NCBI GenBank assembly: GCA_029233985.1
Contig: JARGOK010000002.1
Span: forward strand, 1 to 64,000
Direction of reading: 5' to 3'
Source: Candidatus Altimarinota bacterium
GTDB lineage: Bacteria > Patescibacteriota > Gracilibacteria > JAUYGZ01
DNA length: 64,000 nucleotides
The notes below the pieces were generated by a model, which was given only the letters and a program-made list of their open reading frames with translations, was not told where the DNA came from and ran no database searches. Positions 1-64,000 of this stretch are shown piece by piece (position 1 is the first letter of the stretch; the number at the start of each line of letters is the position of its first letter). A program made the translations under genes and the position numbers.

Positions 1-2
1 AA

Positions 3-566
3 CAACGCCAACAAACCATCGATAACTCCGCCGTACTTACCTGTGCTACTTGTGTCAATGGGGTGGATTTGAGTCAGTATGAATGGAGTAAGAGTCCATT
101 GGTAAAAATTGAGAATGGAAAGTTTTATATTGGTGGGCAAGACAATTCGGTTCAAGTTGTGAGAGAGGGAAATACTTCAAATCTAGACAGTGCGGTAGAA
201 AAAAACATTATCAAAGATATAGAAAGTACGGAATTCCTCCAAAAGATTGAAAACGCTCCAAATACAGAAAAACACAATATCGACAAAAACTACCCTGAGT
301 ATTGGGCTCGAATTATTGGAATACATGGAGGAAAACAGGTTTTTGATATGTATAAATCTGGCGGTGAATACTCCATAAAGAGTAAAGACAGTATTTCAAT
401 TGCTAACCCAGATTGTGATTGTCAATTTGAATCAGATGTTGTATCAGTATACAATGGAAAGGATTATGAAGACGATTTTGTAGACTGGAGAACGACAAAT
501 AAAGGAAAAGAAGTACTGTACGAGGAGATACTGATAAACATCAGACGAAAAGAAAAAGGGATCTAA
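3..566 (+). CDS. Unrecognised protein, 5' end outside window
   Basis: The frame is open from base 3 with no stop upstream, so the gene starts before the window; the GTG at 63 is probably internal. It ends at TAA 564-566. The visible 188 residues are hydrophilic and acidic with no membrane segment. They carry two close cysteine pairs, CATC near the start of the visible part and CDC about two thirds along, which could form disulfides in an exported protein. The next gene, a giant secreted protein, starts only 15 nt downstream on the same strand, so the two are probably cotranscribed and may act together at the surface. I do not recognise a family. Confidence 0.7.
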   Translation, partial: QRQQTIDNSAVLTCATCVNGVDLSQYEWSKSPLVKIENGKFYIGGQDNSVQVVREGNTSNLDSAVEKNIIKDIESTEFLQKIENAPNTEKHNIDKNYPEYWARIIGIHGGKQVFDMYKSGGEYSIKSKDSISIANPDCDCQFESDVVSVYNGKDYEDDFVDWRTTNKGKEVLYEEILINIRRKEKGI

Positions 567-581
567 ACTTTTAATTATCTT

Positions 582-3500
582 ATGAGGAGAAAAAGTAATA
601 AAACAGCGTTCATCCTCATAGCACTACTCGCTGCGACACTGATGTTTTCACTCTTGAGTTCTGCAGAACAAACAGGAAACTTCCTGTACTTCCCCAGTGG
701 AGGAAATGCTTCTATTGAAGATCCAACATTAAATCTTGCTCTCACTGCGCCACGTGAAATAACTGGGGAGGAAGTCAGCATGACCTACACACCTTCTACT
801 TACCAAATATCCACAGCAGCAGGTTCGGAATTTGTAGATCTCCAGATTCATGATGCTTCACTTGGTGCCATTCATCCTGATGTTGAAAACACTCCAAATC
901 ATGAAATGGATCTCATTTTTAATTCAGATAGTAATTCTGATACAAACTGGAAAATCCAATGTATTATAGATGGCAAATATGAGACAGTTTTCAGTAGAGA
1001 TGGAGAAGATAGACTCCTCGGAAAAAACAACCCCTGCCAATTCAAAGAAGACGACTGGAGTGGAATCATTCGAGTGTTTCCAGGTACAACAGGGACAATA
1101 ACTATGAAAACCGTATGGGATGTGGATGCTGAAGGAGATGGAATTGCAGATGAAGAGAAGATATTCGAAAATCCCGGCCTGGGCCTCATCAACGTCTTCC
1201 GCTTCCGTACCAAATCAGACACTGGAACCATTGGTATCGCAAAAACAAATACCGATAGGATATCAGACAGCTCACTAAACGAACTTGGCCAAGCATTTAG
1301 AAAAGAAGCGGATAAAACCATTTACGAATCCTCTCTCAATTGGACGACCCTTTACAACACTTCTTCCTCCTCAGAATTCCTTTTCAATATAGATGTACGA
1401 GGAAAAGATGAAGTGATCCTTTTCGACAAAGACGCCGATGCCAACACATTGTATGGAAACGGAAAACCAGGATCTACAGCAACAGCACTCTCTCCTCCGG
1501 ACGATACAGTAATAATGGAAGTCAAATGGGGCAAATCAGGAGAAAATAGCCTCACATATAACCCAGAATGGACAAATTTCAACCAAATAAATCATAATGG
1601 AGGAGGTTTTAAAGGAGCAAATTTTAAAGAAGGTGACACCAACAGCTATGTAGGACCCAGCGGCGACGCAAAATTGTCCGACGCAGAAAATAATGCCATC
1701 CAATGGTATAAAATAGATGTCAGTGAACACAAAGCTGATACCATTACGGTAAGATGGCACAATTTCAAACCAACTAGCAACGGAATCGCTTTTGCATCTG
1801 ATACAGCTATATTAGCTGGAAATAATACTCCTCCTGATGAAGACAATCTCTGTGAGCTAAGAGAAGACGGCACATTAGACGAAGACTGTTGTGTACAAAA
1901 CGAACTGATACGAATCTGTGCAGATTCAATTCCTGAACCAGAAACTACAGAGCTCCAAAAAAAGAACATCACAGAAATCGTCTATACCTACAAACTCAAG
2001 TATATCGGAGAAAATTTTGTTGAAGACTTACAAATCCATGCAGAAGCACCAAAGTATGTGGACTTAAAAGGAGTATCTAGTCCAGATACTCATCCTTACA
2101 ATATTGGGACCTTTGCAGAAAACCAGAATGAAACGATTTCCATTACTGTTGGGCTCGAAGAAGATGCCCCAGCTGAAGGGACTATTTCGACGGAAGGCAA
2201 ATATATTGCCAAAGCAACGGGTATGACCGACCTGGCAACACCGACTATTAAGCATTATTTAGGAATCGAAAAAGACAACGAAGACGAGGAGGATACTTGT
2301 AAGACCAAAGACAGTGAAGATTGTGTGGAAAAAAATGACAAAATGAGTATTAGTATCTTCTCTGAGCCCATTCCAGAGACTGAAAAATTGAAACAGAAAG
2401 GAATTTCTGAGATCAAATACACCTTAAAAGTGACAAATATTGGAACCGAAGAACTCCAAAATATCCTGATTGATTCGCAAATTCCAGACTATGTGGACTA
2501 TAAAGACAGCCCGACACAACAAACAAAAGAGATCATTATTGGACAATTAAGTACCAGTGCGTCTGCTGAAAAAGAAGTGATTGTCCAAATAGAGTCTGAT
2601 GCTCCGGACTCGGGAACGATTTCGACGAAAGACAAATTTATCGCAAAGGCGACTGGGATGACAGATCTCCATGCAAAAACCATTCGTCACTTTTTAGGAA
2701 CAAAACCAGATAAGAATGAAAAACCTTGTGTCATCGAAGACAGTGCTGAGTGTCAGTCTCAAAATGATGATATGAAAGCCAGTGTCTTCTCAGACCCTGC
2801 ACCAGAGACAGAATTTTTGGTTCAAAAAGGAATCTCTGAGATCACGTATTCCGTAAAGATTACGAATATTAGTGACGGTGAGATAAGTAACGTCATGATC
2901 GATGCCAAAGCACCTTCTTTTGTGGACTTTAAAGATAGTGCAGATGCAGATCAAGCAAGCATAGAGCTGGGAACTTTAGCAAAAGACGAGATAAAAACCA
3001 CGACATTCACAGTACAACTCGAAGACACCTTGCCAGATGAAGGGACCATCACTACAGCCGACAAGTTTTTCGTAAAGGCTACGGATATGAGTGATCTGAG
3101 ACTAAGAACCATCAATCATTACTTAGCAGCCAAACCTGGTGGACCTGGTGCTCCCAAATGTGGGACTGACAGCACCGGGACTATTGAGGCTTGTATTAGT
3201 TCTATCCCTCCTAATGAAACCAAAGGAATGAAGGCTCCTGAAAGCATTGAGTACAAGGTATCAGTAAAAAACGTGTCTGATTCAACAACATTAAATGATA
3301 TCAACGTCAGTTTTGAACCAGATGCTCATACAAAGATCAGTGATACAACTGCAGCTGCAATGATGGACAAAGATGGAAACCTCTACAATTTTGTCGGAGC
3401 AGGAAGAACCACGCTCATTACGCAACTCAGTCCCAATCAAGAAACATTCACCACTATTCAAGTAAATATCCAAAACACCGTCCCCGAGCACTATACCATC

Positions 3501-6344
3501 TCCACCAATAACAAAATCTTTGTTGCAGCAGCAAACCACGGAGATACTGTCACTCTTCCAGCACAAAAACACCACGTGGGGAACGGCTCCGAAGCGATCG
3601 AAGTAAGCCGTTGTTACGAGTTCGACGGAGCTTTAGACTGTAGCGATACCTGTAAAGATATCCCACCAGAAGCCGATGTCATTGTTCGTGATCTTCTTAA
3701 GAATATCGGTGGGGCTCCTATCCCAGCAGGATTTACCTACTTCCCTCCTCCCCTACCCAGCTCTTTTACCTACAACTCTAGTTCCATCCGGATCTTTCAC
3801 GAAGATCTCACTGATGCTTCAAAACTGACCTCAGTTCTCAGCAATTACAAAAAAGGTATCGGCGGCATCATTGTTTCAAACGATGGTTCAAGCTTTCCGC
3901 CCACAGGTGGGATCAGTACGGCTGCAGAAATTCCACTCGAAAGCTCAGCCTCAGTCTTCTTAAAGTACATTGCCCCAGACGCTCCAGGATGTTTTCCAAG
4001 AGAAGCGAAAGACTTCACTCCAAATACTGGTGAGGAGTTTACAGAAATAGAGCTAGCCCAGGACTGTACTGGTGGTGAACAGAACAAGATCTGTGTGGGG
4101 AATGATGAGGGGCCAAGATTGACGGGGGATCTAACAGCGGTGCCGAGTCCTGATCCAGAAAGGAGTGTTTTACCAGGTGATGTGATTGGTTACGAGGTGA
4201 GACTTACAAATGCAAGATCAATTGCGATTGATACGCTCCAGATAAATGGAGTGACACCACTAAATACAAGCTGTCATGTGGGAAGCATTTGTACTGATAA
4301 ATCTGAAAATAATCCCAACACTCTGGTCAAAAAAGGAGATAATTACTACTATCGATACAGTGTCAGAATAGATTCAGATGCTCCTGTGAATCAAATCTCA
4401 CATCCAGGGCATACGGTCACCTATGCAGATGAATCTGGAATAAGCAAAAGCCTGACAATTGAAGGATTGACGCATAAGGTTTCCTTTGTTTCAAAGTCAG
4501 ACTCTGATTTTTCCCATGATATTAGTCTCGATAGGCGTACAGTCGTCAATTCCTCTGACGAAGGATCTTTGAGAAATGACCAAGCGGATAAATCAGAAAT
4601 TATTCACACCATCAAGTACATTGGAAGAAAAGAACAAGGCGGACCAGAAAATGTTATCCCTTATGATGAAAATGGATCAGTTCTGCAAACAGGACAAAAC
4701 ATTGCATTTAGTCATTGCCAAAGTGCCTATTCTGGATTTAGTGAAAGGAATGACCCAAGAAGATACGAAACAAGAGATGGGAATACTTTGATATTGTATC
4801 GAACGAATCAAAGTACAAGCGATGATATTTTTTCTTCATTTTCTGGGATGCCAAAGGAAAGTCTTCAGTTTGATATTGTTTCTACTTTGCCGAGTACCAG
4901 GCCAGCAATGAAAACAAGATCTGGACAAAATACTGAGACACTCTCTTACACATTAGGACCATCAATCGTAACAGGACCAGATTCAGGTCAAGAAAACCTC
5001 ACAGAGTTTCATCTCTTTATGATGTACGGTGGAGAAATCGTTGATAACTTCTTGGAGATAAATGGTACAAAAACAGCTTCGATGAAGCTCAATAATACTG
5101 AAATGTTTGCCTACAAAGATGGAGAAACAGACAGCAGCGCAAATGGTGTGATCTCAACCACAAATACCTCTCAAGAGATTTTTGAGGAAAGATGGGTGTT
5201 TAGAGAGCTGCCCAAGATCTTTAATAACATACAGGGGTCGATACAATGTGAAAAAAGTTGCCCAGGTGACTACTGTCAGACCAGAAGCGCCCCTGTGTAT
5301 CCATTGAGATGGCAACTTCTGAGCCCAAGTAAAATAGTACTAACCGATACCGACAAAGATTATATCACCGCCCTCTCATCCGTTGCCTGGCTAAAAACTC
5401 GAAATGGAAACATTGGCTTCGGAGGCAATGCATGGAGTGCCGCTGGGACACCAAACAAAGTGGACCTAGGAGACAAAAGCTTCGACATTGAAATGAAACT
5501 CTATACACCTCCTCTTGAAACGAACTCAGACTTTCTTATCTACGCACCTGACAATACCGTCAATTTGAAATCTCGACTGAATTGGGGAGGGTATGTCTCA
5601 GATTCATCTTCAGAGCAAGGCTTCGTCGACAACCCTTGGGAAGAAGGGAAAAAAATTCCTCGTCGAGGCGATGCCTATGACCGAGACGAAACAGCCTTCC
5701 CTAGGAACTACTACGAGGACCTCCTTCAAAGAGAAATCTATGGAAAAGTAATCGAAGTGGATTCGGACAGGCCAGCGTGGATCAATCCTCCCACAGGCAC
5801 GGAATACACCACAGCAACTACTCTCACTCCGGAGATCGACACCATCTACCATATCAAAGGAAACCTCATCATCGGCTCCGTAGGGATCACCACCACTATT
5901 TCAGGATCAAAAGCTCGGATCATTGTAGATGGAAACGTAGAAATCAGAGGAAACGTAAAATACGGAACAAACTCAGGACCCCTCGAAAACCTCCCATCCA
6001 TGCGCCTCCACTCTCTCAATAATATTGTGATCCATCCGAGTGTCACCGACGTAGAGATGATGATGCTCGCTGAAGGGGAATTTCATTCTGGACGGAGCGA
6101 CCAACAGCTCCGTATTCTAGGGGACGTCATTACCTACAAAGCCTTTTGGGAACGGGCTCCATTAAAGAACCAAAGAAATGAAGATGAAGATATTAACAAA
6201 CCTTCAGAACTCATTGTCGAAGACTACCGCAAATACCTCCTCACTCCTCCTGGAGACAAAAAACTCCCAGATATTGGTTACATGTGGAGAGAGGTCAATC
6301 CGAGTACTGGGCGGCCAATTTTGGAGAGTTTGATCAATCAGTAA
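582..6344 (+). CDS. Giant secreted DUF11-type repeat surface protein (1920 aa)
   Basis: Residues 1 to about 28 form a signal peptide (basic start, then a hydrophobic run ending LLSSAEQ). Three tandem repeats of about 145 residues follow at roughly 440-585, 585-730 and 730-880. Each has a beta-rich core with VTNIG/ITNIS-like strands, an EGTIST/SGTIST motif, KATGMTDL and a (I)xHxLG end. This resembles the DUF11 (conserved repeat) domains of bacterial surface stalks. Diverged copies lie near 880-1030 and 1180-1290. The C-terminal part (about 1733-1920) has short beta-strand periodicity (GNLIIG, GNVEIRGNV, ILGDVITY) suggesting a beta-helix or pilus-tip-like domain. I see no sortase motif or C-terminal anchor. 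Role inferred: adhesin or surface fibre. The start at 582 is chosen because the signal peptide begins there. Confidence 0.85.
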   Translation: MRRKSNKTAFILIALLAATLMFSLLSSAEQTGNFLYFPSGGNASIEDPTLNLALTAPREITGEEVSMTYTPSTYQISTAAGSEFVDLQIHDASLGAIHPDVENTPNHEMDLIFNSDSNSDTNWKIQCIIDGKYETVFSRDGEDRLLGKNNPCQFKEDDWSGIIRVFPGTTGTITMKTVWDVDAEGDGIADEEKIFENPGLGLINVFRFRTKSDTGTIGIAKTNTDRISDSSLNELGQAFRKEADKTIYESSLNWTTLYNTSSSSEFLFNIDVRGKDEVILFDKDADANTLYGNGKPGSTATALSPPDDTVIMEVKWGKSGENSLTYNPEWTNFNQINHNGGGFKGANFKEGDTNSYVGPSGDAKLSDAENNAIQWYKIDVSEHKADTITVRWHNFKPTSNGIAFASDTAILAGNNTPPDEDNLCELREDGTLDEDCCVQNELIRICADSIPEPETTELQKKNITEIVYTYKLKYIGENFVEDLQIHAEAPKYVDLKGVSSPDTHPYNIGTFAENQNETISITVGLEEDAPAEGTISTEGKYIAKATGMTDLATPTIKHYLGIEKDNEDEEDTCKTKDSEDCVEKNDKMSISIFSEPIPETEKLKQKGISEIKYTLKVTNIGTEELQNILIDSQIPDYVDYKDSPTQQTKEIIIGQLSTSASAEKEVIVQIESDAPDSGTISTKDKFIAKATGMTDLHAKTIRHFLGTKPDKNEKPCVIEDSAECQSQNDDMKASVFSDPAPETEFLVQKGISEITYSVKITNISDGEISNVMIDAKAPSFVDFKDSADADQASIELGTLAKDEIKTTTFTVQLEDTLPDEGTITTADKFFVKATDMSDLRLRTINHYLAAKPGGPGAPKCGTDSTGTIEACISSIPPNETKGMKAPESIEYKVSVKNVSDSTTLNDINVSFEPDAHTKISDTTAAAMMDKDGNLYNFVGAGRTTLITQLSPNQETFTTIQVNIQNTVPEHYTISTNNKIFVAAANHGDTVTLPAQKHHVGNGSEAIEVSRCYEFDGALDCSDTCKDIPPEADVIVRDLLKNIGGAPIPAGFTYFPPPLPSSFTYNSSSIRIFHEDLTDASKLTSVLSNYKKGIGGIIVSNDGSSFPPTGGISTAAEIPLESSASVFLKYIAPDAPGCFPREAKDFTPNTGEEFTEIELAQDCTGGEQNKICVGNDEGPRLTGDLTAVPSPDPERSVLPGDVIGYEVRLTNARSIAIDTLQINGVTPLNTSCHVGSICTDKSENNPNTLVKKGDNYYYRYSVRIDSDAPVNQISHPGHTVTYADESGISKSLTIEGLTHKVSFVSKSDSDFSHDISLDRRTVVNSSDEGSLRNDQADKSEIIHTIKYIGRKEQGGPENVIPYDENGSVLQTGQNIAFSHCQSAYSGFSERNDPRRYETRDGNTLILYRTNQSTSDDIFSSFSGMPKESLQFDIVSTLPSTRPAMKTRSGQNTETLSYTLGPSIVTGPDSGQENLTEFHLFMMYGGEIVDNFLEINGTKTASMKLNNTEMFAYKDGETDSSANGVISTTNTSQEIFEERWVFRELPKIFNNIQGSIQCEKSCPGDYCQTRSAPVYPLRWQLLSPSKIVLTDTDKDYITALSSVAWLKTRNGNIGFGGNAWSAAGTPNKVDLGDKSFDIEMKLYTPPLETNSDFLIYAPDNTVNLKSRLNWGGYVSDSSSEQGFVDNPWEEGKKIPRRGDAYDRDETAFPRNYYEDLLQREIYGKVIEVDSDRPAWINPPTGTEYTTATTLTPEIDTIYHIKGNLIIGSVGITTTISGSKARIIVDGNVEIRGNVKYGTNSGPLENLPSMRLHSLNNIVIHPSVTDVEMMMLAEGEFHSGRSDQQLRILGDVITYKAFWERAPLKNQRNEDEDINKPSELIVEDYRKYLLTPPGDKKLPDIGYMWREVNPSTGRPILESLINQ

Positions 6345-6387
6345 GAGGAAATCGTCACTGCGATCGCTTGAGAGTCTCTCTTTTTTT

Positions 6388-6416
6388 AAAAAAGCCGGGA
6401 GTTGAGTCATCAACTC
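6388..6416 (-). terminator. Terminator of the rsmH-FtsL-like unit
   Basis: On the minus strand the stem GAGTTGA / TCAACTC (6399-6416, 4-nt loop) is followed by CCGGC and a run of six T. It lies between the convergent giant protein gene and the FtsL-like gene. Confidence 0.6.
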
Positions 6417-6466
6417 TCAATCCAACAAATAGTCAGTGAAATCAAAAAAAAAATCATCTAAGCCTG

Positions 6467-6838
6467 CTATTCAGACTCCTCTTCCCTATTATCCAAATCC
6501 ACAAACTCCAAGTCTTCCGGCCCAATAAACTCCATACTTTTTACGACATCCTGTTGTTCGATTACATCTAGTGATTTCAATCTCGCAATTCTCATATTCC
6601 AAACCTCATTTTGAATAATCAGTTCTGATCTACTTCGTTCTAGATCATTAATGATGACTCCTTGCGAAGCAATATTGTTAAATTCTGAGAGATAAAGGAA
6701 GCAAGTCCCTACAATCAATATGAAAAGCAAAAAAGATACTCCAGTGGGTGTAAGACACTTCGAAAAGAGATCAGGCTTCCGATTAGTGGAAACTGGTGAT
6801 ACAGAGACATCGCGCTTTTGGAGCTTTATGGTTGCCAA
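6467..6838 (-). CDS. FtsL-like small division protein
   Basis: This 123-residue protein has a basic cytoplasmic N-terminus, one transmembrane helix (about residues 33-52) and then a helical, coiled-coil-like stretch (NDLERSRSELIIQNEVWNMRI), ending in an acidic tail. Size, topology and position directly downstream of rsmH match FtsL, the bitopic divisome protein that pairs with FtsB and FtsQ. FtsL sequences are poorly conserved, so the assignment rests on topology and synteny. The 73-nt gap to rsmH is AT-rich with no terminator, so it is probably cotranscribed with it. Confidence 0.6.
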   Translation of the reverse strand: MATIKLQKRDVSVSPVSTNRKPDLFSKCLTPTGVSFLLFILIVGTCFLYLSEFNNIASQGVIINDLERSRSELIIQNEVWNMRIARLKSLDVIEQQDVVKSMEFIGPEDLEFVDLDNREEESE

Positions 6839-6911
6839 GGTGAGAGTTTCTAATATCTAATTTTCAATTTCTAAAAGTCAAAAAATTATTTTAGAAATTA
6901 AAAATTAGTCA

Positions 6912-7841
6912 TTATATTTTTGTAGCCACCCTCAGCTTAGCACTTCTCGCTCGAGGATTCTCTTCAATTTCTTTATCAGAAGGAGCAATAGCTTTCCTTG
7001 TCAAGATCTGGAGCTGTGGTGCAAGTCCACACTGACAAATCGGTAACCTTCTATCGCAAGTACAAGGATCAGCTACTTTGCGAAAGAACGACTTCACCAT
7101 CCGGTCTTCTAGCGAATGATAGCTCATAACTACGATACGTCCTCCAGGTGAAATGGTGTCGAGGGTTGCTTGAAGTGCCTCTTCTAAGACTTGAAGTTCT
7201 TGGTTTACAGCAATACGTAGGGCTTGAAAAACACGAGTAGCTGGATGCTTTTTTGATTTTTGAGGTTTTCCTTTGTCGTATTCCTCACAGATCAGGTCAG
7301 ACAATTCTTTCGTTGTAGTAAAGGGTTTCTTGTCTCTCTTTGCAATAATATCATTAGCAATGAAGTGAGCTTTAGGGTCTTCGCCATACTCTTGAAAAAT
7401 CCTTTTCATGTCTTCGTAACTCCAGGTATTGATAATTTCCGCTGCAGTTAACTTATCTGATGCATTCATTCTCATATCGAGAGGGCCATCTTGCTGAAAA
7501 GAAAATCCTCTTTCAGCATTATCTAGGTGAGGCGACGCAACACCTAAGTCAAACAAGATCCCATCATAAGAGATCCTTTCAGATACGACGAGTTCTTTTA
7601 TCCCTCGAAAATTCATGTGTCGTGTAGAAAATCGATCACCATATGATACCAATCTCTTTTTCGCAAATTCCAGGTGAGAGCTGTCCTGATCAAGACCAAT
7701 AATATTCCCTGTGAATTCAACCGAATCCAGCATGGCTTTACTGTGTCCACCCAGTCCCAAGGTAGCATCTATGATCACAGACCTTTCGGAAAGGTTCATC
7801 CAATCAAGACATTCTGAAAGCATTACGCTCTTGTGGTTCAT
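6912..7841 (-). CDS. rsmH: 16S rRNA (cytosine1402-N4)-methyltransferase RsmH
   Basis: At 309 residues it has the usual RsmH (MraW) length. The start MNHKSVML is typical, followed by the SAM-binding motif DATLGLGGHSKAML, GLDQDSSHL, and the family signatures FDLGVASPHLD and QDGPLDMRM, plus HPATRVFQALRIAVN and MSYHSLEDRMVK. It methylates N4 of C1402 in the ribosomal P site using SAM. In most bacteria it sits in the dcw cluster after mraZ and before ftsL. Here only the FtsL-like neighbour remains, mraZ is absent, and mraY lies 18 kb away, so the cluster is broken up. Confidence 0.97.
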   Translation of the reverse strand: MNHKSVMLSECLDWMNLSERSVIIDATLGLGGHSKAMLDSVEFTGNIIGLDQDSSHLEFAKKRLVSYGDRFSTRHMNFRGIKELVVSERISYDGILFDLGVASPHLDNAERGFSFQQDGPLDMRMNASDKLTAAEIINTWSYEDMKRIFQEYGEDPKAHFIANDIIAKRDKKPFTTTKELSDLICEEYDKGKPQKSKKHPATRVFQALRIAVNQELQVLEEALQATLDTISPGGRIVVMSYHSLEDRMVKSFFRKVADPCTCDRRLPICQCGLAPQLQILTRKAIAPSDKEIEENPRARSAKLRVATKI

Positions 7842-8033
7842 AAGTAAAATGAGTAAGGATACTCATTGTACATGAAAACTTAGATTTGACTAAGTGCAGC
7901 TAATGATGTGAAGTACTTACTCGATTGAGTGGCTTACAGAAGCCAAATTCTGGAACAAAAGGCTGCAGTCAATGCAGTATTCGATACCAGAAGTGTGAAC
8001 GCTAGGTCCTTAGCGGTGATACAGAGAAAAAAT

Positions 8034-8062
8034 TTGACTAGAAGAAAAATCAGTAACATAAT
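8034..8062 (+). promoter_or_regulatory. Sigma70-like promoter of the HU gene
   Basis: TTGACT (8034-8039), 17-nt spacer, CATAAT (8057-8062). Predicted start of transcription is near 8069, about 25 nt before the HU ATG at 8094. This also rules out the longer in-frame start at 7929. Confidence 0.7.
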
Positions 8063-8093
8063 CATTGACGTTTTAGCTCTTAATTATCTCGCT

Positions 8094-8369
8094 ATGACTA
8101 AGCAAGATCTCATCAACGCTGCAGCTGCAGGAGCAGGCGTTACTAAAAAGGCTGCGGCCGATGTACTAGAGGCTGTTCTCAGTACGATCACCAAAACCCT
8201 AAAGAAAGGTGACACAGTCACTATCACTGGTTTCGGAACATTCCGTATCAGCAAACGTTCAGCTCGTGTTGGTGTAAACCCACGAAACCCAACTGAAAAA
8301 ATCAAGATTCCAGCAATGAAGCTCCCTGCTTTCAAGGCTGGTAAAGGATTGAAAGATAGCGTTCGGTAA
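8094..8369 (+). CDS. HU-family DNA-binding protein
   Basis: The 91-residue product starts MTKQDLINAAAAGAGV and is colinear with HU/IHF: an N-terminal helix pair for dimerisation, the GDTVTITGFGTFRIS strand motif, and the DNA-binding arm containing RVGVNPRNPTEKIKIPA. The proline at the arm tip is the one that intercalates into bent DNA in this family. It is a histone-like nucleoid protein that binds and bends DNA without strong sequence preference. An in-frame upstream extension to 7929 exists but shows no HU similarity and begins before the promoter, so ATG 8094 is preferred. A strong terminator follows, so it is a single-gene unit. A second chromatin-type protein, of histone fold, is at 30223-30393. 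Confidence 0.96.
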   Translation: MTKQDLINAAAAGAGVTKKAAADVLEAVLSTITKTLKKGDTVTITGFGTFRISKRSARVGVNPRNPTEKIKIPAMKLPAFKAGKGLKDSVR

Positions 8370-8396
8370 TGCTAATCGTTCATATGTTGAATTATT

Positions 8397-8430
8397 AAAA
8401 GCCTCGTGCATAAAGCATGAGGCTTTTATT
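8397..8430 (+). terminator. Rho-independent terminator after HU
   Basis: AAAAGCCTC-GTGC pairs with GCAT-GAGGCTTTT around a short ATAAA loop (8397-8427), then TTATT. It is 28 nt after the HU stop. Confidence 0.85.
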
Positions 8431-8435
8431 ATTGA

Positions 8436-8753
8436 GACAAGCTGATTCCCCTTGCAAGAGGAATCAGCGCCCTTCTCTTCTTGTCTATTAGAACGAAGCA
8501 AAAAATCTTGAGCTTGAATTAAGTACTCATGATGAAAAGTAAGGGGAGTTCAAATAAAGAATTCAAAGGAGACATCATGAGTCTGTCGGTAAAAAATTCT
8601 TCGTTCCACTGAATGAAAGAATGAAGATGGACAATTCACTTATTGCATCAAACTACAGGGAGCGTCTCCCTTTTAAGAGGCCGGGGTCTTGAAAGGTGTA
8701 CCAATGCACATTTCACATCGACATTTCTCTCTATCCAACAATCAATCACACAC
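8436..8753. repeat. Intergenic inverted-repeat DNA between HU and pyrG
   Basis: About 320 nt with no credible gene. It holds a hairpin GCTGATTCC / GGAATCAGC (8441-8468). It also holds a nested pair of inverted repeats: GAACGAAG (8491-8498) with CTTCGTTC (8599-8606), enclosing ACTCATGATG (8525-8534) with CATCATGAGT (8573-8582). A degenerate box TCTCCCTTTTAAGAGGCCGG follows near 8664-8683 and recurs elsewhere in the window. No ncRNA is recognised. Confidence 0.6.
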
Positions 8754-8758
8754 TTTGA

Positions 8759-8787
8759 TTGAAAAATGGTGCTCTTTAGGCTATACT
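8759..8787 (+). promoter_or_regulatory. Sigma70-like promoter of pyrG
   Basis: TTGAAA (8759-8764), 17-nt spacer, TATACT (8782-8787). The predicted transcript starts near 8794, giving a leader of about 17 nt before ATG 8811 with no Shine-Dalgarno motif. Confidence 0.7.
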
Positions 8788-8810
8788 TGCATGGTTAAAA
8801 AAGCACTTAC

Positions 8811-10430
8811 ATGACCAAATACATTTTCGTTACTGGTGGAGTCTGTTCATCTCTTGGAAAAGGGATCGCTTCCGCCTCTTTGGGTAATCTCTTAAAGGCG
8901 AGTGGGTTTAAGGTCTTCATGCAAAAACTCGATCCCTACTTAAATGTAGATCCTGGAACAATGTCTCCATTTCAACATGGTGAAGTATTTGTGACAGACG
9001 ATGGAGCAGAAACAGATCTGGATCTTGGCCATTACGAAAGATTTATAGACGAGCCACTCAGCAAACATTCTAGCGTGACCTCAGGAAAGGTCTATACAGA
9101 AGTCCTCAACAAAGAGCGAAAAGGTGATTTTTTAGGAAAAACGATCCAAGTGATTCCTCATATTACCAATGCCATTAAAGAAAAGATTATTGAAGCAGGA
9201 AAAAGCTCAAAGGCAGATATTATAGTTGTTGAAATCGGAGGAACCGTAGGAGATATCGAAGGCCAACCTTTTCTTGAAGCAATTCGTCAGATACGACACG
9301 AAATGGGGTATGACAACACGCTTTTTGTTCATCTCACGCTACTGCCATGGTTGGCAGCTGCCAAAGAACTCAAAACCAAGCCAACACAACAATCAGTACG
9401 ACTTCTCCGTTCTATCGGAATACAACCAGATATGATCATTGCTCGTGCAGATCAAAAAATCCCAAAGGCTCTTCTTCAAAAAATCTCGTTATTTTGTGAT
9501 GTGGATGAAGAAGCCGTTATTCCAGCAACAACTGCTGAGACCATATATCAAGTACCTGTTGAATTTGAAAAACATAATGTTTCAAAGTTTGTCGCACAAA
9601 GACTCAAGCTTAAAAAACATAGCCCTACCCTAAAGACCTGGAAAAAGATGGTCAAAAATATTCACACAGCAAAGAAGACTCTTAAAATTGGGCTTGCAGG
9701 CAAATACAATGCTCTCGACGATGCCTACTTATCTGTTATAGAGGCGATCAAAGCAGCCAGCTACCATCAAGGATTCAAGCCTGAGGTTGTTTGGATTGGC
9801 ACAGAAAAAATCGAAAAAAATGACGCAGATGAAATCAAAAAAATGAAATCTTGCGATGGAATTGTTGTACCTGGAGGGTTTGGGAAGAGAGGTGTAGAAG
9901 GAAAGATTGAGGTGGCCAAGTACTGCCGTGAAAGAAAGGTACCATATCTTGGAATATGTCTTGGTTGTCAGATTATGACTATAGAATTTAGTCGAAACGT
10001 TGCAGGTATTCCAGGAGCCAATTCACAAGAATTTGATCCTAAAGCAACCAACCAAGTGATTAAATTTCTTCCTGGACAACACGAAAACAAGTCAAAAGGA
10101 GGTACTCTTCGTCTTGGGGCATCAGATTGTCATTTAGAAAAAGGATCCCTGGCTCATAAAATATACGGAAAAACTATCGTACAAGAACGCCATCGGCATA
10201 GATATGAAGTCACTACAAATGATTCCAACCCCTACCTCAAAACATTAGAATCAAACGGTTTATGGTTCTCAGGAAAATCTCCTGATGGAAGTCTTGCAGA
10301 GGTTATAGAAATTAAAGATCATCCTTTCATGATTGGTAGCCAATACCATCCAGAATTCAAATCTCGACCACATCGCCCACATCCTCTTTTTTTGGGCTTG
10401 GTAAAAGCAGCTGCAAAAAGAAAAAAATAA
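8811..10430 (+). CDS. pyrG: CTP synthase
   Basis: The 539-residue protein is full length. The N-terminal synthetase domain (1 to about 270) starts TKYIFVTGGVCSSLGKGI, the P-loop-like ATP site, and has the conserved LDPYLNVDPGTMSP and EIGGTVGDIEGQPF. The C-terminal class I glutaminase domain has GGFGKRG, the nucleophile elbow GICLGCQ (Cys; Met is more usual after LG) and the catalytic His-Glu in QYHPEFKSRP. It makes CTP from UTP, ATP and glutamine. It stands alone behind its own promoter. No other pyrimidine gene is in the window. Confidence 0.98.
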   Translation: MTKYIFVTGGVCSSLGKGIASASLGNLLKASGFKVFMQKLDPYLNVDPGTMSPFQHGEVFVTDDGAETDLDLGHYERFIDEPLSKHSSVTSGKVYTEVLNKERKGDFLGKTIQVIPHITNAIKEKIIEAGKSSKADIIVVEIGGTVGDIEGQPFLEAIRQIRHEMGYDNTLFVHLTLLPWLAAAKELKTKPTQQSVRLLRSIGIQPDMIIARADQKIPKALLQKISLFCDVDEEAVIPATTAETIYQVPVEFEKHNVSKFVAQRLKLKKHSPTLKTWKKMVKNIHTAKKTLKIGLAGKYNALDDAYLSVIEAIKAASYHQGFKPEVVWIGTEKIEKNDADEIKKMKSCDGIVVPGGFGKRGVEGKIEVAKYCRERKVPYLGICLGCQIMTIEFSRNVAGIPGANSQEFDPKATNQVIKFLPGQHENKSKGGTLRLGASDCHLEKGSLAHKIYGKTIVQERHRHRYEVTTNDSNPYLKTLESNGLWFSGKSPDGSLAEVIEIKDHPFMIGSQYHPEFKSRPHRPHPLFLGLVKAAAKRKK

Positions 10431-10623
10431 ATCAACCAAAGGTATGGCTTCGTTTCCTCACCCTTTAGTATGATTCCTCATGATGGAGCATTGTTCATGG
10501 TGATAAATTCATTCCCACGCCACAACTCATTTGTCTGACAACAAGACTCGCTTGTCGTATAGACTCATATTTCATATGCTAAATAAAATACTGGAACTCC
10601 CACCTCCTAACTCCCAACTCACC

Positions 10624-11691
10624 ATGAAATCCCTTAAGAAAAAAGCTCTTCAGCAATACCAATCTCATGAAGGAAACTATCAGATTTGCACCTCCTTTCC
10701 TTTAAAAAAAGAAGAAGATCTTGCCACCATGTATTACCCGGGGATAAATGATGTCATTGAAAAAATTGAGAAAAAACCGGCAAACCAGCACAAGTTTTGT
10801 AGTCTTCCGTTTTCAGTGGGGGTTATTTCCAGTTGCAAAACAACGCAGTATCCTATTATCTCTGCAAAGGCAGCACTGCTTTCGCATGTAGCGGCACTCA
10901 ATGCCATCCCTCTGACCTTAAAATATGGAAAGCCTCAGAACATCCCTACAATTCTCAATCAGCTCTCACCAAATTTTCAGGCCTATTACGTAACGAATGT
11001 TTCTCAGCTAGAAGAAGAGATTATACGAGATAACATAAAGAAAATCGATCGACCTGTGATTTTCCACACCGAATCTATGGCTTTAGGAGTAATTGCTTCT
11101 GCTTTGGCAGCTGCAAGGATGATGAAATCAAAACCTGCAAAAGTGCATATCACATTGGAGGGTTCTGATCGCCTTGCAAAAGAGATCACCGCACATCTCA
11201 AGTCTTACAAATTTTCAAACATTACCCTCTTAGATGAAGACGGTCCACTATACGCAAAGAAACCAATGATGAATCGTGACAAAATTGAGCTTGTAAACAT
11301 TATAAAATCAAAAAAAGACCATCGATCACGAGATGAGGTTTTAGGTGCGACAGAAATATATATTTCAACAATGCACCAAAACATCAGCTCACAGCTTTCT
11401 TCCAAGCTAAATGCCAAAGCCACAATAATTGCTCTCAATTCAGAAGAGATTGTCAAACAAAGCAAACAGTCACTTATTTCAACTCTCCCACATCTCGAAA
11501 ACCATATCTCAGACCTTCACATCGCTGCCATCATGCTTTCAGCAGCGTGTATTGGAAAAGATATCGACGGGAAAACTTTAAAAAAAGCCACTGAATCAAT
11601 GGCAAACTTTCACCCAACTCCAAAAGGAAAAAAGATTATTCCAGGACTATTGGATAAAAAATTGGTGACAAAGGGTTTGAAAAAAATGTAG
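10624..11691 (+). CDS. Divergent, probably inactive malic-enzyme-like protein
   Basis: The layout is that of short bacterial malic enzymes. An N-terminal LKKKALQQYQ helix is followed by DLATMYYPGIND (equivalent of the catalytic-Tyr motif YTPGVA), ISAKAALLSHVAALNAIPL (equivalent of GKAxLFKxFAGIDAVPI) and a C-terminal Rossmann-like half. The metal-binding signatures are replaced: the FEDI-AP-CFEIE region reads YVTNVSQLEEEI, and FHDDQHGTA reads FHTESMALG. The second lysine of the KAxLFK motif is also gone. Malate decarboxylation therefore looks unlikely; a binding or regulatory role is possible. ATG 10624 fits the family N-terminus. Longer starts (TTG 10531, ATG 10576) add residues with no counterpart. 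Confidence 0.6.
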   Translation: MKSLKKKALQQYQSHEGNYQICTSFPLKKEEDLATMYYPGINDVIEKIEKKPANQHKFCSLPFSVGVISSCKTTQYPIISAKAALLSHVAALNAIPLTLKYGKPQNIPTILNQLSPNFQAYYVTNVSQLEEEIIRDNIKKIDRPVIFHTESMALGVIASALAAARMMKSKPAKVHITLEGSDRLAKEITAHLKSYKFSNITLLDEDGPLYAKKPMMNRDKIELVNIIKSKKDHRSRDEVLGATEIYISTMHQNISSQLSSKLNAKATIIALNSEEIVKQSKQSLISTLPHLENHISDLHIAAIMLSAACIGKDIDGKTLKKATESMANFHPTPKGKKIIPGLLDKKLVTKGLKKM

Positions 11692-11699
11692 ATGTAAAT

Positions 11700-11762
11700 A
11701 TAGCTCAGGACACGCTGTTGTCTGTCATTCAGAGCAGTTCGAAGAACCCTGGCGATCGTAAA
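11700..11762. repeat. Relic of a dispersed intergenic repeat
   Basis: Contains GTCATTCAGAGCAGTTCGAA followed by GAACCCTGG. This matches the general pattern (GTCATTC..GAGC..TTCGAAGAATCC) of short repeats seen between genes in many bacteria; related relics occur near 8.5, 45.1 and 57.7 kb. Confidence 0.4.
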
Positions 11763-11765
11763 ACC

Positions 11766-11802
11766 AAAAAGGACTCAGTACCATGTACCGAGTCCTTTTT
11801 TT
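11766..11802. terminator. Bidirectional terminator between convergent genes
   Basis: AAAAAGGACTC-a-GTAC pairs with GTAC-c-GAGTCCTTTTTTT. T runs exist on both strands, so it can stop both the malic-like gene (+) and glyA (-). Confidence 0.85.
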
Positions 11803-11817
11803 ATTCTTCTTCATATT

Positions 11818-13062
11818 TTATATAAGTGTTCCGTCTACTGGGAAGTCTTGACACAACTCAGCTACTTCACCAGCAATTCTATGATGAAGATCTTCATCAT
11901 CAAGGTTTGAAAGTACCTGATGCATCCAATCCCCTACTTGCTCCATTTCTTTCTCCTTGAAGCCACGAGTAGTTACTGCTGGACTTCCAAAACGAATTCC
12001 TGATGGATCCATTGGAGATCGTTTTTCATAAGGGACGGTATTCTTGTTAAGAGTCATTTCTGCTCGATCCAATGCCACTTGCGCTTGCTGACCTGTCATA
12101 CCTTTATTCGTTAAGTCGCAAAGAAGCAAATGATTGTCTGTTCCTCCTGAAACGAGATCGTACCCGTATTCATTAAACTTATCAGCCAGTACCTTCGCAT
12201 TCTTGATGACCTGTGCTCCGTACTCTTTAAATTCTGGACGTAGAGCTTCTTCAAAACAAATCGCTTTAGCGGCTGTTGTATGATCATGTGGACCTCCCTG
12301 CATTCCGGGGAAGATAGCTCGGTTGATTGCCTTGGCATGTTTTTCCTTACTCATAATAATAGCGCTTCGAGGACCTCTTAGTGTTTTGTGAGTAGTCGTC
12401 ATAACCACATCAAAATACGGCACTGGAGAGTCTACTACACCGGCAGCTATCAATCCTCCAACATGTGAAACATCTGCAAATGAAATAGCTCCCACTTTCT
12501 CACAAATCTCAGCAAAGCGTTTCCAATCCAAATTTCTTGGATAAGCAGAAAACCCAGCAACAATCATTTTTGGTCGTGTTTCCATAGCAATTCTTTCAAC
12601 TTCATCCATATCGATCACTCCATCTTCACCTACAAGGTAAGGAATCCAGTCGTAAGCTTTCCCAGAAAACGAAATTGGTAGTCCATGAGTAATATGCCCT
12701 CCATGATCCAATTTCAATCCCATCACCTTGTCTCCGAATTCGAGTAATGCAAAATAAATCGCTGCATTAGCAGGAGAACCAGAATATGGCTGCACATTGA
12801 CGTGCTCACATCCAAAGAGCTCTTTTGCTCGATCTATAGCCAATTGTTCGATATCATCAATATTATCTTGTCCTCCATAATATCGTTTTTTAGGATATCC
12901 TTCAGAATACTTATTCGTCAGAATAGACCCTTGAGCCTCTAAAATAGCTTGAGAAACATAGTTTTCCGATGGAATCAGTTCAATACCATCACGCTGTCTC
13001 TTGCATTCAGAAACAATCATATCGTAGAGAGCTGGATCTTGTTTTTTTATCTGATCAAACAT
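11818..13062 (-). CDS. glyA: Serine hydroxymethyltransferase
   Basis: Full length at 414 residues. It carries the PLP-lysine motif TTTHKTLRGPR, the N-terminal IELIPSENYVS and NKYSEGYPKKRYYGG substrate-binding signatures, and NVQPYSGSPAN. It interconverts serine and glycine while transferring a one-carbon unit to tetrahydrofolate. It is commonly retained in reduced CPR genomes. In this window it connects to the 5-formyl-THF cycloligase at 42938 and to metK. The gene is a single unit, with a bidirectional terminator downstream and 360 nt of repeat-rich intergenic DNA upstream. I see no recognisable riboswitch there. Confidence 0.98.
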   Translation of the reverse strand: MFDQIKKQDPALYDMIVSECKRQRDGIELIPSENYVSQAILEAQGSILTNKYSEGYPKKRYYGGQDNIDDIEQLAIDRAKELFGCEHVNVQPYSGSPANAAIYFALLEFGDKVMGLKLDHGGHITHGLPISFSGKAYDWIPYLVGEDGVIDMDEVERIAMETRPKMIVAGFSAYPRNLDWKRFAEICEKVGAISFADVSHVGGLIAAGVVDSPVPYFDVVMTTTHKTLRGPRSAIIMSKEKHAKAINRAIFPGMQGGPHDHTTAAKAICFEEALRPEFKEYGAQVIKNAKVLADKFNEYGYDLVSGGTDNHLLLCDLTNKGMTGQQAQVALDRAEMTLNKNTVPYEKRSPMDPSGIRFGSPAVTTRGFKEKEMEQVGDWMHQVLSNLDDEDLHHRIAGEVAELCQDFPVDGTLI

Positions 13063-13425
13063 AAATGAATGGATTATGGGATGTGGACAATAACACTATG
13101 TCGGATTTTTTGTCAGATGAAAAGAGTAAGTGCCCACGTTTTTGGATGGAGGTGGCAGTCAAACAGACTCCTAACCCAATAAAAGAGAAATAGCATAGCT
13201 CGATATTAAGGGAAACACAGTGAGAGAGAAATGTTCTTATAGTGAAAAGTAAATGTAACAAGTAATTACATACTTTACCCCAAGGATACCCCTGCATGGT
13301 TCCCCATTTAAGGGGCTGGGGGTCGCCATTCCCACACGCATCGCCATTAGCAGAGAACACTGTCAATCGCATCACATCGCACCTCACCTGCAAAAACAGT
13401 ACTATATGGCTGTTAAACCGCATCC
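13063..13425. repeat. Intergenic DNA with degenerate TCCCC..GGGG box
   Basis: Between divergent glyA (-) and the glycosyltransferase (+) there is no credible gene; the long minus-strand frame here is noise. Near 13300-13323 lies TTCCCCATTTAAGGGGCTGG, a partly palindromic box also found degenerate near 8664, 22945 and 24585. I could not define the two promoters confidently. Confidence 0.45.
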
Positions 13426-14526
13426 ATGCCAAACTCTCTTGCTCGAAAAAAAATAGCGATTGTCTGTGACTGGCTCACCAATATGGGAGGGGCAGAAAAG
13501 GTTATTTATAGCCTTCATAAACTCTTTCCAGACGCCCCTATCTACACCACTCTTTACGATGAAAAAAGAATTCATGGATTTGAGGAGGCTACCATATATT
13601 CTTCTTTTCTTCAGCGAATCCCTCTTTCTCAAAAAAAACACCAACTCTTTCTGAGCATGATGCCAATGGCTATCGAAAGTCTGGACCTCAGCGAATACGA
13701 TATCGTGATTTCCTCATCCCATTCAGTTGCCAAAGGGATCATCACAAAACCTGATACCATTCACATCAGCTACTGTCATACACCAATGAGATACGCTTGG
13801 GAGCACTGGGAGCTCGAATCCCGTCTCAAACAGTTTCCCAGCTTTCTCCATGACTCGATCAAAAAGAAAATTCACAAACTCAGAATATGGGATCGACTCA
13901 GTGCAGACCGTGTCGACCACTTCATCGTAAACTCAAAATACGTTGGTCAACGGGTAAAAAAATATTACAGAAGAGATTCACTGGTTATTCATCCTCCTGT
14001 CAATATCAGTCAATTCAAGACCACTAAACCAAATGACTACTTTCTCATGGTCGGAAGAATGATTCCCTACAAGCGATTCGATCTTGTTATTGAAACCTTC
14101 AACCGCATTGGAAAGAAACTCCTCATTGCTGGTACAGGTCCTGAAGAACAAAAGCTTCAGAAATTAGCCAAACCGAACGTGGAGTTTCTCGGAAGGGTTA
14201 GCGATGGGCAGCTCAAAGAACTCTATAGTCACTGCCAAGCATTAATATTCCCACAACTCGAAGACTTTGGCATCACCCCCCTAGAATGCATGGCCAGTGG
14301 TCGTCCAGTTATTGCTTATGGGCAAGGTGGTGCATTAGAAACAGTTGTAGCAGGTAAAACAGGCCTACATTTCAAAGAACAAAGCGTCGAAAGCCTGACA
14401 AATATTCTCAACGAATTCGAAGGAAAACAATGGAACTCAGAAGAGATCACAAAGCACGCAAGCAAGTTTTCAGAGGAACGCTTTCACAAGGCAATGACTG
14501 ATTTTATTTGCTCTAAAATGTCATGA
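13426..14526 (+). CDS. GT4-family glycosyltransferase
   Basis: A 366-residue GT-B fold enzyme. The N-terminal acceptor half begins KIAIVCDWLTNMGGAEKV, a typical GT4 glycine-rich motif. The C-terminal nucleotide-sugar half has YFLMVGRMIPYKRFD, LIAGTGPE and the donor-site signature EDFGITPLECMASGRPVIA, whose glutamates contact the sugar nucleotide. It resembles mannosyl- or rhamnosyltransferases of surface polysaccharide synthesis; the donor cannot be told from sequence. The stop overlaps the start of the next gene (ATGTCATGA), so translation is probably coupled. Confidence 0.9.
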   Translation: MPNSLARKKIAIVCDWLTNMGGAEKVIYSLHKLFPDAPIYTTLYDEKRIHGFEEATIYSSFLQRIPLSQKKHQLFLSMMPMAIESLDLSEYDIVISSSHSVAKGIITKPDTIHISYCHTPMRYAWEHWELESRLKQFPSFLHDSIKKKIHKLRIWDRLSADRVDHFIVNSKYVGQRVKKYYRRDSLVIHPPVNISQFKTTKPNDYFLMVGRMIPYKRFDLVIETFNRIGKKLLIAGTGPEEQKLQKLAKPNVEFLGRVSDGQLKELYSHCQALIFPQLEDFGITPLECMASGRPVIAYGQGGALETVVAGKTGLHFKEQSVESLTNILNEFEGKQWNSEEITKHASKFSEERFHKAMTDFICSKMS

Positions 14527-15467
14527 AAAAACTACTCGTTACATTTTTGGCAATCTTCTCCTTGATTCAGCTGAGTCCAATTATGTTTGCATATGCACAA
14601 TTGACCGATGAGGAAGTCATAAAGTCTCTTGAGGCAGATGCAATTATTTCGACAAATGAAAGGTCAATAAAAAGTATTGAAAAGAATATAAACGAAGTAC
14701 AGAAGACATTGGATGCAGAGAAGAACGACGAAAAGATAAAAGAATTTAAAGATCAACTCACAGAACTTGACGGAGAAAAAGAGGCTCTCTTGAAAAAAAA
14801 TAGTGAAATCACAAATAGTACAGATTTCAAGCTTGGAAAAATTGATGATGATTTTGCAAAAAAAATAAAACTCACCACTGAAAAAGGAGAAGATGAAGTC
14901 GGAACGTATGTCAATGGTGAGGGAAAAAGAGTTGATTGTACGAGTGAAGAGGATAGCTTGAAATGCAGAGATTTTGTTCTTCAGAAGCGAGCAAATGATG
15001 AATATATTGAGTTCCTAAAAGCACAAAGAGACAATGATCTTTGTAAAGCACGACTAAAAGACCCAACAAAGATTTCAGAGTGTGAAGAAGCCAAAAAAGC
15101 TCTCGAAGCAGCCGCAGACACTGTGAGGAGCACAGTGGCTAGTATTGCTGCATCAGAACAAGAACGAAACAAAAACACTCAATTTGAAGTGACAAAAATT
15201 TTCAGCCTTGATCCAAATGATACTGTAGGAAACGAACGAAGATCACTCATTGATATCACCAGCCAAATTGCCGACTGGATGATCCTTTTGGTCTCGAGCC
15301 TTGCCGTAACTGCTCTTATTATTGGAGGATTTATGATGATCATCTCCGGTGGTGACGAAACCCGGCTCGAAGAAGGAAAAACCATCTTTACCTACTCTTT
15401 GATAGGACTGACCATTACACTATTAGCCTATGGAATTGTCAGCATCATTCAGGGTCTCTTTTACTGA
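14523..15467 (+). CDS. Coiled-coil protein with VirB2/TrbC-like two-helix C-terminus
   Basis: The 314-residue protein has a signal peptide (about 1-26, ending MFAYAQ), then a long charged region with heptad-like Lys/Glu segments (about 50-110) and cysteines near 140-190. The C-terminus has two transmembrane helices (about 252-275 and 288-310) separated by the loop SGGDETRLEEGK. Such a pair with an SGGDE-type loop is common in Patescibacteria proteins related to VirB2/TrbC pilins. Here it is fused to a large extracellular coiled coil, so the protein is more likely a membrane-anchored surface protein than a simple pilin. It overlaps the upstream glycosyltransferase by 4 nt. Confidence 0.7.
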   Translation: MKKLLVTFLAIFSLIQLSPIMFAYAQLTDEEVIKSLEADAIISTNERSIKSIEKNINEVQKTLDAEKNDEKIKEFKDQLTELDGEKEALLKKNSEITNSTDFKLGKIDDDFAKKIKLTTEKGEDEVGTYVNGEGKRVDCTSEEDSLKCRDFVLQKRANDEYIEFLKAQRDNDLCKARLKDPTKISECEEAKKALEAAADTVRSTVASIAASEQERNKNTQFEVTKIFSLDPNDTVGNERRSLIDITSQIADWMILLVSSLAVTALIIGGFMMIISGGDETRLEEGKTIFTYSLIGLTITLLAYGIVSIIQGLFY

Positions 15468-15530
15468 TACCTCTTGCAATTCATCTAAAATCGACTAGAT
15501 TTATCTACGATATTCCTTAAACTTATTCCG

Positions 15531-16109
15531 ATGAAAAGATTTCTTACCCTTCTCTCATCATTATTTATCACTCTTTCACTGACAGCTTGTATGGAAACAA
15601 CGAATCCAATCGCAGAAATTGAAACTTCAATGGGAACTATTACTGTAGAAGTTTACCGAAATGAAGTGCCACAATTAGCAAAGAATTTTCTCACACTAGC
15701 TGAAGAAGGAAAGTACGATGACGTGATCTTTCACCGTGTTATAGATGGTTTTATGATCCAAACAGGAGATTTTGAAAACAACAATGGGACAGGAGGACAC
15801 AGCTACCTCGGAAAAGGAACAGAGCTAAAAGGAGAATTCGACGAAAAGATCTCAAAGAACCTCAGAGGAACACTTTCTATGGCAAACAGAGGTCCAGACA
15901 CCAATGGTTCACAGTTTTTCATCAATCTAATTGATAACAATTTTCTCGACCACGACGTAGCACCATTCACAAGCCAACACCCTGTGTTTGCAAACGTTGT
16001 GAGTGGTATGGATGTCGTAGATAAACTCGCAAAGGTAGAGACTCAACCTGGAGATCGTCCAGTAGAAGACGTTATGATCAAGTCTGTAACGATCAAAGAA
16101 GTTGAGTAG
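15531..16109 (+). CDS. Lipoprotein cyclophilin-type peptidyl-prolyl isomerase
   Basis: A 192-residue protein. Residues 1-20 form a lipoprotein signal ending in the lipobox LTAC, so the mature protein is probably lipid-anchored outside the membrane. The cyclophilin domain follows with IETSMGTITVEVY, the catalytic-Arg motif FHRVIDGFMIQTGD, LSMANRGPDTNGSQFFI and a final KSVTI strand. It catalyses cis-trans isomerisation of prolyl bonds and probably helps exported proteins fold. It lies 63 nt after the VirB2-like gene and before a strong terminator, so it is likely the last gene of that unit. Confidence 0.95.
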   Translation: MKRFLTLLSSLFITLSLTACMETTNPIAEIETSMGTITVEVYRNEVPQLAKNFLTLAEEGKYDDVIFHRVIDGFMIQTGDFENNNGTGGHSYLGKGTELKGEFDEKISKNLRGTLSMANRGPDTNGSQFFINLIDNNFLDHDVAPFTSQHPVFANVVSGMDVVDKLAKVETQPGDRPVEDVMIKSVTIKEVE

Positions 16110-16136
16110 AACACAACACATAAGAATAAAGCTGAA

Positions 16137-16165
16137 GGCGAGGATAATAATCCTCGCCTTTTTTT
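16137..16165 (+). terminator. Rho-independent terminator after the cyclophilin gene
   Basis: GGCGAGGAT (16137-16145), AATA loop, ATCCTCGCC (16150-16158), then seven T. A further hairpin without T run, GAGAAT-TTCG-ATTCTC, is at 16216-16231. Confidence 0.9.
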
Positions 16166-16280
16166 ATCCCAACAAAGCCCTTCCTCTGAATGACAGGAAA
16201 TAATAAGAAACGACTGAGAATTTCGATTCTCGCCTACATTTATACAATCCTCGCAATCTTTGCAATCGTCGCAATCCTCA

Positions 16281-17045
16281 TCAATCCTTCCTCTCTCCTC
16301 CCACACTCCCCACCACATACCCCACACCTTCCTCCTCAAACTCCTTCACGTCTACTTTTACCTTATTATCAAGTGAACCAAGCAATCCCAGCAGCATAGC
16401 CGATGGCTTGTAAAGTGTCTCAGCAACTTCATCGAGTAAAAATGGATCAATATACAAGAAATTTTCCAGTTTCCCTTCTGTAAAGTATTTCAAGTACTCT
16501 TCATTATACTCTTTCCCAAATCTTGAGTATCCAAATACAGAGCCTTCTTCGAGCTGCGATGAGAGATGTCCCAAGGCTACAATAGCCACAGAATTTGTAT
16601 CAGCATCTATAGCCCGTCTGATCAAACTCCCAAGCTTATAGTGTTCTTCTGCACTCTGCAAAGAACTCCCTACTACAAGAACAGTTGGCATTTCAGGGCA
16701 GTTTTTTTGAATTTTCAAAAGGAAGACCTCAAGTGAGGTCAACAACTGTGTTTCATGTATCAGGTTTGATTTTCGATCATGCTGTTCCAAGCTCATCTGC
16801 ATTTGACGACCCAATTCTAGATCCGCTGCAAATGTTACATCTCCAACACAGTAGATTCCGTCCTCAGGTATAACAAAATTCATCCCATCAGCATGGACAC
16901 CCATATCTGTTTGGATAACAACAATCGTATTTGGCTTTTGATCCAGAATACTTTGAACCGTTTGATCATACATCTTCATTACATCAGTTGAATCATCAAC
17001 TTGAGTAAGAAAAGACGGTAGAAGAGTGAGAGGTTTGCAGAGCAT
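16281..17045 (-). CDS. LigB/MEMO-fold protein with altered metal site
   Basis: The 254-residue protein follows the plan of the class III extradiol dioxygenase/MEMO (AMMECR1-linked) family: PNTIVVIQTDMGVHADG, a GDVTF segment, VLVVGSSLQSAEEHYKLG, VAIVALGHLSS (equivalent of ASGDLSH) and a C-terminal EEGVGYVVG (equivalent of GVGYLV). The histidines that bind iron in active dioxygenases seem to be missing: the N-terminal CPHP-like site reads LLPSF and the DHG motif is absent. Catalysis is therefore doubtful. No AMMECR1 or radical SAM partner is nearby. The family call is moderate and the function unknown. Confidence 0.55.
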   Translation of the reverse strand: MLCKPLTLLPSFLTQVDDSTDVMKMYDQTVQSILDQKPNTIVVIQTDMGVHADGMNFVIPEDGIYCVGDVTFAADLELGRQMQMSLEQHDRKSNLIHETQLLTSLEVFLLKIQKNCPEMPTVLVVGSSLQSAEEHYKLGSLIRRAIDADTNSVAIVALGHLSSQLEEGSVFGYSRFGKEYNEEYLKYFTEGKLENFLYIDPFLLDEVAETLYKPSAMLLGLLGSLDNKVKVDVKEFEEEGVGYVVGSVGGERKD

Positions 17046-17055
17046 AATGACAAAT

Positions 17056-17090
17056 AAAAAAAAGGCTGACTGTAAAATACAGTCAGCCTA
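17056..17090 (-). terminator. Terminator of the infC-rpmI-rplT operon
   Basis: On the minus strand AGGCTGACTGTA pairs with TACAGTCAGCCT (12 bp, 3-nt loop), followed by eight T. It is 10 nt downstream of the rplT stop. Confidence 0.9.
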
Positions 17091-17099
17091 AAAGTGTTT

Positions 17100-17444
17100 C
17101 TATTGAACATCCTTTACAAGAGCTTCAAAAGCTTCTGGATGTTGGAATGCAATCTCAGAAAGCATTTTTCGGTTGATAACAACATTCTTTTTGAAAAGCA
17201 TATTAATAAATCTACTGTAGTTGAGTCCAAGTGGCTTTACAGCAGCACTGATACGGACAGTCCAAAGTTGTCGAAAGGTTCTCTTTTTTCGTCGACGATC
17301 TCGGTATGAGTTAATACCAGATTTCATTACAGCTTGCTTGGCCCACTTGAAGACACGAGATCTTCCTGCACGGAAACCTTTTGCTTGCTTGATAACTTTT
17401 TTATGACGTTTATGAGTTTGAACTCCTCGTTTTACGCGTGACAT
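17100..17444 (-). CDS. rplT: Ribosomal protein L20
   Basis: The 114-residue product starts MSRVKRGVQTHKRHKK, the classical L20 N-terminus, and has AKGFRAGRSRVF, YRDRRRKKRTFRQLW and the GLNYSRFI signature. It binds 23S rRNA and is needed early in 50S assembly. A longer in-frame start at 17468 adds eight residues outside the family alignment, so ATG 17444 is preferred. It is the last gene of infC-rpmI-rplT, followed by a strong terminator. The short infC leader leaves no room for an L20-type autoregulatory leader. Confidence 0.97.
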   Translation of the reverse strand: MSRVKRGVQTHKRHKKVIKQAKGFRAGRSRVFKWAKQAVMKSGINSYRDRRRKKRTFRQLWTVRISAAVKPLGLNYSRFINMLFKKNVVINRKMLSEIAFQHPEAFEALVKDVQ

Positions 17445-17475
17445 AACAGAACAATAAGAAAATAACAATTAATGA

Positions 17476-17730
17476 TTACCCATGAGGGAGACATTTTTTG
17501 AGGTGATTTTTATGAGCAGGACTAGCGAGTACTGTACCACCTGTTTTTCCAGCACGTCTGGTACTTCTTTTCTTTTGTTGCAATAAATGCTTTGTACCAG
17601 CCTTCATGATCTTTGCTTTTCCAGTTCCTGTGAACCGTACTCGACTCTTTGCAGCAGACCGTGTCTTTTGCTTATTAGAGAGTGATCCTACTTTTTGCTT
17701 TTTAGCCGAAGCTCGTATTTTTTTTGCCAT
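17476..17730 (-). CDS. rpmI: Ribosomal protein L35
   Basis: An 84-residue basic protein. The L35 core is clear (KTRSAAKSRVRFTGTGK, AGTKHLLQQKKRSTRR, a C-terminal LKKCLPHG). Typical L35 is about 65 residues; here a lysine-rich N-terminal extension of about 20 residues precedes the core. Its place between infC and rplT is the conserved order, which supports the call. Confidence 0.93.
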   Translation of the reverse strand: MAKKIRASAKKQKVGSLSNKQKTRSAAKSRVRFTGTGKAKIMKAGTKHLLQQKKRSTRRAGKTGGTVLASPAHKNHLKKCLPHG

Positions 17731-17765
17731 GGAATGAGATAAATGTGTGATAACTATAAATGATT

Positions 17766-18413
17766 TTAGATTTTTTCCGTCTCCTCTACTACTTCTTCAT
17801 CCTTTGACTCTTTGATGATCTCAGTTTCTTCAGGGTTCTCACCAGCTTCTTTTGCAGCCATTGCTAATTCTTTCTTCTTTTTCATTTCTTTGATTTTCGT
17901 ATCAATATCTTTAGCTGGAGAAAGGATCATGACAATCTGATATCCTCCATCTTTGGGAGTGTTTTCTACGATGGCAAAATCTGAGAGAGACTCTGCAAAT
18001 GATATCATACGTTCCTTTCCAAGCGACTTGTGAGCCATTTCTCTCCCCTTAAAGATCATTGCAACCTTTACCAGATGCTTCTGGCAGAGAAATTTGATGG
18101 CCGCCTTTCTCTTTACTTCGAGATCATGCTCTCCAGTACTCAGTCCGAGACGAACACCTTTCACCTCGGTCTTTTTGACTTTCTTTTTCTGAGCCTGGTC
18201 TTGCTTTTTGATCTTGTAGAGATACTTTCCGTAATCCATCAGTTTGCATACTGGAGGCTGCGCCTTAGGAGAAACCTCTACGAGATCGGTTCCTCTTTCT
18301 TTGGCCAAGGCTTTTGCCTTTTCAATGGGCATCAGTCCAAGTTGCTCCATATCGGGTCCAATGACACGGACAGCGAGCGTCCTAATTTCGTTATTCTTAC
18401 GGAGTCGCTTCAA
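17766..18413 (-). CDS. infC: Translation initiation factor IF-3
   Basis: The 215-residue product has the IF-3 N domain (NNEIRTLAVRVIGPDMEQLG, then ALAKERGTDLVEVSP and PVCKLMDYGKYLY) and the C domain (VKGVRLGLSTGEHDLEVK, FLCQKHLVKVAMIFKGREM, ILSPAK). An acidic Glu/Lys-rich tail of roughly 30 residues extends beyond the usual end. The start appears to be TTG at 18413, which places the family N-terminus correctly; IF-3 genes classically use rare start codons for self-regulation, so a non-ATG start here is notable. A consensus promoter lies just upstream. It binds the 30S subunit and checks start codon and initiator tRNA. Confidence 0.96.
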   Translation of the reverse strand: MKRLRKNNEIRTLAVRVIGPDMEQLGLMPIEKAKALAKERGTDLVEVSPKAQPPVCKLMDYGKYLYKIKKQDQAQKKKVKKTEVKGVRLGLSTGEHDLEVKRKAAIKFLCQKHLVKVAMIFKGREMAHKSLGKERMISFAESLSDFAIVENTPKDGGYQIVMILSPAKDIDTKIKEMKKKKELAMAAKEAGENPEETEIIKESKDEEVVEETEKI

Positions 18414-18440
18414 ATAATTACTAAGAAAATAAGCTAAAAA

Positions 18441-18469
18441 ATTCTATGTGATGACGGCTAAATTGTCAA
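18441..18469 (-). promoter_or_regulatory. Consensus promoter of infC-rpmI-rplT
   Basis: On the minus strand TTGACA (18469-18464), 17-nt spacer, TAGAAT (18446-18441). The transcript should begin near 18434, about 20 nt before the TTG start. It overlaps the short gap after the end of the S41 protease gene. Confidence 0.75.
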
Positions 18470-18477
18470 CAAAATAG

Positions 18478-19656
18478 CTACTTTGAACCCAAATATTCAA
18501 GAGCTCTCCGAAGTTGATTGTCTTCTCCAGTTTTGTAGGCTTCATAGTCCATGATAAGAACTTCGTCTGGATCAACACCAACACCATCGATACTCCTATC
18601 TTTTGGAGTAAGCCATTCTGCAATGGTAATACGTATCAGAGACCCATCATTCAAGGGTAAAACCTCTTGTACCGACCCTTTTCCAAAGGTTTTAACCCCT
18701 AAAACATGGGCCAAGCCATAATCCTGAAGAGCCCCAGCAACAATTTCAGAAGCTGAAGCAGATGAATCATTAACCAAAACCACTATCTCACCAGTATAAT
18801 TGACATCTTTTGATTTTGAAACACGTTGAGATTGCGACCCTTTTCGCTTTGTCTTTACGGCTACTTCTCCTTCTGGGACAAAATGTGAAAGGATATCAAT
18901 AGCTCCTTCTAAAAAACCACCACCATTAAATCTCAAGTCTAAAACCAGCTTATTGTAGCCATTATTCACTACTTCAGTGAGAATATCTTCAAATTCTGAC
19001 CCAATCTCTTCAGTAAAAGAACTGAGTTTGATGAAGGCAATTTTCTCACTATTTTGAGTCTTTTCTTCAAATTTAACGGATTCAAGATGGATTTCATCTC
19101 GAATGATGGCAATATCCACAGGAGTGATCTGGTTTTCATGAAGGACTGTTAGGACAACTTGTGTCCCTTTTTCACCACGAATATTCATCACCACTTCGAA
19201 GAGATTTGAAACATTCCCTAACATTTGACCATCTACCTTCATAATGATGTCTCCTGGCATTATACCAGCTCTTTCAGCTGGAGAATCAGGCAATGGACTC
19301 ACTACAAGAACAAGTCCATCTTCTAGCTTCAACTCAGCACCAATCCCATGCAAGTCTCCTTTTAAGCTTGTCATAAATGCCTCCGACTCATCTGGGTCCA
19401 AAAATGCAGAATGAGGATCACCTAAGACACCCATCAAGCCTCTTGCGAGTCCATATTTGACCTGATCTTGATCAATATCATCGGCCCTGAGATAACTTTT
19501 TTGTATAATTTGCCAAACGTCTTCTGCTGAGCTCATATCGAGAACAGCAGGTGCTGAAAGCGTAAAGGTACTGCTATTCAGTGAAAATCGTTGTCCTAAC
19601 AGGAATGACCCTACTAGTAAGAGAGCAAATAAAGCAGCTTTTGAGGTTTTATTCAT
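18478..19656 (-). CDS. S41-family C-terminal processing protease with PDZ
   Basis: The 392-residue protein has an N-terminal signal/anchor helix (about 5-25). A PDZ domain (about 95-165) follows, with GIGAELKLEDG and SPAERAGIMPGDIIMKVDG. The S41 protease core has FIKLSSF, LVLDLRFNGGG, the nucleophile motif VNDSSASASEIVAGAL (Ser near 297) and the general-base lysine in TFGKGSVQE (near 322). It is a CtpA/CtpB-type serine-lysine protease facing outside the membrane, cleaving C-terminal segments of envelope proteins. Substrates are unknown. It stands alone, upstream of the infC promoter. Confidence 0.95.
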   Translation of the reverse strand: MNKTSKAALFALLLVGSFLLGQRFSLNSSTFTLSAPAVLDMSSAEDVWQIIQKSYLRADDIDQDQVKYGLARGLMGVLGDPHSAFLDPDESEAFMTSLKGDLHGIGAELKLEDGLVLVVSPLPDSPAERAGIMPGDIIMKVDGQMLGNVSNLFEVVMNIRGEKGTQVVLTVLHENQITPVDIAIIRDEIHLESVKFEEKTQNSEKIAFIKLSSFTEEIGSEFEDILTEVVNNGYNKLVLDLRFNGGGFLEGAIDILSHFVPEGEVAVKTKRKGSQSQRVSKSKDVNYTGEIVVLVNDSSASASEIVAGALQDYGLAHVLGVKTFGKGSVQEVLPLNDGSLIRITIAEWLTPKDRSIDGVGVDPDEVLIMDYEAYKTGEDNQLRRALEYLGSK

Positions 19657-19831
19657 GAGGGAAAATTAAAAAATCATGAAGACTATAATGGAGGAGTCAA
19701 GACATGGGAAATAAAGTTTGTAGCCGAAACAATAAAAGTGTCTGTGGATCCCTAGCATTTGACAAAAATAACTCTATTACAAAAATGGCGAGGGCAGTCG
19801 TAGATTTGCGCATATTAGCTAAATCTATAAT

Positions 19832-19857
19832 AGAAAGCCTTCTATTCTCTTGATTTC
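19832..19857. repeat. Left arm of inverted repeat flanking tRNA-Lys
   Basis: TCTATTCTCTTGATTTC (19841-19857) is the perfect reverse complement of bases 20020-20036; the outer part AGAAAGCCT also resembles the outer part of the other arm. Within this arm AATAGAA / TTCTATT (19829-19846) can fold into a small hairpin downstream of the tRNA. Confidence 0.75.
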
Positions 19858-19892
19858 CTCATTATATTCGTCATTCACTACATTGCGAAGAC

Positions 19893-19968
19893 TGGTGGGT
19901 GAACGGGGACTTGAACCCCGGACCAGCGGATTAAGAGTCCGATGCTCTACCAACTGAGCTATTCACCC
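19893..19968 (-). tRNA. tRNA-Lys (anticodon CTT)
   Basis: On the minus strand: acceptor GGGTGAA / TTCACCC, D-arm GCTC-AGTTGGTA-GAGC, anticodon loop CTCTTAA (CTT), T-arm CGGGG-TTCAAGT-CCCCG, discriminator A and an encoded CCA at the 3' end. The outermost anticodon-stem pair (27-43) is a U-C mismatch; everything else pairs well. Confidence 0.97.
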
Positions 19969-19999
19969 TCAAAATACTGTATTAAAGACAGCACAACAT

Positions 20000-20027
20000 A
20001 TTCTATTCATTTTTTCAGTGAAATCAA
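20000..20027 (-). promoter_or_regulatory. Promoter of tRNA-Lys
   Basis: On the minus strand TTGATT (20027-20022), 16-nt spacer, TAGAAT (20005-20000), about 30 nt before the mature tRNA. The -35 lies inside the right arm of the inverted repeat. Confidence 0.55.
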
Positions 20028-20048
20028 GAGAATAGAATGGCTTTTTCT
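20020..20048. repeat. Right arm of inverted repeat flanking tRNA-Lys
   Basis: GAAATCAAGAGAATAGA (20020-20036) is the perfect 17-nt complement of the left arm, continuing into an AATGGCTTTTTCT stretch that partly matches its outer end. GAATAGAAT (20030-20038) can also pair locally with ATTCTATTC (20000-20008). Confidence 0.75.
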
Positions 20049-20121
20049 CTTAAATCTGAATAATTACTTCATCACTCCGTAGAAACGTCGGTTCATCGCA
20101 TTACAATCAACTAACGCTTCC

Positions 20122-20160
20122 TACTCCCAAAGACGTCATAAATAGGCGTCTTGGGGAGTA
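20122..20160. repeat. Intergenic 14-bp hairpin
   Basis: TACTCCCaAAGACG (20122-20135) pairs with CGTCTTgGGGAGTA (20147-20160) around an 11-nt loop. There is no T run, so it is not a standard terminator. The DUF4012 gene starts 100 nt downstream. The rest of 20049-20262 shows nothing else I can name. Confidence 0.6.
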
Positions 20161-20262
20161 CTACTATGAGCACAATTCAAAAACAAAGATCATGCATCAA
20201 TTAAACCGTGTCCTTGTCCTCAATCCCAGGTACACTTTCTAGGCTATTAGATCATATATATC

Positions 20263-21978
20263 ATGACAAAACGCCAAAAACTTCGAATAAAGAAAATGAT
20301 TGCAGGTGCTGCTTTAGCTCTGCTGTTTCTGATTGGGATCACCATCTATGCCCTCTTGGGACCATTTCGGCCATTTTTTTGGAACCTTCCCTATCTGACT
20401 GGATTTCTTGGACCAAGAAATTATCTCATCTTGATTCAAAATAACAATGAACTGAGACCTACAGGAGGATTCATTACTGGAGTGGCCGAACTTTCTATGC
20501 TTTTTGGATTTAGCTCACTCGAAGTCTTTGATTCTTATCAAATACCAGACCCAAGCCCACGTTTGCCTGCACCAGAACCTTTTCAATACTTGATCGGAAC
20601 CAACGATACATTTTTTGCTGGGAAGACTCTTCGAGATGCAAATTTTTCACCAGATTTTAGGGAATCTAGTGAAGAAGTTTTAGAATTATACAAGATAGCT
20701 TACCCAGAAAAAACTTTTGATATGGTAATAGCCGTCGACTTTGCAGTTATTGAAAACCTTCTTGATCTATACGGACAACTCTCAGTCGAAGACCTCATCT
20801 TCACAAGAAAAAATTTCTTTGATCTTACTCAAAAAATTTCAAAAGACATCGACACTCACAACAAACAGCAGCTCGAGGAAAGAAAAGGGATATTAGGACC
20901 TTTTGGAAAGAAATTCGTCAAACGCATCATCTCCTCTCCAACTAAATATCCTCAGTTTCTTTCAGCTCTCGAGACCTTTATTCAAGAAAAAAATCTGATC
21001 GCCTACAGCCCTTCTGAGTCGTTCCAGGCAAAACTTTCAAAACACGCCCTAACAGGCCTCATCCGTCATGAGGACCCAAACACAGACTTTCTTCATGTAA
21101 ATGTTGCAAATATTGGAGGGAGAAAGGCAGACAGATACGTTACGAAGGAAATAAAATATATGGCAGACTTTTCAAATCCAGAAAACCCCGCTTCTACACT
21201 CGATATCACCTTCAGTCATCTCGGAAGTTACAATATTCAGTCAGATATCTATCAGGCCTACGTACGTAGCTATGTTCCTCTTGGATCAAAACTTGTCTCC
21301 CCTTCTCCAACAGGAATGAGAGGGACAGAAAACTTTCAAGACCTTGGACAAACAGTGTTTGCAGATGCTATCAAGATCGCACCAGGGGAAAGCATCACTC
21401 TGAGCTACAAATACCAGCTCCCAGAGATCATCAATCCACAGGAGTATCAGCTTCAAGTCCCAAAACAACCTGGAATACAAAACCAGTTCTGGCAAACAGC
21501 CTTCAAACAACAAAACGACACACTTTTGGAAAACGAAGCTCTCAAAAATATTCAGATCACACCAATGACCATTCGAGAAAACCTCGCCCTTTGGAAAGGC
21601 ATCCCTTCTTCAGATCTCCATTTTTCTATTTTGACATCTGGTGACGCATCAAAACCAATCATTCTCTGGCAAAAATTCGAAAGTCTCAATCGGATCAATA
21701 TTCGTTTTAATGAAATTTTAGACGAATCCACTGTTTATGACTTAAAAAACTATCGGGTAACCGATCTAAACAAAGAAGATATCAGAAAAGATACTGTTGT
21801 CGTAACAGGTGCACGTTTCGAAGGAAGAGATCTCTGGCTGGACATATCGGGTGCGAGCCTGCAGTATTTAGAAAACTACGAGCTCAAGATCTCAAATCTC
21901 AAAGACACTCAAGGCAACACACTCGATCCAAATCCTACGATACGTACGCTTGTCCAAAGACTCGAAGCTACAAACTAA
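20263..21978 (+). CDS. DUF4012 membrane-anchored extracellular protein
   Basis: The 571-residue protein has a short basic cytoplasmic start, one transmembrane helix (about 12-33) and a large exterior domain. The DUF4012 hallmark NNNELRPTGGFI follows soon after the helix, then VIAVDFAVIENLLDLYG. The C-terminal part (about 460-571) is beta-rich and Ig-like (RINIRFNEILDESTVYDLKNY..TLDPNPTI). DUF4012 proteins are common in Patescibacteria and some Gram-positives and are thought to act in the cell envelope; the exact activity is not established. The FemAB-like gene follows 6 nt later, so both probably work on the cell wall or attached polymers. Confidence 0.88.
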   Translation: MTKRQKLRIKKMIAGAALALLFLIGITIYALLGPFRPFFWNLPYLTGFLGPRNYLILIQNNNELRPTGGFITGVAELSMLFGFSSLEVFDSYQIPDPSPRLPAPEPFQYLIGTNDTFFAGKTLRDANFSPDFRESSEEVLELYKIAYPEKTFDMVIAVDFAVIENLLDLYGQLSVEDLIFTRKNFFDLTQKISKDIDTHNKQQLEERKGILGPFGKKFVKRIISSPTKYPQFLSALETFIQEKNLIAYSPSESFQAKLSKHALTGLIRHEDPNTDFLHVNVANIGGRKADRYVTKEIKYMADFSNPENPASTLDITFSHLGSYNIQSDIYQAYVRSYVPLGSKLVSPSPTGMRGTENFQDLGQTVFADAIKIAPGESITLSYKYQLPEIINPQEYQLQVPKQPGIQNQFWQTAFKQQNDTLLENEALKNIQITPMTIRENLALWKGIPSSDLHFSILTSGDASKPIILWQKFESLNRINIRFNEILDESTVYDLKNYRVTDLNKEDIRKDTVVVTGARFEGRDLWLDISGASLQYLENYELKISNLKDTQGNTLDPNPTIRTLVQRLEATN

Positions 21979-21984
21979 TACTAA

Positions 21985-22914
21985 ATGAACACACAACCTC
22001 TCCAACAATCCAATGCCTGGAAAGAGTTCCAAAAAAGCCTTCATCACCAAATGATAGAGGTGGATACTCACAAAGTTCGAATTCAACCGCTCTTTTTTGG
22101 AAAATCCTATGGGTATATCGCTTGTGGTCCACACATAAAGGAATCTAAAGAAGAAGTGTTTTCAAAAATCCTCAAGTCTGCAGCAAACAAAAACAATTTG
22201 ATCTTTACCAGAGTTGACCACACAGCACATTTAGACCAATACTTTTCTAGCCAAAGCAGTCATTCTTCATATCCAGAAACAACACTTACCGTTGATTTAA
22301 AACTCAGCGACAACGAACTTTTAGCTCAAATGAAACGCAAAGGACGATATAATATCTCACTTGCTGAAAAAAGAGGTGTCCTTGTAATGAGAGCAAATAC
22401 TCAAAAAAAACGAAAAACCTATGCTCAGCATTTCCACAATCTCCTCCTCCAAACAACCCTGCGTGACGGCTTTTTTGCACACGATCTCAGTTATTACAAA
22501 AAAATGTTGAATCATCTCCCTATGGCTGAGATTTTCATCGCCTTCTTTGACGATGTACCCATCTCCGGAGCTATCTGCACCTACCACAAGGGAGTGGCTA
22601 CGTATTTTTATGGAGCATCATCCAATCAGTTTCGCGAACTGATGTCCCCTTACCTCGTTCAGTGGGAAGCGATGAAGTTTGGGAAAGAAAAAAACTGTCA
22701 TACTTATGACTTCCTCGGAATTGCACCTGAAAACGCTGGAATTGATCATCCTTGGAAAGGCATTACCAGTTTTAAGAAAAAATTTGGTGGAACCGTTGTG
22801 AGTTCACTCTCATCAACAGATCTGATACACCAAGCTGGCTGGTATCGGGTGTTTTTGGTGGCGAAGGGAATACAAAAGATTTGGCTGAAGGTGAAAAGAT
22901 TGCTGAGGAAGTAG
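21985..22914 (+). CDS. FemAB-family aminoacyltransferase (peptidoglycan cross-bridge)
   Basis: The 309-residue protein is a FemAB/FmhB-type GNAT double-domain protein. Family features are LLAQMKRKGRYNISLAEKRGV (recognition of lipid-linked substrate), PISGAICTYHKGVATYFYGAS and the C-terminal YDFLGIAPENAG..HPWKGITSFKKKFGG. Such enzymes transfer amino acids from aminoacyl-tRNA to the peptidoglycan stem peptide. Spacing of 6 nt from the DUF4012 gene implies one operon. The C-terminus is basic, which may help membrane association. Confidence 0.88.
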   Translation: MNTQPLQQSNAWKEFQKSLHHQMIEVDTHKVRIQPLFFGKSYGYIACGPHIKESKEEVFSKILKSAANKNNLIFTRVDHTAHLDQYFSSQSSHSSYPETTLTVDLKLSDNELLAQMKRKGRYNISLAEKRGVLVMRANTQKKRKTYAQHFHNLLLQTTLRDGFFAHDLSYYKKMLNHLPMAEIFIAFFDDVPISGAICTYHKGVATYFYGASSNQFRELMSPYLVQWEAMKFGKEKNCHTYDFLGIAPENAGIDHPWKGITSFKKKFGGTVVSSLSSTDLIHQAGWYRVFLVAKGIQKIWLKVKRLLRK

Positions 22915-22924
22915 GGAGGGAGGC

Positions 22925-23050
22925 AAAACAGTGGAATCCTTCTCTTTGATACCCCCCTTACCCCCGACCCCTCATAAAAGCTCAAGTCCGAATGACAAGG
23001 TTGTAATACTGTAATATGTTTCCCCATTCTGTCATCCACCACAAAATTCC
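22925..23050. repeat. Degenerate intergenic repeat relics
   Basis: Contains CCCCCCTTACCCCCGACCCC (near 22946-22965), the reverse-complement form of the GGGGTCGGGGGT.. boxes at other sites, and GTCCGAATGACAAG, a relic of the GTCATTC class. Confidence 0.4.
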
Positions 23051-23099
23051 TTCAGCATACTTTTAAGGTATAATAATCTCGTATTCCTAAAGCCCAACC

Positions 23100-23660
23100 A
23101 TGCCAGAAGACAAAGGCCAACCTATCCCCGTCATCTTCAAGAAAAAAGACGACAAAGTTCAAAGTCCAGCCATCGACGTCAATGTTCATCACAAAAAAAT
23201 TGATCGACGTGTTTTCACACAAGAACAAATAGGGATCGATAAAATTGCTCAAGACTCGGACGCGAGTTTTTATATCACAGGAAAAACCACCAAAATCGGA
23301 TTCCTCAACTTTCTCCAGCTCGTTTCAAAACACGATATGGGACAAGTACAAATGAAAGAAAACGAAGAAATAGTCCTTTCATCAGATCTCGTCATGAGAA
23401 TAGCCACAGCAGATGTTGTGGATTCGGACGAGGACGATATGAGATTTATCGATGCAATGGCCATCGGAATCTTCATCGCTGGATTTTTCCTCTCCTGCTT
23501 TGCCCTCCTTAGCAATAATATCGCTGATATCAACACCTTCGCCTGGATCCTCCTCACCGTCTCACTCCTCTTCTTAGGTCACTATACCCATAGGGGAAGC
23601 AAGTCTGGAGAGCTTCAGAGGTACTTTAGAGTGGCGGTGAAGAGTTTGTCAAAGAAGTAG
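23100..23660 (+). CDS. Unrecognised two-helix membrane protein
   Basis: The 186-residue protein has a hydrophilic, charged N-terminal part (1 to about 115) including an acidic stretch DSDEDDMRF. Two transmembrane helices follow (about 119-138 and 144-161), then a short basic tail, so both ends probably face the cytoplasm. I recognise no family. It lies 185 nt after the FemAB-like gene, separated by repeat relics, and converges on rsmA with only 1 nt between the stops. Confidence 0.65.
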   Translation: MPEDKGQPIPVIFKKKDDKVQSPAIDVNVHHKKIDRRVFTQEQIGIDKIAQDSDASFYITGKTTKIGFLNFLQLVSKHDMGQVQMKENEEIVLSSDLVMRIATADVVDSDEDDMRFIDAMAIGIFIAGFFLSCFALLSNNIADINTFAWILLTVSLLFLGHYTHRGSKSGELQRYFRVAVKSLSKK

Positions 23661-23661
23661 C

Positions 23662-24486
23662 TTATGAAAGTGTTTCTAAAATTTGATTCCACTCCTCCAA
23701 CCCCAACTGATGAGGCCTCAATCCTCCATCCACCCCAGCCTTCTCCAGTAGCTCAGTAGTATCGATATCTTTATACTTTGGAGCATTCTTCAGATTATTT
23801 GAAAGCGTCTTTCGAGGTTGCTTATACGAGTATTCCAAAAGCTCAAAAAACTTGTCCATATCTTCAGCAGCTACCAAAGGGTTGTCTAAGACATCGATCT
23901 TCAAAACAGCTGAATCAACCTTCGGAGGAGGAAAAAAAGAGTTTGGGGGAACATTACAGACGATACTCGGCGCACCATAAATCTGAACCAGCCAGCTCAG
24001 CAAAGTCGGTTTTTTTGTACTACAAACTCTTTCCGCAACTTCTTTTTGAATCAACAGAATAACTGAAGTCGGACGAGTCACTTCAGGATTGCGCAAGAAG
24101 TGTTGCAAGATCGGCGAGCTAATGTAATACGGAATATTCGCTACCACCTTGTAAGGCTTTTGAGGAGGAATATACTTCAAAACATCCTGATGAATAATAC
24201 TAGCCTGCACATAGTCACTCATGAGCCCTTTCCAAGGCTTAATCATCTTCTCATCGATCTCCACTGCAATCAATTCACCTGCCTCCTTTACAAGTCTCTG
24301 ACTGAGTACACCCGGCCCAGGACCAACTTCAAGCACCGTATCTTCTTTCGTCAGCTCAGCACCGTCCACAATCGAACTCAACACCTGTTCATTCACCAAA
24401 AAATGCTGCCCAAGGGATTTATCAGCAGAGATACCATACTTCCTTAAATGATCCTGAAGTTCATCGATATTTGCGAGGTTTTTCAT
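23662..24486 (-). CDS. rsmA: 16S rRNA dimethyladenosine transferase RsmA (KsgA)
   Basis: At 274 residues it is a normal RsmA: KSLGQHFLVNEQVL, the SAM motif VLEVGPGPGVLSQRL, AVEIDEKM and the catalytic VANIPYYISSPILQHFL (NIPY motif), then PPNSFFPPPKVDSAVL and a C-terminal helical domain. It dimethylates A1518 and A1519 of 16S rRNA late in 30S assembly. Upstream toward rpe is a 130-nt gap with repeat boxes. The stop nearly touches the convergent membrane-protein gene. Confidence 0.97.
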   Translation of the reverse strand: MKNLANIDELQDHLRKYGISADKSLGQHFLVNEQVLSSIVDGAELTKEDTVLEVGPGPGVLSQRLVKEAGELIAVEIDEKMIKPWKGLMSDYVQASIIHQDVLKYIPPQKPYKVVANIPYYISSPILQHFLRNPEVTRPTSVILLIQKEVAERVCSTKKPTLLSWLVQIYGAPSIVCNVPPNSFFPPPKVDSAVLKIDVLDNPLVAAEDMDKFFELLEYSYKQPRKTLSNNLKNAPKYKDIDTTELLEKAGVDGGLRPHQLGLEEWNQILETLS

Positions 24487-24618
24487 GGAGAAGGAAGATA
24501 GGTATTAAGTTATAGGTGGGGTAAAAGACCCCTATCCCCTTACAAGGGGAACCACGCAGTGAGAATGTGCTATTTTTTGAAGTGTCTCCCCGTTTAGGGG
24601 CCGAGAGTCCTGGAGTGA
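24487..24618. repeat. Intergenic boxes between rsmA and rpe
   Basis: Two partly palindromic boxes, CCCCTTACAAGGGG (24537-24550) and TCCCCGTTTAGGGGCCGAGAG (about 24585-24605), separated by about 35 nt. They belong to the same degenerate family as near 8664 and 13300. Confidence 0.5.
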
Positions 24619-25257
24619 TCACAACCCCCTCCTCAAAGCCTCAGCCGCTTCCTCACGATCCTCAGCCTTGTACAAATAACTCCCAGAAATCAAGATTGTG
24701 GCTCCTGCTTCTATCGCAAGAGGTGCGGTTTCATCGGTAACTCCCCCATCGATATTGATATCTTTGTCTGGAAATTTCTCTCTAAGGATTCGTACTTTTT
24801 CGAGCATATCTGTCATAAAAGACTGTCCACCCCATCCCGGCTCTACACTCATAATCAGTGGAACATCCACCATATCCCAAACATCGTCAGGGACATGATC
24901 CACAGGTGTATCTGGTTTTAGCGCCAGACTTGTCTGTGCACCCAACTCGTGAATCAGTTCAAGATTGTCATGTAGAGATTCTTGCAAAGCCTCATAATGA
25001 ATCGTCACAATGTCTGCACCAGCCTTTACATAATCTTCGATCATTGTTTCTGGATGCTGAACCATAAGATGCACTTCCATGAGTTTACTCACATTATAAG
25101 ATTGAACTTCCTCAAGGGTAAAACTTGTAGGAGGAACAAATTGACCATCCATAATATCAAAACTAATACCATCGACAACTTGTTCAATTTCTTCTATATA
25201 CTCTTGAATTTCCTCACGAGGAACATTGAGAACTGAAGGGAGAATTTTTATATCCAT
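24619..25257 (-). CDS. rpe: Ribulose-phosphate 3-epimerase
   Basis: The 212-residue TIM barrel carries IKILPSVLN (usual start KIAPSILS), FDIMDGQFVPPTSF with the metal-binding Asp, EVHLMVQHPE, DIVTIHYEA, LMSVEPGWGGQSF (usual VMTVNPGFGGQ) and NIDGGVTDETAP. It interconverts ribulose-5-phosphate and xylulose-5-phosphate in the non-oxidative pentose phosphate pathway. It lies 7 nt downstream of mraY on the same strand, so the two are probably cotranscribed although functionally unrelated. Confidence 0.95.
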   Translation of the reverse strand: MDIKILPSVLNVPREEIQEYIEEIEQVVDGISFDIMDGQFVPPTSFTLEEVQSYNVSKLMEVHLMVQHPETMIEDYVKAGADIVTIHYEALQESLHDNLELIHELGAQTSLALKPDTPVDHVPDDVWDMVDVPLIMSVEPGWGGQSFMTDMLEKVRILREKFPDKDINIDGGVTDETAPLAIEAGATILISGSYLYKAEDREEAAEALRRGL

Positions 25258-25264
25258 ATGAAAA

Positions 25265-26302
25265 TTATAAGGCTAATCCTAAAATAACGGCAAAGACACT
25301 TCCAATACCACCAATAATCCAAAACCGCATGACCACCATAGTCTCAGGCCATCCAACTTTTTCAAAATGATGATGAATCGGAGCTATCAAAAACACTTTC
25401 TTTCCATTTCTCAGCTTCTTTGAAGTGAGCTGGATAATGATAGAAAGCGTTTCGATAATATACACCACACTCGTGAGGATCAAAGGAACCACAGAATCTG
25501 TCAGTAAGGCAATAACACCAAGGCCTGTTCCCAACGATAGTGACCCAAGATCCCCCATAAAGAACTTTGCAGGATTGATATTAAACCAGAGAAATGCAGT
25601 AAGTGCTCCTACTACCACTCCACAATAAGTTGCTAAGAGAAGCATACTCTGCGAGAAAGCAATAACACCAAAAACGGAATAAGACATGATCAAGAGACCT
25701 CCAGCTAAACCATCCAAACCATCTGTAAAGTTCACAGAATTTCCAGTAGCCATAAAGATGAAGAGAAAGAAAAGCGGATAGCCCCACCCCAGATCAAGAA
25801 ATCCATAATATGGCAGCGTGATACCGGTCATATTCAGCTTGTAATAAAACCACCAAGCTCCTACAAGAGACAGCACCAATAGTGAAAGGAATTTCGGGGT
25901 AACAGGAATTCCTTTTTTCCAAAGCCCCTTCATATTCAACCAATCATCAAAGCCACCCAGTAGCGCGCAAGAAACCAATGAGAAGACAGGAATATAAGTT
26001 TCTCTACGGTTCAAGAGAGAGTGGTCAATAATCCCATAGTATGAAAGAACCCGTGACAGCAAGACGCAAAAGAGGATTGTGAGAACAATAATGGCACCTC
26101 CCATAGTGGGAGTTCCAGATTTCTTGGCATGAAGCTCTGCAAATAAGGGAGCTCCACCTCCACCTGATGCCTCATCTCGAATATTCTTGCCTATTTTATA
26201 CTTTCTCAAGAAAGCAATAAACGGAGGACAAGCGATAAATGCGACAAAAAACGCAAAGATGCTATAGGACAAGATCAAAGGAATATCCGAAAAATTTTGC
26301 AT
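25265..26302 (-). CDS. mraY: Phospho-N-acetylmuramoyl-pentapeptide transferase MraY
   Basis: The 345-residue polytopic membrane enzyme has about ten hydrophobic helices. Motifs are KSGTPTMGGAIIVL, the catalytic region GFDDWLNMK (usual DDxxK), NSVNFTDGLDGLAGG, FMGDLGSLSLGTGLG and the PIHHHFEKVGWPE signature. It attaches the UDP-MurNAc-pentapeptide moiety to undecaprenyl phosphate, making lipid I. It shows the organism builds peptidoglycan, in line with the FemAB-like enzyme nearby. It is separated from rsmH by 17 kb, so the usual dcw cluster is dispersed. Confidence 0.97.
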   Translation of the reverse strand: MQNFSDIPLILSYSIFAFFVAFIACPPFIAFLRKYKIGKNIRDEASGGGGAPLFAELHAKKSGTPTMGGAIIVLTILFCVLLSRVLSYYGIIDHSLLNRRETYIPVFSLVSCALLGGFDDWLNMKGLWKKGIPVTPKFLSLLVLSLVGAWWFYYKLNMTGITLPYYGFLDLGWGYPLFFLFIFMATGNSVNFTDGLDGLAGGLLIMSYSVFGVIAFSQSMLLLATYCGVVVGALTAFLWFNINPAKFFMGDLGSLSLGTGLGVIALLTDSVVPLILTSVVYIIETLSIIIQLTSKKLRNGKKVFLIAPIHHHFEKVGWPETMVVMRFWIIGGIGSVFAVILGLAL

Positions 26303-26539
26303 AAAGCAGGGTTAATCTCATCAATATTAGCAAAAATAAGAGGGATTTACAGGGAAAGAAAAGAGAACCCTCACATCAGGGTTGCAACATGACATTTAGA
26401 GTATTCTTCACCAATTACCACGTTTTTGTCGTTATGAGAAACCAAAGAATCGCGAGCTTGAATGAAGAACAATTAAAAAAGACGGCGCATATTTAAAGGA
26501 ATAGACTTCTCAGCTCCATATTTTATCACCTCCCATTAA
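26303..26539. other. Intergenic DNA upstream of mraY and the anchored surface protein
   Basis: No gene visible. A small hairpin AACCCT / AGGGTT lies at 26376-26393. Near 26435-26475 AACCAAAGAATCGCGAGCTTG.. resembles the relic near 8490-8515. The mraY promoter must lie here on the minus strand but I could not assign it. Confidence 0.35.
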
Positions 26540-26568
26540 TTGAAAAATAAGCTTAATAATGGTATAAT
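26540..26568 (+). promoter_or_regulatory. Near-consensus promoter of the anchored surface protein
   Basis: TTGAAA (26540-26545), 17-nt spacer, TATAAT (26563-26568), transcript start near 26575, giving a leader of about 20 nt before ATG 26595. Confidence 0.8.
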
Positions 26569-26594
26569 GTAATGAAGAGTTTAATAAAAAACAC

Positions 26595-27746
26595 ATGAAA
26601 AAACTTCTCTCGCCAATCATCATAAGTCTCCTCTTAGCAGCACACGCAGTCTCACCTGCTTACGCCGCTTCTCCAATAATGAACTTTAATGTTGACTGTG
26701 ATACAGCAGAAAAAGTTCTCAATATTGGTGTAACGACTGATCCTACAGATATCGACAATGGCAAAGAAATCATTGCATTTCAGCTCACATTTGATCTGAA
26801 AGCTATTGGCACAACAACAAAGGATGACTTAAAAGATGTCTATATAGAAAAAAACCCAGCATTATCCAACATAGTAATAGCCGAAAACACAAAACAAGAA
26901 GTAGGATCATTGTATCGAATACGCGTAGCTGGTGGATTTACAGGGCAAAGCGGCATTAAAAATGATGATCTTTTAGTCTTGAAAGGAATCAATCAAAAAG
27001 CATATGAAATAAAGGTTTCATCAGGTGAGCTTTACGAACAAAACAGCATAAATAATTTTTATCCAGATACACCTGTCCAACAGCTCAGTGTCAATCCAGT
27101 AACTGACTGTCAGGTGACACCACCAGTAGCGACAACACCGACTAGTACGTCAGGAAGCTCTGGGGCTAGTACGACTAGCCAAACAACACAAGCGCAAACA
27201 ACAATCAATATAAGCTCTACTGCAACCAACAATATTGCAAAACCTGGAGATAATGTCACCGTAACAGGAGTGATTGCCAATAGAGGACCACAAGCGATCA
27301 GTTGGGTGCAAAGTGCTGGTACGCAAATTAGCCCTACAACACAGGATACAGAGCAGGGGGCTAACCAAACCAGAACAGACCTTATTTTCACAGTTCCTAC
27401 TTCGATAACAGAAAGCGAAATTATCTCACTCGTACTTACTGTTGGACAAGGATCAGAAGCTGTAACACAATCCTTCGATCTTTCCATAGAAGCAACTCTC
27501 AGAGGAGCAGCAGAAGAAAAAACAACTGAAGCAGAACAATCAGTACAAGAACGTATCGAAGAACGACGTCAAGAAGCACAACAAAACGTCATACCTTCAA
27601 CAAACCAAACGACTCCTGTAGCACAAGCAGGAAATATTCACAATTCCGGACTTGTAAACTCAGGACCAGAACACATATGGATGCTGCTTGTCCTTTCTGG
27701 TGTAGTACTCGTTGGATTCAACAGATTTACTAAAAAGTCCTATTAA
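26595..27746 (+). CDS. Secreted surface protein with C-terminal membrane anchor
   Basis: The 383-residue protein has a signal peptide (1 to about 25, ending AYAAS) and a first beta-rich domain resembling cohesin or BACON-like folds (about 26-170). A Thr/Ser-rich linker (about 176-205), a second Ig-like domain (about 206-305), a charged Glu/Arg/Gln helix (about 308-335) and a Thr/Pro-rich spacer follow. The end is SGPEHI, a hydrophobic helix and a basic tail (NRFTKKSY). The tripartite end resembles a cell-wall sorting or exosortase-like signal, but I see no LPXTG. It has its own strong promoter and converges with the Jag gene, sharing the stop-codon bases. Confidence 0.8.
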   Translation: MKKLLSPIIISLLLAAHAVSPAYAASPIMNFNVDCDTAEKVLNIGVTTDPTDIDNGKEIIAFQLTFDLKAIGTTTKDDLKDVYIEKNPALSNIVIAENTKQEVGSLYRIRVAGGFTGQSGIKNDDLLVLKGINQKAYEIKVSSGELYEQNSINNFYPDTPVQQLSVNPVTDCQVTPPVATTPTSTSGSSGASTTSQTTQAQTTINISSTATNNIAKPGDNVTVTGVIANRGPQAISWVQSAGTQISPTTQDTEQGANQTRTDLIFTVPTSITESEIISLVLTVGQGSEAVTQSFDLSIEATLRGAAEEKTTEAEQSVQERIEERRQEAQQNVIPSTNQTTPVAQAGNIHNSGLVNSGPEHIWMLLVLSGVVLVGFNRFTKKSY

Positions 27747-28264
27747 AGCTCTAGATTATCGTAAATATCTGTTTCTGGTACATCCGGAACGATTTCTTTT
27801 GCGCCTTCTTTGTAGATCTTTACAGATCGACTATTTGCAGATCCCTGGCTTTCAGTCTTTAGTTCTGGAAACTTTTCTGAAATCCTCAAATGACACAAGC
27901 GTCTAAAGTAAGGAGCCATTGGTGGAAGCACAACAGGCTTACCAGTATCTAAAACTCCTTTAGCCGCTTCTTCTGCACGGTCCATCACATTCGCTTCTTG
28001 TTTTTGTTTGTATGAATCTACATCTACTTTGAAATGAACTCCTTCTTGCAAAAAGCCCTGAGTTCTGAGCATGTTCTTTATAATATGCTGAAGAGCCCAT
28101 AGCACTTCTCCACGATGTCCGATGAGCGTATTGGTATCTCCATCAGAAACAAGATTGATAATATTTTCACCATCACCTAAGTCAATAATTTCTACATCTT
28201 GAACAGGAAAACCACCAACTTTTAGAGTTTCGAGAACAAGAGATTGAATCTTTTCCATTTTCAA
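27743..28264 (-). CDS. jag: Jag/KhpB RNA-binding protein (KH and R3H domains)
   Basis: At 173 residues it lacks the usual Jag-N domain. The KH domain carries NTLIGHRGEVLWALQHI (a GxxG-like GHRG loop), and the R3H domain carries YFRRLCHLRISEKFP..TESQGSANSRSVKI with Arg-x3-His spacing. Jag/KhpB proteins bind RNA and influence cell-wall synthesis. The order rpmH-rnpA-yidC-jag is conserved across bacteria and confirms the call. Its start is 5 nt downstream of yidC. Confidence 0.93.
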   Translation of the reverse strand: MKMEKIQSLVLETLKVGGFPVQDVEIIDLGDGENIINLVSDGDTNTLIGHRGEVLWALQHIIKNMLRTQGFLQEGVHFKVDVDSYKQKQEANVMDRAEEAAKGVLDTGKPVVLPPMAPYFRRLCHLRISEKFPELKTESQGSANSRSVKIYKEGAKEIVPDVPETDIYDNLEL

Positions 28265-28269
28265 AAAAA

Positions 28270-29547
28270 TTAAGAAGTACGGTTTACAAAGAATTGCTGT
28301 GCAACTCCAAATAAAGAGGATATCAGCAGATATATGCCCACTGCCGCAGGTAAAGTCGCAGCAAGAACAGCTATCATAATCGGCATAAAATAAATCATTG
28401 TCTTATTCATCATTTTCATTGGGTCTGGATCTGTAGATTTTTTATCGTCTTTCTTTGATTCAAGAACCTTTCCTTTTTCATCAATATCAACAATATCTTT
28501 CTTTGCAGTCGCTTTTTTTCGACGTGAAAAAGAAAGCTTCATCTGAACAAATTGGCTCAAACCAACGATGATCGGCAACCAGGTTGCATTCACTTCTTTA
28601 AGATTCAGGATTCCATAAAAATTTTGATCCACAAGTCCCAAGTCAAAACTCTGAAGGAATCCATACAAGGCATGAGATTCGTATGGTGTAAATCCTGCCC
28701 TCACAGTATAAAAGAGCGTGATCATGATAGGAATTTGTATCAGCATAGGCAAACACCCACCTACAGGGCTTACTTTATTCTTTTGCCATATAAGCATTGT
28801 TTCTTGCGAAATACGCTGCTGGTCTCCCTTATACTTCTTTCTCACTTCTTCGAGTTGAGGTTGGATTTCCATCATAGCTTTTTGCGACTTGAGTGCCTTT
28901 TGATTTGGAAGAAGCAAAACAAATCGAATAATTAATGTTAGAGCGATAACCGCCAACCCAAAATTGTATCCTGGCATAATAGATGCAAGAAAAACCATAA
29001 GATTGAAAATAGGTCGGTACAAAATATAATGATACAAGCTACTCCAAAACCCTCTCTCGATCATCTGAAATTCGGTCATAAAAGTTTGTCTATCATCATT
29101 CTCTCCTATAACAAGCGATGCTTTGTACTTCCCTACTTGATCAAAAAGCTCATATTTCCACGGGGAATAAGAAATTTCACGATCAGATTTTGCCTCAAGA
29201 GATATTTCCTTGGGCTGATAAGTATAAGCGTTTGAATTCTTCAGATCATCTCCTTCACATTCCAGAGATATACCCGATTCTGTACTGAGAGTGTTCCATT
29301 GCCCATTTTTGTATTGCTCAAGAAGAAGTGGATGAGAAGGACACAGTGAAGGTATTCGTATCGTTTTTTCAAGATTATTGGTAAGCACTATTGTTACATC
29401 ATCTCCGATATAGTATTCCTCTTCAGTTGAAACAATGACGAAATCTTCCAACTCAACATTATTAGAAGTTGGTGAAGGAAGAAACGTCTGAAAAACAAGA
29501 TATATCCCCAGGAAAAGAAGAAGGGATGTGAGAAATCGTTGTGACAC
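28270..29547 (-). CDS. yidC: Membrane protein insertase YidC/Oxa1
   Basis: The 425-residue protein has an N-terminal helix (about 5-25), an exterior beta-rich domain of about 130 residues and then the Oxa1 core. The core includes YNFGLAVIALTLIIRFVLLLPNQKALKSQKAM with the groove arginine, LQPQL-like EIQPQLEEVRKKYKGDQQRI, GGCLPMLIQIPIMITLFYTVR, and later helices around MKMMNKTMIYFMPIM. It inserts and folds membrane proteins, with or without SecYEG. It lies between rnpA and jag, as usual. The cytosolic loop before the last helices is unusually charged. Confidence 0.96.
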   Translation of the reverse strand: MSQRFLTSLLLFLGIYLVFQTFLPSPTSNNVELEDFVIVSTEEEYYIGDDVTIVLTNNLEKTIRIPSLCPSHPLLLEQYKNGQWNTLSTESGISLECEGDDLKNSNAYTYQPKEISLEAKSDREISYSPWKYELFDQVGKYKASLVIGENDDRQTFMTEFQMIERGFWSSLYHYILYRPIFNLMVFLASIMPGYNFGLAVIALTLIIRFVLLLPNQKALKSQKAMMEIQPQLEEVRKKYKGDQQRISQETMLIWQKNKVSPVGGCLPMLIQIPIMITLFYTVRAGFTPYESHALYGFLQSFDLGLVDQNFYGILNLKEVNATWLPIIVGLSQFVQMKLSFSRRKKATAKKDIVDIDEKGKVLESKKDDKKSTDPDPMKMMNKTMIYFMPIMIAVLAATLPAAVGIYLLISSLFGVAQQFFVNRTS

Positions 29548-29562
29548 AAGAATGGATTAGAT

Positions 29563-29907
29563 CTAAATGAGGCCATCGTCATGGAGGAGATCCAGAAATG
29601 TCTTCAAGCGTTGGGTTCGGGACAATTTCAAAAATGACGGCTTGACCAAAATAGCAACTCTAAGACCTGAAGTCCACTGGGAAAACATACGTGAAAGGAC
29701 ACTATACAGCTGCCGTCGAATCATATTTCGTTTTACAGCAGACTTATGGACCTTACGAGAAACAATCACTACAAACTGACTCTTCATTTTTTCAGAAGCA
29801 GTAATAGTGTGAATCCTCAATGTAGAATTTGAGGATTTTGTGTGAGGGTTCTTAAAGAGTTCTGCAATCTCCTCACTACTAAGATTTCGATGTTGTTTTT
29901 CAAGCAT
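29563..29907 (-). CDS. rnpA: Ribonuclease P protein component
   Basis: The 114-residue basic protein has the RnpA signature KRNMIRRQLYSVLSR (family RNxxKRxxRE-like helix). It is preceded by FVVIVSRKVHKSAV and followed by VAILVKPSF. It is the protein subunit of RNase P, which trims the 5' ends of pre-tRNAs. It starts directly after the T run of a hairpin separating it from rpmH, which suggests transcriptional attenuation between the two genes. The RNase P RNA gene itself is not in the window. Confidence 0.9.
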   Translation of the reverse strand: MLEKQHRNLSSEEIAELFKNPHTKSSNSTLRIHTITASEKMKSQFVVIVSRKVHKSAVKRNMIRRQLYSVLSRMFSQWTSGLRVAILVKPSFLKLSRTQRLKTFLDLLHDDGLI

Positions 29908-29934
29908 AAAAAAAAAGCCTTAGAAGGCTTTTTT
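29908..29934 (-). terminator. Terminator/attenuator between rpmH and rnpA
   Basis: On the minus strand AAAAAAGCCT pairs with AGGCTTTTTT around a TCTA loop (29911-29934). The T tract runs to 29908, immediately followed by the rnpA ATG (29907-29905). No room remains for a ribosome binding site beyond the T tract. Confidence 0.8.
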
Positions 29935-29946
29935 AGTATAGCGGTT

Positions 29947-30093
29947 CTATTTTTGATATCCAGCTTTCACTGCGAGAGACTTTCTCCCCTTTGCTCTTCG
30001 TCGAGCAAGCATTTTTTTTCCAAGAGTCGTCTTGAGACGAGACCGGAATCCGTGCTTACGTGTGCGTTTTACTTTACTGAATTTTCCAATCAT
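29947..30093 (-). CDS. rpmH: Ribosomal protein L34
   Basis: The 48-residue, very basic protein contains [14 protein letters not shown] and [17 protein letters not shown], the L34 signature. Longer in-frame starts (to 30150) add hydrophobic residues foreign to L34, so ATG 30093 is preferred. It binds 23S rRNA domain I. It heads the rpmH-rnpA-yidC-jag block. In many bacteria dnaA lies on the other side, but here a histone-fold gene is found instead. Confidence 0.95.
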
Positions 30094-30166
30094 AATAATT
30101 CTTAGTACATATAGCCAGCACATTGTACATAGAGACGAGTTGCTGGTCAAATAAAAAAGACAATAT

Positions 30167-30187
30167 AAAAAGAGCCACTATGGGCTC
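30167..30187 (-). terminator. Terminator after the histone-fold gene
   Basis: On the minus strand GAGCC / GGCTC (30172-30187) with a short loop, followed by five T. It separates the histone-fold gene from rpmH. Confidence 0.7.
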
Positions 30188-30222
30188 CTTTTATATATTA
30201 AATGAGGCTAAAGCCTCAATAA

Positions 30223-30393
30223 TTAGAAGTCTGTAGCACGTACAGTCTTTCGTCCGTTTGCTTTAGCACGAGCACAAGCTGCGCTAATAGCGTTATCAAG
30301 AACACCATCGAGTGCGTCCTTACAATCTGAAGCAGTCATCATTCCTGCTTTCTTGATCTTTTCTTTAGCTTTTGACATTACAACGCAAGACAT
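30223..30393 (-). CDS. Small bacterial histone-fold protein
   Basis: The 56-residue product aligns along its length with archaeal-type histones. A first helix VMSKAKEKIKKAG is followed by loop MMTAS (compare AERVS) and a long helix DCKDALDGVLDNAISAACARAKANG. It ends RKTVRATDF (compare RKTIKAEDI), the loop-2/third-helix start, where the third helix is cut short. The RKTV motif is the DNA-contacting and dimer-stabilising part of histone folds. Short bacterial histones with a reduced third helix are known, for example in Bdellovibrio. ATG 30393 is preferred, because the promoter places the transcript start near 30418 and excludes ATG 30420; ATG 30378 (51 aa) is also possible. It is a single-gene unit with its own promoter and terminator. 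Confidence 0.8.
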   Translation of the reverse strand: MSCVVMSKAKEKIKKAGMMTASDCKDALDGVLDNAISAACARAKANGRKTVRATDF

Positions 30394-30424
30394 AGGAAAA
30401 AAATTAAATAATGAAAACATGACC

Positions 30425-30452
30425 AGATTAGCGAATACACAAAGAATTGCAA
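30425..30452 (-). promoter_or_regulatory. Promoter of the histone-fold gene
   Basis: On the minus strand TTGCAA (30452-30447), 16-nt spacer, TAATCT (30430-30425); transcript start near 30418. Confidence 0.5.
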
Positions 30453-30631
30453 GGATAAATACATTCTAAACAAAAGAATGCACGTCTCAAATGAACAAAT
30501 TCAGGCTTATATAAGGGACAAAATGCCAAAAAAGAATTTCAAAAAAAATGTGTTTTTATATAAAACTAATGTCATGATTTTATAGCATAAACATCAAAAC
30601 ACCTTACTTCAAACATATTTTAAAAATAGAA
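30453..30631. other. AT-rich intergenic DNA
   Basis: Very AT-rich stretch with A runs between the histone-fold gene and tRNA-Ser. No gene, DnaA-box cluster or clear repeat seen. Confidence 0.4.
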
Positions 30632-30659
30632 TTGAAAGTTGAAATAAATAATATAGGAT
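30632..30659 (+). promoter_or_regulatory. Promoter of tRNA-Ser
   Basis: TTGAAA (30632-30637), 16-nt spacer, TAGGAT (30654-30659); the transcript would start a few bases before the mature tRNA. Confidence 0.5.
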
Positions 30660-30671
30660 AGTTCTGACCAA

Positions 30672-30759
30672 GGAAGGATGGCAGAGTGGTCGAATGCGGT
30701 AGTCTTGAAAACTATTGTGCCGCAAGGCACCGGGGGTTCGAATCCCTCTCCTTCCGCCA
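30672..30759 (+). tRNA. tRNA-Ser (anticodon TGA)
   Basis: Acceptor GGAAGGA / TCCTTCC, anticodon loop CTTGAAA (TGA), a long class II variable arm (TGTGCCGCAAGGCACC region), T-loop GTTCGAATCC, discriminator G and encoded CCA. Length 88 nt with CCA. Confidence 0.97.
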
Positions 30760-30838
30760 CATCATTTCAAATATGAATACAGCAAAGCTTTTCAAGGAAT
30801 AATAGAACCATTTTATAAAAAAAGCTTCATCAAGGTAA

Positions 30839-31588
30839 CTAAGAAGCATTATTAATACCTTTCATTTCCTTGATCATTTCCAATAAATGTAATTGCTGTT
30901 CTATAGTCATATTCTCTGCAAATGGAAGAGAGGGTTGTGGCTGCTGAGGAAGACGAAAAAGCATTGGATCATATTGGACATCATGAAGTTTTAGCATTTT
31001 CTTATACACAGCATCCATACGTTTTTCATTCTTTTGTGCTATTAAAACTTCAGGAGGACGGGTGCAGTTCAAAACAGCATGAGGCAAATATCGAACATGA
31101 TCTGTGGGGTATCCTGGATCAAGAGACACTACAAACATATCTTTGTTTGAAGTCTGATGTTGATGAAGAACCTTGCAAATATATCGATATAGTGGTCCTT
31201 GTTTATTTTTCTTAGACTGAAGTTGCGGAATAAGAAAATCCATCAAGTTGTAAAACTCATGTACTGAAATCCCTTCTCGGTAGATCTGAATAAAGCACTC
31301 AAGTACAAGGTGAAGATGAATTGCGAGATCATCTCCTTCATCAACAGTTTCAGGTTCAGAATGAGAAACAAACAACATAGCCGTCTTCCCACGGATCCCA
31401 TCAATAAATCTTGAAACTTTTTCAGAAGCTCGCTTTATATCATCTAATGATTCAGTTTGAGGTTGGCGTACATAGTATATTTGATCATTCTTCGCAGCAT
31501 CTCTTGCCCAAGGACAATTCATGGCTCCAGAAATTATGTAGGCATGTATCTCTTCTTGTTGTTGTTGAAATGATGGTGAAGGCTTCAT
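30839..31588 (-). CDS. Unrecognised cytosolic protein (249 aa)
   Basis: A soluble protein without signal or membrane helices. It starts with a Gln-rich helix and ISGAMNCPWARDA, a CPWA motif that might be functional. Then come KTAMLFVSHSEPETVDEGDDLAIHLHLVL, DMFVVSLDPGYPTDHVRYLPHAVL and a C-terminal Gln/Pro-rich stretch with a final helix. Conserved-looking Cys, His and Asp residues are scattered. I do not recognise the family. It converges on tRNA-Ser and is divergent from the flavoprotein gene. Confidence 0.6.
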   Translation of the reverse strand: MKPSPSFQQQQEEIHAYIISGAMNCPWARDAAKNDQIYYVRQPQTESLDDIKRASEKVSRFIDGIRGKTAMLFVSHSEPETVDEGDDLAIHLHLVLECFIQIYREGISVHEFYNLMDFLIPQLQSKKNKQGPLYRYICKVLHQHQTSNKDMFVVSLDPGYPTDHVRYLPHAVLNCTRPPEVLIAQKNEKRMDAVYKKMLKLHDVQYDPMLFRLPQQPQPSLPFAENMTIEQQLHLLEMIKEMKGINNAS

Positions 31589-31630
31589 AGAAAAAATAAT
31601 AAGAGTGCATTATATTGCTATTATTGAGAT

Positions 31631-31659
31631 TTGTCAATATCGCTAACTTCTTGTATACT
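31631..31659 (+). promoter_or_regulatory. Promoter of the flavoprotein gene
   Basis: TTGTCA (31631-31636), 17-nt spacer, TATACT (31654-31659). Transcription should start at about 31666, 3 nt before ATG 31669 and 15 nt before ATG 31681. Confidence 0.75.
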
Positions 31660-31680
31660 CCCTTCTATATGCACAAACTC

Positions 31681-32958
31681 ATGAAAATACCAAAAATAGC
31701 CATAATCGGAGCTGGAGCTGCAGGACTCATGTGCGCAGCGAGTCTCATCGAAGAAAATACTGGTGCTGAAATTCATCTCTTCGAAAAGAATACTATTTTA
31801 GGATCAAAGGTGATCATTAGTGGTGGTGGCAGGTGCAATGTCACCACTGGAATACGAGACAAAAAAGAACTTCTTTCAAAGTACACACGTGGGTCTCAGT
31901 TTCTTAAATCAGCCATTGGCAAGTTTCCTCCAGAAAAAGTCTACGAATGGTTTGAAAAGCAAGCTGTACCACTTAAAACAGAAAAAGACCAAAGAGTCTT
32001 TCCAGTTTCAAATGATGGAAAAGACATTGTCAGAGTCTTTGAGAAGCTCTTCCAAAAACATGAGGTCAAGGTTCATTACAAAGAATCCGTACAAAAAGTA
32101 ATGAAAGCAGAGGACAATCAAATCGATTTAAGAACTGATCAAGACAAGTATCTCTTCGATTATGTTGTCCTAACCACAGGAGGAAATGCCTATCAGCATA
32201 CTGGTTCGACTGGAGATGGTTATTCATTCGCAAAAAATTTCGGACACACAGTCACTCCACTAGGTCCATCACTCAATAGTTTTATGACTGCTGAAGAATG
32301 GCCAAAGTCCATCTCAGGACTCGCACTTCCTAATGCAAAGCTCGAAGCCCAAGCTGACGATGGAAAAACTGTCAAGGCAGAGGGACCAATTCTCTTTACA
32401 CATTTTGGAATTTCAGGACCAGCACTTTTTGCCCTCTCATCTCATCTCTCATTTTCAAAGATCAGCAATGAGCACCCAATTCAGATCTCCATCAGTGCCA
32501 GAGCAGAAAAATCTTTTCAAGACTGGGACAAGCTCATTCACGAAGAAACCCAACGTCGCGGAGCACAACAGTTTCAAACTTTCCTAAAAAAACATCTTCA
32601 AAACCGACTTGTCGAACTCATTCTTGAGCAACTGGATATCGAAGGAATCAAAAAGAACTCTGAACTTTCAAAGATTGACCGAGAACGAGTCGCTCACCTT
32701 CTCACAGGACATCTAACGCTAAATGCTATCAAACGAAGACCAGGAGACGAGTTTGTGACCGCTGGAGGAATAGTACTCGATGAAATCAATAAAAAAACAA
32801 TGCAATCAAAGCTTCACTCAGGCCTTTTCTTCGGTGGAGAAATCATGAACGTAGATGGCGTCACAGGAGGATTTAATCTGCAAGCTTCATGGGCTACTGG
32901 TCGTCTCGCAGGAAAAAGTATCGCTAGCATGCTAAACTCAGCAAGTCCTACCATCTAA
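31681..32958 (+). CDS. HI0933/BaiN-family FAD-dependent oxidoreductase
   Basis: The 426-residue flavoprotein has the N-terminal dinucleotide motif IAIIGAGAAGLMCAASL, the family motif VIISGGGRCNVT, a middle beta domain, FLHF-like LFTHFGISGPALF, and a C-terminal FAD-binding end MNVDGVTGGFNLQASWATGRLAG. The family (YhiN/HI0933, BaiN) binds FAD; its reaction in most bacteria is unknown. ATG 31681 starts the fold directly. ATG 31669 would add four residues and be nearly leaderless; the TTG at 31615 lies upstream of the promoter and is excluded. The PhnA-like gene follows 9 nt after the stop. Confidence 0.92.
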   Translation: MKIPKIAIIGAGAAGLMCAASLIEENTGAEIHLFEKNTILGSKVIISGGGRCNVTTGIRDKKELLSKYTRGSQFLKSAIGKFPPEKVYEWFEKQAVPLKTEKDQRVFPVSNDGKDIVRVFEKLFQKHEVKVHYKESVQKVMKAEDNQIDLRTDQDKYLFDYVVLTTGGNAYQHTGSTGDGYSFAKNFGHTVTPLGPSLNSFMTAEEWPKSISGLALPNAKLEAQADDGKTVKAEGPILFTHFGISGPALFALSSHLSFSKISNEHPIQISISARAEKSFQDWDKLIHEETQRRGAQQFQTFLKKHLQNRLVELILEQLDIEGIKKNSELSKIDRERVAHLLTGHLTLNAIKRRPGDEFVTAGGIVLDEINKKTMQSKLHSGLFFGGEIMNVDGVTGGFNLQASWATGRLAGKSIASMLNSASPTI

Positions 32959-32967
32959 ATTTCTCTT

Positions 32968-33210
32968 ATGTCATACGACTACAACGATAAAAAAGACTCA
33001 TCAGAAGAAAGAATCCAACCAAAAGACAGCAATGGTAATATCCTAGAAGCAGGTGACTCCATTATTGCTATTAAAGATTTGAAGGTAAAGGGTGGAAATG
33101 ATGTCAAGCGAGGTGACGTCTTCAAAAATATCCGCATAACGAGCGACCCTGAACATGTGGAATCTGGGAAAATGGTTTTAAAGACCATATTTTTCAAGAA
33201 GAAGAAATAG
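32968..33210 (+). CDS. PhnA/YjdM C-terminal-domain protein
   Basis: The 80-residue protein corresponds to the C-terminal SH3-like domain of PhnA/YjdM: KDSNGNILEAGDSIIAIKDLKVKG, then DVKRGDVFKNIRI and a C-terminal LKTIFFKKKK (usual LKxEFVKK). The N-terminal zinc-ribbon half of full PhnA is absent, replaced by a short acidic leader. Despite the name, YjdM is not part of phosphonate breakdown and its role is unclear. It is probably cotranscribed with the flavoprotein 9 nt upstream. Confidence 0.85.
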   Translation: MSYDYNDKKDSSEERIQPKDSNGNILEAGDSIIAIKDLKVKGGNDVKRGDVFKNIRITSDPEHVESGKMVLKTIFFKKKK

Positions 33211-33350
33211 AGGCACGGGATAAGAGTACTGATCAACAAAGAAGGGAGTAACGAATTCCTCTCTTTTTAGGCAAATTGAAAATCATAAGAAAAAACAATG
33301 GCGAGAATTGAAACGCTCAGGTTATTTGACATAAAGCATATTGAAGCCTA

Positions 33351-33376
33351 CAGCTGAGAATTTTGATTCTCAGCTG
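33351..33376. repeat. Perfect 11-bp intergenic hairpin
   Basis: CAGCTGAGAAT (33351-33361), TTTG loop, ATTCTCAGCTG (33366-33376). No T run follows. The inner part matches the hairpin at 16216-16231 (GAGAAT-TTCG-ATTCTC). The surrounding 33211-33470 holds no gene. Confidence 0.7.
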
Positions 33377-33470
33377 CGAAACTAGAGTAAGGACATGCAA
33401 ATAATCTCATCTACCCAACACACGCCAAATCATATAACATAGCACCATAAAAACCTTCATCCCCTCTTCA

Positions 33471-34607
33471 ATGTCCGATTCCAAAACCCTCGACCACGTT
33501 GATTACGATGCTCTCGACTCTGCAAAAAACGCCTTCATCGACGCATGCAAGAGAACTCTAAACTTCGCTTCAGACTTCGGATTCATCCCAGACGGACGAC
33601 TGGGAGCAAGTGCAAACGTTTTTCAACTCAACTTAAAACCATTCTTGGAAGCAGGAGCAGAAAACCTGAACATCACTCTCTTACCAGAAGGACTCGGGAC
33701 AGCGGATGATGCCAGACCAGAAGATCTCTCAGACGAAGAACTCCAACAATTTTGGTACAATATTGGAATTAAAACTGTTTCCGTCATGACAAACGACGCT
33801 GCCTCTAGCGGAATGCAGACTATTTTAATATCACTGTACCTCCCAACAAGCACTCCAGAACTCCTTGCAGACCCAAACTTTCTCAAGGGTTTCCTCAATG
33901 GATTTGTCGACGGATGCGAAAAGGTCGGCTGTGTCTACTTTTCAGGTGAAACTCCTCAATTAAAAACAAAAATCTACCCAGACAAACTGGATATTGCAGG
34001 AGCACTCTTTGGCTTGATGCCACCAGGAGTCCCACCAGTGGACGGATCAAACATTGCCGCTGGTAACAAAATGGTATTCATCCAAAGCACTGGTCCAAAC
34101 GAAAACGGGTTCACCAGTCTCAGAGGACTAGCTGAAGAACTTCCAGGCGGATACCGAACCAAGCTCCCATCAGGACAAGAATACTGGCAAGCCATTAACA
34201 ATCCTTCTGTACTTTACACGCCAATTATCCAAGATCTTTTCAAAGCTGGGGTTCACCCAACAAATATTGAACCGATATCAGGACACGGTTGGCAAAAGAT
34301 CATGAGATCAAAAAAACCACTCCGATATGTCATCGAAGAAATGCTCCCCGTCACCGAAGTCTTCCAATTCGTCTCAGAGCATTCAAAAACACCAATGAAT
34401 GAAATGATCAAGATCTTCAACTGTGGGCTTGGAATGGTAATATTTGTGGAATCGGATGAAGATGCTCAAAAAGTGATTGAAGTATGTGAAAAGCATAAGT
34501 TAAACGCCATTGCAGGAGGACACTTAGAAGAAGCACCAGCACGTGAAATCGTAGTAAAACCATTGGATACGGTCCTCAGCAGTGAATCGTTTCTTCTCCA
34601 GCAATAA
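33471..34607 (+). CDS. PurM-like (AIR synthase-related) protein
   Basis: The 378-residue protein follows the plan of PurM/AIR synthase: SVMTNDAASSGMQTILISLYLPTST (compare the MCVNDILVQGAEPLFF region), GFVDGCEKVGCVYFSGETPQL (compare [20 protein letters not shown]), DIAGALFG, VFIQSTGPNENGFTSLR (compare GLHSNGYSLVR), ISGHGWQKIMR and a final FNCGLGMVIFV (compare FNMGIGMVL). The spacing is wider than in true PurM. It may make aminoimidazole ribotide from FGAM or act on a related substrate. No other purine gene is in the window, so the role cannot be confirmed by context. Confidence 0.75.
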   Translation: MSDSKTLDHVDYDALDSAKNAFIDACKRTLNFASDFGFIPDGRLGASANVFQLNLKPFLEAGAENLNITLLPEGLGTADDARPEDLSDEELQQFWYNIGIKTVSVMTNDAASSGMQTILISLYLPTSTPELLADPNFLKGFLNGFVDGCEKVGCVYFSGETPQLKTKIYPDKLDIAGALFGLMPPGVPPVDGSNIAAGNKMVFIQSTGPNENGFTSLRGLAEELPGGYRTKLPSGQEYWQAINNPSVLYTPIIQDLFKAGVHPTNIEPISGHGWQKIMRSKKPLRYVIEEMLPVTEVFQFVSEHSKTPMNEMIKIFNCGLGMVIFVESDEDAQKVIEVCEKHKLNAIAGGHLEEAPAREIVVKPLDTVLSSESFLLQQ

Positions 34608-34609
34608 AA

Positions 34610-35029
34610 CTAAAACGGTACAGGCAAATCCAACTGCTTTATTTTTTCTAATTGTTCTGTATCAATATTTATCAAATCTTTATTAAAAGTCTCCAAAAAG
34701 GAGGCTCCTAATTCTTGAGTACCCAATGGTTTTGGAGCGAGAAGTGACTTCGTTCTACATTGTTCTTCTTCTTCAGGAATACTATTTGCTCTTGTCATAC
34801 AGGTCTCAAAACTTAATTCATTCAGCTCACCCGCTATCAATTGCAAGCTCCAAGAGATATCAGACATATCCTTTGCGACACTATTGGTAGAGTTTGCTTG
34901 TTGATTGATCGATTTAAAAGACTGAAATTCATTGGTCTTGAAATACAAGACGACTCCTAAAAGAATGAGAATAATGATGATCAGAATATAGATCAAGAGT
35001 TTGAATTTAAAAATGAGGCGTTCCAGCAT
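34610..35029 (-). CDS. Unrecognised single-pass membrane protein
   Basis: The 139-residue protein has one strong N-terminal transmembrane helix (about 9-30, Ile/Leu-rich) and an exterior helical domain with two cysteines (ETCMTRANS and EEQCRTKS) that may form a disulfide. Its stop lies 2 nt from the convergent PurM-like gene. It is divergent from tlyA with a 67-nt gap. No family recognised. Confidence 0.6.
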   Translation of the reverse strand: MLERLIFKFKLLIYILIIIILILLGVVLYFKTNEFQSFKSINQQANSTNSVAKDMSDISWSLQLIAGELNELSFETCMTRANSIPEEEEQCRTKSLLAPKPLGTQELGASFLETFNKDLINIDTEQLEKIKQLDLPVPF

Positions 35030-35096
35030 GCTTTTTATTAGATTTACCTCTAGAATACAGGAAGCAGCTCTTTGGTCACCTTATTACTCTTGCCAC

Positions 35097-35837
35097 ATGA
35101 AAAAACGCTTGGATGAACATCTCGTCGAAAATGAACTCTCTCCTACTCGATCGCAAGCACGCAACTTTATCAAGGACGGCTTTGTAAAAGTAAACGGAAA
35201 CGTCCAAAAAAAACCGGGATATCAAATTGGCTCAGATGATACGATATGGGTTCAGTCTCAATCTCGATACGCTTCTCGTGGAGGATTCAAGCTAGAGGCA
35301 GCTCTTAAAGAGTATAATATCGATCCTACTGGACTCAATTGTCTCGATGTCGGAGCATCTACCGGGGGCTTTACAGACTGTCTCCTTCAAAATGGAGCAG
35401 ATCATGTCACGGCTATAGATGTGGGAACAAAGCAGCTTATTGATTCGCTGAAAAATGATCCACGTGTCACCTCACTAGAAAACACCAATATCAAATCATT
35501 CGGAGAAAGTGCAGGCACAAGTCAAGACCTTTCCAACTCCTTTCAGCTCGCCGTCATAGACGTCTCCTTCATTTCTCTGACTCAAGTGCTAGAACACGTC
35601 AAAAGCCTGATCAAACCAACAGGGCAGATCCTTGCCCTCTTCAAACCTCAATTCGAAGGCGGACCAGAAGCTCTAAACAACCAAGGAGTCGTACGAGAAC
35701 AAACAAAACGTGAAAAAATCCTGAGAGACTTCCTCAAATGGTGCAAAGAACAGGATTATCAGGTTGCCAAACCCTTCGAGTCCCCTATTATTGGCAAAAA
35801 AGGAAACCATGAGTACTTTTTACTTATTTCTCAATGA
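35097..35837 (+). CDS. tlyA: TlyA-family rRNA 2'-O-methyltransferase
   Basis: A 246-residue protein. An N-terminal S4 RNA-binding domain (MKKRLDEHLVENELSPTRSQARNFIKDGFVKVNG, about 1-60) precedes YASRGGFKLEAAL, the SAM motif CLDVGASTGGFTDCLLQ, AIDVGTKQL, DVSFISLTQVL and LFKPQFEGG. These are the TlyA/FtsJ-like signatures, including K-D-K catalytic positions. TlyA methylates ribose 2'-OH of 16S/23S rRNA in other bacteria. ATG 35097 begins the S4 domain; the upstream in-frame start at 35001 overlaps the divergent gene and has no family match. The stop overlaps the next start by 4 nt. Confidence 0.93.
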   Translation: MKKRLDEHLVENELSPTRSQARNFIKDGFVKVNGNVQKKPGYQIGSDDTIWVQSQSRYASRGGFKLEAALKEYNIDPTGLNCLDVGASTGGFTDCLLQNGADHVTAIDVGTKQLIDSLKNDPRVTSLENTNIKSFGESAGTSQDLSNSFQLAVIDVSFISLTQVLEHVKSLIKPTGQILALFKPQFEGGPEALNNQGVVREQTKREKILRDFLKWCKEQDYQVAKPFESPIIGKKGNHEYFLLISQ

Positions 35838-36634
35838 ATCGTCTCATAAAAACCATCATCATACTCGTCCTTTTATATGGAGTCCTCTTTTTTGCTGCAC
35901 AGCAATTTGAGCAAAAGATCACATACTTTCCAAAAAACAATTTCAACAATTCACTCACTCAAAAGTATCAATTAATGGAAGTCTGGATAGAAGACATTCA
36001 TGCAGTATATTCCAATAAGGGTGGAGACAGCATTGCCCTCTTTTTTCATGGAAATGCTGGCAATATTTCTACAAATGAAGCAAATATCGCCTATCTCAAA
36101 GACGCAGAAGTCTCATTCCTCATGATCGACTACCCTGGTTATGGACTCAGCAAGGGAAAGCCATCAGAACAAACTCTCTATGACTCAGCTCAAACTGCCT
36201 ATGACTGGATTCTCGAGCAAGGATGGACTTCAGATCAAATCGTGATAAATGGTCAGTCTCTCGGGGGAGCAATAGCAATAGAAATAGCTTCGAAAAATGA
36301 GTGCAAGAGTCTTATTGTAGAAGCCACCTTCACTTCTACCTATGATATAGCCGAGATACATTATCCATGGATTCCAAAAAGACTCTTTATCCCGAATAGG
36401 TTCGTATCAAAAGATAAAATTGGCGATGTGGAGTGCCCAATACTCATTCTCCATGGCGATCGAGACAACTTGATTCCCTACGCTTTTGCAGAAGAACTCT
36501 ATAAACTCGCACCGGAACCAAAGTATCTCATCACACTTGAAAACCTCGGACACAATGATGTCCTCGGGTATGGAAAGATGACCGATCAAAAAGAGAAAAT
36601 TAATGAATTTTTAAAAACAGCCACAATACAATGA
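35834..36634 (+). CDS. Membrane-anchored alpha/beta hydrolase (BEM46/ABHD13-like)
   Basis: The 266-residue protein has an N-terminal anchor helix (about 5-22). The hydrolase fold carries ALFFHGNAGN (oxyanion region), MIDYPGYGLSKGKPSE, the nucleophile elbow NGQSLGGAIAIE, acid LHGDRDNLIP and the catalytic His in LGHNDVLG. The triad Ser-Asp-His is complete. Substrate unknown; related proteins are lipases or acyl hydrolases facing outside. It is in an overlapping cluster: its start overlaps tlyA and its stop overlaps the nadA start (ATGA), so translation is likely coupled. Confidence 0.9.
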   Translation: MNRLIKTIIILVLLYGVLFFAAQQFEQKITYFPKNNFNNSLTQKYQLMEVWIEDIHAVYSNKGGDSIALFFHGNAGNISTNEANIAYLKDAEVSFLMIDYPGYGLSKGKPSEQTLYDSAQTAYDWILEQGWTSDQIVINGQSLGGAIAIEIASKNECKSLIVEATFTSTYDIAEIHYPWIPKRLFIPNRFVSKDKIGDVECPILILHGDRDNLIPYAFAEELYKLAPEPKYLITLENLGHNDVLGYGKMTDQKEKINEFLKTATIQ

Positions 36635-37617
36635 GTATCACAACAGAAACAAGGCGACTCTACGAAAAACTCCAACATGTCGGTTGGAGCAAAGACGAAT
36701 GCGAAACCTATGCACCACTTACTTTAGAGATCAATCAGCTCAAAAAAGAACAAGATGCCATCATCTTAGCTCATAGCTATCAATCACCAGATATTGTCTA
36801 TGGAGTAGCAGACTTTGTAGGTGACTCTTATGGATTGAGTAAAATAGCTGCCAAACACAAGGCTCAAAAAATCATCTTCTGCTCTGTTCACTTCATGGCC
36901 GAAACAGCCAAGATTCTCAGCCCAGAGAAAGAAGTCCTAGTACCAACCCGGGCAGGATGCTCACTGGCCGACTCGATAAGCGCTGAAGATGTCAAAAAGC
37001 TCAAGGAAAAGCACCCAGGAGTGCCTGTTGCCTGCTATGTAAACACTACAGCAGAAGTGAAAGCTGAATCTGATGTCTGCGTCACCTCCTCAAATGTTCT
37101 CCAAATCATCGAAGATCTCCCAAGTAATGAGGTCATCTTCATTCCGGATAAATACATGGCGGACTATATCAAACGACACACAAAGAAAAATATCATTACT
37201 TGGGATGGAGTTTGTGTCGTACATGAAGAATTCACATCAGCAAGTATACAAGCCGTTCGAGAACAATACCCAGGTGTTGAGATCCTTGTCCACCCCGAGT
37301 GCTCTTCATCTGTGATAGACGAAGCAGATATGGTAGGAAGTACTTCACAAATGCTCGATCATGTAAAAGACTCCAAAGAAAAACAATTTATGATAGTCAG
37401 TGAATGTGGCCTGGCAGATCGAGTGAAAGCAGAAGTTCCCAAGAAAAAAGTGGTCGGAGCCTGTTCTATGTGTCCCTATATGAAGTCTATTCAGCTCAAA
37501 GATATCCTTATAGCCCTCAAATCTCCTCGAGAAGACCAAATCATTAGCCTCACACCCGACATTGTCCAAAAATCTAAAGCCTGCTTAGACAAGATGTTTG
37601 AAATGACTCAGAATTAA
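36631..37617 (+). CDS. nadA: Quinolinate synthase NadA
   Basis: The 328-residue 4Fe-4S enzyme has the features of NadA: AIILAHSYQSPDIV, VGDSYGLSKIA, FCSVHFMAETAKIL (cluster Cys84), ARAGCSLADS-like TRAGCSLADS, VCVTSSN, HPECSSSV and the last cluster cysteine region GACSMCPYMKS. It condenses iminoaspartate with dihydroxyacetone phosphate to quinolinate. NadB and NadC, its usual partners, are not in the window. NadK is at 56735. Retention of NAD synthesis is more than many CPR genomes show. It shares an ATGA overlap with the hydrolase. Confidence 0.96.
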   Translation: MSITTETRRLYEKLQHVGWSKDECETYAPLTLEINQLKKEQDAIILAHSYQSPDIVYGVADFVGDSYGLSKIAAKHKAQKIIFCSVHFMAETAKILSPEKEVLVPTRAGCSLADSISAEDVKKLKEKHPGVPVACYVNTTAEVKAESDVCVTSSNVLQIIEDLPSNEVIFIPDKYMADYIKRHTKKNIITWDGVCVVHEEFTSASIQAVREQYPGVEILVHPECSSSVIDEADMVGSTSQMLDHVKDSKEKQFMIVSECGLADRVKAEVPKKKVVGACSMCPYMKSIQLKDILIALKSPREDQIISLTPDIVQKSKACLDKMFEMTQN

Positions 37618-37733
37618 CTCGAATTCAAAATTTGTCATGTTACACTCAACAAGCACAAAGTATTTCTAGAAATATAAAAGCCGAAAAATCTAGAATCACT
37701 CCAATTCACGATATCAATTAATCTCCCCACTTC

Positions 37734-39002
37734 ATGAAATCCTTCCAACAAACCACCCTCGACAACGGCCTCCGCATCGCTACCTCGACCATTCCTAGTG
37801 ATTCCATCACGCTTTTGGTCCTCGTCGGTGCCGGTTCTCGATACGAAGAACTCGAAATCAGCGGAATCTCTCACTTTATCGAACACATGTTCTTCAAGGG
37901 AGCCTCACGATTCCAAAACACAAAGGAAGTCTCAGAAGCCATCGATGGAGTGGGAGGACAGTTTAATGCCTTTACCGGAAAGGAATACGCTGGGTACTAT
38001 GTAAAGCTTGCCAAAGAAAACAAACATGTCGCGTTCGATGTTGTTTCAGATATGCTCATCAATCCAAAATTTGATCCTGCAGAAATAGATAAAGAACGAG
38101 GAGTTATCATGGAAGAGCTTAATATGTACCAAGACACTCCTATGTATCAGATCGGGTGGGATTTTGAAAAACTGATGTTTGGAGATCAACCAATGGGACG
38201 AGACCAAATTGGAACCAAAACACTCATCAATTCTGTGACCCAAGAACAATTTCAAAAATATCATGACGAACTCTACAGCACAGACAACACCGTGATAGCT
38301 GTCTCAGGAAATATCGAGCACGAAGAAATTCTCCAACTGGTCGACAAGTACTTCCAGTTTAATATTACAGAAAAAAAACGAACCTGGGCAAAGTTTGAAG
38401 GCTACAACAAAGACACAAAAGTCATCATTCAAAAGAAAAAAACTGAACAAGCACATCTCTGTATCGGATTTCCTGGGTACCATACTGGTCACGATGACTT
38501 TTACGCAGAAAAACTGATGTCCATTGCCCTTGGGGGAAACATGAGCTCACGGATGTTCCTCAATGTACGAGAGGCACAAGGTCTTTGCTACTACATTCAC
38601 TCAACTGTAGACGACTACACCGATTGCGGACACTTCTCTACCAATGCAGGTGTAGACGTAAATCGAATCGATCAAGCAGTGACTTCTATTATCAATGAAT
38701 ACAAACAACTTCTCGAAAACCCAATCACTGAAAAAGAACTCATCAAATCAAAATCATATCTCTACGGAAAGCTCGTTATTGGCCTAGAAGACTCTCAAGA
38801 AGTCGCTCATCTCCTAGGAAAACAAGTACTCCTAGGAGAAGGAGTCAAAACTTTGGAAGATCTCAAAAAGAAAATTGATGCTGTCACTGTAGAAGATATA
38901 GCAAGAGTTGCTCAAGACATTATCAAACCAGAGATGATGAAACTTGCGTATATTGGGCCAGAACGAACTGAAGAAAGCTTCTTAGAACATATGGTATTCT
39001 AA
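37734..39002 (+). CDS. M16-family zinc metallopeptidase
   Basis: The 422-residue protein has the inverted zinc motif HFIEH (residues 47-51: His47, Glu50, His51) and the downstream glutamate in VIMEELNMYQD. It also carries the C-terminal-half substrate-binding signature GLCYYIHSTVDDY (compare LAYYISA). It belongs to the PqqL/processing-peptidase class with two homologous halves in one chain. No signal peptide is seen, so it is probably cytosolic. M16 genes often come as an active/inactive pair; here only one copy is present. The next hypothetical gene starts 3 nt after the stop. Confidence 0.93.
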   Translation: MKSFQQTTLDNGLRIATSTIPSDSITLLVLVGAGSRYEELEISGISHFIEHMFFKGASRFQNTKEVSEAIDGVGGQFNAFTGKEYAGYYVKLAKENKHVAFDVVSDMLINPKFDPAEIDKERGVIMEELNMYQDTPMYQIGWDFEKLMFGDQPMGRDQIGTKTLINSVTQEQFQKYHDELYSTDNTVIAVSGNIEHEEILQLVDKYFQFNITEKKRTWAKFEGYNKDTKVIIQKKKTEQAHLCIGFPGYHTGHDDFYAEKLMSIALGGNMSSRMFLNVREAQGLCYYIHSTVDDYTDCGHFSTNAGVDVNRIDQAVTSIINEYKQLLENPITEKELIKSKSYLYGKLVIGLEDSQEVAHLLGKQVLLGEGVKTLEDLKKKIDAVTVEDIARVAQDIIKPEMMKLAYIGPERTEESFLEHMVF

Positions 39003-39005
39003 GAC

Positions 39006-39377
39006 ATGAAAGATTTCAAATATCACCTAGAGAAATACGCTGAGAACAATGGCTGTCATACAGATGCAATAAAAATACTCGAAAGAATATTTATTCCTAC
39101 AATCTCAGAATACAAAGACCTTGAAAAAACTCGTGAAGCATTTCATTTAACGAGAGCTGCGCTCAGAAGAATCTTTGTAAACAAAGAATATCAAATAAGT
39201 AACCTAAAAAATGAGGAAAGAGTTTCATTAGAAGCCTATAGAGATGCTCATGAAATACTCGAATACCTCATTTTGAAGACCTTTACGATAAAAGAAAAGA
39301 ATTTTGAAGCATCAAATGATGATGATGAAACGAGAGTTTTTAAAATTGATGAATTTTCAGTACTTTGGGAAATATAA
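39006..39377 (+). CDS. Unrecognised helical protein (123 aa)
   Basis: A soluble, mostly helical, charged protein with no membrane segment. It begins 3 nt after the M16 peptidase stop, so it is probably translated from the same transcript. Motifs such as HLTRAALRRIFVNKEY suggest a small helical bundle. No family recognised. Confidence 0.55.
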   Translation: MKDFKYHLEKYAENNGCHTDAIKILERIFIPTISEYKDLEKTREAFHLTRAALRRIFVNKEYQISNLKNEERVSLEAYRDAHEILEYLILKTFTIKEKNFEASNDDDETRVFKIDEFSVLWEI

Positions 39378-39418
39378 TCTCAATACTCTATAAATTAAGT
39401 CACCAAATATGTTTAACC

Positions 39419-39447
39419 TTCACCATACAGATATCATCAGCTATACT
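39419..39447 (+). promoter_or_regulatory. Possible promoter of ndk
   Basis: TTCACC (39419-39424), 17-nt spacer, TATACT (39442-39447). The -10 is good, the -35 weak. Transcript start would be near 39454, about 26 nt before ATG 39480. Confidence 0.4.
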
Positions 39448-39479
39448 GCATAAGGTTTAATTCATAATGACACAAGCAT

Positions 39480-39944
39480 ATGCGACAAAAATCACTTATT
39501 ATTCTCAAGCCTGATACCGTTCAAAGAGGGCTCGTTGGAGAAATAACAGGACGTTTCGAAAAAAAAGGCCTCAAGCTTGTTGCCAATAAAATGGCAATGC
39601 TCAAGCCTGAAACACTACGAGAGCACTATGCTCACATAGCAGATAAACCATTTTTTCCAGGTATCGAAAAGTTTATGAGTGGATCTCCAGTAATCCTCCA
39701 GGTATGGGAAGGATTTGAAGCAATCGATACTATTCGTACTGTTTGTGGAGTAACAAACTCTCGAACAGCTGCTCCAGGGACCATACGAGGAGACTTATCA
39801 ATGTCTTACGGTTCAAATGTTATCCATGCTTCAGATAGCCCAGAAGCTGCCGAAGTCGAAGTAAAGAGATTCTTTAGTGAAGAAGAAGTCTTCGAATACA
39901 ACAAAGTAATCGAACAATACAGCTACTCTGAAGACGAACGATAA
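39480..39944 (+). CDS. ndk: Nucleoside diphosphate kinase
   Basis: The 154-residue protein has KSLIILKPDTVQRGLVGEI, the substrate lysine of the KPD motif, HYAHIADKPFFPG, GVTNSRTAAPGTIRGDL and the phospho-histidine motif SNVIHASDSPEAAEVE. It transfers gamma phosphate between nucleoside di- and triphosphates through the phospho-His. This complements pyrG in nucleotide supply. It is convergent with the SLH fragment, 10 nt between stops. Confidence 0.97.
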   Translation: MRQKSLIILKPDTVQRGLVGEITGRFEKKGLKLVANKMAMLKPETLREHYAHIADKPFFPGIEKFMSGSPVILQVWEGFEAIDTIRTVCGVTNSRTAAPGTIRGDLSMSYGSNVIHASDSPEAAEVEVKRFFSEEEVFEYNKVIEQYSYSEDER

Positions 39945-39954
39945 AAAGCTCAGC

Positions 39955-40698
39955 TTAATTTGAGAGAAGAGAAGAAGGCTGGATTCGTTCATTCTGATCC
40001 AATAAGACATTTTTATCTGTACTAATCTCAAAGATATACCCAGCAGCACCAGGTGAAGAAGAGTTGATATCAGCAACAATAAAGATATCAGCTTTTTCAC
40101 CGCTTGGTATGCTAAAGAGCCCATCCAATCGATCAAAGATAATATGCCCATCAGAGTTTATTGACTCAGCCGTGGAAATTCTTTTTCGAATCCCATCTTG
40201 ACCAACGACATCAAGAAAAATGTTGAGAAAAGTTGATCGAGCCTGATTTATAGATTCAGCAAAAGAAAGATTGCTTGGACCATTTTTGAGCTCTATTGTG
40301 AGTTGTTGTATCGAGTAACTCATACCAAACCCTGCACTGATGTTAGCAGCAAAGATATCGATGCTAGATTCTCCTATAGAAGATGTAGGAGCAATAAACT
40401 CAGTCGCTTTGGTATTTCCAGATGGTATTACAACAGCTTCTCGTTTTATTGATTCTACTTGAGAGGAGAGCTCATTGACCGGCAACTTCTCTGAAATCAT
40501 TTGGTTCTCTTCTTCCACATCTTCTATGATTATTGCTGAATCTTGTTTTACGGAGACAAATGGCTTTGAAAATTCTACAACTGAATCCTTGAAATAATCA
40601 TAGGGATCAACCGAGAGAAAATCCTCTTTAGTCAGCACAGCATAAGGGTTTTTTGACTGAACTTGACCTGTCATCATAAAGAATCTATTGAGCTTCAT
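39955..40698 (-). CDS. Downstream part of a frameshifted SLH-type surface protein
   Basis: This 247-residue frame starts at an ATG that is probably internal to a longer gene. Reading upstream in the same frame through the T8 at 40741-40748 gives FFFPGADFTYNDSFETIMKL, which completes the SLH domain begun by the gene upstream (compare FxPxxxxTRAEA). The rest has a region rich in Ser/Glu and two beta-rich segments (SIDIFAANISAGFG, FIVADINSSSPGAAGYIFE) like the C-terminal domain of the next SLH protein. Probably one surface protein of about 430 residues, split by a frameshift, unless a slippage mechanism joins them. Confidence 0.65.
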   Translation of the reverse strand: MKLNRFFMMTGQVQSKNPYAVLTKEDFLSVDPYDYFKDSVVEFSKPFVSVKQDSAIIIEDVEEENQMISEKLPVNELSSQVESIKREAVVIPSGNTKATEFIAPTSSIGESSIDIFAANISAGFGMSYSIQQLTIELKNGPSNLSFAESINQARSTFLNIFLDVVGQDGIRKRISTAESINSDGHIIFDRLDGLFSIPSGEKADIFIVADINSSSPGAAGYIFEISTDKNVLLDQNERIQPSSLLSN

Positions 40699-41243
40699 AA
40701 TTGTTTCAAAAGAGTCATTATAAGTAAAATCAGCCCCAGGAAAAAAAACTGTTCATCTCTTTCTAAGAACACACCAGATGCAATGCCCTGATTACTCTGA
40801 AGAAAAAACCAATCATTTTCGTTTAGGTCTATTGCAGTATCTACAAGAGGAACCCTTTTCAAGTCTGGGAAAACACGAACCAAAAGAGTCGCAGCAATTG
40901 ACTTATTGATGGGTTGAAAATATGAAGTTCTTTCTCCAGTATTGTTCACTCCCTGCAAGATATTCTCTTCGTAAGCCTTTTCCTGAAGATCATTTCCAAA
41001 AAGACTGGAATCAGCATGGTTAAGTAGAAATTCTTTATACTTCATCAAAAACCCAAAATATGCTCCTTTTGAGATTTTTCTCTCTCCTCTTCTACACATT
41101 GAAGTAGGCAAAATACGTTTTTCTGAAAGAATTTCACAAGGACTCAGGTCATCAATTGTACTGACCTTTGCATATACTATTTGAGACCGAAAAGAGGATC
41201 CTAAAAGACAAAGGATAAAGAAAAAGCTGCAAACTAATTTCAT
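40695..41243 (-). CDS. Upstream part of a frameshifted SLH-type surface protein
   Basis: The 182-residue frame has a signal peptide (1 to about 25, ending VYAK), then SLH-like repeats: KISKGAYFGFLMKY, LQEKAYEENILQGV, PINKSIAATLLVRVFPDL, and DLNENDWFFLQSNQGIASGVF. After the T8 tract the frame turns into the hydrophobic nonsense end FFFLGLILLIMTLLKQL and stops. The neighbouring SLH gene begins 6 nt away on the same strand, so both are one operon. SLH domains tether proteins non-covalently to cell-wall polymers. Confidence 0.65.
   Translation of the reverse strand: MKLVCSFFFILCLLGSSFRSQIVYAKVSTIDDLSPCEILSEKRILPTSMCRRGERKISKGAYFGFLMKYKEFLLNHADSSLFGNDLQEKAYEENILQGVNNTGERTSYFQPINKSIAATLLVRVFPDLKRVPLVDTAIDLNENDWFFLQSNQGIASGVFLERDEQFFFLGLILLIMTLLKQL
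40741..40748 (-). other. T8 homopolymer at the frameshift
   Basis: Eight A on the plus strand (eight T on the coding strand) mark the junction. A -1 shift, or one more T, converts the sequence to CCT GGG GCT GAT and continues the SLH domain. It could be an indel mutation, an assembly error, or transcriptional or translational slippage. Confidence 0.7.
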
Positions 41244-41249
41244 AAGATA

Positions 41250-42893
41250 TTAATTAATACGAGTAGCAAAATCATCTGACACAACATGGAGACCAACACC
41301 TGATGAGACACCCACCAAAACTGCATCTACAGGTTCATCTAATGAGATAGCTATCTCTTGACGTTGCCTCACGCCAGTCAAATCAGCCTGAATATGAAAG
41401 ATCCTGGTATCGCCACTCTTCATCAAAAGCGGTTTACAAACAGATGCATTCGGATCCTCACAGACCTGAAAGGTCACCAGACTATCAAAGGAGTTCGCAA
41501 TCTGTTGAAAAGAAAGAAAACGGTCTCCAGTTGTCTCAAAAAGTGAGTAATTTTCCATATCAGAAGCATTTACCCCTGATACTTTCAGAGTAATGCTTTT
41601 AAAAAAAGCCGCTTCCGCGGCATCCAATTGAAATTCCCATCGAGTAATAGTTCGCCTGGTTCCTGGAAAAATATTTCCAAGCGAAGCATTATTTCTCATC
41701 ATCACAGTACCAATTTTTGACTGTGAAAAAGTTGATAACTTTGCATCATTCAGAGGATCATCAGGTCCATACTCATATGTTTTTTTATTCGTGACAATAC
41801 GTGTAATCAAAAAACGATGCTGTGAAGAAGCAGATGCATTGAGAGAAAGCGAGGCTCTGATCTCAAGCAAACCTTTTCCATTTAATGGAAGGTTTACAAA
41901 AAATTGAACTTCTTGAGTATTTGAATCAATAGATTTTCCTGATGTTACACGTGAAGGAATTACATTGAGCCCACTACCTTCACCATAAAACAAGTAAACC
42001 TGATCAAAATCAGTCTCTACACCTGGTCCTTCACGTTTAAGTGTCACTTCTTTTATAATTTCTTCACCACTGACTTCATACTGTCCAAAAAGAATATTAT
42101 TTGCTCCAGCAGGAATATTTGTCTGATCAAAAGGAATTGAACGAAGAGATAGCTCGTCGGATATGACCTCACTTGTATGAGCCTGGATATCATCTTGTAT
42201 ATCAACTGGAATATCATACTCAGTACTGAGTGGGTCAATAAGTTTTATACCTGCAATAGAAGGAGTACCAGCATTTCCAGCATCTCTCCAAATATCAAAT
42301 GCTAATTCAGCACGTAAAAACTGATATGCTAACGCCATGGCTTCACCAAATGTCAGTGTTTCATCAGCAGCAAATAATCGTCTACCGCCACGAAGTTTTC
42401 CTACAATAACAGCAGCAGAAACTGCTTTTTTTGCATAAGTGCTATACCACGCACCATCTTTGAGGTCGGTCAAAGTACTGCTCGCAGGGAACTCATCGAC
42501 AACATCGTAGATTCTCCCACCAATGGTTACTGCAGTAGCTCTATTCAAGGTATTCATGGCACCAGAAAGAGTTGGGTCACCATTTTCACCAGACAGAATA
42601 CCTTCTTCATATGCAGTATTCACTGCATCTCTCACAAAGTCATCAGTAATATCCATAGCTACTGATTGAGCATTTGAAAATTCACCAATATTTGAGACAC
42701 TCAAGAGTATTTTAATGAATTCCCCCTTGGTAATTTCTGCATCTAATTGACCACAAGTCTCAGAACGTACGGCTTTTTCAGCAGCTAATTTCTGACAATA
42801 AGAAAATGCAAAATGTGAGGAATCAGAAGATCCAAGAGCCATAGCTGGCTGAAAAAAACAAACTATCAAAAGAAGTGCTAGCATTTTTTTCAT
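41250..42893 (-). CDS. SLH-domain surface protein (547 aa)
   Basis: The start MKKMLALLLIVCFF gives a clean signal peptide ending PAMALG; the longer frame start at 42938 overlaps the upstream gene and is unlikely. About three SLH-like repeats fill residues 25-210 (ITKGEFIKILLSV, NTAYEEGILSGENGDP, LNRATAVTIGGRI, LTFGEAMALAYQFL). Then two beta-rich domains follow: one at about 260-370 and a C-terminal one with TRRTITRWEFQLDAAEA. SLH repeats bind secondary cell-wall polymers or the S-layer. It forms an operon with the split SLH gene 6 nt downstream. A paralogous layout suggests duplication. Confidence 0.88.
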   Translation of the reverse strand: MKKMLALLLIVCFFQPAMALGSSDSSHFAFSYCQKLAAEKAVRSETCGQLDAEITKGEFIKILLSVSNIGEFSNAQSVAMDITDDFVRDAVNTAYEEGILSGENGDPTLSGAMNTLNRATAVTIGGRIYDVVDEFPASSTLTDLKDGAWYSTYAKKAVSAAVIVGKLRGGRRLFAADETLTFGEAMALAYQFLRAELAFDIWRDAGNAGTPSIAGIKLIDPLSTEYDIPVDIQDDIQAHTSEVISDELSLRSIPFDQTNIPAGANNILFGQYEVSGEEIIKEVTLKREGPGVETDFDQVYLFYGEGSGLNVIPSRVTSGKSIDSNTQEVQFFVNLPLNGKGLLEIRASLSLNASASSQHRFLITRIVTNKKTYEYGPDDPLNDAKLSTFSQSKIGTVMMRNNASLGNIFPGTRRTITRWEFQLDAAEAAFFKSITLKVSGVNASDMENYSLFETTGDRFLSFQQIANSFDSLVTFQVCEDPNASVCKPLLMKSGDTRIFHIQADLTGVRQRQEIAISLDEPVDAVLVGVSSGVGLHVVSDDFATRIN

Positions 42894-42937
42894 AATCAAA
42901 GGTGCGTAAAGACTAAAACCTGTAAAGGTACTTTCCA

Positions 42938-43474
42938 CTATATCACAAAAACGCGCTGAACAACTTGATCATGCTCATCAGTCGGTAGCCTTGTCAACAC
43001 CTGTTCTGCAAAACAAACTGATGCCGTTTTCCCAACAAACCCGCTCAACATCCGATCGTAAAACCCTTTTCCTCTTCCAAGCCTCAGTCCTTCACGTGTA
43101 AACGCCATACCTGGAACAATGACGAAATCTATTTGATGCAGGCCAACCGACTCCGACTCCTTTGGAAAAGAAACACCAGACGGCAAAGTATTGAGCTCTA
43201 TTGCTTCGGTATAGAGACGATGTTGAGGTGCTTTTGTAGGCATTTTGGGATCAAAAACAGGCACACAGACCTTTTTTCCATTATTCCAAAGCCAGTGTGC
43301 TACAGAAAGCGTGTCAAATTCATCTGGCATAGAAACATACAATGAAACCATCCTCGCTTGGTCCAAGAGTTCTACAAACTCTCCCAATTCCAATACAGAA
43401 CGAGAGCGTTCTTCTCTATTTGGTAGAGAAAGAAGAACAGATTTCATTTTTCTTCGAAGTTCAGATTTTGTCAT
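42938..43474 (-). CDS. 5-formyltetrahydrofolate cyclo-ligase
   Basis: The 178-residue protein has an N-terminal KSELRRKMKSVLLSLPNREE, the middle VSLYVSMPDEFDT, and the family signature PGMAFTREGLRLGRGKGFYDRML, whose GRGxGFYD binds ATP and folate. It converts 5-formyl-THF to methenyl-THF, recycling folate alongside SHMT. It starts 2 nt after the dnaX stop on the same strand, suggesting cotranscription. Confidence 0.94.
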   Translation of the reverse strand: MTKSELRRKMKSVLLSLPNREERSRSVLELGEFVELLDQARMVSLYVSMPDEFDTLSVAHWLWNNGKKVCVPVFDPKMPTKAPQHRLYTEAIELNTLPSGVSFPKESESVGLHQIDFVIVPGMAFTREGLRLGRGKGFYDRMLSGFVGKTASVCFAEQVLTRLPTDEHDQVVQRVFVI

Positions 43475-43476
43475 GA

Positions 43477-44937
43477 CTAAAAAACAGATTCTAAATCAGA
43501 TGAGCTTACCCCTTCAGGAAGTGGAGCAGCACCTTCTTCAACTTTCAAAGTAGCCTTTGGATCTATCACTTGTCGTAATATACCCAAAAGATAAGAATAC
43601 GTGTCTTGCTCCATCAGTTTGTTTTTTTCAAAACCTGACCGTGTCTTAATCATCAATGTCTTGTCTGAATAGCTCAAGTCTGAAAACTTCAATAAGCTTC
43701 TCAATGAAGCTTGCTTGACCTCTGCAAAGAAAACCTTTTTGTCAAAACTACCTGTATTCTCAATCGTATTTTCTACAGACGGCTCTATTTGAGACTCAAT
43801 AGGTGCAACATCATCTCTATTTGTATTATTTGTATTATCTTTATTATCAATTTTTTCATCAACCATCTGAGTACTGGCGACTTCAGTTTTCTCCTTAAGC
43901 GGAGCAGTTGATACTGGCTGAGAAACAGGTACTATATCACGTTCAATACATGAATAAACCGCTAATTCTAAAGGCATTTGAGAGATAACTGGAGATTTTA
44001 GCTGCTCGTGAGCATGCAAAAAAGCATCAATATACTTCAAGATTTGTGGACATGTCTGAGCAGAAGAAGCTAACAAGAGTTCTCTGAGATGAACAAGGAT
44101 ATCCTGACAGTATTCGGATAAATCATGTCCCTGATCATGAACATTCTTTATACATTCAAGTGATGTTTTCAAATCTTGCTCAAACAACGCCTTTACAAAT
44201 TCTTGTACTACTCCGGCCTGAGAAAGTCCCAATGTCTCTCGTACTTGATCAGCTGAAAAATCACCCAATCCGATTACTTGCTCGAGTAAACTAAGTCCAT
44301 CTCGAAAACTTCCTCGTGCATGAGCTGATAACAATTCAAGAGCTTCATCAGCGGGCTTCACTTTTTCTAACTCACAAACTCCAGAAATAACTGTCTTCAA
44401 TAAAACTTCATCAGCCAAATGAAAATCAAAGCGCTGACACCGAGACCGAATTGTTTCCAGTACTTTATGGGACTCTGTAGTAGCCAAAATAAAATACACA
44501 TGATCGGGAGGTTCTTCCACAATCTTCAAAAGAGCATTAAAAGCACTCTTCGAAAGCATGTGAACCTCATCAATGATATAAACCTTATTCTTTGCCCTTG
44601 TCGGCATAAACCTTGCTTTTTCTACCAAATCTCTCGCATCATCTACGAGTCCGTGACTTGCAGCATCGATCTCAATAAGGTCAGTCAATTGATCATTCAA
44701 TGCTTCCTGGCACAACGAACACTCATTACATGGAGCCTTCTCTTTATCTGATTCACAATTCAAAGCACGTGCTAAAATACGAGCACTAGAAGTCTTTCCT
44801 GTACCACGAGGCCCAGTAAATAAATACGCATGTGAGACACGATCTTGCTTCAAAGCGTTTTGAAGTACTTCTTTGACATGATCCTGACCTTTAAGGTCTT
44901 CAAAATTTTGTGGACGGTATTTTCTATAGAGACTCAT
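43477..44937 (-). CDS. dnaX: DNA polymerase III subunit gamma/tau
   Basis: The 486-residue clamp-loader ATPase has YRPQNFEDLKGQDHV, Walker A GPRGTGKT (42-49), a zinc module with Cys61, Cys70, Cys73 and Cys76, Walker B YIIDEVHMLS, the sensor region ILATTESHKVLETIRSRCQRF with the SRC motif, and a Gly-poor C-terminal tau-like tail from about 360. The tail has an acidic, Asn/Thr-rich linker before the final folded part. I see no A-rich frameshift signal of the E. coli kind. It loads the sliding clamp. SRP RNA, often near dnaX, is not found upstream. Confidence 0.97.
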   Translation of the reverse strand: MSLYRKYRPQNFEDLKGQDHVKEVLQNALKQDRVSHAYLFTGPRGTGKTSSARILARALNCESDKEKAPCNECSLCQEALNDQLTDLIEIDAASHGLVDDARDLVEKARFMPTRAKNKVYIIDEVHMLSKSAFNALLKIVEEPPDHVYFILATTESHKVLETIRSRCQRFDFHLADEVLLKTVISGVCELEKVKPADEALELLSAHARGSFRDGLSLLEQVIGLGDFSADQVRETLGLSQAGVVQEFVKALFEQDLKTSLECIKNVHDQGHDLSEYCQDILVHLRELLLASSAQTCPQILKYIDAFLHAHEQLKSPVISQMPLELAVYSCIERDIVPVSQPVSTAPLKEKTEVASTQMVDEKIDNKDNTNNTNRDDVAPIESQIEPSVENTIENTGSFDKKVFFAEVKQASLRSLLKFSDLSYSDKTLMIKTRSGFEKNKLMEQDTYSYLLGILRQVIDPKATLKVEEGAAPLPEGVSSSDLESVF

Positions 44938-45140
44938 AGATGATTTTATTTAGCATTCTAAAAGTAGCGGAAGGGAGTGAGTGGAACAAGGATTTGTAAA
45001 AATATATACATCAAGAGAGGCATCATTTCACCCTAACCTGTCGTATAAAGGAAAGCACTTGAGTATTAAGAAAGAAATTCCTCTGTGCCGCCATTCGATC
45101 TAAACTCACGGTCTATGACTACGTTCCATTCGAAATAAAA
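44938..45140. repeat. Intergenic DNA upstream of dnaX with repeat relic
   Basis: No gene. Near 45064-45136 the sequence has AAATTCCTCTGTGCCGCC and CGTTCCATTCGAAATAAA, recalling the relics near 57.7 kb and 8.6 kb. Dissimilar enough that the match is only suggestive. Confidence 0.35.
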
Positions 45141-45181
45141 AAATGAAGGCGGGGTTTATGATCCCCGCCTTCATTTTTTTT
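45141..45181 (-). terminator. Terminator after comM
   Basis: AAATGAAGGCGGGG (45141-45154) pairs with CCCCGCCTTCATTT (45163-45176), 14 bp, with T runs on both strands. Positioned 6 nt after the comM stop on the minus strand. Confidence 0.9.
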
Positions 45182-45186
45182 AATCC

Positions 45187-46722
45187 CTACTTCCCCCCAT
45201 CATGGCGATATTGCAATGCTTCACACAAATGATCCTTTGAAACTTTCTCAGATCCTTCCAAGTCAGCCACAGTCCGAGCAACCTTCAGTACTCGATGATA
45301 TCCTCTTGCAGATAAATGATGCACTCTCATCGCAATTTCTAAGACCTCTTGTGCATCAGGCTCTAGAGTACAAAACTGTGCAATATGCTTCGGACTCATT
45401 TCAGAATTGATATGAAGATCTTTTCCTTTAAATCGTACGGTTTGTTTTTCACGTGCCTTCAGAACTCTCTTTAAAACATTTTCAGAAGTCTCAGCTTCAT
45501 CTTCAGAACTCAGGTCATCGTACTTTACCGGTGAAACAGAGCAATATAAATCTATTCGATCCATCAATGGCCCACTCAGCTTTGATTTGTATCGTGAAAT
45601 CACATTAGGGGTACAAGAACACTCTCTTTGAGAATTTGGAACATTATAATACCCACAAGGACAAGGATTCATCGCTCCACACAAAAGAAACTGAGCAGGG
45701 TAAGTAAGAGATCCAGAAGTTCTACTAATAGTGATTTGGCGATCTTCCATAGGCTGACGGAGAAGATCAAGGACATGAGATGGGAATTCCGACATTTCAT
45801 CGACAAAAAGAACACCTCTATGCGCCAACGATATCTCTCCAGGCATCGGAATTCTCCCACCTCCTACCAATGAAGCACCTGAGGCCGTATGATGAATAAT
45901 ACGAAACGGTCTCTGTCTCATCAAGTAATCATCTTTCGGCAACAAGCCAGCTAGGGAGTACACCTTTGTCACTTCCAAAGACTCGTCCAGGGTCAATGGA
46001 GGCAATATCCCACGAAAAGCCTTCGCAAGAAGAGATTTTCCAGACCCCGGTGAGCCATTCATCAAAATATTATGACCACCAGCTGCCGCAATTTCTAGTG
46101 CTCGTTTTGCAAAAGCCTGACCTTTAATGACTTTCATATCAACAACAGCAAGCTGAGAAATATTCTCAAGTTCCTTCATTCGTTCAACAGTTTTTTCTTC
46201 CAAGTTTTCAAAACCGCAGAGATGATTTATCACATCTTTCAAAGTCTCAACACCATATACGGTCACATTCTCAATCATGGCAGCTTCAGCAGCATTCACA
46301 AGAGGGACAAAGACCGTTTGAATCCCCTTATCTTTTGCTTCTGCAACCATACCCAAAACACCATCCACATGCCGAAGAGATCCATCCAGTGCCAACTCTC
46401 CAAAAAACGCCATATTTTTTAAGTCAGGAAGTATCAGTGATTCTCCCAAAGCGACCAACCCAAGAGCAATCGGGAGATCAAAACAAGGACCAGATTTATG
46501 AATATCAGCTGGAGCCAAATTCACCACAACTTTTCCACGAGGAAATCGAAATCCACTATTTTTAATAGCAGCTCGAACTCTTTCTCGACTTTCTTGTACT
46601 GCCGTATCACCCAGTCCAACAACTACAAAACCGGGATTAGAACGATAATTTTCAACCTCAACACTGATCAAGTCAGCTTGAAGGCCTCGCGAAGCAAGGG
46701 AGTAGACCACAGAATTCATCAC
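45187..46722 (-). CDS. comM: YifB/ComM-family Mg-chelatase-like AAA ATPase
   Basis: At 511 residues it is full length. An N-terminal Lon-like ribosomal S5-fold domain (VEVENYRSNPGFVVVGLGDTAVQESRERVRAAI) precedes the AAA core with Walker A NGSPGSGKSLLA, FRIIHHTASGASLVGGG, HRGVLFVDEMSEF and the zinc-like cluster CGAMNPCPCGYY..CSC. The C-terminal ARGYHRVLKVARTVADLEGS region is typical. ComM is a helicase that promotes branch migration during natural transformation in other bacteria. No other competence gene is in this window. A terminator follows. Confidence 0.95.
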   Translation of the reverse strand: MMNSVVYSLASRGLQADLISVEVENYRSNPGFVVVGLGDTAVQESRERVRAAIKNSGFRFPRGKVVVNLAPADIHKSGPCFDLPIALGLVALGESLILPDLKNMAFFGELALDGSLRHVDGVLGMVAEAKDKGIQTVFVPLVNAAEAAMIENVTVYGVETLKDVINHLCGFENLEEKTVERMKELENISQLAVVDMKVIKGQAFAKRALEIAAAGGHNILMNGSPGSGKSLLAKAFRGILPPLTLDESLEVTKVYSLAGLLPKDDYLMRQRPFRIIHHTASGASLVGGGRIPMPGEISLAHRGVLFVDEMSEFPSHVLDLLRQPMEDRQITISRTSGSLTYPAQFLLCGAMNPCPCGYYNVPNSQRECSCTPNVISRYKSKLSGPLMDRIDLYCSVSPVKYDDLSSEDEAETSENVLKRVLKAREKQTVRFKGKDLHINSEMSPKHIAQFCTLEPDAQEVLEIAMRVHHLSARGYHRVLKVARTVADLEGSEKVSKDHLCEALQYRHDGGK

Positions 46723-46854
46723 ATAAAGCTAAAGAATAAGTATATGTATTATTGTACATACTATTTACATATTCAAATAGACCTTCTAGACAAACAAATA
46801 ATCCATATCCTGAATATCCTTTCAACAACAGAAGTTTTGCAATCTTTTCCTATG

Positions 46855-47973
46855 CTAACCCCAAATCAATCTCATGATGTCTTTGTAAGTAATCACAAAG
46901 ATCAAAGAGATCAAAAGCAGAAACCCAAACGCATGAATTCGAGCTTCCCACTCTGAATTGGGACGTTTTCCAGTTACCGCTTCAAAAAATATTGAGATAA
47001 ATCTTCCTCCATCGAGAGCAGGAATCGGAAGCACATTGATAGCTCCAAGAGATATCGAAAGAAGTACAATAAGCCGTATCAGATCATCAAAACCTTTTTG
47101 TGCAGCCTGGTGAGTCAACTGGGCAATTCCAACAGGACCAGAAACTTGATCTGAAACCGAAGCACTTGTCACCAACGTAAAAAGAACATTACCAAACATC
47201 TTCATCGTATACCAAGAAAGTCGTGCTGTATCTCGTGCTGCCAACACAACTGATTCTTGAAGAGGAATTGGGTTTATTTCAAGAATCTCTGGATAATCAC
47301 CAATTTCTATTCCCAAGGTTCCCTTATCACTGACACTCAACTCCAGATCGACTACTTCTTCACCTCTAAGTACTTCTACCAAAACGGTTTGTGATACTTT
47401 TTGTTGCACTGTTTCAATCACTTCCTTACTAGTAGAGACTTTATTGCCATCTACCATGACCAAAAAATCACCCACCATCATTCCTTCCTCATCTGCCATT
47501 GAAGTATCTGTAAAGCTCTTTATAAGAACCAAGTCCTCAGTGACCAAAACTCCACTATCTTTGTATTCCATCAAGTCTTCTTGAGAAAGCACAAAAGGAC
47601 CAGCTCCAGAAGTCATTAGATAAACCAATAATACGTAGCCCAGTAAGAAATTCATGATAACTCCACCAAGAATAATAATGGTTCTTTGTGGAATACTTTT
47701 ACTCGAAAAACTCCCTTCTTTTCCTCTTAATGAATCATCATTACTGTCTTCACCATACATTCTCACAAAACCTCCAAAGGGAATCCAATTCAAACTAAAC
47801 AAGGTCCCCTTTTTGTCTTTCCAAAGTCCCTTTGCACGTGGAGGTAATCCCAAACCAAATTCTTCAACCTTTACACCACACTTTCTTGCGGCATAAAAGT
47901 GTCCAAACTCATGAATAAGAATGAGCAAAGAAAAAATAAAAAGAAAGGCAACAATACTAATAAATACTGACAT
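46855..47973 (-). CDS. rseP: RseP-type site-2 metalloprotease
   Basis: The 372-residue polytopic protein has the zinc motif HEFGH (21-25) in the first helix with YAARKCGVKVEEFGLGLPPR, a PDZ domain (about 160-230, SMADEEGMMVGDFLVMVDG), and the third zinc ligand region INVLPIPALDGGRFI. It is an intramembrane protease that cleaves membrane-spanning segments, for example of anti-sigma factors or signal-peptide remnants. It could act on anti-sigma-like proteins such as the one at 62222, but this is only a guess. It stands alone between comM and frr. Confidence 0.95.
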   Translation of the reverse strand: MSVFISIVAFLFIFSLLILIHEFGHFYAARKCGVKVEEFGLGLPPRAKGLWKDKKGTLFSLNWIPFGGFVRMYGEDSNDDSLRGKEGSFSSKSIPQRTIIILGGVIMNFLLGYVLLVYLMTSGAGPFVLSQEDLMEYKDSGVLVTEDLVLIKSFTDTSMADEEGMMVGDFLVMVDGNKVSTSKEVIETVQQKVSQTVLVEVLRGEEVVDLELSVSDKGTLGIEIGDYPEILEINPIPLQESVVLAARDTARLSWYTMKMFGNVLFTLVTSASVSDQVSGPVGIAQLTHQAAQKGFDDLIRLIVLLSISLGAINVLPIPALDGGRFISIFFEAVTGKRPNSEWEARIHAFGFLLLISLIFVITYKDIMRLIWG

Positions 47974-48101
47974 GAAATAGGTGGTTAGGACTTAGGGAAT
48001 AGTTTTTAACTGGCAAATAATCGTATATTTGTCTTCAAAGAATTCATATTGCTCAGAAACACACACAAGAGTCTATGAAATTCGGATCACATGCATACTC
48101 A

Positions 48102-48653
48102 CTATATTGTCATAATATCTTTTTCTTTGATCTTCAAATGCTCTTCAACATTTTTATTAGCTGCATCGACTTTTTCCTGAAGTTCACCCTCCATAGCCTT
48201 TCCCTCATCTTCAGAAATTTCTTTGTCTGATACTTGGTTTTTGATATGTTTTTGCAAATCATGTCGTGCATTTCGTATAGAAATTTTGGATTCTTCTGCT
48301 TTTTGATGAGCTACTTTTACCAGTTCTTTTCGACGATCCTCAGTAGCTTGTGGGAGCTTAATCCAAATAGACGTTCCATCATTCGTCGGATTAAATCCCA
48401 TATCTGTACGGTCTCGAATAGCTTTTTCTACATCAGCCAATACAGCTTTATCCCAAGGATTAATCAAAATGGTCCCAGGGTCAGGTGTAGAGATAGCAGC
48501 TACATTTTTCATAGGTTGTTCTTGTCCGTATGCTTTCACAAGCATTTCGTCTACCATTGAGGTACTTGCTCTTCCTGCACTAATCTTGGAAAATTCAACG
48601 GTCAAATGCTTAATCGCTTCATCAAGCATTTTTTCTACTGTTTGTAAGTCCAT
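48102..48653 (-). CDS. frr: Ribosome recycling factor
   Basis: The 183-residue product starts MDLQTVEKMLDEAIKHL and has ISAGRASTSMVDEMLV (compare RTGRAxPxLLD), YGQEQPMKNVAAIS, INPWDKAVLADVEKAI, GTSIWIKLPQATEDRRKELVK and a C-terminal helical arm. It splits post-termination ribosomes with EF-G. In-frame starts further upstream (48776) add hydrophobic residues outside the family, so ATG 48653 is chosen. A 155-nt gap separates it from metK. Confidence 0.96.
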   Translation of the reverse strand: MDLQTVEKMLDEAIKHLTVEFSKISAGRASTSMVDEMLVKAYGQEQPMKNVAAISTPDPGTILINPWDKAVLADVEKAIRDRTDMGFNPTNDGTSIWIKLPQATEDRRKELVKVAHQKAEESKISIRNARHDLQKHIKNQVSDKEISEDEGKAMEGELQEKVDAANKNVEEHLKIKEKDIMTI

Positions 48654-48808
48654 AAAAATCATTAAAAATACATCGCAAAAAGTATAGCGTGTTTGACGAA
48701 AGAATGGGAAAAAGAAAGTCGCGATGACTCGACGAATGAAAAAAAGGTGGTTAAACAAGAAATTTAAACTCCACATAAAGAATTTCTATTCTCATACACA
48801 GGCCTCTT

Positions 48809-49975
48809 TTATTGAGAACACTCTTCCACAGCAACTCTCAATTCATCTACCTTTTTCATTTGTTCCCAAGGAAACTCAGCTCTCCCAAAATGACCATAGC
48901 TAGCAGTAGCAGCATAAATTGGACGAAGAAGATCAAGTTCTTTGATAATTCCAGCAGGAGTCATGTCAAAAGTTTTTCGAATTGCTGCTTCTAAAACATG
49001 GTGATCTACATTTCCAGTCCCAAAAGCATCAACATGAATAGAAACAGGTTCAGGGAATCCAATAGCATAAGATAACTGAATCTCACATTTATTCGCATAC
49101 CCTGCAGCAACAATATGCTTTGCAATATAACGAGCCATATACGCACCAGATCGGTCCTGCTTATTAGGAACTTTCCCAGAAAACGCGCCTCCACCATGTC
49201 TACCCATTCCACCATAGGTGTCCACTATTATTTTTCGACCAGTCAGTCCGGTATCGACATGTGGACCACCTTTGATAAACACACCAGTTTCATTAATTAA
49301 AAATCTTGTGTTTTCATCAATGTATTCAAAACATACTGGTTTAATAACTTTTTCAATAATATGAATTCTCAGGTCTGCAGGCTTTATTTCAGCATGATGC
49401 TGCGCAGCAATAACAACTGTATCTACCCGTAGAGGCTTTCCATCTTCAGAATACTCAATAGTCACCTGACTCTTTCCATCAGGACGCAAAAAATCACATT
49501 CTCCAGATTTCCTCACCTCAGCAAGCTTTCGAGTCAACCCATGAGCCAACATAATTGGTAGTGGCATGAGCTCTGGTGTTTCATCACAAGCAAATCCAAA
49601 CATCATTCCCTGATCCCCAGCACCATGGGCTTTATGGTCACCTTGATCATGTTTTTCGCCTTGGGAAATTTCCGAACTCTGTTCATCAATAACATTCATT
49701 ACGGAACAACTCTGCCAATCGATCCCATATTCTGGCTTGGTATATCCAATGTTTTTCAAAACACTTCGAACAATTTTTGTAATATCGACATACGTAGAAG
49801 TCGTGATCTCACCACCTACCACGACCATTCCTGTAGTAGTAAACACTTCACAACAACAAGCACCAGTTGGATCATCTCTTAAAACAGCGTCCAGTACTGC
49901 ATCAGAGATCTGATCACAGATTTTATCTGGATGACCTTCAGTGACGGATTCAGATGTAAAAAAATAATGAGCCAT
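48809..49975 (-). CDS. metK: S-adenosylmethionine synthase
   Basis: The 388-residue protein has [21 protein letters not shown] (substrate-binding start), [51 protein letters not shown] and [15 protein letters not shown], all MetK signatures. It makes SAM from methionine and ATP for methyltransferases such as RsmH, RsmA and TlyA in this window. The leader upstream (about 90 nt from a TATACT -10 near 50060) shows no SAM riboswitch I recognise. Confidence 0.98.
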
Positions 49976-50123
49976 TTAAAAAGTGATTACAAGAAAGGTT
50001 GGTGAAAGTGTATCGTGACGAAACAAAATGTGGCTGTTCCAAATTAACCACAGGATGTAGTATAGCAGAGAATAAGGCGTTTGTCGCAACAAATCTTAAT
50101 AAAACCAATAATTCAGTATCTCT

Positions 50124-51290
50124 ATGAAAGCAAACATTTGGAAACTCTATATCCTTCGATTTCTCACATGGTTCATGGTGATGATTCCTGTTTTTATCCT
50201 TTTTCTCCAAAAAAATGGACTCTCTTTCCAGGAAATCTTCATTCTGCAGGCATTTTTTTCATTTTGGATTGTTGTATGGGAAATTCCATCTGGATATCTA
50301 TCAGACAAATGGAGTAGAAAAAACACGATAGTTCTAGGGACAGTCTTTATGAGTATTGGGTACATGATCTACACGCAGTCATATGGATTTGGATGGTTTC
50401 TCTTTGCTGAATTCTTTGTTGCACTCGGAGCGAGCTGTATTTCAGGGTCAGACTCAGCTCTTCTCTACGACTCACTGCAGCAAATCAATAAGGGAGAAGA
50501 CTATCGCAAGATCGAAGCAAAATCACACTCTATTTCATCATTTTCAGAAGGGATGGCTAGCTTGTGCTCTAGTATTGTCGTAATGATCAGCCTGAGAGCC
50601 ACCGTATACGCCCAAGCTGCTGTGATTGCGCTCTCAATACCGATTGCCCTGAGCTTAGTCGAACCCACTTCACACAAGGCAAGCTCAGCGGAAACAGGTT
50701 GGAAGGATATCATGAATATCGTAAAACATTCTCTTCATGACCAGAAAGAAATCAAATGGCTCATACTATACGGAAGTCTAATAGGTGCATCGACATTTTC
50801 AATGGTCTGGTTTATTCAACCATCACTCGAACAGGCTAATATCCCTGTCGCATGGTTTGGAATCATATGGGCACTGCTTCAGTTTTCGATTTCCATATTT
50901 GCCCTTCTCTCCGACAAATATGAGAAAACACTGGGAAGAAAATGGTCGCTTATATCGCTTTTGACAATTGTTTGTGGATCATATTTTCTTTTGGGAGTGA
51001 GTGGAGGAATACTGGGATTATTTTTCTTTTTCCCTTATTACTTTGTTAGAGGAGTCAAAGAACCCATTTTCAAAGACTATATCAATAAACTCGTCCCTTC
51101 CGAAATGAGGTCTACAGTTCTCTCAGTGAAAAGCATGATGATGAGGATCATTTTTGTAATATTAGGACCAATCATCGGTATGATGACTGATATATACGAT
51201 TTTCAAACCGCGTATCTTTTTGCTGGTATTGCATTCGGAACATTAGGTGTTGTTTGCTTGATTGGGCTCGAGAGAAACAAAGCGTTATAG
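50124..51290 (+). CDS. MFS-family transporter
   Basis: The 388-residue protein has about 12 hydrophobic helices. The MFS motif A between helices 2 and 3 reads GYLSDKWSRKNTIVLGT, and there is a second-half counterpart LSDKYEKTLGRKWSLI. The first helix begins WKLYILRFLTWFMV. It is probably a drug/proton or metabolite antiporter; substrate unknown. It is divergent from metK, sharing a 148-nt intergenic region. The next gene's promoter -35 starts right after its stop. Confidence 0.9.
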   Translation: MKANIWKLYILRFLTWFMVMIPVFILFLQKNGLSFQEIFILQAFFSFWIVVWEIPSGYLSDKWSRKNTIVLGTVFMSIGYMIYTQSYGFGWFLFAEFFVALGASCISGSDSALLYDSLQQINKGEDYRKIEAKSHSISSFSEGMASLCSSIVVMISLRATVYAQAAVIALSIPIALSLVEPTSHKASSAETGWKDIMNIVKHSLHDQKEIKWLILYGSLIGASTFSMVWFIQPSLEQANIPVAWFGIIWALLQFSISIFALLSDKYEKTLGRKWSLISLLTIVCGSYFLLGVSGGILGLFFFFPYYFVRGVKEPIFKDYINKLVPSEMRSTVLSVKSMMMRIIFVILGPIIGMMTDIYDFQTAYLFAGIAFGTLGVVCLIGLERNKAL

Positions 51291-51318
51291 TTGACATTTG
51301 GCAAAAAGAAGCTAAAAT
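51291..51318 (+). promoter_or_regulatory. Promoter between the MFS gene and the helical protein
   Basis: TTGACA (51291-51296) directly after the MFS stop, 16-nt spacer, TAAAAT (51313-51318); transcript start near 51325. Confidence 0.75.
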
Positions 51319-51338
51319 GGTGCACTATAAGAAACCAT

Positions 51339-52046
51339 ATGTCAGAAACCCCAAATATAACAACAGATAGAGAATACAAAGAACTGCATGATGCATTGAA
51401 TATATTGTGTAACATTCCTCAATACATTCAAATTGAGAGTCTGAAAGCACATGTTCTCGATAAAATCATTTCACTAAATGAAATGCTCATCAAAGCAGAA
51501 AACCTAACAGTTATGATAGCGGCAGAAAAAGCAAATATTAATGAAAAAACGAGAGCTCAGGTTATTCTTAAGACAAAAAATAATATTGCCAAGGTCCTTC
51601 ATGATGAAGTATCAGCTATCTCACATACGCTGATGGAGATAGTTTTAGAAATAAAAAATGCAATATCAGCCACCGCAGAGTTAGCCCAGGCTCACAACGC
51701 AGAACTGTATGAGTTTTTAGATATCGCAAGGCTAGAAGACAGTTTTCAAATTGATATGAATCATACCTCCAGAGACCTCAAGACGGACAACATGACAGAA
51801 AATGAAACAGATAGTGACAGTTTTTGGAATCAAGTTCTTCAATTATTAACACGAATAATAGAAACCAGCGAAGATGAAAACAAAAGACTCCAAGCACAAA
51901 ATGTGCTTGATCACTTTTACAAAAAAGAAGTTTGTCTAGAAAACATCAATGAATACAATGTATTTTACAGTGAAATGAACAAAGCTTTCCGAAAAAGCTT
52001 AGAGTCACAAGAAACTCTTGAGAAATATATTGCTCAAAAGAGCTGA
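51339..52046 (+). CDS. Unrecognised helical protein (235 aa)
   Basis: A soluble, mostly alpha-helical, acidic protein without signal or membrane segments. Long helices with heptad-like spacing (ISLNEMLIKAENLTVMIAAEKAN, and around DEVSAISHTLMEIVLEIKNAI) suggest coiled coils. ATG 51339 (MSETPN) lies 14 nt after the predicted transcript start; the earlier TTG at 51291 is the promoter -35 itself, so it is excluded. It converges on ruvX with 4 nt between the stops. No family recognised. Confidence 0.65.
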   Translation: MSETPNITTDREYKELHDALNILCNIPQYIQIESLKAHVLDKIISLNEMLIKAENLTVMIAAEKANINEKTRAQVILKTKNNIAKVLHDEVSAISHTLMEIVLEIKNAISATAELAQAHNAELYEFLDIARLEDSFQIDMNHTSRDLKTDNMTENETDSDSFWNQVLQLLTRIIETSEDENKRLQAQNVLDHFYKKEVCLENINEYNVFYSEMNKAFRKSLESQETLEKYIAQKS

Positions 52047-52050
52047 CATG

Positions 52051-52449
52051 CTACTCTTTTTCAAACCAACTTTCCAAAATGATCTGTGCAGCGAGGTCAT
52101 CAGTTGGTTTTTGACGATTTGTTCGATTCAGTCCCAGCTCATGCATTTTCACATCAGCCATCTTACTGGTGTATCGCTCATTCATTGTGACCACTTCAGG
52201 TCCGATCAAGAGAAGCTCATCAATAAAGCATTCGATGTCTTCATCTATGCTCCCTGGAGCATTATCAGCCCTGTACGGCTTTCCTACTACGATTACTTCA
52301 ATATTTCTTTTCTTTGAAAGACGTTCCAAGTACCCCAGAGTCATCGCATCATTCTTGATCACTTCCAAAGGAAAAGCGACACCAGATGTAGTGTCGCCAT
52401 GGGCAATTCCAATATTTGCTTTCCCAAAATCTAGAGCAAGAACTTTCAT
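52051..52449 (-). CDS. ruvX: RuvX/YqgF-type RNase H-fold nuclease
   Basis: The 132-residue protein has MKVLALDFGKANIGIAHGD with the catalytic Asp, VIVVGKPYRAD, VTMNERYTSKMAD and DDLAAQIILESWFE with the C-terminal Asp pair. The family (YqgF) is linked to pre-16S rRNA 5'-end maturation and resolves Holliday junctions in some tests. ATG 52449 gives the family start; the longer in-frame start at 52485 overlaps rplI. It lies 10 nt downstream of rplI on the same strand. Confidence 0.93.
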   Translation of the reverse strand: MKVLALDFGKANIGIAHGDTTSGVAFPLEVIKNDAMTLGYLERLSKKRNIEVIVVGKPYRADNAPGSIDEDIECFIDELLLIGPEVVTMNERYTSKMADVKMHELGLNRTNRQKPTDDLAAQIILESWFEKE

Positions 52450-52459
52450 ATCAGTGTGA

Positions 52460-52906
52460 TTATTCTTCAGTAGCAGTAATGACAACCTTCACTTGAGCAG
52501 TTTCACCACCGAGACTAACAGTTACTTCATGGTCACCAACAGTTTTTAATGGCTCCATTGTAATATCTGAATCAGAAACTTTCACAGAAAGCTCATCAGT
52601 AATAGATTTTGCAACATCCTTAGCAGAAACTCCCTTAAACAAGGTTCCCTTATCAGAAGTTTTTCGAGCAAACTCAACAGATTTTCCTTCAAGAGCAACA
52701 ATACCATCGTGTTGAACTTTTGCCTTTTGAGCAGTATTTTTCTTTTGAGTTTCAATACTTTCTCGCATGCTTTCAATCAAAGAAGCCGTAGCTCGCTTTG
52801 CAAAACCACGTGGTGCAAGAAAATTATTAAAGTATCCATCAGCCACACGAACCAAATGGTTCTTTTGACCGAGTTGAGGCACATCTTCAGTAAGGATAGC
52901 GTACAT
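52460..52906 (-). CDS. rplI: Ribosomal protein L9
   Basis: The 148-residue protein has the N-terminal domain MYAILTEDVPQLGQKNHLVRVADGYFNNFLAPRGFA (compare VKDGYARNFLIPKGLA), a long connecting helix and a C-terminal domain with KGVSAKDVAKSI and VGDHEVTVSLG. ATG 52906 fits the family; in-frame starts further upstream do not. It spans the L1-stalk base. It forms an operon with ruvX. L9 is missing from many CPR genomes, so its presence fits lineages that keep it. Confidence 0.95.
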   Translation of the reverse strand: MYAILTEDVPQLGQKNHLVRVADGYFNNFLAPRGFAKRATASLIESMRESIETQKKNTAQKAKVQHDGIVALEGKSVEFARKTSDKGTLFKGVSAKDVAKSITDELSVKVSDSDITMEPLKTVGDHEVTVSLGGETAQVKVVITATEE

Positions 52907-52937
52907 AAAAGTGAGTATTAAGAATTCAAGAGTACTA

Positions 52938-55172
52938 TTAGAGACCAAACATCCAGGAGAACAAAAGAGAAAAGCTAAAGCCTTCTTTTAAGCGATAATC
53001 TTCTCTCATATACCAATACATGAGGTCTGTAAGACGATCAGAGTGGCTACTAAGAGCATCAAGCTGGACATTCTTCACATAAGAATCTAGCGCATAATAA
53101 TGAGTCGGATTGTAGAGAAAAACAGCAGGTGTATCCTCAGCAATAACTCGCTTTAGCTTATTCAGAAACTGGTCTTTTGTTCGCTCATCGAAAGTATTTC
53201 GAATGGCGACTAAGAGATTATCAGCTTCGAGGCTTTTGTAATTAGAAAGGTTCAGTCCTGTTTCTGCCTGGCTCGAATGCCAAAACGGAAAAGCGTCCAG
53301 ATTGTAGCCCAGATTCTGCCCAAAAAGCAAGATATCATAGTCTCTTTCTTGTATTTTCTGCTGAAGATCAGGTAGAGTATAGGTTTCGATAACAACCTTC
53401 GCTCCAGCCTTCAACCACTGACTCTTGACTGCTTCTGCCACCTTCAAAAAAATCTCTGGCTCTTGAGCCGTCACAAGACGCACAATAAGCCGTTTTCCCT
53501 CAGAGTTCACCCGGATTTGATCGATCTCTTCAGGCTCAGGATCAGTTATCACTGGCTGCTCTTCTACAATTTCATCCTCGACGACAGCGGGCTCGTCCTC
53601 ATCAACAATCACTTCATCTGATATATTCTCATCTGGCGAGAGCTCAGGTTGGAGAGGAGCTTCTTCTTCTATATCTTCAACCGGCACCTCTTCAGTAATT
53701 TCCTCAGGAATTTCTTCTTCAGATTGCTCCTGAACTTGTTGATCGAGCAAATATGGGCCAAGAGTACTTTTATCCAAAACAAGCCCTCTAAGAACAACTC
53801 CAGAAGCTCCTAATGACTTCAGAGCAATACCATTCACAGTAATACTGAGTCCAGCTGCATTCCCAATAGTGGAAAACGTCAGATTTGAATTAGCTGTGTA
53901 TTCTTTTGTATCACCTTTTTTCATCAAGAATGATGGTTTAGTTAGTCCATCTACTCTCAGTGTGATCCACGTATCAGCGATAGCCGATAAAAAGAAGGTC
54001 AACTCCGTCGCATCTGCTATCAGTTTTTCCTCCGTTGGTCCGCCTTCTCCATCCGCTTCATCATTTATTTCTTCCTTCACCTTGCTTGGCAAATTCCACT
54101 CTGTATCAAAGAAAGCCCCCATCGAACGCTCCAAGCTAAACTCAATATCAAGATTACCTTTTGATTCGAGAATAGGAGTATCTACAATATCTGCCTCACC
54201 CACTTTTTCGAGAATTTCCTCTTTATCTGTCGCCAAAAGCAAAGCAAACCGAACTTTCTTACTCGAAAGGATATCCGACTCTGTATTCAAGAAAAGTGCA
54301 CTGTACTGAGGAAGCTGATAAGGATACTGCTCTAGTCTTCTTGATTCACCAAAAAACTCTTTCGTTACCTCTGAATCAGAAACACGAAATCCGGTGAGGG
54401 TGTTCTCTGCCAAATATAGAGATTGTTCATCTGGGAAAGCTTTGAAGATAACCGTCTCAAGTTTCGGAAGACTTCCATAATAAGTTTCATTTCTTCTCAG
54501 AGTAATCTCTGCAGTGTCGCTATTTTGTACCCAGCTAGAAAAAACATAAGGACCACTTCCTATTGGACTCGTATTAAATTCAGACTTAGAAATGTTTTCT
54601 GTAGCTAGGATACTCAAAACATGCTTTGGGAGAAGCCCTATCGTCACATTTGCCAAGAAAAAGGAATAGGGTTTTGAGAGCCGAAATTCAACGAGTTTCT
54701 CATCCCTTTTTGTAATTGTTACATCGCGAAAAGATTGACCTATAGCTGTCTGCTGAAAGGATTCATGCTGAAGAACGTCTCTATAGGTATAGACTACATC
54801 ATCAGCTGTAACAGGCTTTCCATCATGCCATAGTGCATCGGGAAGAATCTCAAAGGTGTAGGTCAGGTTGTCATTAGATATTTCACTTGTCGCAATATCA
54901 TCTTCAATGAGTCCCGTATGAGGGTTGAATTTTGTCAAACCACTGAAAACAAGATGACTAATGTCTCGATCAGCAGAATTTGTTGCTGACAAAACCGGGT
55001 TGAGGTATTGAGCACGTCCAACAATTCCTTCTGTATGGATACCACCTACAGCAGGAATAAGATCAGAATTATCAACAATAAAACGGTTTACTAAATACCA
55101 ACTCGTTAAGATCACAATTGAAATTAAAACGAGCGAAAAAACTTTTTCTGCTTTTGAAAGATACTTAACCAT
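52938..55172 (-). CDS. Chimeric family-5 solute-binding protein with inserted DUF4115 domain
   Basis: The 744-residue protein has an N-terminal anchor helix (about 10-32). The family-5 oligopeptide-binding lobe I follows: EGIVGRAQYLNPVLS, LVFSGLTKFNPHTGLIEDDIAT, FEILPDALWHDGKPVTADDVVYTY and IGSGPYVFSSW. Inserted at about 388-470 is a RodZ C-terminal-like DUF4115 domain (DTWITLRVDG, KKGDTKEYTA, TIGNAAGLSITVNG, LGASGVVLRG). Next is a Glu/Pro-rich acidic linker (about 478-550), then the second SBP part (VEAVKSQWLKAGAKVVIET, DYDILLFGQN, TPAVFLYNPTHYYAL) to the end. No permease or ATPase gene is adjacent. It heads the unit with secG 14 nt upstream on the same strand. Confidence 0.88.
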   Translation of the reverse strand: MVKYLSKAEKVFSLVLISIVILTSWYLVNRFIVDNSDLIPAVGGIHTEGIVGRAQYLNPVLSATNSADRDISHLVFSGLTKFNPHTGLIEDDIATSEISNDNLTYTFEILPDALWHDGKPVTADDVVYTYRDVLQHESFQQTAIGQSFRDVTITKRDEKLVEFRLSKPYSFFLANVTIGLLPKHVLSILATENISKSEFNTSPIGSGPYVFSSWVQNSDTAEITLRRNETYYGSLPKLETVIFKAFPDEQSLYLAENTLTGFRVSDSEVTKEFFGESRRLEQYPYQLPQYSALFLNTESDILSSKKVRFALLLATDKEEILEKVGEADIVDTPILESKGNLDIEFSLERSMGAFFDTEWNLPSKVKEEINDEADGEGGPTEEKLIADATELTFFLSAIADTWITLRVDGLTKPSFLMKKGDTKEYTANSNLTFSTIGNAAGLSITVNGIALKSLGASGVVLRGLVLDKSTLGPYLLDQQVQEQSEEEIPEEITEEVPVEDIEEEAPLQPELSPDENISDEVIVDEDEPAVVEDEIVEEQPVITDPEPEEIDQIRVNSEGKRLIVRLVTAQEPEIFLKVAEAVKSQWLKAGAKVVIETYTLPDLQQKIQERDYDILLFGQNLGYNLDAFPFWHSSQAETGLNLSNYKSLEADNLLVAIRNTFDERTKDQFLNKLKRVIAEDTPAVFLYNPTHYYALDSYVKNVQLDALSSHSDRLTDLMYWYMREDYRLKEGFSFSLLFSWMFGL

Positions 55173-55186
55173 TAAAATCGGTTGAA

Positions 55187-55426
55187 CTATGCAAACATCG
55201 CAATAATCTGATCAATACTGATATAGAGCAAAGCCGTCAGAAAGAACAGGACCGACAAAACAACGGTAATATTATGAATCACTTTTGCTGCTCCTCGTTG
55301 GGAAGCGTAAAAACCTCCTCCGCCTCCAAAAGTTGCAGAGAGACCAGTCCCCTTGTCTTGAGCCAAAATAGACACAATAAGGAGAATTCCGATAACGACA
55401 TGAGCGATGAGAACTTCTTGTTGCAT
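55187..55426 (-). CDS. secG: SecG, Sec translocon subunit
   Basis: The 79-residue protein has two transmembrane helices (about 5-22 and 52-72) joined by the SecG loop QDKGTGLSATFGGGGGFYASQRGA. It assists SecYE-mediated protein export. It lies between the holin-like gene and the solute-binding protein on the same strand, with 14-15 nt gaps, so they are likely cotranscribed. Confidence 0.93.
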   Translation of the reverse strand: MQQEVLIAHVVIGILLIVSILAQDKGTGLSATFGGGGGFYASQRGAAKVIHNITVVLSVLFFLTALLYISIDQIIAMFA

Positions 55427-55441
55427 AGAATAAATAAAGAA

Positions 55442-55804
55442 CTAACGAAGTATTTTTTGGAAAAGGTAGTTCACAATTCCAAACAGTACAACTGCTGCAA
55501 TATACGTACCCAAACCATCAATTGTCAAGCTAACCGTCTCTAAGTCAAGCATATTTAAGGTGCCTTGAGCCATCCATAAAATGACCGCATTCACCACAAT
55601 CACAAACAATCCTGCAGTCAGAAAGATAAATGGAAGTGAAAGAAGCTTCAAGAAAGGCTTCACAAAGAGGTTCAAAAGTCCGATTACAAAGCCCACCACT
55701 GCAAATCCAAACCATCCTCCAGTAACAATAAAACCATCCAAAACCTGGCTAACTAAAAAGACATTAATAGTATTTAGAACGAGAAAAAAAACGAGGCTAT
55801 ACAT
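55442..55804 (-). CDS. YvlD/phage-holin-4-like membrane protein
   Basis: The 120-residue protein has four hydrophobic helices with the family pattern GFVIGLLNLFVKPFLKLLSLPFIFLTAGLFVIVVNAVILWM (compare GLVNALVRPILLLLTLPLTILTLGLF). The family (PF04020-like, YvlD) is widespread in bacteria; despite the holin name it is not phage-specific and its role is unknown. It is upstream of secG with a 15-nt gap. The 169 nt between it and ruvC hold no gene. Confidence 0.88.
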   Translation of the reverse strand: MYSLVFFLVLNTINVFLVSQVLDGFIVTGGWFGFAVVGFVIGLLNLFVKPFLKLLSLPFIFLTAGLFVIVVNAVILWMAQGTLNMLDLETVSLTIDGLGTYIAAVVLFGIVNYLFQKILR

Positions 55805-55973
55805 AAAAGAAAAAATTATTTCACAAAAAGAGTACCGATAATATAGAAAATTGCAAAAAAGAGATGTAGACGAAAATTAATACAACTCTCCTGAACATCG
55901 GCATCTTGTCAGAGGAGTCACTCACAAAAAATGCGAAAACTGTCATTCCTTACCATTGCAACCTCCCAACCCA

Positions 55974-56471
55974 TCATTTCAATCCTGCCTCCACTTGCAT
56001 CCCTGCAAACGCAATCGCCAAAGCATCGGCTGCATCATCTGGCTGAGGTATTTGAGTTAAATTGAAAATTCGAGTCACAAACTGTTGTATCTGCAGCTTA
56101 TCTGCAGAGCCATCACCACATACAGCCAGCTTCACTTGATTTGGAGTAATATGACGAACAACAATACCATTTTTTGCCAAAGTCTGGAGAATAACACCTC
56201 TTGAATGGGCGACATCGATAGCCGTTTTAGCATTTTTTGCAAAGAAAATCGATTCCACCAAAGCCTCTGTTGGCTTGTGCAAGTCTATCAAGTGTTGAAG
56301 ATCATCTGCAATAATCACCAAGCGTTCAGTCAGATTCAAACCTGCAACCGTTGTCAAAACACCAAAGTCTATTACGACAGGTTCTTGATCTTGATCAGAC
56401 AAGAAAGCAAACCCAATCGTCGCCAGTCCAGGATCTATCCCCATTATTATTCTTTGTGTATTCAAAGACAA
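55974..56471 (-). CDS. ruvC: Holliday junction resolvase RuvC
   Basis: The 165-residue protein has IIMGIDPGLATIGFAFL (first catalytic Asp), EALVESIFFAKNAKTAIDVAHSRGVIL (Glu and helix), ITPNQVKLAVCGDGSADKLQIQQFV and the final DDAADALAIAFA with the catalytic Asp pair. It cleaves Holliday junctions symmetrically. RuvA and RuvB are not in the window. It is unrelated in sequence to RuvX at 52051 although both are RNase H-fold. Confidence 0.96.
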   Translation of the reverse strand: MSLNTQRIIMGIDPGLATIGFAFLSDQDQEPVVIDFGVLTTVAGLNLTERLVIIADDLQHLIDLHKPTEALVESIFFAKNAKTAIDVAHSRGVILQTLAKNGIVVRHITPNQVKLAVCGDGSADKLQIQQFVTRIFNLTQIPQPDDAADALAIAFAGMQVEAGLK

Positions 56472-56529
56472 AAACTAAAAACAATACATTTCATTGCGAC
56501 GCTGTACTCACAATAACAGTGATAATCTT

Positions 56530-56724
56530 CTACTCAGTCTCAATCTCAACTGGAACAGGAATAGAATCTGAAGCATTCTCAATAATCTGATTTTCATTCT
56601 CATCCAACTGAGGAGCTTCGACAAGCGAAGGAGCTAAACCAAAAATCACAGGAGCCAAAGCTACCATAATAAGTGATATCACAGCTAAAACAGCAAAGAT
56701 TTTTACAGTGAGAGTATTTTTCAT
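56530..56724 (-). CDS. Small single-pass membrane protein (64 aa)
   Basis: The product starts MKNTLTVKIFAVLAVISLIMVALAPV, one transmembrane helix or uncleaved signal, followed by an acidic exterior tail (QLDENENQIIEN, ending VPVEIETE). It begins 10 nt after the nadK stop; the longer in-frame start at 56814 lies within nadK and is unlikely. Function unknown. Confidence 0.6.
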   Translation of the reverse strand: MKNTLTVKIFAVLAVISLIMVALAPVIFGLAPSLVEAPQLDENENQIIENASDSIPVPVEIETE

Positions 56725-56734
56725 AATAAAAACA

Positions 56735-57592
56735 TTAACGGCCAGAAAGATCTCCGCCCCAATGAAGCTTGGTGCGAAGTGTTTGGTAATAAGAATTTTT
56801 TGATAAGCGAACAAGTTTGAGGGTCTTTGTAGAACGTTTTATTTTTACCACATCATTGTCTTTTAAGTGAAATCCCGTCTGACCATCCATTGTCAGATAG
56901 GTCCGTCCCTGGCTATTACTCATGCTCACTTTTACTCGGCTGGTAGGTGGTAAAACTATCGGTTTTTGAGTAAAAGAATGAGGAGCTATGGGGGTGAGGA
57001 TCAAACAATCAACCTTTGGGGAAACAACAGGACCACCCGCAGAAAGAGAATATCCTGTCGAACCTGTCGGCGTAGAAACAATCAATCCATCTGCCATAAA
57101 GGTCGTTAGTTTTAAGTCATCTACAGTTGTTCGCAGTGGTACCATACGGGCCAAAGCGTCACGTGCAATCGTCACCTCATTCAATGCTCTTTGTGTAAAA
57201 GCCCGACGTTTCCCACGTAAAACAGTACAACGAGCCAACATTCGCTTGTCAATATAGTATTTTTTCTTAAGGACCTTATCCAAGATTTTTTCAAAATGTT
57301 TTCCAACTCCTTCAGAGAAAAAACCAAGACGTCCCATATTGATAGAAAGAACCATACTATCAAAATTTTTCATATACTGGACGGTTCGAAGCAATGTTCC
57401 ATCGCCACCAAAGGAAATAATCAGGTCATAAGGATTGTGAAAATCCAAACCAGGCTTCCGATTTGGCACCAATACACATGTTCCAGGACACAAATCAACC
57501 TTGCATTTATTTTTTTCCAAATATTTCACTGTTTTCTTTACAACGTTATCAGGATCAGTGAGACCAGTCTTTACCGTAATAGCAACGTACAT
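56735..57592 (-). CDS. nadK: NAD kinase
   Basis: The 285-residue protein has the nucleotide-binding FGGDGTLLRTVQYM, INMGRLGFFSEG, LNEVTIARDA (compare LNDVVIxR), PTGSTGYSLSAGGPVVSP and ILTPIAPHSFTQKPIVLP. It phosphorylates NAD to NADP. With NadA it indicates that at least part of NAD metabolism is encoded. Confidence 0.96.
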   Translation of the reverse strand: MYVAITVKTGLTDPDNVVKKTVKYLEKNKCKVDLCPGTCVLVPNRKPGLDFHNPYDLIISFGGDGTLLRTVQYMKNFDSMVLSINMGRLGFFSEGVGKHFEKILDKVLKKKYYIDKRMLARCTVLRGKRRAFTQRALNEVTIARDALARMVPLRTTVDDLKLTTFMADGLIVSTPTGSTGYSLSAGGPVVSPKVDCLILTPIAPHSFTQKPIVLPPTSRVKVSMSNSQGRTYLTMDGQTGFHLKDNDVVKIKRSTKTLKLVRLSKNSYYQTLRTKLHWGGDLSGR

Positions 57593-57679
57593 AAGTAGAA
57601 TTATTCATGAATAGTGTATCAGGAGATTAAATATGTGTGAGCATTTAAGAGTGACCATGTTGTAAAATTATGGGATCGA

Positions 57680-57835
57680 GAAAAAACTTTATTTTGTCAC
57701 CTCGATTGAAATGGAACAGTATCGGAGTACAGCAGAGAGATCTCCACTCAATATGCATGTAGAAGAGATTTCTCCGCTACGTGTTTAAGCTTTCGCTTTG
57801 AATACTCCGGTCGAAATAACAAAATTGTATACTTC
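57680..57835. repeat. Intergenic inverted repeat relic upstream of aspS
   Basis: Holds GTCACCTCGATTGAAATGGA, AGAGAGATCTCC, AGAGATTTCTCCGCTACG and TCCGGTCGAAATAACAAAA. The two ends and the two inner segments face each other, a pattern of dispersed repeats built around TTTCGA..GGAG and GGAGAAATCTC. No gene within 57593-57873. Confidence 0.5.
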
Positions 57836-57873
57836 TATAAAATACCAGTCGTGTCATCCAAAAAGAATTCCCA

Positions 57874-57901
57874 TTGAATCACAAATTATATTCGGTAAGA
57901 T
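57874..57901 (+). promoter_or_regulatory. Promoter of the aspS leader
   Basis: TTGAAT (57874-57879), 16-nt spacer, TAAGAT (57896-57901). The transcript would start near 57908, about 14 nt before the leader ORF, matching the short leaders of other genes here. An overlapping TAGAAT (57901-57906) could also act as -10. Confidence 0.55.
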
Positions 57902-57921
57902 AGAATCAATTAACGTCCACT

Positions 57922-57963
57922 ATGCACAGCAACAACGATATCAATATTAATGATAGCAACTAA
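57922..57963 (+). CDS. aspS leader peptide rich in Asn and Asp
   Basis: The 13-codon ORF reads MHSNNDININDSN and stops at TAA 57961-57963. Asn occurs at 4, 5, 8, 10 and 13, Asp at 6 and 11. It lies between a promoter and a pair of alternative hairpins upstream of aspS. The stop is 8 nt before the antiterminator strand, so a ribosome finishing the peptide would cover that strand, while one stalled at Asn or Asp codons would not. This is the design of leader-peptide attenuation. The ORF has no Shine-Dalgarno motif, as is usual in this genome. Confidence 0.6.
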   Translation: MHSNNDININDSN

Positions 57964-57971
57964 AGCACCTC

Positions 57972-58025
57972 TGAGCTGGACATATTCTAATAAACAAGTT
58001 TCCAGCTCACATGCTGGTTTTTTTT
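57972..58025 (+). promoter_or_regulatory. Transcription attenuator of aspS
   Basis: Three segments: 1 TGAGCTGGA (57972-57980), 2 TCCAGCTCA (58001-58009) and 3 GCTGG (58013-58017). Segments 1 and 2 form a 9-bp antiterminator. CCAGC in segment 2 and segment 3 form a 5-bp terminator stem with a 6-nt loop, followed directly by eight T (58018-58025). The two are mutually exclusive. Predicted logic: high charging lets the ribosome reach the stop and hide segment 1, so the terminator forms; low Asp/Asn charging stalls it earlier, the antiterminator forms and aspS is read. Confidence 0.65.
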
Positions 58026-58124
58026 GTTCTGCATAATGGACAAATGATCCCAAAACCAGGCTACTCCGATTATCGTTGCATTCCCAATCAATCCTTCTTT
58101 CTCCATATCCTTCATCCTTTCCCC

Positions 58125-59885
58125 ATGTACCGTTCTCACCTCAATAATGAACTCAGAAAAGAACATCTCGACACCGAAGTCACCCTTTCCGGATGGGTCC
58201 ACAGACGTCGTGACCATGGTGGACTAATCTTCATCGATCTCCGTGACCGGTATGGACTGACACAGGTTGTTTTTGATCCAGAGCACAATAAAAACACCCA
58301 TGTCGTAGCTGAACAACTCCGATCTGAGTACGTCATCACCATCAAAGGAAAAGTTCGACAACGACCTGATGGTCAGACTAACGAAAACCATGAAACAGGT
58401 GAGATCGAAGTAATCGTAAACGAAGTAACCATTCTCAATGAATCCAAAACTCCTCCATTTGAAATCGATCAAGACAAACATGTCGGTGAAGAACACCGAC
58501 TCAAATACCGATATCTCGACTTGCGAAGAGACCGAATGAAATCAAATATCTTACTCAGAGCTGAAGTCACCACATTCATTAGAAATTATATGGTGGATAA
58601 CGGCTTCGTAGAAGTCGAAACCCCGATGCTCGTGAAAGGAACGCCAGAAGGATCACGAGAGTACCTTGTGCCTGCTCGTCTCTACCATGGAAACTTTTAC
58701 GTGCTGCCACAATCTCCCCAACAAATGAAACAGCTCCTCATGGTGGCGGGATTCGATAAATACTTTCAAATAGCCAGATGCTTCCGAGACGAAGACCAGC
58801 GTGGAGACCGACAACCAGAATTTACTCAGCTCGATCTCGAAATGTCTTTTGTCGAACAAGAAGACGTCATGAAACTCAATGAAGGACTTGCTATAGCCCT
58901 CGCAAAGAAATTTATGCCAAGCACTCCAATTCAAGAAGAACCCTTTCCAGTTCTGTCATTCCACGACTCCATGAACCGATATGGATCTGACAAGCCTGAT
59001 GTCAGATTTGATATGGAACTCACCGATATAACCGAACTCGTAAAAGACTGTGACTTCAAGGTCTTTAGTGGAGCAGAAAGTGTCAAGGCCCTCAAGATTG
59101 AAAATTATGCTGACAAACCACGATCATACTTCGAAACAAAACTCACTGACTACGCCAAAGACCATGGAGCGAAAGGACTCGCCTACATCATGTACATGGA
59201 AGACGGACCAAAAGCCCCTATCCTCAAATTCCTTGGAGACGATTTGGTAGCTAAAATCACCGAAGCGACAGGTGCCAAAACAGGAGACGTGGTCTTCTTC
59301 GCGGCTGACGAATGGAGTATTGCTTGTGAAGTCCTCGGCGCACTCAGAAAACGGATCGCTAAGGAAGAAAACCGTGTTCCTACGGACAAAGTCGCATTTT
59401 GCTGGGTCAATGACTTCCCAATGTTCGAAGTCAGCAAGGAAACAGGTGCCGTAGGTGCCATGCATCACCCCTTCACCAGACCAAAGAAAGGACACGAAGA
59501 GATGGTCCTCACCGACCCTATGAACGCACTCTCAAACGGATACGATCTCGTCATGAATGGAAACGAAATCGGAGGTGGATCAATACGGATCCATGAACGA
59601 GAACTCCAAAATAATATCTTTAAAGCCCTCAAAGTAGCACCAGAAGATATCGAATCACGATTTGGACACATGCTCGAAGCCTTTGAGTACGGTGCTCCTC
59701 CACACGGAGGGATCGCCTGGGGTCTCGATCGTCTCGTGATGATCTTCGCAAACGAACCAAATATTCGCGAAGTAATTGCCTTTCCAAAAGATCAGAAGGC
59801 CAAAGATCTGATGTTTGGTGCTCCAAGTCCGATGCCAGCGGATCAAGTAGCTGAGGCTGGTGTAGAAATTATCAAGGAAGACTAG
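58125..59885 (+). CDS. aspS: Aspartyl-tRNA synthetase, probably non-discriminating
   Basis: The 586-residue bacterial-type enzyme starts MYRSHLNNELRKEHL. The anticodon-binding OB domain has GWVHRRRDHGGLIFIDLRDR; class II motif 2 is FRDEDQRGDRQPEFTQ and motif 3 includes GLDRLVM. A GAD-like insertion is present (VEDPTD-like stretch around 290-420). His31 and Gly83 (RQRPDGQ) match residues reported, as I recall, for non-discriminating AspRS that aspartylate both tRNA-Asp and tRNA-Asn; discriminating enzymes such as that of E. coli have Leu at the His31 position. ATG 58125 fits the family start. The in-frame ATG at 58011 lies in the attenuator and is excluded. A 99-nt leader separates the terminator T run and the start. 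Confidence 0.96.
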   Translation: MYRSHLNNELRKEHLDTEVTLSGWVHRRRDHGGLIFIDLRDRYGLTQVVFDPEHNKNTHVVAEQLRSEYVITIKGKVRQRPDGQTNENHETGEIEVIVNEVTILNESKTPPFEIDQDKHVGEEHRLKYRYLDLRRDRMKSNILLRAEVTTFIRNYMVDNGFVEVETPMLVKGTPEGSREYLVPARLYHGNFYVLPQSPQQMKQLLMVAGFDKYFQIARCFRDEDQRGDRQPEFTQLDLEMSFVEQEDVMKLNEGLAIALAKKFMPSTPIQEEPFPVLSFHDSMNRYGSDKPDVRFDMELTDITELVKDCDFKVFSGAESVKALKIENYADKPRSYFETKLTDYAKDHGAKGLAYIMYMEDGPKAPILKFLGDDLVAKITEATGAKTGDVVFFAADEWSIACEVLGALRKRIAKEENRVPTDKVAFCWVNDFPMFEVSKETGAVGAMHHPFTRPKKGHEEMVLTDPMNALSNGYDLVMNGNEIGGGSIRIHERELQNNIFKALKVAPEDIESRFGHMLEAFEYGAPPHGGIAWGLDRLVMIFANEPNIREVIAFPKDQKAKDLMFGAPSPMPADQVAEAGVEIIKED

Positions 59886-59915
59886 ATTGCATCTCAATAT
59901 TCACACCTCAAGATC

Positions 59916-60230
59916 ATGAACATGTACATATACATTACAGCTGTTTTTCTCTCTGTAGTATTTCTATTTGTAAGAATATATGGACATTCTAGAATAGTCA
60001 GATCTCTCTTTAAGCTTAACAAAAAGGGCTTCCACAACAATGTTCTTTCATACAGAAGAGGAGCCTATCTCTCATTATTCTTTAGTACAATTGTATTCCT
60101 CGATGGAATTATATTGAGATCTGATCAGATAGAGTCAATTAGTCAACAATTTCTTGATTCCATTTCTCTTGGAATCCTCATCTATGGTTTTATAGCACCA
60201 ATCATCTACCTCACCAATCGGTTAACATAA
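59916..60230 (+). CDS. Unrecognised small membrane protein (104 aa)
   Basis: Three hydrophobic helices (about 3-22, 48-68 and 80-100) with a basic loop RIVRSLFKLNKKGFHNN between the first two. It lies 30 nt after aspS on the same strand. No family recognised; possible membrane or envelope helper. Confidence 0.6.
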   Translation: MNMYIYITAVFLSVVFLFVRIYGHSRIVRSLFKLNKKGFHNNVLSYRRGAYLSLFFSTIVFLDGIILRSDQIESISQQFLDSISLGILIYGFIAPIIYLTNRLT

Positions 60231-60295
60231 TTTTTATAGCTGGAAAACTATACACCAACCACCTATCATCTTTACGATCCCTTAATCCATTCCCC

Positions 60296-60583
60296 ATGTC
60301 CATTCTCCCCATTATCTGGATCATATCAGGCTTCGTCGTCGGTTATCTGCTCAGGCTTTTATTTGTAAAGTATTCTTCAAATAAAATCAGAAAAGTCTCA
60401 AGAAACATCAATTTGAGAGACAGATTACTAAGACTTACAATCGCAATAGGACTCCTTGTCTGGGCCTATTATTCCCAATGGAGCGGATCACTACTTTTTC
60501 TTTCAGGATTTTGCATCTCCGAAGCCATATTTAGCTGGTGTGGACTGTATGCAACGCTAGGAAAGTCAACATGTCAACGGTAA
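60296..60583 (+). CDS. DUF2892/YgaP-like membrane protein
   Basis: The 95-residue protein has an extra N-terminal helix (about 4-24). A YgaP-type transmembrane hairpin follows, NINLRDRLLRLTIAIGLLVW (compare NVGxxDRxxRxxxG), ending CGLYATLGKSTC (compare CPLYxxLGxNTC). The family is a two-helix domain found alone or fused to rhodanese; the role here is unknown. Confidence 0.8.
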   Translation: MSILPIIWIISGFVVGYLLRLLFVKYSSNKIRKVSRNINLRDRLLRLTIAIGLLVWAYYSQWSGSLLFLSGFCISEAIFSWCGLYATLGKSTCQR

Positions 60584-60681
60584 CAAATCTAGAGAAACAT
60601 GACTTGAAAGACACTATCTTCATAGTAGTATTCGGATTAGGATTAATTGCCATGGGTATATTTACAGATTACACACTCTAA
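60571..60681 (+). CDS. Possible 36-residue membrane peptide
   Basis: An ATG at 60571, overlapping the end of the DUF2892 gene by 13 nt in another frame, opens a 36-residue frame. It has a charged N-terminus (TNLEKHDLKD) and one hydrophobic helix (TIFIVVFGLGLIAMGIF). The overlap suggests translational coupling. Its stop meets the 3' end of the convergent hydrolase gene. It may also be chance. Confidence 0.4.
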   Translation: MSTVTNLEKHDLKDTIFIVVFGLGLIAMGIFTDYTL

Positions 60682-61547
60682 AGCTTCTCCAAAATCTCTT
60701 CCATCCTCTCAAAAGCTGCATCCCGTGCTTTCCTATTAGGTGTATCCAAATCTTCAGCCTCCCCTTTCTTCATAAAAGCATGTCCCGCCCCTTCATAGAT
60801 CTCTACCTCATAAGGCTTCTCTAGTGAGCTCATAGCTTCTTGTGCTCTGTCGATAGTGGCATTCACACGCTGATCATTCCCACCATAAAATCCAAAGACA
60901 GGTGAGCTAATATTTTCATAAGCCTTCACATCTTCTGGTGAAGTTCCATAAAACACCATCACCGCATCAGCGGAGTCACTTTCAGTAGCAAACTCAAATG
61001 ATTTTGCTCCACCCCAACAAAACCCAGCAGTAGCGAGCTTTCCACTACCAGCCTTTATTGATTTCGCATACTCAGCCACAACCTTCAGATCAGACTGAAC
61101 CTTCACAGGATCGAGAAGATACAGAGCGTCTCGTGCAGCATCTTCATCAGCAAAATCACTCGTCCGGTCAAATTCATCACTAAAATTCGAAAGGAGATCT
61201 GGGGCTACAGCGATATATCCAGCCTCTGCGACCTGATCTGCAAAGCTTCGAGCCCAATCATTCAGTCCTCTATTTTCGTGAATTACGAGTACAACAGGAG
61301 CAGCGTCACTCCGCTCTGGATACACAACCCAAGTATAGATCGTCTTGTCACCATTTTTTACTTCAACCCACTCATGATGTCTCGGGGATTCGTTGAGTCT
61401 ACCACTATCTTCATCTAAATTTTTTTCACTACCATGATCTATATGCATATCTGAGATATCAGTGCCTATTATATCAGGTACAGCGCTGGGTGAAGCACAA
61501 GCAGTGAGCAACAGGAAACACATCAGGAGTGAAAAGATCGTTTTCAT
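60678..61547 (-). CDS. Lipoprotein dienelactone-hydrolase-like enzyme
   Basis: The 289-residue protein has a lipoprotein signal ending LLTAC (Cys17). A His/Asp/Glu-rich linker (about 20-60) follows, then the DLH fold: VVLVIHENRGLN, VAEAGYIAVAPDLLS, the Cys nucleophile in TAGFCWGGAKSFEFA, acid in YGGNDQRVN and His in YEGAGHAFMKKG. The Cys-Asp-His triad is complete. DLH-type enzymes hydrolyse dienelactones or other small esters; the substrate here is unknown. It is probably anchored outside the membrane. Confidence 0.92.
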   Translation of the reverse strand: MKTIFSLLMCFLLLTACASPSAVPDIIGTDISDMHIDHGSEKNLDEDSGRLNESPRHHEWVEVKNGDKTIYTWVVYPERSDAAPVVLVIHENRGLNDWARSFADQVAEAGYIAVAPDLLSNFSDEFDRTSDFADEDAARDALYLLDPVKVQSDLKVVAEYAKSIKAGSGKLATAGFCWGGAKSFEFATESDSADAVMVFYGTSPEDVKAYENISSPVFGFYGGNDQRVNATIDRAQEAMSSLEKPYEVEIYEGAGHAFMKKGEAEDLDTPNRKARDAAFERMEEILEKL

Positions 61548-61602
61548 AAATGATTTAAGAAAGAATAACAGTCTTACAATAACATACTCGCCAATTCACA
61601 AT

Positions 61603-61896
61603 CTAACCAACCTCTTTAAGGTTCGTATTCTCAGTGTCTAAATGGATGACTTCTACCACAGCCCACTCCAACTCAAAGACTTCTTCAAGCAAACGAACTC
61701 TCACAATGTGTGAGAGAGAAAAAATACGTTTCTGCAAGACATACATATGCTCTGCCATATCAAGACTTTTGACAATCGGCAACCATAATCCCGAGATACC
61801 AAAAGAGGACAAATCAAATGATCTGGTTTGATCAAAGGAAAAGTTTCCGTGAACAGGAACTACCGTCATAAATGTAAATTTTTCTGAGTCTTCCAT
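61603..61896 (-). CDS. Hypothetical small protein (97 aa)
   Basis: A short soluble frame starting MEDSEKFTFMTVVPVHGNFSF; a start at 61908 would add four residues. It looks like a mixed alpha/beta domain with strand-like TFMTVVPVHG and EWAVVEVIHL. No family recognised. It could be real or a chance frame; there is no other gene on either strand between 61548 and 62221. Confidence 0.45.
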   Translation of the reverse strand: MEDSEKFTFMTVVPVHGNFSFDQTRSFDLSSFGISGLWLPIVKSLDMAEHMYVLQKRIFSLSHIVRVRLLEEVFELEWAVVEVIHLDTENTNLKEVG

Positions 61897-62025
61897 AGAG
61901 AGAATCATAAGAGAAAAGAATACTATAAAGACTACCTCTCCTTAAGAGAGATAAAAGAAATATGAAGAAGCATTCATAAAGATAGTACATTTTATACAAA
62001 ATGAACAAATATATCATAAAACAGA

Positions 62026-62079
62026 AAACCCCTCGCCCTTTCCTACCATGTAAACAGGATAAGAAAAGCAGAGGGGTTT
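62026..62079 (-). terminator. Terminator after the FecR-like gene
   Basis: AAACCCCTC (62026-62034) pairs with GAGGGGTTT (62071-62079), with partial pairing inside (CCTTTCCT with GGATAAGAAAAG). On the minus strand the last T residues continue TTTT. It lies about 140 nt after the gene stop. Confidence 0.6.
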
Positions 62080-62153
62080 GGAGAGAAGTACTCTTTTGAT
62101 TTCTTCTTGAAAGAGAATGAAATCGAAAGAAAAAAAATGTGGGGTGTTTACGT

Positions 62154-62171
62154 CACGAGTCGACACTCGTG
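62154..62171. repeat. Short perfect hairpin
   Basis: CACGAGT (62154-62160), CGAC loop, ACTCGTG (62165-62171), without T run. It lies just past the stop of the FecR-like gene. Confidence 0.5.
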
Positions 62172-62221
62172 GTTATATTGGCAAGTTTTTGTTTTCTGAG
62201 CTGTTTTTACTCTGATGAGGA

Positions 62222-64000
62222 TTACAAGCTGAGTTCAGCCTCATCCTCTTTGACAGCCAGTCCGACTATTTTGGTCGTTGACCGGTCGGTCTCTGGCTCT
62301 TTGTAAGCTGTCCCAATCACCGTACCAGTGGTAACGGTTTGAGGCAGCTTATCAGAAGCCAGATCTTTTATACCTGTGATCTTTTTCTGTGCAAGCTCTT
62401 GAACAAGGGGCTTGAGAGTATTGGATCGCTGAGCAATATCTTTGAGAATAACCAAGTCGTCTGTTTCTACAAATTCATCTTTGGGTTGGTCAGATTCTTT
62501 TGTTTGAGCCGGTGTGTCAAGGAGAGCTTGATATGATTCGAGATGCTGCCGAGCAAGGTCTATATTTCCTTGCTGTGAGCTTTTATGAGCTTGTATGAGC
62601 TCTGTACTCGCAAGATTTTGTACAACCTCTTGGTGTGACTTTCCGAGCACAAAGGGCTCAAGATCGAGTGCAACACCTACAAAGCTTTCACGAAGGAAGT
62701 ATGCAGGATCATTAGGCTGGTAAAGGGAAACAATCTCTTGGTGTTCTTCGAACAAAGCGAGTTCCTTACCTTTTTCATTATCAGCATCTTCCAACACTCT
62801 ATCAAAATTTTGTAGCACCAGTGAAGCGAAATTTTCACGGTAAGATTGAAATGTTTCCAGAGCTATTGCCTTGTCTCCTTTTTCAGCAAGAACAATTGCC
62901 TCGGAAAAGAGTTCTTCCAAGAGGACCATCTGAAGGCCTCTTTTGTCTTTTGCTGCGGGCGTAAGAACAATCTTAGCTGATTGGGCGATCTTACCAAGAG
63001 AGTCACCAACATTGCCAGGAAGATTTCCAGCAAGGGTTTCAGAGTCTTCTGTAATTCCTTTTTTCACCGTAGCAAGATGCTCTTCATCATTACGAATATT
63101 TTTTTCAACCCACTTCGTCGTATCATTATCATTTCTGACAATGGTTGATGTACGAAAATTTCGTGAACGATTATTGATAGAAACTCTTTCTACATCCAGT
63201 AGTGTGAGTTTTGTCGAGTTATTTTTTCTATCATCTATTTGTACTTTATAAGGAACAGTAGCAAAAACATCAGTCTGACCGCGAACACCAGCCTTTGTTG
63301 CGATACTAATCGCCCCACCATTAATTTCTGCTGTCATAGAGTCTGTCTTCACAAATGAGACTTCAGATGGAGAGTAATGCCAGACCTTTCCCTCATTGAC
63401 CAATATTTGCACTCCATCATCCTTACGCCTGGAGCCAAGAAGAGTTGTATAGGTATCTTGTGAAAGATATGTTCGAGCAAAGTTTGCGTGAAAAACAGTA
63501 GCTGTTGATTGGTCAGTAGTCTGAATACGATCACCCACAGCAAGTTGCTTCATGGTAGATGAAAGACAGAGTTCGTCGTTAATTGTAACAGTACCACTAC
63601 ACTTGATATAAGCAGCGCGTACATTTTGTACTATTTGTATTCCAGAGATGCTATGTAAAGGTCCAAGAGCAACAGATACCAATAGAATAACTGCAAATGT
63701 TAGAGCAAAACCTCTTCTCATTACCATCAGTAAACCATTCTCAAAGGCAAAATTCTTCTTTTTCTCAGCTTCAGAGATATGATTCATAACGGTGTTCCTC
63801 ACCCCATGTTTCATCTTCACAGGAACACGGACTTTAGTTTTTTCAAGAGCTTTAACGATTTCCTCTTCTCTGTGCTCTACAGACATTTGAATCACTTGAG
63901 ACATAATTGATTCTTTCATACGTGCCTTTGTGAGTTGTCTCCTTTGCAATTGCTGAGACTGATCACAGAAAGTTTTATTGAGTGCGTCTTGTAGATTTTT
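62222..64000 (-). CDS. FecR-like membrane protein, 5' end outside window
   Basis: The frame is open to the window edge on the minus strand (KNLQDALNKTFCDQS.. before the first listed start), so the gene probably starts outside; TTG 63949 and ATG 63919 are internal candidates. After a basic helical cytoplasmic part there is one transmembrane helix (about 80 residues after the TTG). Then comes a FecR-like exterior domain (KCSGTVTINDELC, LAVGDRIQTTDQSTATVFH, ILVNEGKVWHYSPSE, SIATKAGVRGQTDVF), followed by a long helical domain resembling DUF5667 (AIVLAEKGDKAIALETFQ). The layout suggests a membrane regulator such as an anti-sigma factor, or a surface-anchored sensor. The sigma-factor gene, if any, would lie beyond the edge. 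Confidence 0.8.
   Translation of the reverse strand, partial: KNLQDALNKTFCDQSQQLQRRQLTKARMKESIMSQVIQMSVEHREEEIVKALEKTKVRVPVKMKHGVRNTVMNHISEAEKKKNFAFENGLLMVMRRGFALTFAVILLVSVALGPLHSISGIQIVQNVRAAYIKCSGTVTINDELCLSSTMKQLAVGDRIQTTDQSTATVFHANFARTYLSQDTYTTLLGSRRKDDGVQILVNEGKVWHYSPSEVSFVKTDSMTAEINGGAISIATKAGVRGQTDVFATVPYKVQIDDRKNNSTKLTLLDVERVSINNRSRNFRTSTIVRNDNDTTKWVEKNIRNDEEHLATVKKGITEDSETLAGNLPGNVGDSLGKIAQSAKIVLTPAAKDKRGLQMVLLEELFSEAIVLAEKGDKAIALETFQSYRENFASLVLQNFDRVLEDADNEKGKELALFEEHQEIVSLYQPNDPAYFLRESFVGVALDLEPFVLGKSHQEVVQNLASTELIQAHKSSQQGNIDLARQHLESYQALLDTPAQTKESDQPKDEFVETDDLVILKDIAQRSNTLKPLVQELAQKKITGIKDLASDKLPQTVTTGTVIGTAYKEPETDRSTTKIVGLAVKEDEAELSL

Follow-up and report, generated by a model that had tools for sequence, protein, structure and literature searches.

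Ribosome-mediated attenuation is known from the trpL, pheL, thrL, hisL and ilvL leaders of Proteobacteria and from leaders of Actinobacteria. The region in front of aspS in a 64,000-nt window of a Candidatus Altimarinota (Patescibacteria) genome, the whole stretch of DNA analyzed here, resembles these attenuators in having a short leader ORF dense in regulatory codons, followed by mutually exclusive antiterminator and terminator structures before a structural gene. It differs from them in its target, aspS, and in its leading codon, that for Asn, which is made by the pathway predicted to begin with AspRS, as well as in having three segments without a strong 1:2 hairpin, in its very short 5' UTR without a Shine-Dalgarno sequence, and in its occurrence in Patescibacteria. 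In Clostridium, aspS/gatCAB is reportedly under the control of a two-codon T-box, a description attributed to Saad et al. 2013; there, too, charging of tRNA-Asn controls the AspRS/GatCAB route, but the tRNA binds the RNA directly and a leader peptide is absent. Among leader peptides, uORFC-8-2, located before cysS in Rhodobacterales, likewise attenuates an aminoacyl-tRNA synthetase gene through its codons, but these are Cys codons for CysRS, i.e., for the enzyme's own amino acid, and the sequence is unrelated (PMC8632094). A His leader before hisZ/hisS in bacilli, thought to be possibly convergent, also controls a synthetase gene outside Proteobacteria, and differs by its His codons and its host phylum, Firmicutes (PMC2965389). 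In the part of the literature that our search covered, no report was found of ribosome-mediated attenuation in Patescibacteria or of aspS leaders, in agreement with the first-pass annotation of this DNA, which knew of none for aspS in this phylum. The mechanism is textbook; for its target gene, its codon logic and its phylum, no report was found in the literature that could be searched. We regard the aspS leader region as a ribosome-mediated transcription attenuator, with a probability of roughly 0.87.

Elements and folding of the aspS leader region

Every element named in the first-pass annotation was found at its position, including the 13-codon leader ORF with its five Asn and two Asp codons and the three segments that form either a 9-bp antiterminator or a 5-bp terminator followed by eight T. 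The features of the region are as follows.

57874-57906, + strand: weak promoter-like stretch, TTGAAT-N16-TAAGAT (57874-57901) or with another -10, TAGAAT (57901-57906)
57915-57919, + strand: segment 0 (GTCCA), possible partner of the segment 1 sequence TGGAC (57977-57981) in the MFE structure of 57905-58030
57922-57963, + strand: leader ORF MHSNNDININDSN, 13 codons with 5 Asn and 2 Asp, stop TAA at 57961-57963
57972-57980, + strand: segment 1 TGAGCTGGA, antiterminator 5' arm, paired with 58001-58009 over 9 bp without a mismatch
58001-58009, + strand: segment 2 TCCAGCTCA, common to antiterminator and terminator
58002-58025, + strand: intrinsic terminator CCAGC-TCACAT-GCTGG-T8, ending 99 nt before aspS
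58125-59885, + strand: aspS, aspartyl-tRNA synthetase of 586 aa (NCBIfam aspS_bact), with H31 and G83

The leader ORF starts with ATG at 57922-57924 and contains the Asn codons AAC, AAC, AAT, AAT and AAC and two GAT codons for Asp. With 7 of 13 codons it is the frame densest in Asn/Asp among 95 aspS upstream regions from the class and a few close records. No Shine-Dalgarno sequence precedes the leader ORF, and the aspS start likewise lacks one. The putative promoter TTGAAT-N16-TAAGAT is present where the first-pass annotation had placed it (TTGAAT at 57874-57879, a 16-nt spacer and TAAGAT at 57896-57901), but its 8 of 12 matches to the sigma-70 consensus are no better than chance; stretches with 9/12 matches number 45 in the region against 43.6 in shuffles, i.e., they occur at chance frequency. 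The NAD-kinase-like gene upstream of the leader (56735-57592) is divergent, on the opposite strand, and the terminator at 58002-58025 therefore serves no upstream gene of the + strand. A dispersed repeat (GATTTCTCCGCT...ACTCCGGTCGAAATAACAA), similar to widespread intergenic palindromic repeats, adjoins aspS in two genera (57760-57825 of the window, and upstream of aspS at locus L007).

In the terminator, which folds with a z of about -4, GCTGG (58013-58017) pairs with CCAGC (58002-58006) in a stem of 5 bp, followed by eight T (58018-58025). The perfect 9-bp helix of the antiterminator uses the 5' arm of the terminator, and the two structures are mutually exclusive. Pairing of segment 0 is minor in the ensemble, with a probability of at most 0.11 in a shorter transcript. 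Folding with a ribosome was modeled as ensemble folding of the transcript with the ribosome footprint kept unpaired, and its values refer to equilibrium, not to kinetics. Whichever sense codon of the leader occupied the A site, the antiterminator reached about 0.8-0.98, and with the ribosome at the stop codon the terminator reached 0.98, so that the model gives the proposed switch between the two alternatives. The first-pass annotation took the stop codon to be placed so that a ribosome there masks segment 1, but segment 1 begins 9 nt past the stop and only its first bases would be masked; the model flips at the stop with a footprint extending 15 nt or more beyond the first base of the P site and no longer does so at 14 nt. 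With no ribosome on the leader, the model favors read-through (0.96), unlike in the trp leader of E. coli, and untranslated transcripts would therefore escape termination.

Attenuators in the same genome and family, and other readings of the aspS region

In 864 kb of the genome scanned for terminators before genes, four attenuators of the same layout were identified in addition to that of aspS, giving at least five predicted ribosome-driven switches in this genome. Their gene names were taken from reading the translations.

L179 about 10668-10860 (G000:C5 about 154670-154860), minus strand: ilvB attenuator, leader MNASFVILVNVVGIPLN (V/I/L codons)
L177 1720-1860 (G000:C5 about 105720-105860): thrC attenuator, leader MKNTIIIIDL (Ile run)
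L240 15390-15535 (G000:C3 about 355390-355535): hisS attenuator, leader MIQKLSHHHSHFIHLI (His codons)
L232 18105-18225 (G000:C3 about 198105-198225): pheA(-tyrA) attenuator, leader MNTPLYSFGTFFYFSF (Phe/Tyr)

In all four, the leader codons suit the gene, with segment 1 located at the stop codon or at most 12 nt from it. In the ilvB attenuator, the antiterminator forms around AGGGTT/AGCCCT at the stop and the terminator carries T10. According to the fold model, the ilvB, hisS and pheA leaders are antiterminated at most regulatory codons, change to the terminator when the ribosome comes close to the stop and flip more robustly than the aspS attenuator; the thrC leader of the source genome is less clean, flipping at the first Ile codon. 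Each of the three genera of the family keeps the pheA attenuator, in which TGAGAAG, TCTTCTC and T7 are invariant and the leader peptides vary (MNASNNNWFYFYFFSA and MSISKAFYSFYFWNFSA in the others, L271 and L272). The thrC leader is present in both genera of the family having thrC (MNKNIIIISP in G002) and also in another family (MKKLALSLLIIVIIIL in G027/G036); these further thrC leaders are those of loci L212, L214 and L215. No hisS leader was found in G001 and G002 of the same family, and G024 (L268) has a separate hisS leader with HHH. Upstream of cysS (L234) a terminator is present and a Cys leader is absent, and the asnS upstream region contains no leader.

Some further observations were made at these loci. 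The sequence GTGTGAA is common to the spacers between segments 1 and 2 of hisS (L240) and pheA (L232, L271), which may point to a common origin. In G013:C33 (L213), a T-box-like element (AATAAAGGTGGTACCGTGG plus terminator), matching RF00230 below the gathering score, lies about 180-230 nt upstream of thrC and replaces the leader attenuator. A Trp-rich frame near position 8850 of L245 was rejected since it is out of frame with a small Gly/Cys-rich ORF (MKTTINGGGDGGGCGNCGCGFMLNGGCGGQCNCDCK; about 8815-8915), which is followed by a terminator and a hydrolase gene.

At aspS itself, the first-pass annotation had set beforehand that a lack of conservation in close relatives would count against the attenuator, and the leader is indeed absent from two same-family genomes, both of other genera, and from 92 further class members; among the 95 aspS upstream regions, the best N+D score of the others is 6/12, positioned far upstream. 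The AspRS of G001 is 79% identical, and its aspS upstream DNA aligns only over the dispersed repeat; in G002 little intergenic space is left before aspS. Since attenuators appear and vanish within the family, as seen for hisS, an aspS leader confined to a single genus is unsurprising.

This absence from relatives would also be expected if an AT-rich intergenic region held, by chance, a small frame rich in N and D along with an intrinsic terminator unconnected with it; AT-rich DNA favors Asn codons, and the aspS leader was picked post hoc. Of 20,000 dinucleotide shuffles of the intergenic region (532 nt), 10 contained an ORF in which N and D made up 7 or more of 12 residues, and none contained such an ORF with a terminator no more than 100 nt away; because the leader was chosen for looking striking, these figures, like those of the genome scan, are not clean p-values. 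The scan comprised two samples totaling 800 kb plus the window, i.e., 464 kb including the window and a further 400 kb. Two ORFs of at least 7 N+D per 12 occur in the 464 kb, and only the aspS leader has a terminator after it; the further 400 kb contain three more, none with a listed terminator upstream of a gene. The other ORF of the 464 kb, N-rich and located at L181 (5736-5822), was rejected as a second leader because it lies in a different frame within another ORF and has no terminator. Among the 162 terminator-like sites of the 464 kb, that of aspS has the longest competing helix, with 9 bp, and at the 143 sites in the further 400 kb such helices never exceed 8 bp. Coincidence would have to account for the longest competing helix of about 300 terminator-like sites, for leader codons that fit the downstream gene and for the four siblings elsewhere in the genome, and we consider it very improbable.

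Alternatively, the terminator could end a separate sRNA or unannotated transcript of the + strand, with aspS unattenuated and transcribed from its own promoter in 58026-58124. The gap of about 100 nt between terminator and aspS is roomy enough for a promoter, but the upstream gene is divergent, the region matches no Rfam family at gathering or relaxed thresholds, and an sRNA would leave both the 9-bp antiterminator and the Asn codons unexplained, which makes a separate transcript improbable. Control of aspS by a T-box or another tRNA- or metabolite-binding riboswitch has a precedent in the T-boxes that control aspS-gatCAB elsewhere (Saad et al. 2013, cited in PMC4206432), and some class members contain T-box-like matches. 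A covariance model match is absent from the region and from the genome, the RNA ahead of the terminator has too little structure, and a leader ORF is present; the probability of such a riboswitch is close to nil.

Type of AspRS and the aspS leaders of Chloroflexota

The AspRS of the genome contains H31 and G83, which we take to be the residues of bacterial non-discriminating AspRS. GatB, GatC and AsnRS were found, AsnA and AsnB were not found in the genome (96.7% complete), and its tRNA-Asn carries U1-A72. The combination of GatCAB, AsnRS and a U1-A72 tRNA-Asn without an asparagine synthetase means that asparagine is made only on tRNA (PMC4206432). The enzyme is thus probably a non-discriminating AspRS with which tRNA-dependent asparagine synthesis begins, a prediction from sequence that would make sense of the Asn codons in the leader. 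These features are consistent with the first-pass view that the leader codons fit the two likely tRNAs of the enzyme, as far as its predicted specificity goes. The stalling logic proposed there, in which uncharged tRNA-Asp and tRNA-Asn hold the ribosome, works in the ensemble fold model; since AspRS appears to open the tRNA-dependent route to Asn, the main signal is probably narrower, namely charged tRNA-Asn.

In Chloroflexota, too, Asn/Asp-rich leaders precede aspS, at no fewer than 20 of 74 loci (L043, L044, L051, L056, L066, L067, L074, L076, L077, L079, L080, L083, L091, L093, L094, L095, L102, L103, L110 and L113), most of them with antiterminators of 10-11 bp. A leader such as MNGNISFANNNNNDNDDNPRVVGRSFAG often directly follows the -10-like TGCTATAAT, and the 5' arm of the terminator (ATCGCCC...GGGCGAT) is at most loci complementary over 10-11 bp to the 3' part of the leader. 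The helices vary in sequence by locus and keep their pairing (CGUUGGGCGA/UCGCCCAACG, GGGGCGGC/GCCGCCCC and CGGGCGGGAG/CUCUCGCCCG). In the fold model the terminator is favored at equilibrium in most of these leaders, so their switches would have to work through the order in which the RNA folds. The Anaerolineae aspS leaders match no Rfam family. They share with the Patescibacteria leader the target, the codons and the order of a leader followed by a terminator with a competing antiterminator, but segment 1 lies inside the leader ORF; as recognizable sequence in common with the leader of the window is lacking, the two probably evolved separately, by convergence. H31 is present in all leader-bearing AspRS, and the 11 of 11 Chloroflexota AspRS without H31 have no leader. 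The attenuator reading of the aspS region is accordingly supported by two independent lines, the siblings in the same genome and the Chloroflexota aspS leaders.

Proposed regulation and its meaning for Patescibacteria

In the proposed attenuator, RNA polymerase would start just upstream of 57922 and a ribosome would follow through the 13-codon leader. With ample charged tRNA-Asn (and tRNA-Asp), the ribosome would reach the stop at 57961 and shield the start of segment 1, upon which the 58002-58017 hairpin could form and transcription would end in the T tract. With too little charged tRNA-Asn, the ribosome would stall on an Asn or Asp codon and segment 1 would pair with segment 2; the resulting helix would block the terminator and aspS would be transcribed. 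As tRNA-Asn is probably also a substrate of AspRS, charged for GatCAB, and asparagine synthetases were not found, more AspRS would raise the supply of asparagine.

We find it on balance likely that the amino-acid regulon of this family (pheA, thrC, ilvB, hisS and aspS) is run by ribosome-mediated attenuation, with AspRS controlled as an Asn-biosynthetic enzyme via Asn codons, and that such control of AspRS had a separate origin in Anaerolineae with a non-discriminating-type AspRS. Patescibacteria are commonly viewed as having shed regulation and amino-acid synthesis. A set of attenuators such as this would imply transcription-translation coupling tight enough for such control, and the attenuators may serve as a read-out of the amino acids that Patescibacteria cells make and monitor. 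The placement of Asn codons before a non-discriminating-type AspRS, probably twice independently, suggests an enzyme regulated by the product of its pathway and not by its namesake amino acid, a link that is testable.
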